Source: Nitrospirota bacterium | Lineage (GTDB): Bacteria > Nitrospirota > 9FT-COMBO-42-15 > HDB-SIOI813 | Assembly: GCA_020846775.1 (NCBI GenBank) | Contig: JADLDG010000025.1 | Span: forward strand, 1-35,864 | Direction of reading: 5' to 3' | DNA length: 35,864 nucleotides | Shown: positions 1-35,864 of the stretch, in pieces | Layout: each line of letters starts with the position of its first letter | Position numbering within the stretch: the stretch's first letter is position 1 | Program-made: the position numbers and the translations under genes | The notes under the pieces: model-generated | What the model was told of the DNA's origin: nothing | Databases searched by the model: none | What the model saw: the letters and a program-made list of their open reading frames with translations, nothing else

Positions 1-857
1 ACATAGTTTTGCCAGACATTGCCGGTATTGGAGCTTCTCATCTGGCTGCACCCTGAACCTGCATCACTGCAGGAGAAGGTTATGGCAGCGGAGGTGGATG
101 TGGCATAAGGATCCCCATTGTTAATAGCAATGGTGCCGGTAGGAGGTGTTGTGTCGGGTGGGGCTAATGTTGTAAAGGTGTAATCACCGGATGTAGTAAG
201 ATTACCTGCGGCATCCCTGCTTTTTACACGGAAGTGGTAGGGTGTCCATGAAGAAAGTCCGCTTAATGAAACACTGTGGGAGGTTAACAGTGTGTTATCT
301 ATTGTTGTTGAAGAGCCGTAGGCAGTGGTTGTGCCGTATTCTATCTGTGAGCTGGCTTGCTCATTAGTAGTCCATGTTATTGCCGCACTGGAACTGGTAA
401 TATTGCCTGTCGTGATATTGGAGAGGACTGGGGCTGTGATATCGGTTGTGCCTGTTGTTGTTTTAGCAACTTCTCCGGAATACGCACTTTCGATTGAGGA
501 GGTGTTATAGGCTGTTGTAGCGAAATAATAGGTTGTATTATCGTACAGGCCTGTCACCGTGTAGCTGGTTACATTGGCGACATTAATGACAGTGCTGTAG
601 TTACCTGAAGTCGGTCCATAATAGACTTTATAACCAGCCAGGTCTGTTAAAGGAGACCCATCACTATTGGTAGTTGGCGGATCCCAAGTCAGGACAGCCT
701 GACCTGCACGCGCCGAATTAGTCGCCCCAATGCTAATAACAGAGAAGATAACAACAACTATCAGAATAGAGAAAATCCCCCTTAATCTTCCATGAGTAGA
801 GGTGGAAGGAGGGGGATTCAAAGTTGTATCAAATAATCGTTGTTTTACCAGGTGCAT
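1..857 (-). CDS. Secreted fibronectin type III repeat protein (3' part outside window)
   Basis: The frame is open on the minus strand from an ATG at 857 to the window edge, giving 285 codons with the C-terminus missing. A Shine-Dalgarno GGAGGG (863-868) sits 5 bases before the ATG. The protein starts with about 28 polar and basic residues, then a hydrophobic stretch (about 29-45) and a likely signal peptidase site after ARA (51). Two fibronectin type III domains follow (about 53-135 and 143-232; visible motifs include AGYKVYYG, YTVTGL, PYHFRVKSRD). After a TPP linker at about 237 a bacterial Ig-like or FnIII-like domain begins. The protein is probably exported and binds or forms surface structure; its real function may lie in the missing C-terminus. 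It is preceded by a sigma-54 promoter, a riboswitch and a terminator, so expression is tightly controlled. Export and domains are well supported, the role is not. Confidence 0.88.
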   Translation of the reverse strand, partial: MHLVKQRLFDTTLNPPPSTSTHGRLRGIFSILIVVVIFSVISIGATNSARAGQAVLTWDPPTTNSDGSPLTDLAGYKVYYGPTSGNYSTVINVANVTSYTVTGLYDNTTYYFATTAYNTSSIESAYSGEVAKTTTGTTDITAPVLSNITTGNITSSSAAITWTTNEQASSQIEYGTTTAYGSSTTIDNTLLTSHSVSLSGLSSWTPYHFRVKSRDAAGNLTTSGDYTFTTLAPPDTTPPTGTIAINNGDPYATSTSAAITFSCSDAGSGCSQMRSSNTGNVWQNY

Positions 858-879
858 GTTTTCCCTCCAGGTTCCTGGC

Positions 880-916
880 AAAAAAAAGCCGCCAGAGAAG
901 TTGTCCTCTGGCGGCT
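880..916 (-). terminator. Intrinsic terminator in the leader of the FnIII gene
   Basis: On the minus strand an 11-bp perfect stem (906-916 with 887-897) with an 8-base loop is followed directly by a run of about eight T (880-887). It lies between the riboswitch and the ribosome binding site of its own gene, so it is an attenuator and not an end-of-operon terminator. Bases 906-910 of its 5' arm also pair in riboswitch helix P1, so the two structures exclude each other. Confidence 0.9.
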
Positions 917-1045
917 CGGCTGACGTAGGAGTTCTGACGATATTATACTTAATTCACATCGTATTAAGTATAATATCTCCAGAATTCCCTTAGTCCCGTT
1001 ACTCTGCGTCACCATCTTTCGATGGCTTTGCTCTGAGCAAAGGTG
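905..1045 (-). promoter_or_regulatory. GEMM-I class cyclic dinucleotide riboswitch (A at the ligand-specificity position)
   Basis: The minus strand carries the GEMM-I core: AGAGCAAAGCC, a CCATC-GAAA-GATGG hairpin (1012-1025, GNRA tetraloop), then GACGCAGAG and GGGACTAAGG. A long second hairpin follows, with a perfect 15-bp stem (963-977 with 939-953), and then GTCAGCCGAGCCGCC. Helix P1 can form between 1038-1043 (CCUUUG) and 905-910 (CAGAGG). By alignment to the V. cholerae Vc2 aptamer (from memory), the base before the conserved G of GCAAA is A where Vc2 has G20. A at this position is the mark of natural GEMM-I variants that prefer 3',3'-cGAMP over c-di-GMP. Since P1 shares bases with the terminator, ligand binding should turn the gene on. 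The aptamer class is well supported; the ligand is inferred. Confidence 0.85.
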
Positions 1046-1085
1046 ATAAATTTCAAATTTATAATTAAATCAATCAGGCTTAATA

Positions 1086-1101
1086 AGCATAAATAATGCC
1101 A
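1086..1101 (-). promoter_or_regulatory. Sigma-54 promoter for the riboswitch-controlled gene
   Basis: The minus strand reads TGGCATTATTTATGCT, with GG and GC separated by exactly 10 bases as the -24/-12 elements require. Transcription would start near 1075, about 30 bases before the aptamer begins, which is the expected place for a riboswitch leader. Bases 1046-1085 look unstructured and AT-rich. Confidence 0.65.
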
Positions 1102-1259
1102 GTGTTGCTTTATCCTGCCATACTGTAATATTATCAAAGGGTTTATAGATAAATAGAACTCATGGCGATAGACAATTTTATTCTCCATATTTGCAAAATT
1201 TTGAACTGGATAAACAAAAAATGTCACATTCCGGACAAGTGTACTTAAACTACTCCCTC

Positions 1260-1288
1260 TTGTCAAGACTTTAATTTGAATTGTCAAG
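1260..1288. promoter_or_regulatory. Two direct TTGTCAAG repeats, candidate activator site
   Basis: TTGTCAAG occurs at 1260-1267 and again at 1281-1288, 21 bases apart or two helical turns. The pair lies about 160-200 bases upstream of the sigma-54 promoter at 1086-1101, a usual distance for enhancer-binding proteins. The core TGTCAA also occurs in the palindrome upstream of the deacetylase promoter. Alternatively the same bases belong to a minus-strand sigma-70 promoter: TTGACA (1261-1266), 17-base spacer, TACACT (1238-1243). Confidence 0.4.
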
Positions 1289-1310
1289 CCAATTTAGAAA
1301 TGTCCTGTTT

Positions 1311-3962
1311 TTACTTTGCTTTCTTGTCTTTGTCGAAGTTAGCGATAACTGTTCTCGGTCTGGTCATAACTATCGAGGAAGGATTAATTGACCCTGAAAG
1401 ATCCCCTGACCAATTTGAGAAGCTGTACTTCTTATTGGCACTGGCAGTTATAGGAACACTCTGCCCGCCATTGTACCAGGTTTCATCAGAAGGAGTAACC
1501 GTACCAGCCTTCGATTTATTTACAATTGTTGTTAAACGATACTGAGTCGTAAAATTGGCTGTATATGTTGTAGCTGAAGATGGAACTGTAATGATATGCT
1601 TCTGGGCCCCACTATCATCCCAGGAATTATAAATATATCTTATCCCCGAACCCACTGCCTGAGGGGAGGAGACTGCAAGGGTATGGGAAGAACCTACAGC
1701 CCATACAAATCTCCTGGGAGCTGTATAGGGTATCCCATCCACTATCACCTTAAGACCTGCAGGATTTGTTGATATCGTATAAATCTGAATAGCTTTACTA
1801 ATCGTAAGGTCCACTGAACGTTTTGTATCGCCGGTCCCATTGGTAGTATTGCTAAAGTATACAACATCATTATATAACCCTGAGAAAAGCCTGTTTGCCA
1901 TATTGTTAATTGAGACATCCACTGTGGTACTGGCTCCCGGAGATAAAGTACCGCCAGAAGAAGAAAGCGTGACCCATTTTTTGGTCTGAGACGCCGTCCA
2001 GTTGATTGTGGTCCCTCCTGAATTCTGCAGTTGATATGTGTAACTCGACGGACTAAATGGCCCCCCAAAAATTCCTGAAGCACTTAATCCATCTGATGGA
2101 GTTACAGTAAGGGAACCAGGAAGGACAACGAAATCTGCAGTTACTACTTTATCGGTATCCATCGTAATAGTGACAGGATTCTGATTTCCGCTCTCATCTC
2201 CACTCCAGGTGCTAAAGGCATAGCCGGCATTGGGTAGTGCTGATAGTGTAACCTTCTCCCCATTATTGTAAGTCGTTTTATCCGGGTTCTTCAATATTAC
2301 ACCTGCACCTGATGGATTAGCGGCAACTGTAAGTGAATATTGATTAATCCCGAAGACCTGTATTTCAGATAATCCAATATTATGTGTAGTTCCACTCACT
2401 GTATTTACAGTTAGAGTAAGGGAGGTGATAACCCTGGGAGTAAAACTATATTCAACAGCTGCTCCTGTGTTGTTTAAAGCTCCGACCTGAATAGTCGAAC
2501 CATCGCTGAAAGTCAATGTTGCACTCAGAATCCGATCATAAGGATTCGGCCTGTCATAAAGAATCACACGGCTGACGTTGTAAGGAATACCCCAGTTGAG
2601 CCGGATCCATGCCCCGCTCCCTTGTCCATTTGTGGCCCACTCACGCGTATAATCTCCAGGATACCCATCAATTACCCCATCCACAGCCTTCACCGCAGTC
2701 TGCCCATTCTGTGAAGCCTCTGAAGATGCAGTCACTGCAGCCAAAGGGGCTATATTCGGGCCTATCAGAGGCGCTTTTACATTAATATTGACGGAGTCGG
2801 GTATACTGGTTAGTCCGCCATCATCTACAACAAGCTGAAAAGTCAATGTTTCATCTTGAGATAAATTTGCAGGAGCAGTAAAAGACGGATTGGCAATGGA
2901 CGAATTTGATAATTCGACAGGAATCCCTCCACTTTGTATCCAATCAAAAAGTAATGGATCACCGTCTGGATCATGACTTCCCGATCCGTCCAGATAAACA
3001 GGTACACCCTCGCTGACCGTTTGATCAAAACCAGCGGCTGGAACCGGGGGTTGATTGCCTCCAAAAATGTTCTCCGTCCAAAAGACTTCATCTTTATGGA
3101 TAAATGCTTCCAGGAATCCCTTCATCCCGTTTTGAGACACATAAGCAGAGACGGCAAGGTATTTAGGATTAGATTCGTAATAGGTAGATTGCATCGCTAA
3201 TGGAACATCAATACTTTCTCTATCACTCCAGAGAACCCCTGGAGGGGTGACCAGGCTTGGAAATTCTGTAAAATATGCGGAGGGATCGAGAGGATTGGGC
3301 CAATAGTAATCATGCGAATCGAGCGTCCAGACGAAGGCATTATGTATTGTGGGAGTGTAATCCGGGTCATTATTATGGACACGCACTACAGCAAGTTTCA
3401 ATAAAATGTTGCTTGTAGAGTGATCTGGATGCACATCCAATGCAGAGGTGGTAAAGATATGGTCTGGTTTATAAGAAGCAATAATATCTTCAAGATCTAA
3501 AAGTATATTTAAGCTGTTATAAGCGGCAGGGAATCCAAATCGGTAAGAATGGTAATCAATGCGGCCTAATCCCCGGTTTGCATAGGTAGTTGAACGGCCG
3601 TTAGGTGCGGTGAATTGATCACTTTCCTGATAATACCCATTAAATAAAGTACTAAGATATCCATCAGGATAACCAAGAAAAATCAAATCGTCTTCTTGTG
3701 CCCCCAGATATGACTGGGCTGATACAGCTTCATTCTGTCGGGTATATCCTGTTGCAACGCCGGCGTAGTCCCCATTTGTCATATAAACTATTTTGACCGG
3801 CTCGCCTCTCTCTAACGCCTGAGACACAACTCCAGAAGAGGTAATAACGTCATCATCGGGATGAGGTGATATTACAAGTATGTTAGCATTAGCAAGTGAA
3901 CTGAAAAAAAGAACTGTTAATAATACAAATAAAACTCTATAGAATGAAGTTTTTCCCCTCAT
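1311..3962 (-). CDS. Secreted PIG-L/LmbE-type deacetylase with surface-binding repeats
   Basis: An 883-residue exported protein. GGAGG lies 5 bases before the ATG, and residues 1-26 form a signal peptide ending ANA. Residues about 27-300 are a PIG-L (LmbE-like) N-acetylglucosamine deacetylase domain with HPDDD (34-38) and HPDH (178-181), which fit the zinc ligands and catalytic aspartate of the family. Then come a PKD/cadherin-like domain (305-395), an F5/8C or NPCBM-like carbohydrate-binding domain (403-537), an InlB B-repeat-like domain (541-612), a BACON/anchor-like domain (616-722), a PEGA-like region (727-803) and a second InlB B-repeat-like domain (807-876). It probably deacetylates an amino-sugar polymer or glycoconjugate outside the cytoplasm. 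No PEP-CTERM or LPXTG tail is present. A sigma-54 promoter upstream ties it to the regulators at 4639-9136. Substrate unknown. Confidence 0.88.
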   Translation of the reverse strand: MRGKTSFYRVLFVLLTVLFFSSLANANILVISPHPDDDVITSSGVVSQALERGEPVKIVYMTNGDYAGVATGYTRQNEAVSAQSYLGAQEDDLIFLGYPDGYLSTLFNGYYQESDQFTAPNGRSTTYANRGLGRIDYHSYRFGFPAAYNSLNILLDLEDIIASYKPDHIFTTSALDVHPDHSTSNILLKLAVVRVHNNDPDYTPTIHNAFVWTLDSHDYYWPNPLDPSAYFTEFPSLVTPPGVLWSDRESIDVPLAMQSTYYESNPKYLAVSAYVSQNGMKGFLEAFIHKDEVFWTENIFGGNQPPVPAAGFDQTVSEGVPVYLDGSGSHDPDGDPLLFDWIQSGGIPVELSNSSIANPSFTAPANLSQDETLTFQLVVDDGGLTSIPDSVNINVKAPLIGPNIAPLAAVTASSEASQNGQTAVKAVDGVIDGYPGDYTREWATNGQGSGAWIRLNWGIPYNVSRVILYDRPNPYDRILSATLTFSDGSTIQVGALNNTGAAVEYSFTPRVITSLTLTVNTVSGTTHNIGLSEIQVFGINQYSLTVAANPSGAGVILKNPDKTTYNNGEKVTLSALPNAGYAFSTWSGDESGNQNPVTITMDTDKVVTADFVVLPGSLTVTPSDGLSASGIFGGPFSPSSYTYQLQNSGGTTINWTASQTKKWVTLSSSGGTLSPGASTTVDVSINNMANRLFSGLYNDVVYFSNTTNGTGDTKRSVDLTISKAIQIYTISTNPAGLKVIVDGIPYTAPRRFVWAVGSSHTLAVSSPQAVGSGIRYIYNSWDDSGAQKHIITVPSSATTYTANFTTQYRLTTIVNKSKAGTVTPSDETWYNGGQSVPITASANKKYSFSNWSGDLSGSINPSSIVMTRPRTVIANFDKDKKAK

Positions 3963-4061
3963 ATTTTCCTCCCCCGAAAGCGCATTTGACTGACGAATGA
4001 AATCAGAGGTTATTCTGTGTCATAACTTAATAATTTCCCTTCGTTCTATTTCTATTAACCA

Positions 4062-4077
4062 CGCAATTTCAATGCCA
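4062..4077 (-). promoter_or_regulatory. Sigma-54 promoter for the PIG-L deacetylase gene
   Basis: The minus strand reads TGGCATTGAAATTGCG, a near-consensus -24/-12 element with GG-N10-GC. The start point would be near 4050, giving a leader of about 90 bases before the ATG at 3962. It differs at only two positions from the sigma-54 element at 14441-14456. Confidence 0.78.
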
Positions 4078-4124
4078 TTTTTATAACCTGTTGAATGTTA
4101 TGTAGTTTTATAAAATATCATAAT

Positions 4125-4159
4125 AGTGACTTTTTTGACGTGTCAAATTTTCCGTCACT
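4125..4159. promoter_or_regulatory. Nested palindrome, candidate enhancer-binding site
   Basis: An inner palindrome TTTGAC-GT-GTCAAA (4134-4147) lies within an outer inverted repeat AGTGAC (4125-4130) / GTCACT (4154-4159), nearly on the same centre. It sits about 50-100 bases upstream of the sigma-54 promoter at 4062-4077, where a PrsR-like activator dimer or hexamer would bind. Which of the three local activators uses it cannot be told from sequence. Confidence 0.5.
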
Positions 4160-4573
4160 TTTCTATTAATTTATAGTTCAAGTGGAAAAACTTTACCCAT
4201 GTTGCACTGCTTACCGTAGCAGCGGCGATGTTTTATCACAGGAAATTCTTGATTGAATTGTGATTAGTCAAGAACTTTCTCAACCCTGTCTGTAAGTCCC
4301 AATCAGCATTTTTTTCACCCTGTTAATAGACAGAATGTCATTAGGGTAAAATACAGTCCTTTATGGGCTATTAAATTAATCATCATGGAAATGTCATGTA
4401 AATCAAATAGTTAGAATTCAATTTTGTAATATAGTATGCACAGTATGGTCAATTTTTATCCATTCCATTTATACAATACCTTCGTATCCTAACAGCAATA
4501 TCATATATATCAATGCCTTAGAAAAGGGTTAGGAATTGGTATGTTATTTGATATATTATAGCCAGTCTGCCGA
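4160..4573. other. Gene-free AT-rich intergenic stretch
   Basis: No open frame with coding character is visible between the divergent deacetylase and activator genes. The stretch holds short inverted repeats, TTCTTGA (4246-4252) / TCAAGAA (4268-4274), interleaved with ATCACA (4235-4240) / TGTGAT (4259-4264). These could be operators but match no site I know. Confidence 0.5.
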
Positions 4574-4601
4574 TTTACAATATTATCCCGGTTAATAATA
4601 T
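4574..4601 (+). promoter_or_regulatory. Weak sigma-70-like promoter before the activator operon
   Basis: TTTACA (4574-4579) and TAATAT (4596-4601) are separated by 16 bases and lie about 40 bases before the ATG at 4639. No sigma-54 element is seen on this strand. The AT-rich context makes chance matches likely. Confidence 0.33.
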
Positions 4602-4638
4602 AGCCTGCCATATCAATCATTAATTCAAAGGAGAAAAC

Positions 4639-5649
4639 ATGAAAGTGAATTATTCTGACGGTTTTGAAGAGATAAAAACATCTGACCCAAATGTGTTGAG
4701 TGTACTGGATATGGCACGAAGAGCTGCGAGGTCCAATAGCAGTGTCTTAATTTCAGGAGAAAGCGGGACAGGAAAGGAGCTGATTGCCAGGGGTATACAC
4801 AATGTAAGTCCCAGGTCGAAGGGACCGTTTGTGGCAGTAAATTGCGGGGCTATTCCGCGGGAGTTGTTAGAGAGTGAGCTTATGGGATATGAGCGCGGCG
4901 CCTTTACAGGTGCCGTTAACTCAAAGGTTGGAGATTTTGAAAGTGCGCATAACGGCACGATCTTCCTGGATGAGGTGTCAACACTTCCCCTGCATCTTCA
5001 GGCTAAACTCCTCCGTACCCTTCAGGAGCGTGAAATCAAGCGTCTGGGTTCTGTAAAGACTATCAAATTAGATATAAGAGTTGTAGCAGCGACTAATGAC
5101 AATTTAAATGAACTTGTTGAATCTGGTACTTTCAGACAAGACCTCTATTTCAGGTTAAATGTAATCCCGATTCATCTTCCGCCTTTAAGGGAGAGAAAAG
5201 GAGATATCCCAATTCTATTAGAACACTTCCTTGACAAGGCATGTGCTAAATTAAAAAAGACAAGACCACGTTACTCAAAAGAGATAGTCTCTGTTCTTCA
5301 GGGATGGGCATGGCCAGGCAATGTGCGGGAGTTCGAGAACCTCATAGAAAGGGTAATTGTACTATCTGATGATAGTATGGACATTACAGTTAAAGACATC
5401 CCTCTCGATCTACTTTTCAGGGAGAAAAGAGGTTACAGGGAGTTTCAACGAGATGAGGATAGTTTACACGAACGCTGCAAGGTCTATGAAAAGGGTGAGA
5501 TTATCAAGGCTCTACACGGTTCAAAGTGGAACAGAAAGAGGGCGGCGAGGTTATTGAGGATCCACAGAAATACACTTAGTCAGAAGATGAGAAAGCTCGG
5601 GATTCCGTTTGATTCGACGAAGGGAAATGATGATAATAGTGGCCCATAA
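4639..5649 (+). CDS. Receiver-less sigma-54-dependent transcriptional activator
   Basis: A 336-residue bacterial enhancer-binding protein that remodels the sigma-54 RNA polymerase closed complex. It has the AAA+ core: Walker A GESGTGKE (40-47), the sigma-54-contacting GAFTGA loop (87-92), Walker B FLDE (109-112) and an arginine-finger region FRQDLYFRLN (165-174). A Fis-type helix-turn-helix closes the protein (about 294-320). There is no N-terminal receiver, GAF or PAS domain, so like PspF it must be controlled by a partner or by expression. AAAGGAG lies 6 bases before the ATG. The PrsK-like kinase gene follows 20 bases later, so the two are probably co-transcribed. It is a candidate activator of the sigma-54 promoters at 1086, 4062 and 14441. 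Confidence 0.93.
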   Translation: MKVNYSDGFEEIKTSDPNVLSVLDMARRAARSNSSVLISGESGTGKELIARGIHNVSPRSKGPFVAVNCGAIPRELLESELMGYERGAFTGAVNSKVGDFESAHNGTIFLDEVSTLPLHLQAKLLRTLQEREIKRLGSVKTIKLDIRVVAATNDNLNELVESGTFRQDLYFRLNVIPIHLPPLRERKGDIPILLEHFLDKACAKLKKTRPRYSKEIVSVLQGWAWPGNVREFENLIERVIVLSDDSMDITVKDIPLDLLFREKRGYREFQRDEDSLHERCKVYEKGEIIKALHGSKWNRKRAARLLRIHRNTLSQKMRKLGIPFDSTKGNDDNSGP

Positions 5650-5669
5650 ATTGCATTCTATGCATTGCA

Positions 5670-7781
5670 ATGTACTTTGATCCCGGCCATATCTTTCTGG
5701 TATTGTCTTTTTTGGGAGCTATCCTGACCCTTGGGGTCGGTATCCTTGTCTTCATCCGTAATCCGCATCACCCTGCCAATATTGGGTTTGGCCTTGGTAT
5801 GCTTAGTCTAACCATAATTGAGGCAGGAAATGTTATTGTCTTCATCTCAGATGGGTTGATGTGGAGTCTCTACGGTAAGAGAATTGCTTTGGTTGGACAG
5901 GCGCTTCTTGCCCCAGGGTGGTTCCTCTTCTCACTAACATTTATAAGATCCAATTATAAAGAACTGCTCTTCCGCTGGAAATATGCCGTGGCAGGGCTTT
6001 TTCTGAGCGCTGGATTCTTTCTTCTCTGGATTAACTCCTATTCTCTCATTGACCTCCCCTACAATGATGTCTACACCATCTTCCCTCTGGGTAGAGTTGG
6101 AAAATATTTTTACTTGTATCTCCTTATTGGTATCCTGCTCTGTCTCGTACAACTCGAGAATACACTGCGTTTTTCTTTGGGTTCAAAGAAAATAGAGGCC
6201 AAGTATGTTATCATCGGAGTTGGTTCAGTACTTGCTTATTATATTTACATCTCGAGTCAGGCCATCCTTTTTTCTTTTCTCGATAGCAGCAATCAGTCGG
6301 TAACTTCAATAGTTATACTGATCTCCTGTACCATTACGATGTTCGCTGTGGTTAGGAACAAACTGCTGGATGTTAATATCTTTGTCTCCCGCTACGTAAT
6401 CTATAATTCATTTACCGTATTATTTGTCGGGGCATATCTGCTTCTTGTCGGTCTTGTAGCACAAGGTATCAAGATGACAGGGGGGACTTATTACACCTTC
6501 TGGAGTGTCCTGTTTACATTTACTGCTATTTTAGGCTTAGTGGTCGCAGTACTTTCAACAAGCCTTAGAAGACGGCTTCAATTGTTCATCACAAAACATT
6601 TTTATCGCAACAAGTATGAGTTCAGGGACAAATGGATTGAAACAATAGAGAAGATCGGATTGAATAATGACCTTGCTCAAATTGAAGAATCTTTAATCGA
6701 GATGATATCTGAGACGATGGCTGTCAGAGAGGTCTTTCTGTGGCTTTATGAGCCTGCTTATAAAGAATATGTTCTTGTTACGTCAACAATTAGAAATGCA
6801 GGTAAGATCAGGTTGAAGGCAAATGACCCGTTTATTTTGAGGATAAAAGATTGTTCTACGCCTTTTTATATCAATGAACCGCCCATTGAACATAGTGACA
6901 GTAAAGAGTTTCATGAACTGATCAGTCCTCTTTTCATGGCGACAACGGCAACCCTTTGCACACCCTTGAGAGCTGGACAGGGAGACCTTATAGGTTTTAT
7001 TCTGCAAGGAGAAGATCTGTCAGGAGAGCCTTACCGGAAAGATGATTTTGATTTATTAAAGGCCATTGCCAGCCATGCGGCGGAGCGAATCAGGAACATA
7101 CACCTGACTCAGGAACTTCTTGTTGCTAAAGAGGCAGAGGCATTCCATCATGTTTCAAGCTTTTTCATACATGACCTGAAAAATTTTTTGTCAACGCTTT
7201 CTCTGTTGACCCATAATGCAGAAGAACATATAGGAAACCCCTTATTCCAGCAGGATGCACTTAAGACGCTCAAATTTATAGTATCAAAAATGAACGGAAT
7301 GGTATCTGATTTGACATTGTTATCCAAGGGGATCCAGATTAATCTTGAATCTATGAATCTCAACGAGGTAGTGGAAGAGACGCTTTCTGCCCTCAATGGT
7401 ACTGTTTCCGGTAAGGTCGTAAAGGATCTCGAAGAAGTCCCGTTAATTAGTGCAGACGCAGGACAATTGCATAAGGTTTTCTTAAATTTGTTGCTTAATG
7501 CTATAGAGGCATCACCTCCCGGTGAGAGCGATAAGAAAATAATGGTACATACGTATGTCAGGAATGGAGATGTGATATTGTCTGTTGCAGATCAGGGGTA
7601 TGGGATGACGCAGGAGTTTATCAACAAAGATCTTTTTAAGCCGTTCAGGAGCAGTAAATCTAATGGGCTCGGGATTGGTTTATTCCAGTGTAAAAAAATT
7701 ATTGATGCCCATTCAGGGAGTTTTGAAGTTAATAGTGAGGTTGGCAAAGGCAGTGAGTTTCGTGTAATATTACCAAAATGA
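5670..7781 (+). CDS. prsK: PrsK-like membrane sensor histidine kinase (PEP-CTERM system)
   Basis: A 703-residue kinase. Residues 1-300 contain many hydrophobic helices, about eight to ten membrane spans. Then come a GAF-like domain (about 330-480), a dimerisation/phosphoacceptor segment with FIHDLKN (phosphorylatable His501) and an ATPase domain with N box LLLNAIEAS (607-615), G1 DQGYGM (641-646) and G2 NGLGIGLFQ (665-673). This layout and the HDLKN box match PrsK of the PEP-CTERM/exosortase systems, which pairs with PrsR. The stop codon overlaps the start of the next gene as ATGA, so translation of kinase and regulator is coupled. Its signal is unknown; a membrane or envelope state is likely. 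The ribosome site before the ATG is weak, so expression may depend on readthrough from the activator gene. Confidence 0.9.
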   Translation: MYFDPGHIFLVLSFLGAILTLGVGILVFIRNPHHPANIGFGLGMLSLTIIEAGNVIVFISDGLMWSLYGKRIALVGQALLAPGWFLFSLTFIRSNYKELLFRWKYAVAGLFLSAGFFLLWINSYSLIDLPYNDVYTIFPLGRVGKYFYLYLLIGILLCLVQLENTLRFSLGSKKIEAKYVIIGVGSVLAYYIYISSQAILFSFLDSSNQSVTSIVILISCTITMFAVVRNKLLDVNIFVSRYVIYNSFTVLFVGAYLLLVGLVAQGIKMTGGTYYTFWSVLFTFTAILGLVVAVLSTSLRRRLQLFITKHFYRNKYEFRDKWIETIEKIGLNNDLAQIEESLIEMISETMAVREVFLWLYEPAYKEYVLVTSTIRNAGKIRLKANDPFILRIKDCSTPFYINEPPIEHSDSKEFHELISPLFMATTATLCTPLRAGQGDLIGFILQGEDLSGEPYRKDDFDLLKAIASHAAERIRNIHLTQELLVAKEAEAFHHVSSFFIHDLKNFLSTLSLLTHNAEEHIGNPLFQQDALKTLKFIVSKMNGMVSDLTLLSKGIQINLESMNLNEVVEETLSALNGTVSGKVVKDLEEVPLISADAGQLHKVFLNLLLNAIEASPPGESDKKIMVHTYVRNGDVILSVADQGYGMTQEFINKDLFKPFRSSKSNGLGIGLFQCKKIIDAHSGSFEVNSEVGKGSEFRVILPK

Positions 7782-9136
7782 CTAAGCGTATAATACTTAT
7801 TGTTGATGATGATGAATCAATACGATCGCAGATGAGGTGGGCGCTCCTCAAAGATTACGAAATCCATGAGGCTGGTGATCATGCCTCGGCATTAGAACTT
7901 ACCAGAAAAGTGCATCCATTTGTTGTAATCCTTGATCTGGGGCTTCCGCCAAAACCGCGTGAGGCAGAAGAAGGATTGAAAACACTCGGAGAGATACTCG
8001 TTATTGATCAAAGGATCAAGGTAATAATTGTCAGCGGCAATACAGAGAGAGGGAATGCCTTAAAAGCGATTGAGTTGGGCGCCTTTGATTTCTTTACGAA
8101 ACCTCCTGTAATAGACGAGGTCAGAGTTGTTATTACAAGGGCGGTCAGAATGGCAGAACTTGAAGAGGAGAATCAGGCACTGCAATGCCGGGCACACGCT
8201 GAGGGCTTGGACGATATCCTTGGCAACTCCTCATCCATGAACCATGTCTATGAGACCATACGGAAGGTTGCCACTGTGGATGTACCGGTGCTTATCCTGG
8301 GAGAAACAGGTACAGGAAAGGAGCTTACGGCGAGGGCTGTTCACAGACTGAGTGATCGAAGGGATAAACCCTTTATCGTAATAAATTGCGGGGCTATACC
8401 CGAGACACTGCTGGAAAGTGAGTTATTCGGTCATGAGAAAGGGGCATTCACTGGAGCGACGAGCCGGCGTAAGGGCAGAATTGAATATGCCGAGGGGGGT
8501 ACACTTTTTCTTGACGAAATAGGTGAATTATCGTTCTCGCTTCAGGTCAAGCTCCTGCGGTTTCTGCAGGAGAATATCATTGAGCGGATAGGCGGCAGAG
8601 AGGAGATTCAGGTCAATGTCCGTATCCTTGCCGCAACCAACATGGACATAAAAAAGGCGATTGGTGATGGAAGATTCCGGGAGGACCTCTACTTCCGTCT
8701 GAGTGTGGTTTCAATTAATCTGCCTCCTCTCAGGGAAAGAGGGAATGATTCATTGTTGCTTGCCCGGGCCTTTTTGCAACGGTATTCAAGTGAGTTTAAA
8801 AAGAATGTTCGTGGATTTAAAGACGAGGCAGTTAAGGCTTTATCGGAGTATAGTTGGCCCGGTAATGTTCGGGAGCTTGAAAACAGGGTAAAAAGGGGGG
8901 TTGTTATGACAGACGGTGAATGGTTGTCACCCCTTGATCTCGAGTTCACTGCACCAGATGATAGCATTGAACAGATACCTTCGCTTCACGAGGCGAGAGA
9001 GACGCTGGAAAAGCGCCTTATAAGTGAGGCGCTTTTAAGACACGGCAGTAATATAACTCACGCTGCCAGAGATCTCAACATCAGCCGTCAAACACTTACG
9101 TCAATGATAAATAAGTATGGAATTACAGTGAGGTAA
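7778..9136 (+). CDS. prsR: PrsR-like sigma-54 response regulator (PEP-CTERM system)
   Basis: A 452-residue NtrC-family regulator. The receiver domain (1-125) has the acidic pocket VDDDES (9-14), phosphoacceptor Asp53 in [12 protein letters not shown] and the conserved Lys108 in FFTKPP. The AAA+ domain carries Walker A GETGTGKE (175-182), GAFTGA (222-227) and Walker B FLDEIGE (244-250). A Fis-type helix-turn-helix lies at about 424-447. The LGLPPKP loop is typical of PrsR as opposed to AtoC-like proteins. It overlaps the kinase gene by 4 bases and is very probably its phosphorylation target. Known PrsR proteins switch on PEP-CTERM and exopolysaccharide genes through sigma-54 promoters, which fits the nearby elements at 4062, 1086 and 14441. 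Confidence 0.92.
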
Positions 9137-9143
9137 GACGACT

Positions 9144-10361
9144 TTGTTGTCAGTTGCTATGGTTCACAAAACGGGCAAAAAAAAGCAATCCATAAATATA
9201 TCCATTCTCTCGTGCCTGATTCTTCTAATTTCAGGTTTCCTAACTGAAAGTTCTGCAGCGCCTGCCTGGCGGCTAATACCGTCTCTTTCTATTTCAGAAA
9301 CTTATAACAGCAATATTTTCTCAAGCAGTGATGAGACTGGAGATTTTATTACCGGAACAGGTGCCAGCTTCAAGATCACCTATACAGGGACAAACACAGA
9401 GTTAAAGGCTAATTACACGACAACATGGAGTTCATACGCAAATAACACGGAACTCAATGTGCTGACGCATGATGGAAATATAAACATTGATATGGCAAGA
9501 GGGATTAACAGCTATTTTAGAGATGTCAGAATAAATGTTTCAGAGGGTTTTTCTTATAGCCCTGATTCTAAAGATTACTATTTTGATGTGGAACGGGGAG
9601 GGGACGCTTCGCTGAGCAATTATGGGATAAGGACTGAAAGGAATGATGCCTTCAGAAATGCAGCCTCCATAGATATGAGCCTTCCACTTTCACGTAATCA
9701 AGGCATGAATCTGAGATACTCTAATCTTCTGACAGAATTCTCAGATCCTGTATTGCAGGACAACATGACAAATAGCCTGTCAATTGGTACCTACTATACG
9801 GCACGGAAGGATACCTTGCATGTTGATATAGGGATTATGAAATCCACGGCTGACGAAGTGGATCTTAATAGCTATTCTATTACTACCGGACTCCGTCATA
9901 AGTTTTCACCTGTCACTCAGGGAGAGTTCAGTATTGGCTGGGATATGATTGATTATGAAGCGGGGAAAACATCAAATGTACGAGGGACATTGAATCTATC
10001 GAGAACATCTGAATTTATCACGTATTACATTGGCTATTCAAGGGACTTGAATACTGTAAGTGGTGTCAAAACCACCTCACCAGTTGTGTCACAAACAGCC
10101 TACATTAACATGTCAGTCAGGCATACAAGGCTGCTTTCCTCAACTATGGGGGCTACTTATTCAATAAACCAATCGCTCAATGGTGATGAGGTTGATATTA
10201 AGTCATATAATTTGTCCGCAGAAGCAAACTATACCATAAGGACATGGTTGACCGGATCATTCTCAGTTTCACACTTTGCACAGAATTCAGGAGTTGCCTC
10301 TGCCATGGACATTGAAAGAAACCTGTTAATGTTAAAGGTCTCTGCATCCTGGGGTACCTGA
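9144..10361 (+). CDS. Outer-membrane beta-barrel protein, PEP-CTERM/EPS-associated
   Basis: A 405-residue protein starting at a TTG 10 bases after GAGG, only 7 bases behind prsR. It has a basic N-terminus, a hydrophobic core (about 19-34) and a signal cleavage region around SSAAP. The mature part begins WRLIPSLSISETYNSNIFSS, the usual opening of the barrel proteins encoded in exopolysaccharide and PEP-CTERM loci. Alternating polar and hydrophobic strands run to the end, and the last residues (LLMLKVSASWGT) form an amphipathic final strand, though without the classical terminal Phe. It may serve as an outer-membrane pore or anchor for polysaccharide export. It is probably the last gene of the operon starting at 4639, and its stop lies 5 bases from that of the convergent TPR gene. 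Confidence 0.82.
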   Translation: MLSVAMVHKTGKKKQSINISILSCLILLISGFLTESSAAPAWRLIPSLSISETYNSNIFSSSDETGDFITGTGASFKITYTGTNTELKANYTTTWSSYANNTELNVLTHDGNINIDMARGINSYFRDVRINVSEGFSYSPDSKDYYFDVERGGDASLSNYGIRTERNDAFRNAASIDMSLPLSRNQGMNLRYSNLLTEFSDPVLQDNMTNSLSIGTYYTARKDTLHVDIGIMKSTADEVDLNSYSITTGLRHKFSPVTQGEFSIGWDMIDYEAGKTSNVRGTLNLSRTSEFITYYIGYSRDLNTVSGVKTTSPVVSQTAYINMSVRHTRLLSSTMGATYSINQSLNGDEVDIKSYNLSAEANYTIRTWLTGSFSVSHFAQNSGVASAMDIERNLLMLKVSASWGT

Positions 10362-10366
10362 TTTTA

Positions 10367-12643
10367 TTATCTTTTAAGGCTCTCAATAGCCCTCCTTGCC
10401 TCCTCGGCCTCATCGAATTTTGGATTAATGTCAATGGCTTTTGCGAGCTCCCGTCTTGCCAGCTCTTTATTCCCATTCTTATAATAGGCCATCCCGAGGT
10501 GATAACGTACCGTTGGATTATCTCCCAGTTTTTCACTGCTGTCCTTTAATAGAGATATCGCCTTCAGGTATGCCCCCTTCTTATAGTAGATCCAGCCGAG
10601 TGTATCGGAGACGCCAGGGTCCTCAGGAAGTTTTTCCTTTGCCCTTTGTGCAAGGTCCAAGGCGATGTCTATGTTTCCTCCATACTCTGAATAAATCCAT
10701 GCGAGGTTATTTGCCGCAGGGGCAAATTTAGGGTCAATCTTTAAGGCCTTTTCGTAATATTCCCTTGCCTTATTATGATTCTTCTGGGAGTCATAGAGTA
10801 TACCTATGAGCATATAGGGTTGAAGATAATTTGGGTTAACCCTGATGGCCTCTTCAAATCTGGCTATGGCCTTGTCATAGGTCTTGCTGCGTGCATACAG
10901 TGCCCCCAGGTCCATGTATGAGACCAGGGTGTTCTTATCCAGTTCAATAGATTTATTGAAAAATTCCTCTGCCTTCTTGTCATCCTTCTTTACTAAGTAT
11001 GCCTTTCCTATCAGATTATATATAAGCGGGTTATTTTGCGACGCAGTTAATTGTTTATTTGCCCTCTCTATAGCCTTATCTGCGCTACCCTGTTCTATTA
11101 ATATCCCCATGATATGTGCAAGAGGCTGGGTCAGTTCGGGATTCAGGGAAATGGCCTTCTCAAACTCAGACATTGCATCACTGTTTTTTTTCTGGGCCCT
11201 GTAGATGGTGCCGAGTCTGAAGTGGCCAAAGGGGTCATCTGGTGTAAGACGTACCAACTCCTTATATTGAAATAAAGCGCTTCCAATATCCATTTTCCCC
11301 ACATATGCATCTCCAAGCAACCTCTTTGCCCTTAGATTATCCGGCTGGATTGCAATTGCCTTCTTTGCCTCACTGATTGCCTCATCATATGAGTGCAGCC
11401 TGAGATAAACCTCTGCGAGGCTCGTCCGTGCATCTGCTGAATCCGGGACCTCCTTTAACACCTCTGTCAGTTCGTTTTTTGATAGTTGCAAGTCACCTGC
11501 AATCATGTGTGCCTGGGCAAGGAAAAATCTGATATCAGAGCGTTCGGGTTCATCTTTCAATATCTTTTGAAATTCCGAAATTGCCTCTGATACCTTTAAT
11601 TTGGCGAGAAAGATCCTTCCCTTTAAGGAGCGACCATCTATATCGTTTGAATCCTTCTCCAGTATCTTGTCAATATATCTTAATGACTCGTCAATCTTTG
11701 ACTTAGTGAGATAGAAAGATGCGAGCCTCTTTTTTGCTGTCAGGTCATCCGGATTAATCTCATCCCCCCTCTGATATGCCTTTATAGCGTCATCATCTCT
11801 TTTCTGGAAAAGATATAGGTCGCCAAGGCTTATTTGTGGTAATGAATTTTTTGGGTCAACACGCCCTGCCTCGACATATTCGGCTTCTGCCTCTTTATAT
11901 CTATTCTGGGAGGAGTAGAATCTGCCTAGTGTTATGTGAAGATTGAGATTCTTGGGATCTATCATGATGGCCTCTTTATATTCCTCCTCAGCTGCAGTCA
12001 TATCTTTATTCAAATAATGCAGAGTCGCGAGGGCTAAGCGTGCCTGTATAGATTTGGTATCAATAGATATAGCTTCCCTGTAAACCTTTTCAGCTTCATT
12101 AAGGTTCTTCCGTGCCACATATATACCGCCGAGATTGAGATATGACGTTATACGTTTTGGGTCAAGTTCAATGGCCTTCTTAATCTCGCGTATTGCATCA
12201 TCATCCTTCTTGAGACCTGCAAAGGCATTTCCCAGGAGCAGGTGTGCATCTACATTATCAGGCTCATTCTTTAAAACAAACTCACTCTTTTCCTTAGCCT
12301 TTAAATATTCTCTTGATAGGATCAGTATATTTCCCAGCTGTATCTGTGCATCCATGATACCGGGATTGATTTCAACTGCCTGACTGAACTCTTTATAGGC
12401 ATTAGCAAGATCCTGCACCCGTCCGGATCGCATAAGAGCAAGGCCGAGGCGGTAATGTCCCTCAGCATCCTTAGGGACGATCCGGATAGCATTCTTATAT
12501 TCAATAATTGCCTCATTGTATTGTCCTTCATTGTAGTACTTGAGACCCCGGTCCATGTGTTTAGTCTTCTTCTCTTCCGGACTACTGCAGGCAGTAACCG
12601 ACAATAGAAGAATACAAATAAATATAAAGCGAATCTTACTCAT
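10367..12643 (-). CDS. Large TPR-repeat lipoprotein, PrsT-like
   Basis: A 758-residue lipoprotein. The chosen ATG at 12643 has GGAGGG just upstream; the open frame extends 17 codons further, but without signal-peptide character. The signal peptide ends in lipobox VTAC, giving a lipidated Cys19. The rest is almost entirely tetratricopeptide repeats of 34 residues, about twenty, with typical A--LG--Y------A---Y--A---DP spacing. Proteins of this type (PrsT-like) sit beside PrsK/PrsR in PEP-CTERM loci and act as periplasmic scaffolds for polysaccharide synthesis or export machinery. It is transcribed opposite to its neighbours and diverges from the activator at 12790. No clear promoter is visible on its strand. 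Confidence 0.9.
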   Translation of the reverse strand: MSKIRFIFICILLLSVTACSSPEEKKTKHMDRGLKYYNEGQYNEAIIEYKNAIRIVPKDAEGHYRLGLALMRSGRVQDLANAYKEFSQAVEINPGIMDAQIQLGNILILSREYLKAKEKSEFVLKNEPDNVDAHLLLGNAFAGLKKDDDAIREIKKAIELDPKRITSYLNLGGIYVARKNLNEAEKVYREAISIDTKSIQARLALATLHYLNKDMTAAEEEYKEAIMIDPKNLNLHITLGRFYSSQNRYKEAEAEYVEAGRVDPKNSLPQISLGDLYLFQKRDDDAIKAYQRGDEINPDDLTAKKRLASFYLTKSKIDESLRYIDKILEKDSNDIDGRSLKGRIFLAKLKVSEAISEFQKILKDEPERSDIRFFLAQAHMIAGDLQLSKNELTEVLKEVPDSADARTSLAEVYLRLHSYDEAISEAKKAIAIQPDNLRAKRLLGDAYVGKMDIGSALFQYKELVRLTPDDPFGHFRLGTIYRAQKKNSDAMSEFEKAISLNPELTQPLAHIMGILIEQGSADKAIERANKQLTASQNNPLIYNLIGKAYLVKKDDKKAEEFFNKSIELDKNTLVSYMDLGALYARSKTYDKAIARFEEAIRVNPNYLQPYMLIGILYDSQKNHNKAREYYEKALKIDPKFAPAANNLAWIYSEYGGNIDIALDLAQRAKEKLPEDPGVSDTLGWIYYKKGAYLKAISLLKDSSEKLGDNPTVRYHLGMAYYKNGNKELARRELAKAIDINPKFDEAEEARRAIESLKR

Positions 12644-12679
12644 ACCCCCTCCTTCATAGCGATCTGTCAAATTATTGGC

Positions 12680-12707
12680 TTGACTTATCCACATATTAAG
12701 TTAAAAT
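12680..12707 (+). promoter_or_regulatory. Sigma-70-type promoter for the activator at 12790
   Basis: TTGACT (12680-12685) and TAAAAT (12702-12707) are spaced by 16 bases. Transcription would start near 12714, about 75 bases before the chosen ATG. It lies between the divergent TPR and activator genes. Confidence 0.55.
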
Positions 12708-12789
12708 AGCGATGTATAGGAAAAAGATTGGACAAAATGGATAATCTGTTTCCTTGTTTCAATGTGTTCCTTTCATGAGGCTTAATCAT

Positions 12790-14199
12790 ATGAACAGCGC
12801 GTCTGCTATAGTTATACTTGCTTCTGATCAGATTCAATCAAACTATATGAAATCATCAATTCAGGATTTCGGTTATAGTATATTCGCTGCACATAAATAC
12901 GAAGATGGTATTGATCTGTTAAGCCGGAAAAAGCCTGCTGTCGCAATCCTTGATTCATCTCTTAAGGATATGCACTGGCGTGAGGTTGCACTCAACATCA
13001 AAGAGATAAGCAAGGACACTTCCATCCTCCTCGTTACACCATTGATAACCAAGGACGATTCCCTTAACCCTAACATTGACGGTGTGATAAAGAGCCCGGT
13101 TGATTACACTGAATTGCGTGATACGATAACACGATATATGAATAAAGGCAACGACTATAATGAATCTGCTTTGATAAATGATATTGGAGTAGAAGCCCCT
13201 GGCGTTGATTGTGTCGGAGAGATTCTGCTCGGTCATAGCAGGCGCATAACTGATATAAAAAACATAATACGACGGGTGGCTCAGCCGGACATTACTGTAT
13301 TGCTGCGGGGAGAAAGCGGGACCGGAAAGGAACTCGCGGCACAGGCACTATACAGGTTTTCTAACAGGAAGAATAGGCCATTTGTCAAGGTCTTGTGTGC
13401 GGCAATTCCTGAAGGTCTGTTGGAGAGCGAATTGTTTGGTCATGAGAAGGGCTCTTTTACAGGCGCTCACAGGATGAAGCCTGGTAAGTTTGAGTTTGCG
13501 AACAATGGGACTATATTCCTTGACGAGATTGGGGATATCCCTCAATCGCTTCAGGCGAAGCTACTGCAGGTACTGCAGGATGGAGAATTCTCAAGGATTG
13601 GAGGAAGGGAGGTTGAGGTTAATGTCCGTGTGATTGCCGCGACAAACAAAAACCTTGAAAGGGCTGTTGTTTCCGGAACTTTCAGGGAAGACCTTTTTTA
13701 CAGGCTAAATGTTGTAAGCATAACTATGCCATCCCTGCGTGAGAGAAAAGATGACATTCCGGTATTGACTGAATATTTTCTGCGTAAATATTGTAAAATT
13801 TATAATAAGGATTATCACCCGCTTTCACAGGAGGCGATTGAAAGATTTGCCTCTTATAGCTGGCCTGGTAATGTGAGAGAACTGGAAAATATTGTTAAGC
13901 GAATTATTGTGCTTGGTACTGAGAAGGTTGAGCTTAGCGGTTGTTCAGAGCCAGATTCAGTAGTGGAAAAGACAGACAAGCTGCAGGTCGAGAATAATGA
14001 AGATAGGGTTGAGGAAACTCCATATCAGCCTCGTTGTTTGAAAGAGATTTCCAGGGAGGCGGTCAGCATAGCAGAAAAGGAGGCTATCAGTAAAACCCTT
14101 GTTTTATGCAAGTGGAACAGAAGGAAGACAGCAGAGATGCTGTCAATAAGTTACAAGACCCTGTTTTATAAAATGAGGCAATATAACCTGCTTGAATAA
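12790..14199 (+). CDS. Sigma-54 activator with a degenerate receiver domain
   Basis: A 469-residue NtrC-family protein. The ATG at 12790 has TGAGG 9 bases upstream; TTG 12754 and ATG 12775 are in frame but have poorer ribosome sites and add residues ahead of the receiver fold. The receiver keeps the phosphoacceptor position (Asp55 in VAILDSSL) and the conserved Lys101, but its first strand ends ILASDQ, so the usual paired acidic residues are reduced to one. The AAA+ core has GESGTGKE (174-181), GSFTGA in place of GAFTGA (221-226) and FLDEIGD (243-249). A Fis-type helix-turn-helix lies at about 438-463. It lies just upstream of the sigma-54-promoted operon at 14488 and is a candidate activator of it. 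Phosphorylation control is doubtful; no cognate kinase is adjacent. Confidence 0.9.
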   Translation: MNSASAIVILASDQIQSNYMKSSIQDFGYSIFAAHKYEDGIDLLSRKKPAVAILDSSLKDMHWREVALNIKEISKDTSILLVTPLITKDDSLNPNIDGVIKSPVDYTELRDTITRYMNKGNDYNESALINDIGVEAPGVDCVGEILLGHSRRITDIKNIIRRVAQPDITVLLRGESGTGKELAAQALYRFSNRKNRPFVKVLCAAIPEGLLESELFGHEKGSFTGAHRMKPGKFEFANNGTIFLDEIGDIPQSLQAKLLQVLQDGEFSRIGGREVEVNVRVIAATNKNLERAVVSGTFREDLFYRLNVVSITMPSLRERKDDIPVLTEYFLRKYCKIYNKDYHPLSQEAIERFASYSWPGNVRELENIVKRIIVLGTEKVELSGCSEPDSVVEKTDKLQVENNEDRVEETPYQPRCLKEISREAVSIAEKEAISKTLVLCKWNRRKTAEMLSISYKTLFYKMRQYNLLE

Positions 14200-14308
14200 A
14201 AAAGAGAAAAAGTTTTCCTATATTAGTAGTTAGCCTGCCCATGCTATAATGTATGGCCTTATAATGCGGACGGTCATTAGCCGCCAGAGTATAGATAAAA
14301 AATAATAT

Positions 14309-14416
14309 CCCCTCTCTTCTCAGAGAGAGGGAAAATCCTGTCCCTGAGACATCTCTCTGGGCTGTTCCTTTGACTTGTTTCAGTACAGGCCTGAGGGTAG
14401 TCGAAGGAGTGAGGGT
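14309..14416. repeat. Dispersed palindromic repeat remnant
   Basis: Two hairpin-forming units lie in the gap between genes. The first is CCCTCTCT (14310-14317) / AGAGAGGG (14324-14331). The second contains CCTTTGAC and GTCGAAGG arms around CAGTACAGGCCTGAG. The second resembles the GTCGAAGG / CCTTCGAC palindromes scattered in many bacterial genomes. It lies immediately upstream of a sigma-54 promoter, so it could influence activator access, but no function is shown. Confidence 0.5.
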
Positions 14417-14440
14417 GAGTATTTTGGGGTGAGTTATTAA

Positions 14441-14456
14441 TGGCATTGATATTGCA
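14441..14456 (+). promoter_or_regulatory. Sigma-54 promoter for the GGDEF-Wzz-kinase operon
   Basis: TGGCATTGATATTGCA matches the -24/-12 consensus closely, with GG-N10-GC. The start point would be near 14468, about 20 bases before the TTG start at 14488. The first 10 bases equal those of the deacetylase promoter at 4062-4077 except one. Confidence 0.8.
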
Positions 14457-14487
14457 AACTTTCCCTTATGGTTAGGAGATTGTCAGC

Positions 14488-15027
14488 TTGGATATTTCAT
14501 CTTTGAGCATTGGGCTGCATTCCGGGAAAAAAGATAGATTAATGTTTGACATGGTGACACAGACACTTGAGAGGGAGGCTTTTGACTACCTGCTCGACCT
14601 TGAGGTTAAGAAGGCCGCCAGATACCTTTATTATTTCTCGCTCATGGTCCTTCAAAAGGACAAGATATTAAGGGGTTTATCACCACCTGAGGAAGAGGCA
14701 CTTACGAGGAAGCTTGCCGCCATAGTTAAAGAGGAGGTTAGGGCTACCGACATGATAGGAAGGTTTGAGAATGATAAGTTTTTCCTTATCTTAGATCAGG
14801 CAGATTTTCAGTCATCTTTCAAGGTCGGTGTGAGGATCAAGGATCGTATTGAGAACTACGCTTTTAAGACAAATGGAAACACTGTTGGCATGACTACGAG
14901 TATAGGAATAGCCTGTTTCCCCACGCATGCAAACGATATTGTGACTCTCAGGAGAAAGGTTGACATAGCGTTGAATATGGCAAAAGAAGGCGGCGGAGGG
15001 AAGGTATGCCTGCCGGACTCGGATTAG
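14488..15027 (+). CDS. Degenerate GGDEF-domain protein
   Basis: A 179-residue protein starting at TTG, 9 bases after AGGAG. From about residue 30 it has the fold pattern of diguanylate cyclase (GGDEF) domains: RYLYYFSLMVLQKDK near the start, then IGRFENDKFFLIL where RxGGDEF is expected, and the late motif TTSIGIACFP followed by KVDIALNMAKEGGGGKV. The signature is changed from GGDEF to ENDKF (94-98). The glycines that hold GTP and the glutamate are lost, so it should not synthesise a cyclic dinucleotide. It may bind a nucleotide or act as a regulatory partner. It is the first gene of a sigma-54-promoted operon with the Wzz and tyrosine kinase genes. The family is fairly sure, the activity is not. 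Confidence 0.82.
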   Translation: MDISSLSIGLHSGKKDRLMFDMVTQTLEREAFDYLLDLEVKKAARYLYYFSLMVLQKDKILRGLSPPEEEALTRKLAAIVKEEVRATDMIGRFENDKFFLILDQADFQSSFKVGVRIKDRIENYAFKTNGNTVGMTTSIGIACFPTHANDIVTLRRKVDIALNMAKEGGGGKVCLPDSD

Positions 15028-15039
15028 TTCAAACATTTT

Positions 15040-16452
15040 ATGGAAATTCAAGGACAAAAACAGTTACTACTTGAAGATTATATAGAGATTGCGCTCCGCA
15101 GGAAGTGGTTTGTTATCATTCCATTTATAGTCTCAATTATAGGCATTATACTTGCCCTTTATATTGTCCCGCGCTCCTATAAATCAACAACCATGATCCT
15201 GGTAGAACATCAGAAGGTGCCGGAATCCTATGTTAATCCGACGGTTACTTCAGATATAAATGATAGACTGACTACCATTACCCAGCAGGTCATGAGCAGG
15301 ACAAGGCTTGAGTCAATTATTAATGAATTTGGACTTTACAATAGAGAAAAGAGTAACATTTCTAATGAAGAGCTTGTAGAAATGATGAGGGGAAGTATTG
15401 AGATTGATATAAAAGGAGGAAGCAGAGGTGACAGGACCAGTGCATTTTCAATATCATATATTGGTAGTGACCCTGAAACAGTTATGCATGTTACCAACCG
15501 GCTTGCATCCTTGTTTATAGAGGAGAACCTGAAGGTAAGGGAGCAACAGGCAGAAGGTACTACAGAATTCCTTGATTCGCAGATGCAGGGTCTCAAGGCC
15601 ACCTTAGAGACACAGGAGGCGCAGATAAAGTTATATAAAGAGAAATATATGGGAGAGCTGCCCTCACAGATAGATGCAACTCTAAGGACTCTCGACCGGC
15701 TGCAGCTTGAACGTAAGATAGTAAATGATGAATTGAGCTCGGCAAGTGACAGAAAAAATATGCTTGAAAGTCAGCTGTCTGAATCAAATAATAAGGAAAA
15801 AACGACTGATAAAACTTCTGACGATCCACAGATAATCAGGCTTGCAGAATTAAAGGAAGAATTGGCGAGACTTTCTATTTCTTATACTGATAAGTATCCG
15901 GAGATAGGCAGGCTTAAGAGAGAAATTTCTGAGATTCAATCTCAGATTAAGACAAGAAAAGGCACGGAATCTGAAGCAACTTACATTAACCCCCTTTCAA
16001 AACAATTAATGAATGTTAATAAACAGGTGGTAAAATTAAAGGAAGAACAAGAGAAAATAGCAAAGCAAATCTCCGTCCTTCAGGGGCGCGTTGAGCGTAT
16101 ACCTGAAAGGGAGCTGCAGATGACAGCTCTGATGAGGGATTATGAAAATACAAGCAATAATTATCAAAGTTTATTGAATAAAAAACTTGATGCCCAGCTT
16201 GCCGAGAACCTTGAAAAAAGACAGAAGGGAGAGCAGTTCAAAATACTTGATCCGGCAAACCTTCCGATTAAGCCATACAAACCTAATCCAAAGAAAATAT
16301 TCCTTATGGGCATAGCAATTGGAGTTGGCAGCGGGGTTGGTCTTGTAGCCCTTTTAGAAACTATTGATGCCTCCTTCAGAAAACCCGATGATGTCTATGC
16401 GGTCATAGGAATTCCGGTGCTGGCATCTATCCCCCGCATTGGTGGAAGGTAA
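15040..16452 (+). CDS. Wzz-type polysaccharide chain-length determinant
   Basis: A 470-residue inner-membrane protein. It has one N-terminal membrane helix (about 24-46) followed by a Wzz domain, a long periplasmic coiled coil (about 170-390) and a C-terminal membrane helix (about 425-447). The PxxP-like motif before the second helix is visible as ANLPIKPYKPNPKK. The layout matches the PEP-CTERM/EPS-locus chain-length proteins, which set polymer length together with a cytoplasmic tyrosine autokinase, encoded here as the next gene 21 bases downstream. The ATG at 15040 follows the GGDEF gene by 12 bases. The cytoplasmic tail is short (ASFRKPDDVYAVIGIPVLAS onward) and lacks its own kinase, so kinase and Wzz are separate proteins. 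Confidence 0.92.
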   Translation: MEIQGQKQLLLEDYIEIALRRKWFVIIPFIVSIIGIILALYIVPRSYKSTTMILVEHQKVPESYVNPTVTSDINDRLTTITQQVMSRTRLESIINEFGLYNREKSNISNEELVEMMRGSIEIDIKGGSRGDRTSAFSISYIGSDPETVMHVTNRLASLFIEENLKVREQQAEGTTEFLDSQMQGLKATLETQEAQIKLYKEKYMGELPSQIDATLRTLDRLQLERKIVNDELSSASDRKNMLESQLSESNNKEKTTDKTSDDPQIIRLAELKEELARLSISYTDKYPEIGRLKREISEIQSQIKTRKGTESEATYINPLSKQLMNVNKQVVKLKEEQEKIAKQISVLQGRVERIPERELQMTALMRDYENTSNNYQSLLNKKLDAQLAENLEKRQKGEQFKILDPANLPIKPYKPNPKKIFLMGIAIGVGSGVGLVALLETIDASFRKPDDVYAVIGIPVLASIPRIGGR

Positions 16453-16473
16453 GATACAAGAATAACGCTCGTT

Positions 16474-17262
16474 ATGAAAATGACCTGGCTTAAAAGGAAA
16501 AGAATAGACGTAGATAATATGACAGCTGCCGTAAAAGATAACGCAGTTCCTGTAATAATTGAGCTTGACAATAAAAGTATAAACCACAATCTTGTTGATA
16601 ACAGGCTGGTAACATTAAGAGAACCAACTTCGATTTCAGCAGAGCAATTCCGAATTTTATGTACACGAATATCGCAATTACGGCAGGATTCAAGCTCTTA
16701 TGCCCTTGCAGTTACCAGTTCCGTTAAAGCAGAAGGTAAGTCCTTTACCTCACTGAACCTGGCAATATCTATTGCCCGTGACTTTGATGATAAGGTCCTC
16801 CTGATCGAAGGAGACTTAAAGAATCCAGGGTTATATGATTATCTTAAACATCCGCCGGGGTTTGGCCTGACAGATGTCCTGGAGGGGAAAATAGACCTTG
16901 ATGCGTGTGCTGTACAGATGTTTGATGGCAAACTTTCGGTTTTATTTGCAGGCAGGACAACAGGAAATCCTTCCAAGCTCCTCTCCTCTTTTAAAATGCA
17001 GGAAATAATAACAAACGCAAGAGAACATTATAAATACATTATAATTGATACACCACCCATTATACCTATGGCTGATATCAATATATATTCTACGCTTGTG
17101 GATGGTATTTTGCTTGTTATTCAGGCTGGCAAGACGCCAAGAAGTCTGGTTAAAAGGGCCATTTCATCTTTAGCCGACGATAAGGTTGTTGGAGTCGTGC
17201 TGAATGGAGTTGAGCCTATTCAGTCAAAATATTTCTATGGTTCAGGATACGACAGTTACTAA
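16474..17262 (+). CDS. BY-type tyrosine autokinase of polysaccharide export
   Basis: A 262-residue CpsD/CapB-like kinase. It has a Walker A loop SSVKAEGKSFTS, a Walker A' region VLLIEGDLKNPGLY and a Walker B strand YIIIDTPP. The C-terminus carries a tyrosine cluster (Y253, Y255, Y259, Y262), the usual autophosphorylation tail that controls oligomerisation. It works with the membrane Wzz protein encoded just upstream to regulate polymer length and export. The ATG at 16474 has only a poor ribosome site; an in-frame ATG two codons on is possible. It closes the operon; no terminator is visible after it. The Walker A loop has KAEGKS where PGEGKS is usual, a mild change that keeps the lysine and serine. 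Confidence 0.92.
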   Translation: MKMTWLKRKRIDVDNMTAAVKDNAVPVIIELDNKSINHNLVDNRLVTLREPTSISAEQFRILCTRISQLRQDSSSYALAVTSSVKAEGKSFTSLNLAISIARDFDDKVLLIEGDLKNPGLYDYLKHPPGFGLTDVLEGKIDLDACAVQMFDGKLSVLFAGRTTGNPSKLLSSFKMQEIITNAREHYKYIIIDTPPIIPMADINIYSTLVDGILLVIQAGKTPRSLVKRAISSLADDKVVGVVLNGVEPIQSKYFYGSGYDSY

Positions 17263-17334
17263 ACCATAAGGTACCCTCTCTGATCTCTCTCAAAAATAAA
17301 AAACAGGCAGTACAACAAAAAAACTAACTCGTTG

Positions 17335-17363
17335 TTGAAATTTAAGATTTGAATTGTTATACT
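17335..17363 (+). promoter_or_regulatory. Strong sigma-70 promoter of the glutamate synthase cluster
   Basis: TTGAAA (17335-17340) and TATACT (17358-17363) are separated by exactly 17 bases. Transcription would start near 17370, leaving a leader of about 74 bases before the ATG at 17444. Confidence 0.75.
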
Positions 17364-17414
17364 ATACATTCAAATTCATTATTGGATGCTTTCCCAAATA
17401 AAGGAGGTTCAATT

Positions 17415-17486
17415 TTGGGGGATTCCGTTGTTAGGATAGTAATATGCTTTACAAAAAACCGCAGATACAATATTACCCATATATAG
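17415..17486 (+). CDS. Possible 23-residue leader ORF overlapping the synthase start
   Basis: A very strong Shine-Dalgarno AAGGAGG (17401-17407) is placed 7 bases before a TTG (17415), not before the synthase ATG at 17444, which has only TAGGA. From the TTG a 23-codon frame runs into the synthase gene in another frame and stops at 17484-17486. Ribosomes loaded here could couple or limit translation of the synthase. Its peptide (begins MGDSVVRIVICF) matches nothing known. A sequencing slip near 17430 would be an alternative explanation. Confidence 0.25.
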   Translation: MGDSVVRIVICFTKNRRYNITHI

Positions 17487-18970
17487 TTCAGAGAGATGAT
17501 TATAAGTGTGTACGCTGTCTTGGATGTGTTGAGCAGTGTTCTTATGATGCAACATTCTACGATGAAGAGCTTGATGTTATATGGAATAAGCATGAGGCAT
17601 GCGTCGGCTGCAAGCGCTGTGAGGCCATGTGTCCTACAGACGCAATAAAGATTGTCCCCAATCCGTCAAGACCTATCGAGCATGCAAGCTGGAAGTGGGA
17701 CCTTGTCATGGACGCCTATCTTCAGGCAAATACCGGCGGTATCATTATCACCGGTATTGGAAATGACAAGCCATACCGCATATATTTTGACCATCTGGTC
17801 ATTGATGCCTGTCAGGTGACAAACCCGTCTATTGACCCGCTTAGAGAACCCATGGAGCTCAGGACCTTTCTTGGAAAAAAAGGAGAGAAGATTGAGCTTA
17901 CAGAGTCAGAAAGCGGGAAAATTGCGCTTAAGACGCGGCTTGCCCCCCAGCTCGAGCTTGAAACTCCTATAATGTTTTCCGCAATGTCATACGGCTCCAT
18001 AAATCTTAATTTTCAGGAATCTATGGCAAGGGCTGCCGTAGAACTTGGCACTTACTGGAACACAGGGGAGGGAGGGCTTCATAAGAAACTCTATCCTTAT
18101 GCCGGGAGGGGCATAGTCCAGGTAGCCTCAGGCCGTTTTGGCGTCAGCAGGGATTATCTGAAGGCCGCTGCAGCAGTAGAGATAAAGATAGGCCAGGGCG
18201 CTAAACCGGGGATTGGCGGGCACCTGCCTGGTGAAAAGGTGAATGCTGAAATCGCTGAAACAAGGATGATACCTCCTGGTTCTGATGCTATTTCACCGGC
18301 GCCGCATCACGACATATACTCTATAGAAGATCTGAAACAGCTTGTTTATGCGATAAAAGAGGCAACGCGGTATGAGAAACCTGTCTTTGTAAAGATTGCC
18401 GCGGTACATAATGTTGCGGCGATAGCAAGCGGCATAGCAAGGGCAGGCGCTGATGTAATAGTCGTTGATGGTTTCCGTGGTGGTACAGGTGCAACACCAA
18501 AGTCAGTAAGAGACCATGTTGGAATACCTATTGAGGTGGCTATTGCTGCTGTAGACAGAAGGCTTCGGCAGGAGGGCATCAGAAACGAGGTCTCTATTGT
18601 TGCTACCGGCGGTATAAGGAGTAGCGCTGATGTAATAAAGATAATCGCCCTCGGGGCTGATGCGGCCTACATTGCAACGGTTGCGATGCTTGCCATAGGA
18701 TGTACGCTGTGCCAGACATGCAACACCGGCCGTTGTGCGTGGGGCATAACCACTAACGACCCAAGGCTGGCAAGGAGACAGAACCCTGATATCGCATCAG
18801 AGCAGTTGTACAATCTGGTAAGAGGGTGGTCACATGAGATGAAGGAGATGCTCGGGGCAATGGGGATCAATTCAATAGAATCGCTTAAAGGCAACCGGCT
18901 GAGGTTAAGAAGTATTGGCCTGACTGAGAAAGAGAACGAGATACTGGGAGTGCTTCCGGCTGGAGAATAG
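17444..18970 (+). CDS. Glutamate synthase FMN/Fe-S subunit (archaeal-type, split)
   Basis: A 508-residue subunit that makes glutamate from 2-oxoglutarate and ammonia delivered by a partner amidotransferase. The N-terminus is a ferredoxin with two [4Fe-4S] motifs (Cys 22, 25, 28, 32 and 53, 56, 59, 63). Residues about 100-500 are the FMN-binding synthase barrel, with MFSAMSYGSIN (177-187), GEGG (208-211), GQGAKPGIGGHLPG (250-263), VDGFRGGTGATP (341-352) and ATGGIRSSADV (387-397). The 3Fe-4S-type motif CTLCQTCNTGRC lies at 420-431. The amidotransferase and GXGXG domains found in one-piece GltB are separate genes downstream (20911 and 22113). A strong promoter lies upstream, and a long inverted repeat follows the gene. 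Confidence 0.93.
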   Translation: MLYKKPQIQYYPYIVQRDDYKCVRCLGCVEQCSYDATFYDEELDVIWNKHEACVGCKRCEAMCPTDAIKIVPNPSRPIEHASWKWDLVMDAYLQANTGGIIITGIGNDKPYRIYFDHLVIDACQVTNPSIDPLREPMELRTFLGKKGEKIELTESESGKIALKTRLAPQLELETPIMFSAMSYGSINLNFQESMARAAVELGTYWNTGEGGLHKKLYPYAGRGIVQVASGRFGVSRDYLKAAAAVEIKIGQGAKPGIGGHLPGEKVNAEIAETRMIPPGSDAISPAPHHDIYSIEDLKQLVYAIKEATRYEKPVFVKIAAVHNVAAIASGIARAGADVIVVDGFRGGTGATPKSVRDHVGIPIEVAIAAVDRRLRQEGIRNEVSIVATGGIRSSADVIKIIALGADAAYIATVAMLAIGCTLCQTCNTGRCAWGITTNDPRLARRQNPDIASEQLYNLVRGWSHEMKEMLGAMGINSIESLKGNRLRLRSIGLTEKENEILGVLPAGE

Positions 18971-18982
18971 GTAGTTTTTGTG

Positions 18983-19048
18983 CGGGGTCAGGTCTTGCAT
19001 TTTGACGTCATAAAAAAGTTTGACGTCAAAATGCAAGACCTGACCCCG
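18983..19048. repeat. Perfect 28-bp inverted repeat with 10-base loop
   Basis: The left arm 18983-19010 and right arm 19021-19048 are exact reverse complements. Each arm includes GGGGTCAGGTCTTGC at its outer side and ends inside in TGACGTCA, itself a palindrome. GGTCAGGTCTTGCATTTTGAC-like sequences occur beside REP-associated IS200-like transposases in other genomes (recalled, not searched). Here no transposase is present, so it looks like a mobile palindrome. It lies 12 bases after the synthase gene and could end or weaken transcription into the rest of the cluster. Confidence 0.85.
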
Positions 19049-19059
19049 ATAATGACAAA

Positions 19060-19152
19060 AATCCCCCTTAATCCCCCTTTTTCAAAGGGGGAAATAAGTT
19101 TCCTTCCTTTTCAAAGGGGAGTAAGGGGGGATTGAAAGGCTATTTAAAAGTG
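19060..19152. repeat. GC-rich palindromic repeat, copy 1
   Basis: The unit opens AATCCCCCTTAATCCCCC, forms an inner hairpin CCCCCTTT-TTC-AAAGGGGG and closes with TAAGGGGGGATTGAAAGG. The ends AATCCCCCTTA and TAAGGGGGGATT are inverted copies. Similarity with copy 2 (22022-22115) continues past the palindrome through GAAAGG and TATTT to the GTG start of the next gene. The GAAAGG provides the ribosome site for the GTG at 19150. Confidence 0.85.
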
Positions 19153-19629
19153 AAAAAAGTCATAATAATAGAAGACTACTGCATAGCCTGTTATAACTGT
19201 GAGGTGGCTTGTGTTGCAACGCATTCACGGAGCCAGGACCCTGTAAAGTCTTATAAAAGGGAAGGGCTGCGGGGGAAAACGAATGCAGTTGTTGAGGTTG
19301 AGTCGCCATTGGCCTTTTCTTCAATGTGCAGGCATTGTAAACATCCATGGTGTATGGATGCCTGCATCAGCGGTGCAATACAAAGGCTTGATAATGGCAT
19401 AGTTTATCTTGACGAGGAACGCTGTGTAGGGTGCTGGGGTTGTGTAGTCGGGTGTCCGTATGGCGCTGCTCATCCTAATCTTGCAGGCAAAGACAAACAT
19501 GCATTCAAATGTGACCTTTGCATTAAGAGGCTTGATGCCGGGCTTAATCCCGCCTGTGTTGAGGCCTGTCCGAACAATGCATTGCTGTATGATGAGACCA
19601 TTGAAGAAAGAGAAGAGGTCCACAAGTAA
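19150..19629 (+). CDS. Four-cluster [4Fe-4S] electron-transfer protein of the glutamate synthase cluster
   Basis: A 159-residue ferredoxin-like protein of the HycB/DmsB electron-transfer family. Sixteen cysteines form four binding sets (11, 14, 17, 21; 60, 63, 68, 72; 92, 95, 98, 102; 121, 124, 136, 140), enough for four [4Fe-4S] clusters. I place the start at GTG 19150, 10 bases after GAAAGG. An upstream in-frame TTG (19132) lies inside the repeat and adds six residues with no ribosome site. The stop overlaps the ATG of the oxidoreductase gene by one base (TAATG), showing translational coupling. It probably passes electrons between the FAD/NAD protein (19629) and the FMN/Fe-S synthase subunit. 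No signal peptide, so it is cytoplasmic. Confidence 0.88.
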   Translation: MKKVIIIEDYCIACYNCEVACVATHSRSQDPVKSYKREGLRGKTNAVVEVESPLAFSSMCRHCKHPWCMDACISGAIQRLDNGIVYLDEERCVGCWGCVVGCPYGAAHPNLAGKDKHAFKCDLCIKRLDAGLNPACVEACPNNALLYDETIEEREEVHK

Positions 19630-20918
19630 TGTCTAAATCAGAATATGTAATTGTCGGATCAAATGTTGCTGCTGTAGGAGCAATAGACGGGATAAGGAAG
19701 CACGATAAAAAGTCTTCTATACTAACTATATCCTTTGAGTCTCTTGGTTCGTACTCAAAGGCAATGCTCGCAGAGTACATTGAGGGCGCTAACGCCCAGT
19801 GGCTTGAATTCAGGGGCAAGGACTACTTTAAAAAGATGGGTGTAGATTGCCTCTTTGGCAGGAAAGTAACTGGACTTGATTCAGATAAGTCTATTCTTAC
19901 AACAGATAATGGTGAAGAGATCTCATATAAAAAACTCCTCCTTGGAGTAGGCGGGGTTCCCTTTAAGCCGGTAATAAAAGGGGCAGAGGGTAAAGAGCTG
20001 GTTTTTACATTTACAGACTTATTGGATGCAGAGAAAATTCGTGAAGCGCTTCCGCGTTTTAACAGTGCAGTGGTTATTGGCGCCGGGTTTACGGGGACAG
20101 AGATTGCCTATACCTTGAATAAGCTTAACAAAAAGGTGACAGTAGTCGAACTTGGGGACCGGGTGCTTGTCAAGGCATTAGACCCCAGGTCATCGGAAAT
20201 TGCCCAATCCCTCATGCATGGTGAGGGGATAGAGTTTTATTTAAATGATACTGTTGAAGAGATTTCCGGAAACAAGGAAATAACGGGTGTAAGTTTAAAG
20301 AGCGGCAAGGTTATCCCTTGTCAGGCGGTTATTACTGCAATCGGAGTGATACCTAACGGAGAGCTGATTAAGAACACTCCGGTTAAATTTGACAGGGGAT
20401 TAGATGTGGATGACTACATGTGTACCAATGTCCCGAATGTATATGGTGCAGGCGACGTGGTTAAGGCGCTTGATATCACTGATGGCCTGAAACGCTCATT
20501 GCCATTATGGCCGCTGGCGTTTCAGCAGGGTCTGGTTGCAGGAAAGAATATGGCAGGAGGCAGGTATCCTTATGCAGGCGGGCTGCCAATAAATTCTCTG
20601 AAGTTTCTGAAAGTGCCAATTCTTTCGGCAGGCATTACTACCCCGCCTGATGCAAGTTATGAAGTCATATATGTCAGTGACCCTAAAGGTACATTTTACA
20701 GAAGCCTTGTTCTCAAAGAAGGCAGGTTAAAAGGCTTTGTAACCATAGGTGAGATTGACGGGGCCGGTGTTTTAACAGGGCTTATCAGAAATAAGATAGA
20801 TATATCAGGTATTAAGACTAAACTGCTTAACAAGAAAAAGGTTGGACTTATGCAAATGCCCCGTGAGTGGAGAAACAGGATTTTTACACGAAGGGATGAG
20901 ACAGACTATCATGATTGA
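19629..20918 (+). CDS. FAD/NAD(P)-dependent oxidoreductase of the glutamate synthase cluster
   Basis: A 429-residue pyridine nucleotide-disulphide oxidoreductase-type flavoprotein. The FAD site is YVIVGSNVAAVGA (6-18), in the variant form used by NADH oxidase and nitrite/rubredoxin reductase relatives. The NAD(P) site is VVIGAGFTGTEIA (148-160) with an acidic residue at the end of the next strand (VTVVELGD), which favours NADH over NADPH. A second FAD motif reads VYGAGDVVK in the C-terminal half. No redox-active CxxC pair is seen. It likely feeds electrons from NAD(P)H through the Fe-S protein to the synthase and replaces the classical GltD. It overlaps the previous gene by 1 base and the next by 8 bases. 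Confidence 0.9.
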   Translation: MSKSEYVIVGSNVAAVGAIDGIRKHDKKSSILTISFESLGSYSKAMLAEYIEGANAQWLEFRGKDYFKKMGVDCLFGRKVTGLDSDKSILTTDNGEEISYKKLLLGVGGVPFKPVIKGAEGKELVFTFTDLLDAEKIREALPRFNSAVVIGAGFTGTEIAYTLNKLNKKVTVVELGDRVLVKALDPRSSEIAQSLMHGEGIEFYLNDTVEEISGNKEITGVSLKSGKVIPCQAVITAIGVIPNGELIKNTPVKFDRGLDVDDYMCTNVPNVYGAGDVVKALDITDGLKRSLPLWPLAFQQGLVAGKNMAGGRYPYAGGLPINSLKFLKVPILSAGITTPPDASYEVIYVSDPKGTFYRSLVLKEGRLKGFVTIGEIDGAGVLTGLIRNKIDISGIKTKLLNKKKVGLMQMPREWRNRIFTRRDETDYHD

Positions 20919-22023
20919 AGGATATAAAAAATATAATGATCCAAGAGATACCAGCGGATGTGGTCTCGTCGGTTTTATTAACCGTGATGGGAGCCGGGTT
21001 GACGGAAGTCACATAATTAAAGCCCTCTGCCTTATGAAAGACCGGGGTAACGGTCTTGGCGCAGGATATGCCGCTTACGGAATTTACCCTGATATGGCAG
21101 ATTTCTACGCAATCCATGTAATGATGGATAAACCGGAGATAAAATCTGATGTTGAGAAGGTTTTGTTCAGATATTTTAATGTACACAGGGAAGAGGAGAT
21201 ACCAACAAGGGCTACGCCATATATCAAAAATCCCCCTGTCTTCTGGAGATATTTTGTTGATACAAAGAGTGAATGCCTGGTTCCCGGAGAAGATCAGGAT
21301 GGGCTTGTTGTACGAGCGGTCATGATGGTAAATAATAATGTCTCCGGCGCCTATGTTATATCAAGCGGCAAGAACATGGGGGCATTTAAAGGTGTTGGTG
21401 AACCAGCTGATGTAGCAGACTTTTTTATTATTGAAGACTACAAGGCATATATATGGATGGGGCATACAAGATTTCCTACCAACACACCGGGCTGGTGGGG
21501 GGGCGCACATCCCTTTACTATCCTTGATTGGGCGATTGTTCACAATGGCGAGATAACGAGCTACGGGACCAACCGCGCATTTCTTGAGATGTATGGTTAT
21601 AAGTGTACCCTGCTTACGGATACCGAGGTCGTAGCGTATGCCCTTGACTATCTCATCAGACAGCAAAAGATGCCTTTGCGGGCAGCATTTTATGCACTGG
21701 CAAGTCCTTTCTGGAAAGACATAGATTTAGGGTTGCCTGAGGACAGGGAGTTTTCTGAGGCATTAAGGGCCATACGTATACAGTACGGTCCATTGCTCCT
21801 GAATGGCCCGTTCGCTATCCTGTTCGGTTGGCGCAACGGTCTGGTAGGGTTTAATGACAGGATAAAACTGCGCCCACTCTTTGCAGGGGAAAAAGATGAG
21901 ACTCTCTACATGGCAAGCGAAGAAGCTACCATAAGGGAGATATGTGAAAAACCCGACAGGCTATGGATGCCAAGGGCTGGAGAGCCGGTTATCGGGATGC
22001 TGAATGAAGGGGCAAGAAAATAA
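20911..22023 (+). CDS. Glutamine amidotransferase (class II) subunit of glutamate synthase
   Basis: A 370-residue N-terminal-nucleophile amidotransferase that releases ammonia from glutamine for the synthase subunit. The ATG at 20911 overlaps the previous gene by 8 bases; an earlier in-frame ATG (20896) and TTG are less likely. The nucleophile is Cys17 in SGCGLVGF, so 16 residues must be cut off to expose it, as the propeptide is in GltB and some PurF enzymes. Other family motifs are WMGHTRFPTNT, HNGEITSYGTNR and TDTEVVAYALDYL. The tail reads LYMASEEATIREICEKPDRLWMPRAGEP, typical of the glutamate synthase branch. Its stop codon lies inside the start of repeat copy 2. Confidence 0.92.
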   Translation: MIEGYKKYNDPRDTSGCGLVGFINRDGSRVDGSHIIKALCLMKDRGNGLGAGYAAYGIYPDMADFYAIHVMMDKPEIKSDVEKVLFRYFNVHREEEIPTRATPYIKNPPVFWRYFVDTKSECLVPGEDQDGLVVRAVMMVNNNVSGAYVISSGKNMGAFKGVGEPADVADFFIIEDYKAYIWMGHTRFPTNTPGWWGGAHPFTILDWAIVHNGEITSYGTNRAFLEMYGYKCTLLTDTEVVAYALDYLIRQQKMPLRAAFYALASPFWKDIDLGLPEDREFSEALRAIRIQYGPLLLNGPFAILFGWRNGLVGFNDRIKLRPLFAGEKDETLYMASEEATIREICEKPDRLWMPRAGEPVIGMLNEGARK

Positions 22024-22115
22024 TCCCCCTTAATCGCCCTTTTTCAAAGGGGGAAATCAGTTACCCCACTTTAGAAAAGGGGGGCAGGGGGGATTTGAAA
22101 GGGTATTTTCCAGTG
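22022..22115. repeat. GC-rich palindromic repeat, copy 2
   Basis: The second copy of the 19060 repeat shares the AATCCCCCTTAATC opening, the TTTTTCAAAGGGGGAAAT hairpin, the closing GGGGGGATTTGAAAGG and the TATTT spacer up to GTG. It overlaps the stop codon of the amidotransferase gene. GAAAGG lies 10 bases before the next GTG, as in copy 1. Confidence 0.85.
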
Positions 22116-22904
22116 AAGGTAATTAAATTAGAAGAAAACTCCGTTGATATAGACGCTGCCTCGACGCACTATCGTGATCTTAATGAGGAAATCAATCGTG
22201 TCGTAAATGACGGCGCTAAGCATATAATATTAAGAAATGTCAATGGCCAGAGGTTCATAGGCGCAGGACTTCAGGGTAACGATTTGAGAATTGATATACA
22301 CGGTGTTGCCGGTAATGATATGGCCGTCTTTATGGACGGCCCTACGATTGAGGTTTTTGACAATGCCCAGGATGGCGGTGGAAATACCATGAATGCCGGT
22401 AATGTTTTTGTGCATGGTCATGCAGGTGACGTATGTGGTTATGGTATGCGCGGCGGAAGATTTTATGTCCTTGGGGATGTCGGATACAGGGTGGGCATTC
22501 ACATGAAGGCATATATGGGCAAGACCCCGGTCCTTGTAGTGGGAGGAACAGCAGGTCATTTCCTGGGGGAATATATGGCAGGAGGTATAATTGTGTTGCT
22601 GGGCATGGACATGAGACCTGGTCAGCCGATTGCCGGAGATTATCTTGGAACAGGAATGCATGGCGGCGCTATATATGTACGAGGAGAGGTGGATAATAGA
22701 AGGGTGGGCAAAGAAGTCGGTATTGAGACACTTAGCAACAATGATTTACTGATACTCAAGAGGGAGCTTTCAGAGTTCTCCAAGGTTTTTCATTTGAGTT
22801 ATGATGAGATTATGTCTGAATCATTTGTTAAGTTGTTCCCCAAAACCCATCGTCCTTATGGACCACTATATAATTCGCGGTGGTTTTGGCAGAGAGGTGG
22901 GTAG
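22113..22904 (+). CDS. GXGXG-domain subunit of split glutamate synthase
   Basis: A 263-residue protein equal to the C-terminal right-handed beta-helix domain of GltB. Repeated glycine motifs are seen across residues about 45-200, for example GDVCGYGMRGGRFYVLGDVG, GTAGHFLGEYMAGG and GTGMHGGAIYVRGEV. In whole GltB this helix holds the ammonia tunnel between amidotransferase and synthase domains; here it must assemble as its own chain. I choose GTG 22113 (VKVIKLEEN) with GAAAGG 10 bases upstream, over the TTG at 22095 inside the repeat. The C-terminal 50 residues (SEFSKVFHLSYDEIM onward) are helical. It is the last gene of the cluster. Confidence 0.9.
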   Translation: MKVIKLEENSVDIDAASTHYRDLNEEINRVVNDGAKHIILRNVNGQRFIGAGLQGNDLRIDIHGVAGNDMAVFMDGPTIEVFDNAQDGGGNTMNAGNVFVHGHAGDVCGYGMRGGRFYVLGDVGYRVGIHMKAYMGKTPVLVVGGTAGHFLGEYMAGGIIVLLGMDMRPGQPIAGDYLGTGMHGGAIYVRGEVDNRRVGKEVGIETLSNNDLLILKRELSEFSKVFHLSYDEIMSESFVKLFPKTHRPYGPLYNSRWFWQRGG

Positions 22905-22906
22905 AA

Positions 22907-22935
22907 TTGACTATTGGATCTTTTTTTGTTAGTGT
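22907..22935 (+). promoter_or_regulatory. Candidate promoter before the dksA-like/rplU/rpmA genes
   Basis: TTGACT (22907-22912) is followed by a 17-base spacer and TAGTGT (22930-22935). The -10 match is poor. An inverted repeat TTAGTGT / ACACTAA flanks the start region. Confidence 0.3.
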
Positions 22936-22991
22936 ATCAGGTTATGGAAAGTTCAGGGACACTAAGATTTATATAGATAAGGCGCCTCAGG

Positions 22992-23369
22992 ATGGCAACG
23001 AGAAAAAATAAAACTGGCAAATATGAGGAAATCAAGCAGGATCTTGAAGAGCAAAGGTCTGCACTATTATTGGAGGCAGGTGTCCTGATAGGTGAGGGGC
23101 TTAACCCGGACAAGATAAATTTCCCTGATGTTACAGATCAGGCGTCTGCAGAGGTAGATAAGAATTTTGAAATCAGGCTCAGGGAGCGGGAACGTAAACT
23201 GATAAAAAAAATAGATGAAGCCCTTGACCGTATAGAGAAAGGTACTTTTGGTATCTGTGATGGATGTGGAGAAGAGATAGGTTATGGACGTATCAAGGCC
23301 AGACCGGTTACAACATACTGTATTGAATGTAAGACACAACAGGAAGAGGACGAAAAACTAAGAGAGTGA
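22992..23369 (+). CDS. DksA/TraR-type C4 zinc finger protein
   Basis: A 125-residue protein with a coiled-coil N-terminal part (residues about 8-80, rich in Glu and Lys) and a C4 zinc finger near the end (CDGCGEEIGYGRIKARPVTTYCIEC). The motif GTFGICDGCG is typical of DksA-like regulators, which enter the RNA polymerase secondary channel and adjust transcription with ppGpp. The acidic DxxDxA tip of true DksA is not clearly present, so it may be a relative with another job. Its gene precedes rplU by 12 bases and may be co-transcribed with L21 and L27. A second paralogue is found at 34792-35223. Confidence 0.88.
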   Translation: MATRKNKTGKYEEIKQDLEEQRSALLLEAGVLIGEGLNPDKINFPDVTDQASAEVDKNFEIRLRERERKLIKKIDEALDRIEKGTFGICDGCGEEIGYGRIKARPVTTYCIECKTQQEEDEKLRE

Positions 23370-23381
23370 GGAGAATAAATC

Positions 23382-23693
23382 ATGTATGCGATCGTAGAAA
23401 CAGGTGGTAAACAACAGAGAGTTTCAACCGGAGACGTTATTTCCATTGAAAAGATTGCCGGTGATAAAGGCTCAACCATAGAGTTTGACAAGATACTTGC
23501 AGTCGGAAGTGGAGACGGTGTTGTTCTTGGCCAACCTTATGTTGCCAATGCGAAGGTTATAGGCAGCATCGTATCTCAGTACAGAGATAAGAAGGTGATC
23601 GTTTTCAAGAAGAAACGCAGAAAGAATTACCGGCGCACAAATGGGCACAGACAGTATTTGACAAGGGTAAGAATCGTAGAGGTAAAGGGATGA
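23382..23693 (+). CDS. rplU: Ribosomal protein L21
   Basis: A 103-residue protein of the 50S subunit that binds 23S rRNA. It starts MYAIVETGGKQQRV, the family signature, and ends in the basic KKKRRKNYRRTNGHRQ segment followed by TRVRI. GAGGAG lies a few bases before the ATG. Full length for the family. It forms the conserved rplU-rpmA-obgE order with the following genes. Confidence 0.98.
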   Translation: MYAIVETGGKQQRVSTGDVISIEKIAGDKGSTIEFDKILAVGSGDGVVLGQPYVANAKVIGSIVSQYRDKKVIVFKKKRRKNYRRTNGHRQYLTRVRIVEVKG

Positions 23694-23734
23694 CGACTTC
23701 GTAAAAGTCTATAAATTAAAAAGGAGAGGTCAGC

Positions 23735-23992
23735 ATGGCACACAAAAAAGGTCAGGGAAGTATACGAAACGGGCGTGACAGTAATGCCCAGAGGCTTGGC
23801 ATAAAATGTTTTGGCGGAGAGGTTGTTCCTGCTGGTTCTATTTTAGTCCGTCAGCGCGGAACCAAATTCCATCCTGGATATAATGTTGGAAAAGGCGGGG
23901 ACGATTCTTTGTTTGCCAAGATTGCAGGTGTGGTTCAGTTTGAAAGGGTTGGCAGGGACAGGAAAAGAGTGAGTGTATATCCAGTGATGTAG
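23735..23992 (+). CDS. rpmA: Ribosomal protein L27
   Basis: An 85-residue protein of the 50S subunit that reaches toward the peptidyl transferase centre. The N-terminus [20 protein letters not shown] is the standard form without the cleavable extension found in Firmicutes. AAGGAGAGG precedes the ATG. An intrinsic terminator follows 40 bases after the stop. Confidence 0.98.
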
Positions 23993-24029
23993 GTTATCCA
24001 GGTCACTCTATAAATTCAATAATATGTTT

Positions 24030-24066
24030 GCCCCAGGTTCTTCTAATGTTATCTGGGGCTTTTTTA
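24030..24066 (+). terminator. Intrinsic terminator after rpmA
   Basis: A 7-bp stem GCCCCAG (24030-24036) / CTGGGGC (24053-24059) with a 16-base loop is followed by a T run (24060-24066). It lies between rpmA and obgE, so part of the transcripts should stop here. Confidence 0.85.
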
Positions 24067-24081
24067 TAAGCAGGGTTCAGG

Positions 24082-25113
24082 ATGTTCATAGACAGAATAA
24101 AAATATTTGTTCATGCCGGTGATGGCGGAAACGGCTGCGTAAGTTTCAGGCGTGAGGCATATGTTCCTCGCGGTGGACCTAATGGGGGTGATGGCGGTAA
24201 TGGAGGGGACGTTGTAATTGAAACCTCCTCTAATCTGTATACCCTTCTTGACCAGAAGTACCATCGTCACTACATTGCAAAACGCGGTGTCCATGGCAAA
24301 GGAAAAGACATGCGCGGCAAAGATGGAGCAGATGAAATAGTAAAGGTTCCGGTTGGAACCATGGTCTATGATTTTGAAACCAGGGAGCTTTTAGCTGACC
24401 TTGCCAGAGATGGGGAACAATTGATTGTCGCCAGAGGCGGCCGCGGGGGACTTGGAAATGCCGCTTTTGCCACCTCCGTAAACCGGGCGCCCAGATTTGC
24501 ACAGCCAGGTGAAAAAGGTAAGGAGCGATGGCTTCTTCTGGAACTAAAGTTATTAGCAGATGTAGGTGTAATAGGCCTTCCTAATGCCGGAAAATCTACC
24601 TTTTTATCGTCGGTCTCAGCTGCCCGTCCAAAGATAGCCGACTACCCATTTACAACTCTCAATCCCAACCTTGGCGTTGCGGGTTACGGAAGGGATAAGA
24701 GCATTATTATGGCAGATATCCCTGGTCTTATAGAGGGAGCCCACGATGGGAAGGGCCTGGGGTTTCAATTCTTGCGGCATGTTGAGAGGACATCTGTATT
24801 GCTGCATCTTGTGGATATCTCAGATGGTGCAGCAGTCCCGCCGGTTGAAGCGCTTGAGATGGTAAACAAAGAGATTTCATTATACCATACAGACATGTCG
24901 GATAAAATTCAGGTGGTCGCTGGAACGAAGACCGATGCTATGACAGGTGATGACAGGCTTAAAGAGCTTGCAGCTTATTGTAAGAAGAAAAAGTTTAAAT
25001 TCTTTTCCATTTCAGCGGCGACAGGTGCCGGAGTAAGAGAGATTATGAATTATATGGGGAAAACAGTGGAGAAGAATAGAGTGAATGCAGAGAAGACGGC
25101 AGATAAGGATTGA
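24082..25113 (+). CDS. obgE: GTPase Obg (CgtA)
   Basis: A 343-residue ribosome-associated GTPase of 50S assembly and stress response. Residues 1-158 are the glycine-rich Obg fold (GDGGNGCVSFRREAYVPRGG). The GTPase domain has G1 GLPNAGKS (165-172), switch-I DYPFTTL (187-193) and G3 DIPG (212-215). G4 reads GTKTD where NKxD is usual, so the asparagine is replaced. There is no long C-terminal extension. It starts 16 bases after the terminator's T run and probably has its own weak promoter or takes readthrough. Confidence 0.96.
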   Translation: MFIDRIKIFVHAGDGGNGCVSFRREAYVPRGGPNGGDGGNGGDVVIETSSNLYTLLDQKYHRHYIAKRGVHGKGKDMRGKDGADEIVKVPVGTMVYDFETRELLADLARDGEQLIVARGGRGGLGNAAFATSVNRAPRFAQPGEKGKERWLLLELKLLADVGVIGLPNAGKSTFLSSVSAARPKIADYPFTTLNPNLGVAGYGRDKSIIMADIPGLIEGAHDGKGLGFQFLRHVERTSVLLHLVDISDGAAVPPVEALEMVNKEISLYHTDMSDKIQVVAGTKTDAMTGDDRLKELAAYCKKKKFKFFSISAATGAGVREIMNYMGKTVEKNRVNAEKTADKD

Positions 25114-25114
25114 A

Positions 25115-25285
25115 CTATCATGAGCCCCGGCGTTCTCGACGGGACATGAAGTCCCGGAACGTCACCAATACTGTTATCCTGGATTTATTTCAGAATCTCA
25201 AGCGTTGCAGGATCAGGCGTTTCTGAAACGATACTGAAACCAGTTCAGTACAAGGTTCAGAATGACAGGAAGACTGGATGACATA
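25115..25285. repeat. Intergenic palindromic repeat remnants before proB
   Basis: A hairpin CGGGAC-ATGAA-GTCCCG (25140-25156), extended by GTTC / GAAC, is followed by TTTCAGAATCTCAAG, TTCTGAAACGATACTGAAAC and GTTCAGAATGACAGG. The last parts resemble the widespread TTCAGAATGACA / GATTCTGAAAC dispersed repeats. No open frame or promoter is clear. Confidence 0.45.
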
Positions 25286-25292
25286 GTGGGGC

Positions 25293-26462
25293 GTGACAGA
25301 AAGGTTTTATTTTAGAGTGAAGTTATCGGACACAAGGATAGACTTACTAAATGGCGTTCGCCGCATTGTCATAAAAATAGGCAGCAGGGTTCTGGCCTCA
25401 TCTGCCCGCGGTCTTAATACTCAGCGAATGAGGAGGATCATAAAAGAGATTGCCACCCTCCGTCAGGAAGGATATGAGATTGTCATAGTTTCATCCGGGG
25501 CAGTCGCTGCCGGGATGAAGGAACTTGGTCTGAGTAATAAGCCAAAAGGTATTCCACTTAAACAGGCTGCTGCTGCAATTGGTCAGAGCAAATTAATCCA
25601 GATGTATGAGAGGAACTTCAGCCGCTTTGGCATTAAAGCCGCCCAGATACTTTTAACCCGTGATGATATAACTGACAGGAGACGTTTTTTAAATGCCCGT
25701 AATACACTTATTACCTTATTGTCTTATGGAGTTGTACCTGTCATAAATGAAAATGATACTGTAGCCGTTGACGAGATCAGGTTCGGAGACAATGATCTCC
25801 TCTCAGGGCTTGTTACGAATGTCGTTGACGCAGACCTGCTAATCATCCTTTCCGACATAGAAGGTCTATTTACAGCTGACCCTACCATTGACCCCGGGGC
25901 AAGACTTATACCGCTGGTGGAAGATATTAACGATGAGATAGAAACCATTGCGGGTGACTCGAGAACAATTGAAGGGACAGGGGGGATGATGTCTAAGATT
26001 CAGGCAGCCAAAAAGGCATCCGGCTACGGGATTCCTGCGATTATTATGAATGGCAAGAGGCCGGGACTCTTAGTCAGGGTACTGATGGGCTGCAATGTGG
26101 GAACGATATTCCTTCCTAAGAAGTCAGGACTGTCAAGCAGGAAACACTGGATAGCGTATGCCCTGCCGACCAGTGGTCACTTAATCCTGGATAACGGAGC
26201 CAAAGAAGCATTATTATTGCAGGGAAGAAGCCTCCTCCCCTCCGGGGTACTGGGAATCAAAGGCCGCTTTGAGGCTGGTGATGCTGTTGCATGTGAGGAC
26301 GAACATGGGGCGGCATTTGCAAAAGGTCTTTCAAATTATAATTCGATGGAAATAGAAAGGATCAAAGGTAAAAAAACAGGTGATATAGCTATTATACTGG
26401 GTTATAAAGATTATGACGAGGTGATACACAGGAATAACCTTGTAATTATTCAGAAGGGGTAA
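25293..26462 (+). CDS. proB: Glutamate 5-kinase
   Basis: A 389-residue enzyme that phosphorylates glutamate in the first step of proline synthesis. The amino-acid kinase domain starts RRIVIKIGSRVL (23-34); further motifs are VSSGAVAAGM, PVINENDTVAVDEIRFGDNDLLSGLV and GTGGMMSKIQAAKKA. A C-terminal PUA domain (about 295-385) is present, as in the long form that binds proline-feedback tetramers. The GTG start at 25293 adds about 20 residues before the usual beginning; GTG 25317 is an alternative. proA follows 2 bases later. Confidence 0.95.
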   Translation: MTERFYFRVKLSDTRIDLLNGVRRIVIKIGSRVLASSARGLNTQRMRRIIKEIATLRQEGYEIVIVSSGAVAAGMKELGLSNKPKGIPLKQAAAAIGQSKLIQMYERNFSRFGIKAAQILLTRDDITDRRRFLNARNTLITLLSYGVVPVINENDTVAVDEIRFGDNDLLSGLVTNVVDADLLIILSDIEGLFTADPTIDPGARLIPLVEDINDEIETIAGDSRTIEGTGGMMSKIQAAKKASGYGIPAIIMNGKRPGLLVRVLMGCNVGTIFLPKKSGLSSRKHWIAYALPTSGHLILDNGAKEALLLQGRSLLPSGVLGIKGRFEAGDAVACEDEHGAAFAKGLSNYNSMEIERIKGKKTGDIAIILGYKDYDEVIHRNNLVIIQKG

Positions 26463-26464
26463 CA

Positions 26465-27721
26465 ATGGATATCAAAAACTACATTGATGAGAAGGGAAAG
26501 AAGGCAAGGGAAGGGTCCCGAAGTCTCGCAACCCTGTCTACTGCTGTAAAAAACAGCGCCCTCATGTGCATGGCTGATGCTATTGAAGCAGGGGCAGACA
26601 GGCTTAAGCGTGAAAACCAGAAAGATATCAAGGCGGGAGGGGAGAAATCGCTTTCCGCGGCGCTGATAGACAGGTTAACGCTTAATGACAAGAGGATCAG
26701 TGAGATGGCTCAGGGATTGAGGGAGGTAGCTGCATTACCTGATCCTGTCGGTGAAGTAACACGTATGTGGAGACGTCCAAATGGTATGCAGGTGGGAAAG
26801 GTACGGGTACCCATTGGTGTTATAGGGATTATTTATGAGTCAAGACCCAATGTTACGGCTGACTCGGCCGGTCTCTGTATAAAGTCAGGGAACAGTGTTT
26901 TCTTGCGGGGAGGGTCCGAGGCTATTCACTCAAATAAGGCGATTGCTGAGACATTGATTGACGCCGGGTTGAAGGCAGGGCTTCCGGAGGGCGCCATTAC
27001 ACTGGTAGATATAGTTGAGAGAGAGGCTGTTATGGCCATGCTCAAGCTCGATAATTATATTGACCTGATAATTCCACGGGGCGGTGAAGAGCTTATCAGG
27101 ACGGTGTCAGCAAATTCCACAATTCCTGTAATAAAACATTACAAGGGGATCTGTCATACATATGTTGATGACGATGCGGATGTAAGAATGGCCCAGGATA
27201 TTTGTTTTAATGCGAAAGTTCAACGTCCCGGGACCTGTAATGCGATGGAAACCATGCTGATTCATAAGGGGATAGCAGGCAAAGTTCTTCCAGACCTGAT
27301 TGAAAGACTACGTAAGGCAGGTGTTGAACTCCGGGGATGTTCACGGATGCGTCTCATTGATTCGACGATAAGGTTAGCTGAAGATGAAGACTGGAGTACA
27401 GAATATTTAGCCCTCATCCTGAATATAAAGGTCGTTGATGATATGGCTGAGGCATTGCGGCATATTGAGACATATGGATCTCAGCACTCGGAGGCGATCG
27501 TTACGAATAACCATAAAAAGGCGATGCAATTTCTCAGTGAGGTAGATGCAGCTGCAGTGTTTGTGAACGCATCCACAAGACTCCACGATGGAGGACAGTT
27601 CGGCCTGGGCGCCGAAATCGGAATAAGCACAACCCGCATACATGCAAGAGGGCCCATGGGGCTTGAAGAGCTTACTTCGATGAAGTTCATAGTATTTGGA
27701 GATGGTCAAGTGCGTGAATGA
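26465..27721 (+). CDS. proA: Gamma-glutamyl phosphate reductase
   Basis: A 418-residue NADPH-dependent enzyme that converts glutamyl-5-phosphate to the semialdehyde, the second step of proline synthesis. Catalytic Cys258 lies in KVQRPGTCNAMET. Other family motifs are PIGVIGIIYESRPNVTAD (116-133) and IHARGPMGLEELTS near the end. Normal family length. It is directly coupled to proB. Confidence 0.97.
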   Translation: MDIKNYIDEKGKKAREGSRSLATLSTAVKNSALMCMADAIEAGADRLKRENQKDIKAGGEKSLSAALIDRLTLNDKRISEMAQGLREVAALPDPVGEVTRMWRRPNGMQVGKVRVPIGVIGIIYESRPNVTADSAGLCIKSGNSVFLRGGSEAIHSNKAIAETLIDAGLKAGLPEGAITLVDIVEREAVMAMLKLDNYIDLIIPRGGEELIRTVSANSTIPVIKHYKGICHTYVDDDADVRMAQDICFNAKVQRPGTCNAMETMLIHKGIAGKVLPDLIERLRKAGVELRGCSRMRLIDSTIRLAEDEDWSTEYLALILNIKVVDDMAEALRHIETYGSQHSEAIVTNNHKKAMQFLSEVDAAAVFVNASTRLHDGGQFGLGAEIGISTTRIHARGPMGLEELTSMKFIVFGDGQVRE

Positions 27722-27767
27722 ATCGGGTTTGCGATCATTGAGCGATAAAGTGGAGGGACTTCAGGCT

Positions 27768-28442
27768 TTGCAGCGTATCGGACTTTTTGGCGGCACATTT
27801 AATCCAATCCACACAGGTCATCTCCTCATAGCAAGTGAGTTAAGAGAGCGCTTCTCTCTTGATTCCGTAATCTTTATCCCTGCCGGTATCCCTCCTCATA
27901 AGAAAAAAAAAGAAGTTATAAATCCTTTTCACAGATTGCGTATGGTTGAGCTGGCTGTAGCTCCATATAAATACTTCACCGTGTCATCAATAGAAGTATA
28001 CAGGCATGGGCCTTCTTATTCTATTGATACTGTACGGGCTTTACAAAATGAGACAGGCGATTCAGCAGAACTATTCTTTATAACCGGTATTGATGCCTTT
28101 CTCGAGATAAGTACCTGGAAACATGCGGACAGGCTTCTGGGGTTATGTAATTTTATCGTGATCCAAAGACCAGGTTACAGGTTTGATGAACTTAAGGGTA
28201 TTGGATTACCTGCTTTACTGGGCGTGTCTTCATCTGAACTTGAGAGTCTCGACAGAGGAGAGATTTCCAGATTGTCAATTACCATGACAGCAAAATCTTC
28301 TCTTTACCTTGAACGTATAACACCATGTGACATTTCCTCTACAGAGCTCAGGAGGCTTATCCATGATGGCAAAGAGGTTAAAAATCTATTGCCTGAAAAA
28401 GTAATGTCATATATAATTGATCAGGGATTATACTTGGCATAA
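27768..28442 (+). CDS. nadD: Nicotinate-nucleotide adenylyltransferase
   Basis: A 224-residue NAD biosynthesis enzyme joining nicotinate mononucleotide to ATP. I place the start at TTG 27768: GGAGGG (27752-27757) is 10 bases upstream, and the protein then begins QRIGLFGGTFNPIHTGH, the normal NadD N-terminus. An in-frame TTG at 27696 would add 24 residues and overlap proA by 26 bases. The nucleotidyl transferase motifs are GGTFNPIHTGH and ISSTELR near the C-terminus. rsfS follows. Confidence 0.93.
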   Translation: MQRIGLFGGTFNPIHTGHLLIASELRERFSLDSVIFIPAGIPPHKKKKEVINPFHRLRMVELAVAPYKYFTVSSIEVYRHGPSYSIDTVRALQNETGDSAELFFITGIDAFLEISTWKHADRLLGLCNFIVIQRPGYRFDELKGIGLPALLGVSSSELESLDRGEISRLSITMTAKSSLYLERITPCDISSTELRRLIHDGKEVKNLLPEKVMSYIIDQGLYLA

Positions 28443-28503
28443 ACAGAGGGCCCAAATTTCTTTGCATACAGGTTCAAATATTATAAAGGGATCAAAGAAA
28501 GGA

Positions 28504-28908
28504 TTGCTGATTGGCAAAAAAAAGGCAATCCTTGCAGCCAGATGTCTCGATGAGAAGAAGGCATCAGACATCGTTGTTCTCGAAGTGACTGCCTTGAGTT
28601 CCATAGCTGACTACTTTGTAATAGCGACCGCTGAATCAAAAAGACAAATTAAGACCTGCGCTGAGTACATAGATGAGGCGTTGTCTCTCAAAGGTATACA
28701 ATCCCTGCGACGCGAGGGGATGACCAATCTTGAATGGGTACTCATTGATTATGGTGATATCATGGTTCACATATTTGACAAGGAATCCCGATTGCATTAT
28801 GGCCTCGAAAGATTATGGGGTGATGCACCCAACATTGAGTTTAAGGTTAAACCGCGGACAAGAGTAAAGAGCGCTGTGAGTAAAGAAACAGCTGAGGGCA
28901 AAAATTAA
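28504..28908 (+). CDS. rsfS: Ribosomal silencing factor RsfS
   Basis: A 134-residue member of the RsfS/Iojap family, which binds L14 and blocks subunit joining. Family motifs are LDEKKASDIVVLEV, SIADYFVIATAES and WVLIDYGDIMVHIF, followed by LERLWGDAP. The start is uncertain: the frame is open from TTG 28417, which overlaps nadD by 26 bases and adds 29 unrelated residues. TTG 28504 gives a usual length but has its AAAGGA too close. The stop overlaps the next ATG as TAATG. Confidence 0.88.
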   Translation: MLIGKKKAILAARCLDEKKASDIVVLEVTALSSIADYFVIATAESKRQIKTCAEYIDEALSLKGIQSLRREGMTNLEWVLIDYGDIMVHIFDKESRLHYGLERLWGDAPNIEFKVKPRTRVKSAVSKETAEGKN

Positions 28909-30293
28909 TGCGGCTTATATTTGCCATATTTGCTATATTTTCCATAGTCATAGTTTTGTATTTTGATCGCTTTAATCCTGAGACCGTTACCATCAATCTC
29001 AGCTCAAATTATTCTTATACAATTTCTATGGTTGGTTTCTTTCTGTTTTCTTTTGCCCTTGGAAGCTTTATCGTAATACTCTTTACGCTGCTCAGGGATG
29101 CAAAGAATATATTTGTGGAATGGAGAAACAGGCAGAGGCAAAAGGTTGAGGCCCGGGTTCAGGAGACATTTGCAAAGGGATTGAATGCCTACCTGTCAGG
29201 CAGATATGACCAGGCCATTTCGTACTTCCGGGATATTCTAAAGATAGACTCTAATCATTTTTACACCCTCCTTAGGATAGGTGACGCATATCGGCAGGAG
29301 CACAATTATGCAGAGGCAATAAAGTTTCACAAAAAAGCAGCTAAAGTAGATGAGAAGAGCCTTGAGGCCCGCTTTGCCCTTGCAAATGATTATCTGTCAT
29401 CTGCCTCATATGATGAGGCAATTGCTGTAATCCAGGAGGTAATAAAAAAAGATTCTTCCAATATAGAGGCACTTGTAATGCTCAGGGATACTTATATAAA
29501 AACCGCTAAATGGGACGGCGCACATGAATTGCAGGGGCGGGTAGTTAAGCGCCGGAGGGGCAATATAGAAGACCAGAAACTCCTCATGGGATTGAGATAT
29601 GAGTTTGCAAAGCTGCTGTTCAACAGGGGAGAGAGAGAAAAGAGTAAGAAGCTGTTAAAGGGCATAATAAGGGCTGATAAAGATTTTATCCCTGCATACG
29701 TTACGCTGGGGGACATACTTATAGAAGATGAAGATGGTGATGAGGCGGCTGACCTATGGGAGAAAGGGTATTATATGAATTTCAGCGAAATACTCCTTCA
29801 CAAGCTGGAAGATTTCCACCTACAGCTCGGTGAGCCTGGAAAAATAATATGGATTTACAAGAAGGCTATATCAATGAACCCTCAGAATCCTGCATTAAAA
29901 TTCTATTTGGGCAAACTATACTACCGGCTTGAGATGATAGATGAGGCATTTGATATCCTTACAGAAGTTGACGGCATGGATAACACAATGCCTGACCTGT
30001 ATAAATTATTAGGTACTATCTATGAGAGGAAAGAAGAACCCGGTAAGGCAGCGGCAGAGTATAAGAGGGCACTTGGACTCCGCAAAAGGGTAGTCGTCCC
30101 ATACTTTTGCCCCCTGTGTGATTGTCACACATATGATTGGAATGGAAGATGTCCCAGATGCGGCGCATGGAACTCCTTTACGGTTTCTCCTGTTCACTTA
30201 AAAAAAGAATCATATCAGACAATGAGAAATAAGTTTGGAAAATCCAGGACAGAACCAGGTTATAATGACAGAATTGAATCGGGCAGGGTGTAA
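28908..30293 (+). CDS. LapA-LapB-like fusion: membrane TPR protein with rubredoxin-type metal site
   Basis: A 461-residue protein. Two N-terminal membrane helices (about 3-18 and 38-62) around a short periplasmic loop resemble LapA (DUF1049). Residues 85-395 hold about eight TPR repeats, and the end has a rubredoxin-like metal site with Cys401, 404, 415 and 418 (CPLC and CPRC). TPR plus rubredoxin is the pattern of LapB (YciM), which in E. coli is a separate protein beside LapA and controls LpxC breakdown and lipopolysaccharide assembly. The LapA part appears fused here. The fusion and the envelope role are inferred. It is coupled to rsfS and lies 2 bases before gpmI. Confidence 0.8.
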   Translation: MRLIFAIFAIFSIVIVLYFDRFNPETVTINLSSNYSYTISMVGFFLFSFALGSFIVILFTLLRDAKNIFVEWRNRQRQKVEARVQETFAKGLNAYLSGRYDQAISYFRDILKIDSNHFYTLLRIGDAYRQEHNYAEAIKFHKKAAKVDEKSLEARFALANDYLSSASYDEAIAVIQEVIKKDSSNIEALVMLRDTYIKTAKWDGAHELQGRVVKRRRGNIEDQKLLMGLRYEFAKLLFNRGEREKSKKLLKGIIRADKDFIPAYVTLGDILIEDEDGDEAADLWEKGYYMNFSEILLHKLEDFHLQLGEPGKIIWIYKKAISMNPQNPALKFYLGKLYYRLEMIDEAFDILTEVDGMDNTMPDLYKLLGTIYERKEEPGKAAAEYKRALGLRKRVVVPYFCPLCDCHTYDWNGRCPRCGAWNSFTVSPVHLKKESYQTMRNKFGKSRTEPGYNDRIESGRV

Positions 30294-30295
30294 AT

Positions 30296-31825
30296 TTGTT
30301 ACTCCTTATCATCCTTGACGGCTGGGGGATAAATTCCAAACAAGAGGGTAATGCCATAGCTTTAGCAACGACCCCTGTCTATGATTCCCTTATAAATGAT
30401 TTCCCACATACCATACTTGATGCATCAGGTGAATCTGTAGGATTGCCTGATGGCCAGATGGGCAATTCAGAGGTAGGTCACCTGAATATAGGCGCAGGCC
30501 GGGTTGTATATCAGGATCTGACAATGATTAATAAGTCTATAAAAGACGGGGAATTTTATAAAAACCCTGTTTTTCTCGAGACCTTTCGTAAAGTTCAATC
30601 ATCTTCAGGCAGGCTCCATTTATTGGGTCTCCTCTCTGATGGAGGAGTCCACAGCCACATAAATCACATCTTTGCCCTTCTCGATATGGCAAAGAAAGAG
30701 GGTCTCAGGGATGTATACATACATGCATTCATGGATGGACGGGATACATCTCCGCATAGCGGTGCAGGTTTTCTTAAGCTACTGCAGCAGTATATCGCTC
30801 AATCCGGCATTGGAAGGATAGCATCTGTCTCAGGCCGTTACTATGCAATGGATCGTGATAACAGATGGGACAGGGTTGAAAAGGCATATAATGCGCTCAC
30901 AGCCGGAGAGGGGTTGACGGCCGCAGACGCGGTATCTGCTATTGAAAGTAATTATGCTGATGGCGTGACAGATGAGTTTATATTGCCGACGGTAATGGTT
31001 GATTCTGCAGGTATCCCGGTCGGGACAATTGAAGATGGTGATAGTGTGTTGTTTATTAACTTCAGGGCAGACCGGGCCAGGGAACTTACCATGGCATTAG
31101 CCCTTCCAGACTTCAGCCAATTCAGCAGAAAGAAAGTCCCTTCACTCTCCAGTTTTGCAACCATGAAATTATATGATGAGAAGATGCCGCTGCCTGCTGC
31201 CTTTCATTCTGTTAAGTTAAAAAATATCCTTTGTGAGGTAGTAAGTAAGGCAGGGCTGAAACAGTTCAGGATTGCAGAGACAGAGAAATATGCGCATGTT
31301 ACATACTTCTTTAATGGCGGAGAAGAAAAATTATTTCCGGGAGAAGACCGTTTCCTGATCCCTTCTCCAAAGGAGGTTGCGACATATGACCTGAAGCCGG
31401 AAATGAGCGCATATCAGGTTACAGAAGAGCTTGAGAAACGTATACGATCAGGCGAATACGGATTTATTTTAGTCAATTATGCAAATCCTGATATGGTGGG
31501 TCATACAGGAGTTCTGAGCGCAGGTATTAAGGCGGTCGAGGTAATAGACGAGTGCCTCGGCAGGGTCCTTTCAGCTTTACGTGATGTAAATGGTGTAGCC
31601 TGCATCACATCCGACCATGGCGATATAGAGCAGATGGTTGAGTACGATACCGGCAGCCCGCATACAGCCCACACCACCAACCTGGTTCCCTTCATTGTAA
31701 CAAAAAAAGGCCTGCAACTCAGAACCGGTAAAGGCATATTTGCAGACATAGCCCCGACGATCCTCGACCTGATGGGGCTTGAAAAACCTGCTGAAATGAC
31801 TGGAAAATCGCTTATCATAAGATGA
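30296..31825 (+). CDS. gpmI: 2,3-bisphosphoglycerate-independent phosphoglycerate mutase
   Basis: A 509-residue metalloenzyme (two Mn or Zn) that interconverts 3- and 2-phosphoglycerate. The N-terminus LLLIILDGWGIN carries metal-binding Asp8, and the phosphoserine nucleophile is Ser58 in GQMGNSEVGHLNIGAGR. Further family motifs are HAFMDGRDTSP, FINFRADRARE, VNYANPDMVGHTG and ITSDHGDIEQM. It starts at TTG 30296 after GCAGGG. Full length. Confidence 0.97.
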   Translation: MLLLIILDGWGINSKQEGNAIALATTPVYDSLINDFPHTILDASGESVGLPDGQMGNSEVGHLNIGAGRVVYQDLTMINKSIKDGEFYKNPVFLETFRKVQSSSGRLHLLGLLSDGGVHSHINHIFALLDMAKKEGLRDVYIHAFMDGRDTSPHSGAGFLKLLQQYIAQSGIGRIASVSGRYYAMDRDNRWDRVEKAYNALTAGEGLTAADAVSAIESNYADGVTDEFILPTVMVDSAGIPVGTIEDGDSVLFINFRADRARELTMALALPDFSQFSRKKVPSLSSFATMKLYDEKMPLPAAFHSVKLKNILCEVVSKAGLKQFRIAETEKYAHVTYFFNGGEEKLFPGEDRFLIPSPKEVATYDLKPEMSAYQVTEELEKRIRSGEYGFILVNYANPDMVGHTGVLSAGIKAVEVIDECLGRVLSALRDVNGVACITSDHGDIEQMVEYDTGSPHTAHTTNLVPFIVTKKGLQLRTGKGIFADIAPTILDLMGLEKPAEMTGKSLIIR

Positions 31826-31863
31826 TTTTTTTAATTATACATACCCCTCGGTCTGACAAATAA

Positions 31864-32826
31864 ATGAATCATACATCATTATTTTTCTTTATCGTCGGAG
31901 TTATCATGCTCATCGCAGGCGCTGAGGCATTAGTTCGTGGCGCATCCAGGCTTGCAGTTTTATTTGGTGTATCACCCCTCGTAATCGGTCTGACTATAGT
32001 TGCCTTCGGTACAAGCTCACCCGAGCTTGCCGTAAGCTTTATGGCCGCTGTCTCAGGCAATGCAGATATATCCATTGGCAATGTCATAGGCAGCAACATA
32101 TTCAACATCCTGCTCATCCTTGGTATATCTGCGGTAATTACACCTCTTGCGGTTTCCAGGAAATTAATCCGGTTTGATGTGCCAATAATGATAGGTGTTT
32201 CAATATTGCTCTTTATATTCGGTCTTGACGGGAGGATTGGAAGAATAGAAGGCATTATCTTATTTGCCGGGATTGTCAGCTATACTGTTTTCTCGATTTA
32301 CGAAAGCCGCAGTCTGACAAAAAAGATCGTAAATCAGGCGCTTCATCCTGAAATGAAGGCTACACCGCAAATGTATCTGCTTGACTCGGCACTCATCCTC
32401 ATAGGCCTTTTCTTTCTTATCATAGGCTCCCGATGGCTGGTAGACGGCGCTGTCGTCATTGCTAAAGCACTTGGTGTCAGTGAGCTGATAATCGGGTTAA
32501 CTATAGTAGCCGCCGGAACATCTTTGCCTGAAGTGGCTACATCTATTGTAGCAACTATCCGTGGTGAAAGGGATATCGCAGTCGGTAATGTAGTTGGGAG
32601 CAACCTGTTTAACATACTTGCGGTTCTTGGTCTCTCCAGTATGGCAACACCTAAAGGTATCTATGTATCTCCTGCGGCCTTACACTTGGATATACCTATA
32701 ATGATAGCCGCAGCTGCAATCTGTCTGCCGATCTTCTACACGCATAATATGATTTCCCGCCGGGAGGGTATTTTTTTGTTGGGCAGTTACGGAGTATACC
32801 TGTTCTACCTTATCTCAATAATTTAA
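31864..32826 (+). CDS. Calcium/sodium antiporter of the YrbG family
   Basis: A 320-residue inner-membrane protein with about ten hydrophobic helices in two halves. Each half has the exchanger alpha-repeat: GTSSPELAVS (49-58) with GNVIGSNIFNI (72-82), and GTSLPEVATS (about 219-228) with GNVVGSNLFNI (about 240-250). It should exchange Ca2+ for Na+ or H+. It starts at ATG 31864, 38 bases after gpmI, with no clear ribosome site. Confidence 0.92.
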   Translation: MNHTSLFFFIVGVIMLIAGAEALVRGASRLAVLFGVSPLVIGLTIVAFGTSSPELAVSFMAAVSGNADISIGNVIGSNIFNILLILGISAVITPLAVSRKLIRFDVPIMIGVSILLFIFGLDGRIGRIEGIILFAGIVSYTVFSIYESRSLTKKIVNQALHPEMKATPQMYLLDSALILIGLFFLIIGSRWLVDGAVVIAKALGVSELIIGLTIVAAGTSLPEVATSIVATIRGERDIAVGNVVGSNLFNILAVLGLSSMATPKGIYVSPAALHLDIPIMIAAAAICLPIFYTHNMISRREGIFLLGSYGVYLFYLISII

Positions 32827-32841
32827 AAGGCTTGTTTTTAC

Positions 32842-32870
32842 TTGACATGATAGTGCTATTTGGATAAAGT
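32842..32870 (+). promoter_or_regulatory. Candidate sigma-70 promoter for the unknown three-gene set
   Basis: TTGACA (32842-32847) is spaced 17 bases from TAAAGT (32865-32870). Transcription would start near 32877, right at the ATG at 32878, which would make the message leaderless. Confidence 0.4.
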
Positions 32871-32877
32871 GACAAGC

Positions 32878-33594
32878 ATGAAAGAAACAGAATTAAAGCT
32901 TCTGCTTAAGAATGTTCAGGATGAGCGATTTGTTCACCATGTATCAGAACTGACATATGAGCGTCTGTTTGCGTTGTGGCACCTTAGTCCCTCAATAGGA
33001 CGTCAGATGAGCAGGCTTATCTCAAAAGTGGTTATAGGTCTTTTCTTTATAAGATATCTGTCGCATATAAATGACCTTGTTGCAAAAGATGCAAATATAA
33101 AAGAAAGACCGAAATCATCAGATCTTGCTGACAGGGAAGCGATTGAAAAGATTATTAAAAAGCTTGAAAAATCAAACAAATTCAGGTCAATCCTCGGATC
33201 GGACATCCTGCCCGAACTAATTGAGATAATTGAGCATACCAGGGCTTTAGAATTGAGTGATCTTGTAAAATTATCGCACTCGGGTGACTACCTGGCTACG
33301 GCAATGGATGATTTTAAAGAATCTGATGATCCCGGATATCAGTTGTGGCTTGAATCTATTCCTGATTATTATCAAAGGGATCTAATTCATTTAGGGTTAA
33401 AAAACAGGCGCCGGAGTTCAGGAAGGAGAAAAATTAACCCATTGATACTTGACAAGTGGGTTACGAATCTAAATCAACATTCACCTTCGACTAATGCCGT
33501 CTTTAAAAATGGAAAAACCCTTTCACTTAAACCATGGATTGCTGAGCGCAGAAGGCCATTGCTTGGCTTTAGCCGTCGGACTATAGAGGCATAA
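32878..33594 (+). CDS. Unrecognised helical protein, first of a three-gene set
   Basis: A 238-residue protein from ATG 32878; in-frame TTG 32860 and GTG 32869 overlap the likely promoter. I do not recognise the family. The sequence is mostly helical, with a moderately hydrophobic segment (SKVVIGLFFIRYLSHIND), a charged helix (IEKIIKKLEKSNKFRSIL) and a strongly basic C-terminal third (LKNRRRSSGRRK, ERRRPLLGFSRR), which suggests nucleic acid binding. No signal peptide. It lies between the antiporter and a second unknown gene 33 bases downstream, on the same strand. Confidence 0.75.
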   Translation: MKETELKLLLKNVQDERFVHHVSELTYERLFALWHLSPSIGRQMSRLISKVVIGLFFIRYLSHINDLVAKDANIKERPKSSDLADREAIEKIIKKLEKSNKFRSILGSDILPELIEIIEHTRALELSDLVKLSHSGDYLATAMDDFKESDDPGYQLWLESIPDYYQRDLIHLGLKNRRRSSGRRKINPLILDKWVTNLNQHSPSTNAVFKNGKTLSLKPWIAERRRPLLGFSRRTIEA

Positions 33595-33627
33595 ACACTA
33601 TTTGACCTCTGATTTAATCCCCTGACT

Positions 33628-34077
33628 ATGGATATCATCAGCAAGATAATGGATATAGACTGCTATTTGCAGAGCATTAATGCATGCAGGTCTTCATCCT
33701 TGAACGAAGACGCTGTAAAGTGTGTGGAATTAAAGCGTAACGTATCCCATAAGTTCATCGTACCGAGGCGTAAGTGTGACCATTTCTCTATAGAAATAAG
33801 AGACAGAATTACCTTCAACCCGGATAAAGGACCATTTAAAATAGAGATTATTCTTGGAGCAAATATTTCGCTCCTGGAACCAATGTCACCTGCAGAGATT
33901 ACCGGCCTCGTAAAGATAAAAAAAAATGTCCTTTCTATAATAAACCAGTGCTTGCCGCATTCATCCGTAATTATAGCCAATCTAACTGACAAGATGGGCT
34001 TTTCTCCTGTAATCTTTTCTCCACGAATCGCATTGGAAAATATAGGGTTAAATGATGATCGTAGACTTTCCCGTTGA
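33628..34077 (+). CDS. Unrecognised small protein, second of a three-gene set
   Basis: A 149-residue protein of unknown family from ATG 33628. It has alternating strands and helices (for example FKIEIILGANISL and KIKKNVLSIINQCL) and four cysteines without a clear metal motif. The end overlaps the next gene by 26 bases, so the two are probably translated together. No membrane helix or signal peptide. Confidence 0.7.
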   Translation: MDIISKIMDIDCYLQSINACRSSSLNEDAVKCVELKRNVSHKFIVPRRKCDHFSIEIRDRITFNPDKGPFKIEIILGANISLLEPMSPAEITGLVKIKKNVLSIINQCLPHSSVIIANLTDKMGFSPVIFSPRIALENIGLNDDRRLSR

Positions 34078-34789
34078 TGATCGAAGCAAGAAATTCTTAA
34101 GAGAGTTAGAGTCTGACGAAGATGTAGCTGCTATCAATTCAATCCTCCTGTCCAAAAGGGGGGAAGATTTCTCTAATTACGCCTCAATAATATGTTTTTG
34201 TTTTAAGGAAAAAGACCTTATGGATATTAACGGCGTTTCAACTCTTCCGGAAAGCGTCAAGATATGGGTAAAAAAGAAGATGATGGAGAATGACGATCTC
34301 TATATGACCTTTTTTAAGCACCTTTTTTCACTTTACTCAAGCTATTCTCAGACAGAAGAAGGGCTTTCGATCCTTGGGAAAAAGCGTAGTCTGTTTCCTG
34401 AGGTCTACCTGTATCATAGGATTAAAGAGCTTTATTCATACAGTAAAAATAATATAGTCCGGAGGGACTGTTACGTTGTAATAAATGAATGGAATACAAG
34501 GCGTGACAGGTCAAGGGATGAGGGACAGAAGATAGATGTTGGCGCCTGGGATCCCGATAAAGAGGCCGGTCAATGCTATGAATGTAAAGTTAAATTCTAT
34601 ATTAAAGAGAAAGAACACCAGCTGAAGTTTCTGGAAGATATACGCGACCACTCCCAGGGGAAGATAAATGTCTTTCTCGCAAGTTTTGCTCCTAAAAAGG
34701 TCCTGCTGCGCCAGCTCATGAATTTCTTCCCGGGCCGTGATTTAAGCAAGATAAATATCTTTGGTATAGATGAGTTGAAGAACCTTTAA
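34052..34789 (+). CDS. Unrecognised protein with a PD-(D/E)XK nuclease-like signature
   Basis: A 245-residue protein. Residues 160-195 read KIDVGAWD, then about ten residues, then CYECKVKF and a helix with HQLKFLEDI. Asp162, Glu177-Cys-Lys179 and Gln190 fit the D...ExK...Q pattern of PD-(D/E)XK nucleases, and the strands around them fit the fold. The N-terminal half is helical and charged and unknown to me. It begins with ATG-ATG (34052/34055) after TAGGG and overlaps the preceding gene by 26 bases. It ends 2 bases from the convergent zinc finger gene. Nuclease activity is an inference from one short motif; a non-catalytic relative is possible. Confidence 0.72.
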   Translation: MMIVDFPVDDRSKKFLRELESDEDVAAINSILLSKRGEDFSNYASIICFCFKEKDLMDINGVSTLPESVKIWVKKKMMENDDLYMTFFKHLFSLYSSYSQTEEGLSILGKKRSLFPEVYLYHRIKELYSYSKNNIVRRDCYVVINEWNTRRDRSRDEGQKIDVGAWDPDKEAGQCYECKVKFYIKEKEHQLKFLEDIRDHSQGKINVFLASFAPKKVLLRQLMNFFPGRDLSKINIFGIDELKNL

Positions 34790-34791
34790 TG

Positions 34792-35223
34792 CTATAAAGT
34801 CTCGTCTCCACTCTCGGACGGAGGGACTGCCCCAAACCTGTCCCGCTCCCTCTCTATCTGCTCTAATTCTTCACTCCTTTGTTTACATTCAACACAAAGG
34901 ACTGCAAATGGCAGGGCCTTTAATCTCGGTTCGCTTATTTCATTCCCACAGTCCTCACAAATACCATACGTGCCTTCTTCAAGCTTTTTAAGTGCATGGT
35001 CTATCTTTTCCAGTGTGTCTCTTCTCAGGTCTACAAGCGTGAATCCTGTCTCTTCTGCCAGATCACTCAGGGCCTTATCTCCTTCGTCAAGTACCGCGTC
35101 TATTTCCATCCTGTAGTCTTTACCGAGTTGTTGAAACAGTTTGTCCTTAACATCGTTCCATATCTCCCGTTTCTTCTCCATAAGCATATTCCTGAGGGCT
35201 TCCTGTTTTTTATTTAATATCAT
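34792..35223 (-). CDS. DksA/TraR-type C4 zinc finger protein, second copy
   Basis: A 143-residue protein with a coiled coil (about 5-85) and a C4 zinc finger, CEDCGNEISEPRLKALPFAVLCVEC, after EEGTYGI. GGAGG lies 10 bases before the ATG. The stretch KIDHALKKLEEGTYG is the usual lead-in to the finger in the DksA family. It is more like canonical DksA relatives than the copy at 22992, with which it shares the same plan, and has a longer acidic tail. It probably modulates RNA polymerase. Confidence 0.9.
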   Translation of the reverse strand: MILNKKQEALRNMLMEKKREIWNDVKDKLFQQLGKDYRMEIDAVLDEGDKALSDLAEETGFTLVDLRRDTLEKIDHALKKLEEGTYGICEDCGNEISEPRLKALPFAVLCVECKQRSEELEQIERERDRFGAVPPSESGDETL

Positions 35224-35256
35224 AAAGTTTTAACCTCCATATAAGATATTTAACAC

Positions 35257-35385
35257 TCATACCCAATGCATTCCCTTAAGTCTTGCAATAACATGTTCTG
35301 ATCCGGTATCCGTAGAGACCTTGTCTGTGCCAATAATTATGTCAGGAGAAACCGGTTCCTCATACACATTAGTGCAGAAACTCAT
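35257..35385 (-). pseudogene. C-terminal remnant of an adenylylsulfate-kinase-like gene
   Basis: A 42-codon minus-strand frame reads NVYEEPVSPDIIIGTDKVST and continues to ARLKGMHWV. YEEPxxPDIIIxTDK followed by a C-terminal helix is the end of APS kinase (CysC) proteins. The ATP and APS-binding parts are absent, so this is a fragment. It overlaps the end of the phosphotransferase remnant by 17 bases in another frame. Confidence 0.55.
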
Positions 35386-35776
35386 TCACCTTCTCCGGCC
35401 TGAACTCATCCTCTTCAAGCAGGCTTTCAATAAAGTTGAACACCTTCCTCCGCCGGTCAAAAGGCAATGTAGGATACCACAAAGGGTTGCCAATTACCAG
35501 ACTACGCCATATAAAAAATGGCTGAATGACTATAGTATATTTCAGGGGTGAAAGTCGCCATGAACCTGATAAAGTCTGTGCCCCATTCCCTTAATCTTCC
35601 ATACTCTTGACCCCATCGTTCACAGAAAATCTTATAAGGTAAGGCAGCCCATAACGAAAACCTTCAAGATCCTCTGTCTCAGCCTTGCTTATTTCACTTA
35701 TGGATGATATGTGAGCATCACCCTTGTATAAAGAGGAAAAATATTTCTCTAATCGTTCCTTTATTAAGACATGCAT
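35369..35776 (-). pseudogene. Decayed aminoglycoside-phosphotransferase-like gene
   Basis: Three minus-strand blocks in shifted frames look like parts of one phosphotransferase gene. The first, from ATG 35776 to a stop at 35591, reads IKERLEKYFSSLYKGDAHI and GLPYLIRFSVNDGVKSMED. The second (35545-35592, shifted by one base) reads RLYQVHGDFHP, the catalytic HxD motif of APH-family kinases, and then meets a stop. The third, back in the first frame to a stop at 35369, reads FFIWRSLVIGNPLWYPTLPF and DRRRKVFNFIESLLEEDEF, a normal APH-type C-terminus. About 100 or more residues between blocks are missing, so it cannot be functional. The frame is open upstream to 35833. Confidence 0.6.
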
Positions 35777-35864
35777 ATTTCTGTCTATCCCGGATTTTTT
35801 GCAAATAATACCACTTGTCAGGGAGAATAACAATCCGTTTCTAATATTTTAAATTTTTGTTTTG

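Follow-up and report, generated by a model that had tools for sequence, protein, structure and literature searches.

The question raised by this locus is which cyclic dinucleotide is sensed by a GEMM-I riboswitch that has an adenine where the c-di-GMP aptamer Vc2 has G20, and how the gene behind it would be controlled. The window, which is the whole 35,864 nt stretch analysed, is from a 2.7 Mb genome (G000) of the phylum Nitrospirota that is 99.6% complete. The element is best explained as a GEMM-Ib-type riboswitch that probably senses 3',3'-cGAMP, its predicted ligand, as a transcriptional ON switch.

Aptamer, terminator and regulated gene

The covariance scan of the window found one RNA family, RF01051 (c-di-GMP-I/GEMM-I), at 907–1042 on the minus strand (cmscan, 50.7 bits, E 3.2e-7; the gathering score is 35 bits). 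The match spans the whole model (1–87) with a complete core, which places the element in GEMM-I and bears out the sequence-only reading, in which an aptamer with all of the core parts was located at 905–1045. These coordinates are correct, the element being on the minus strand. A chance match is ruled out by the E-value and by the presence of close sister copies.

In the structure-based alignment, RF01051 column 11 is an A at position 1032 (T on the plus strand), aligned with the top posterior probability. Its neighbours are A18 at 1034, G19 at 1033 and G21 at 1031. Column 11 is directly 5' of the G21-C46 and C22-G45 pairs (Vc2 numbering) at the base of P2, and is therefore equivalent to Vc2 position 20. 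The Rfam model thus gives A rather than G at this site, as had been read from the letters. The equivalent of C92 is retained at 911 (column 83 is C) and is expected to be the Watson-Crick partner for a guanine of the ligand. This combination of A20 and C92 is that of GEMM-Ib. The overall fold, A18, A47, the GAAA tetraloop and C92 are shared with the Vc2-type c-di-GMP-I aptamers (RF01051), whereas A20 in place of G20 and, in the cmscan alignment, several mismatched junction pairs set the window aptamer apart. P3 is extended by an AT-rich hairpin of about 50 nt (932–985, minus strand, -22.9 kcal/mol). This extension is missing from the near-identical sister aptamer L004, and as the palindrome occurs once in the genome, a repeated mobile element is ruled out.

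An intrinsic terminator, GAGCCGCCAGAGG-ACAA-CTTCTCTGGCGGCT followed by a T run, is present at 880–917 on the minus strand. Its stem of about 14 pairs (917–880, -23 kcal/mol) is followed by eight U. The 5' arm contains C92 as well as the P1 3' strand (CAGAGG), for which the alternative partner is CCUUUG at the 5' end of the aptamer. The aptamer and the terminator are therefore mutually exclusive. By predicted folding, before the terminator is made the P1-closed aptamer (-51.1 kcal/mol) is close to an alternative fold with other pairing of the P1 5' strand (-51.9 kcal/mol), and the fold with the terminator transcribed is much more stable (-76.9 kcal/mol). Together, this exclusivity and these energies predict a transcriptional ON switch. 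Binding of the ligand would close P1, CCUUUG pairing with CAGAGG, and hold C92 in the pocket, so that the overlapping terminator could not form and the secreted FnIII gene would be transcribed; without ligand, the terminator would form with C92 and the P1 3' strand in its stem and end transcription. The pilM cGAMP riboswitch of Geobacter metallireducens is likewise an ON switch in which the terminator sequesters the ligand-pairing C (PMC9262584). A promoter-like site, TTGACA-17-TACACT, is found upstream of the aptamer (1238–1266, minus strand), yet it is a candidate only, since the count of sites of this kind falls in the range given by shuffled sequence.

The regulated gene (1–857, minus strand) encodes a secreted protein with FnIII repeats (Pfam fn3, PF00041). 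It has an ATG at 857, the ribosome-binding site GGAGGG and a signal peptide-like start, and is cut by the start of the contig. The order 3' of the aptamer is terminator, ribosome-binding site and FnIII ATG. The switch had been suggested to govern a secreted adhesin-like protein beside an exopolysaccharide block. The secreted FnIII gene is indeed downstream, but the block, of the XrtA/PEP-CTERM type, is a neighbour only: it starts on the opposite strand, at a distance of about 3.6 kb (PrsK at 5670–7781), and is therefore outside the riboswitch transcript. Within this block, at 14488–15027, is a degenerate stand-alone GGDEF-like protein of 179 aa, its gene immediately preceding that of the chain-length determinant.

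Candidate synthase and distribution in Nitrospirota

There are 19 GGDEF matches in the window genome, and from the many canonical enzymes among these it would follow that c-di-GMP is surely present in the host. One match has the Hypr signature. This predicted GAF-GGDEF enzyme of 358 aa (L014, on G000:C16) has GHLIGS...RYGGDEF, with Ser replacing Asp at the position of GacA Ser348, the signature serine of Hypr enzymes (PMC6456294), and an intact GGDEF motif. Its best PDB match is 6d9m, GacA of G. metallireducens, at 154 bits; the next chain scores 112. Among 64 GGDEF domains placed in a tree, GacA and all of the GacA-type serine enzymes form one clade (support 97/94), outside of which fall the canonical enzymes of the window genome. 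At the residue equivalent to GacA Tyr304, Arg is reported to shift the products toward c-di-GMP (PMC6456294). This position is Leu in the G000:C16 enzyme and Leu, Phe, Met, His, Ser, Thr, Ala or Gln, never Arg, across the GacA-type serine enzymes. The enzyme is therefore like GacA (GSU1658/Gmet_1914, PDB 6d9m) in its GHxxGS serine, GGDEF motif, non-Arg 304 and clade, the differences being that it is a 358 aa GAF-GGDEF and has Leu at 304. The search of the genome for a Hypr-type GGDEF enzyme, proposed along with the ligand prediction, is thus positive, and the host's own G000:C16 enzyme would most likely be the source of cGAMP.

A further locus, L024 (G000:C82:2637-2939, minus strand), encodes HAMP and GGDDF with a Ser aligned to the Hypr position. 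It is similar to GSU1937 of G. sulfurreducens, the second cGAMP synthase in that species, which has these HAMP, GGDDF and Ser features (PMC8835794); the alignment is weak. The related genome G002, of the same genus as G000, has a Hypr enzyme in which the GGDEF domain is identical to that of MHEI01000061.1 from Nitrospirae bacterium RBG_16_43_11.

Six GEMM-I elements are present in the window genome, four with A20 (L001, L002, L004 and L005) and two with G20 (L003 and L006). L004 is a near copy of the window aptamer, as is the gene behind it of the FnIII gene. The subtype pattern of the window aptamer, TGCTCAGAGCAMA...GCAGAGYNNCG, was run on 296 Nitrospirota genomes, with the reversed pattern as control. 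The A20 pattern has 60 copies in 35 genomes of 14 families. Across the same 296 genomes no matches were found to the reversed pattern, nor to the subtype pattern with C, G or T at position 20 and positions 18–19 free. In most of the other A20 elements of this subtype that have downstream sequence the terminator layout is equivalent, and P1 and the terminator covary.

A DNA pattern for the Hypr signature matches in 116 of the 296 genomes, including a few matches, probably due to chance, in which Ser is not encoded. Among the 35 carriers of the aptamer subtype 33 have this pattern, rising to 34 with a Ser-type GGDEF enzyme after direct search. Genome G056 was ruled out as an exception to the co-occurrence, having a GHMEGS enzyme that was outside the first pattern; the one remaining carrier, G040, is 77% complete. 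By genome, the association of aptamer subtype and Hypr enzyme has a p of about 1e-14. By family it is borderline (13/14 versus 16/25 families, p = 0.06), since related genomes are not independent and Hypr enzymes, by pattern, occur in most families (29 of the 39 sampled). The subtype is absent from many Hypr-bearing genomes, and no copy of it was found in the genomes behind L084, L085, L086, L090 and L091.

Ligand choice

The earlier prediction of 3',3'-cGAMP as the ligand is supported independently, within what can be read from sequence, by the GacA-like Hypr enzyme, the invariant A20 and the co-occurrence of the two. In Geobacter, an A to G change at position 20 turned Gmet_0970 to c-di-GMP selectivity (PMC6456294). 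The equivalent of G20 has been described as a selectivity factor and not a hard filter, and cGAMP riboswitches can also bind c-di-GMP through a protonated adenine (PMC9262584).

Because position 20 only tunes the choice (PMC9262584), the A20 aptamer may be promiscuous, reading pooled c-di-GMP and cGAMP while still being an ON switch, in a host with many canonical GGDEF enzymes. This is unlikely given that the same genome has kept separate G20 elements (L003 and L006) and that A20 is invariant in all 60 copies of the subtype. Together these suggest that the distinction is maintained. It is more doubtful still that the element is a c-di-GMP riboswitch in which A20 is simply tolerated. The name of the Rfam class, c-di-GMP-I, and the c-di-GMP network of the host agree with such a reading, yet A20 is conserved, a GacA-like enzyme co-occurs with it and the selectivity of a Geobacter aptamer is reported to switch with a change at this position. 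That A20 is kept for alternative RNA pairing, in a CUUUGCU-CAG-AGCAAAG hairpin or of GCUC with GAGY, rather than for ligand choice, is very improbable: the 5' strand of the window aptamer can form the 7 bp hairpin (-5.6 kcal/mol), and in the free fold, as predicted, UUGCUC is paired with GAGUAA, but type II A20 elements of the same family (CACCGAUAAGAGC) keep A20 without the hairpin, whose outer pairs are disrupted in the CUCUGCUC...GAGCACA members.

Relation to the Geobacter system

As a cGAMP-sensing ON switch, the window element would have its closest parallel in the GEMM-Ib riboswitches of Geobacter (pilM and pgcA/GSU1761). These have the same GEMM-I fold, A20 and C92, and a terminator by which C92 and the P1 3' strand are captured, the ON switch being a prediction here. 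A co-resident Hypr enzyme and extracellular or pilus targets are likewise common to Geobacter and to the Nitrospirota set. The Nitrospirota subtype differs in its phylum, in the G21-C46 and C22-G45 pairs and in having GCUC conserved ahead of A18 and GAGY behind A47. Its targets differ as well, being FnIII proteins, lipoproteins and unknown secreted proteins, with PilM in some relatives.

The genes behind the A20 elements of relatives encode FnIII proteins, lipoproteins and an uncharacterised secreted protein. In family f7, pilM (PF11104), a gene that cGAMP controls in Geobacter (PMC6456294, PMC9262584), follows an A20 element. As predicted from these genes, the Nitrospirota regulon resembles that of Geobacter in its cell-surface direction.

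Other A20 arrangements were also seen. A second A20 GEMM-I type (CACCGAUAA[G/U]AGC; L002, L026, L028, L029, L030, L033, L053 and L107) precedes a conserved secreted protein of about 200 aa with HEYGHA, for which no Pfam match was found in L002, the sole member scanned. The terminator downstream of this type does not include C92, therefore its mode of switching may differ. In L001, L102 and L109, A20 GEMM-I elements are ahead of a conserved multi-helix membrane protein of about 300 aa, without a Pfam match in L001, again the sole member scanned. Three paralogous GEMM-I aptamers, two with A20 and one with G20, are found on one 16 kb contig, G001:C31 (L104, L112 and L114). Paralogues that differ at position 20 are a natural test of the evolution of ligand choice.

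On balance, the data favour a phylum-wide cGAMP network in Nitrospirota, with Hypr enzymes, by pattern, in 29 of 39 sampled families and predicted A20 ON switches in 14, which would run parallel to separate G20 c-di-GMP switches in the same cells and would serve surface proteins and pili. No Nitrospirota cGAMP riboswitch was found in the literature searched, a search outside of which the key papers of 2015–16 fall. The mechanism is of a known class; as far as that literature shows, the novelty lies in the phylum and in its complete candidate pathway. Geobacter is the main source of known cGAMP riboswitches, and in 2022 cGAMP-sensing riboswitches in other bacteria were only hypothesised (PMC8835794). 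cGAMP signalling probably also operates in Nitrospirota, and now that a concrete phylum can be named, together with its riboswitches, target genes and a candidate synthase, direct tests of how widely bacteria use cGAMP signalling become possible.
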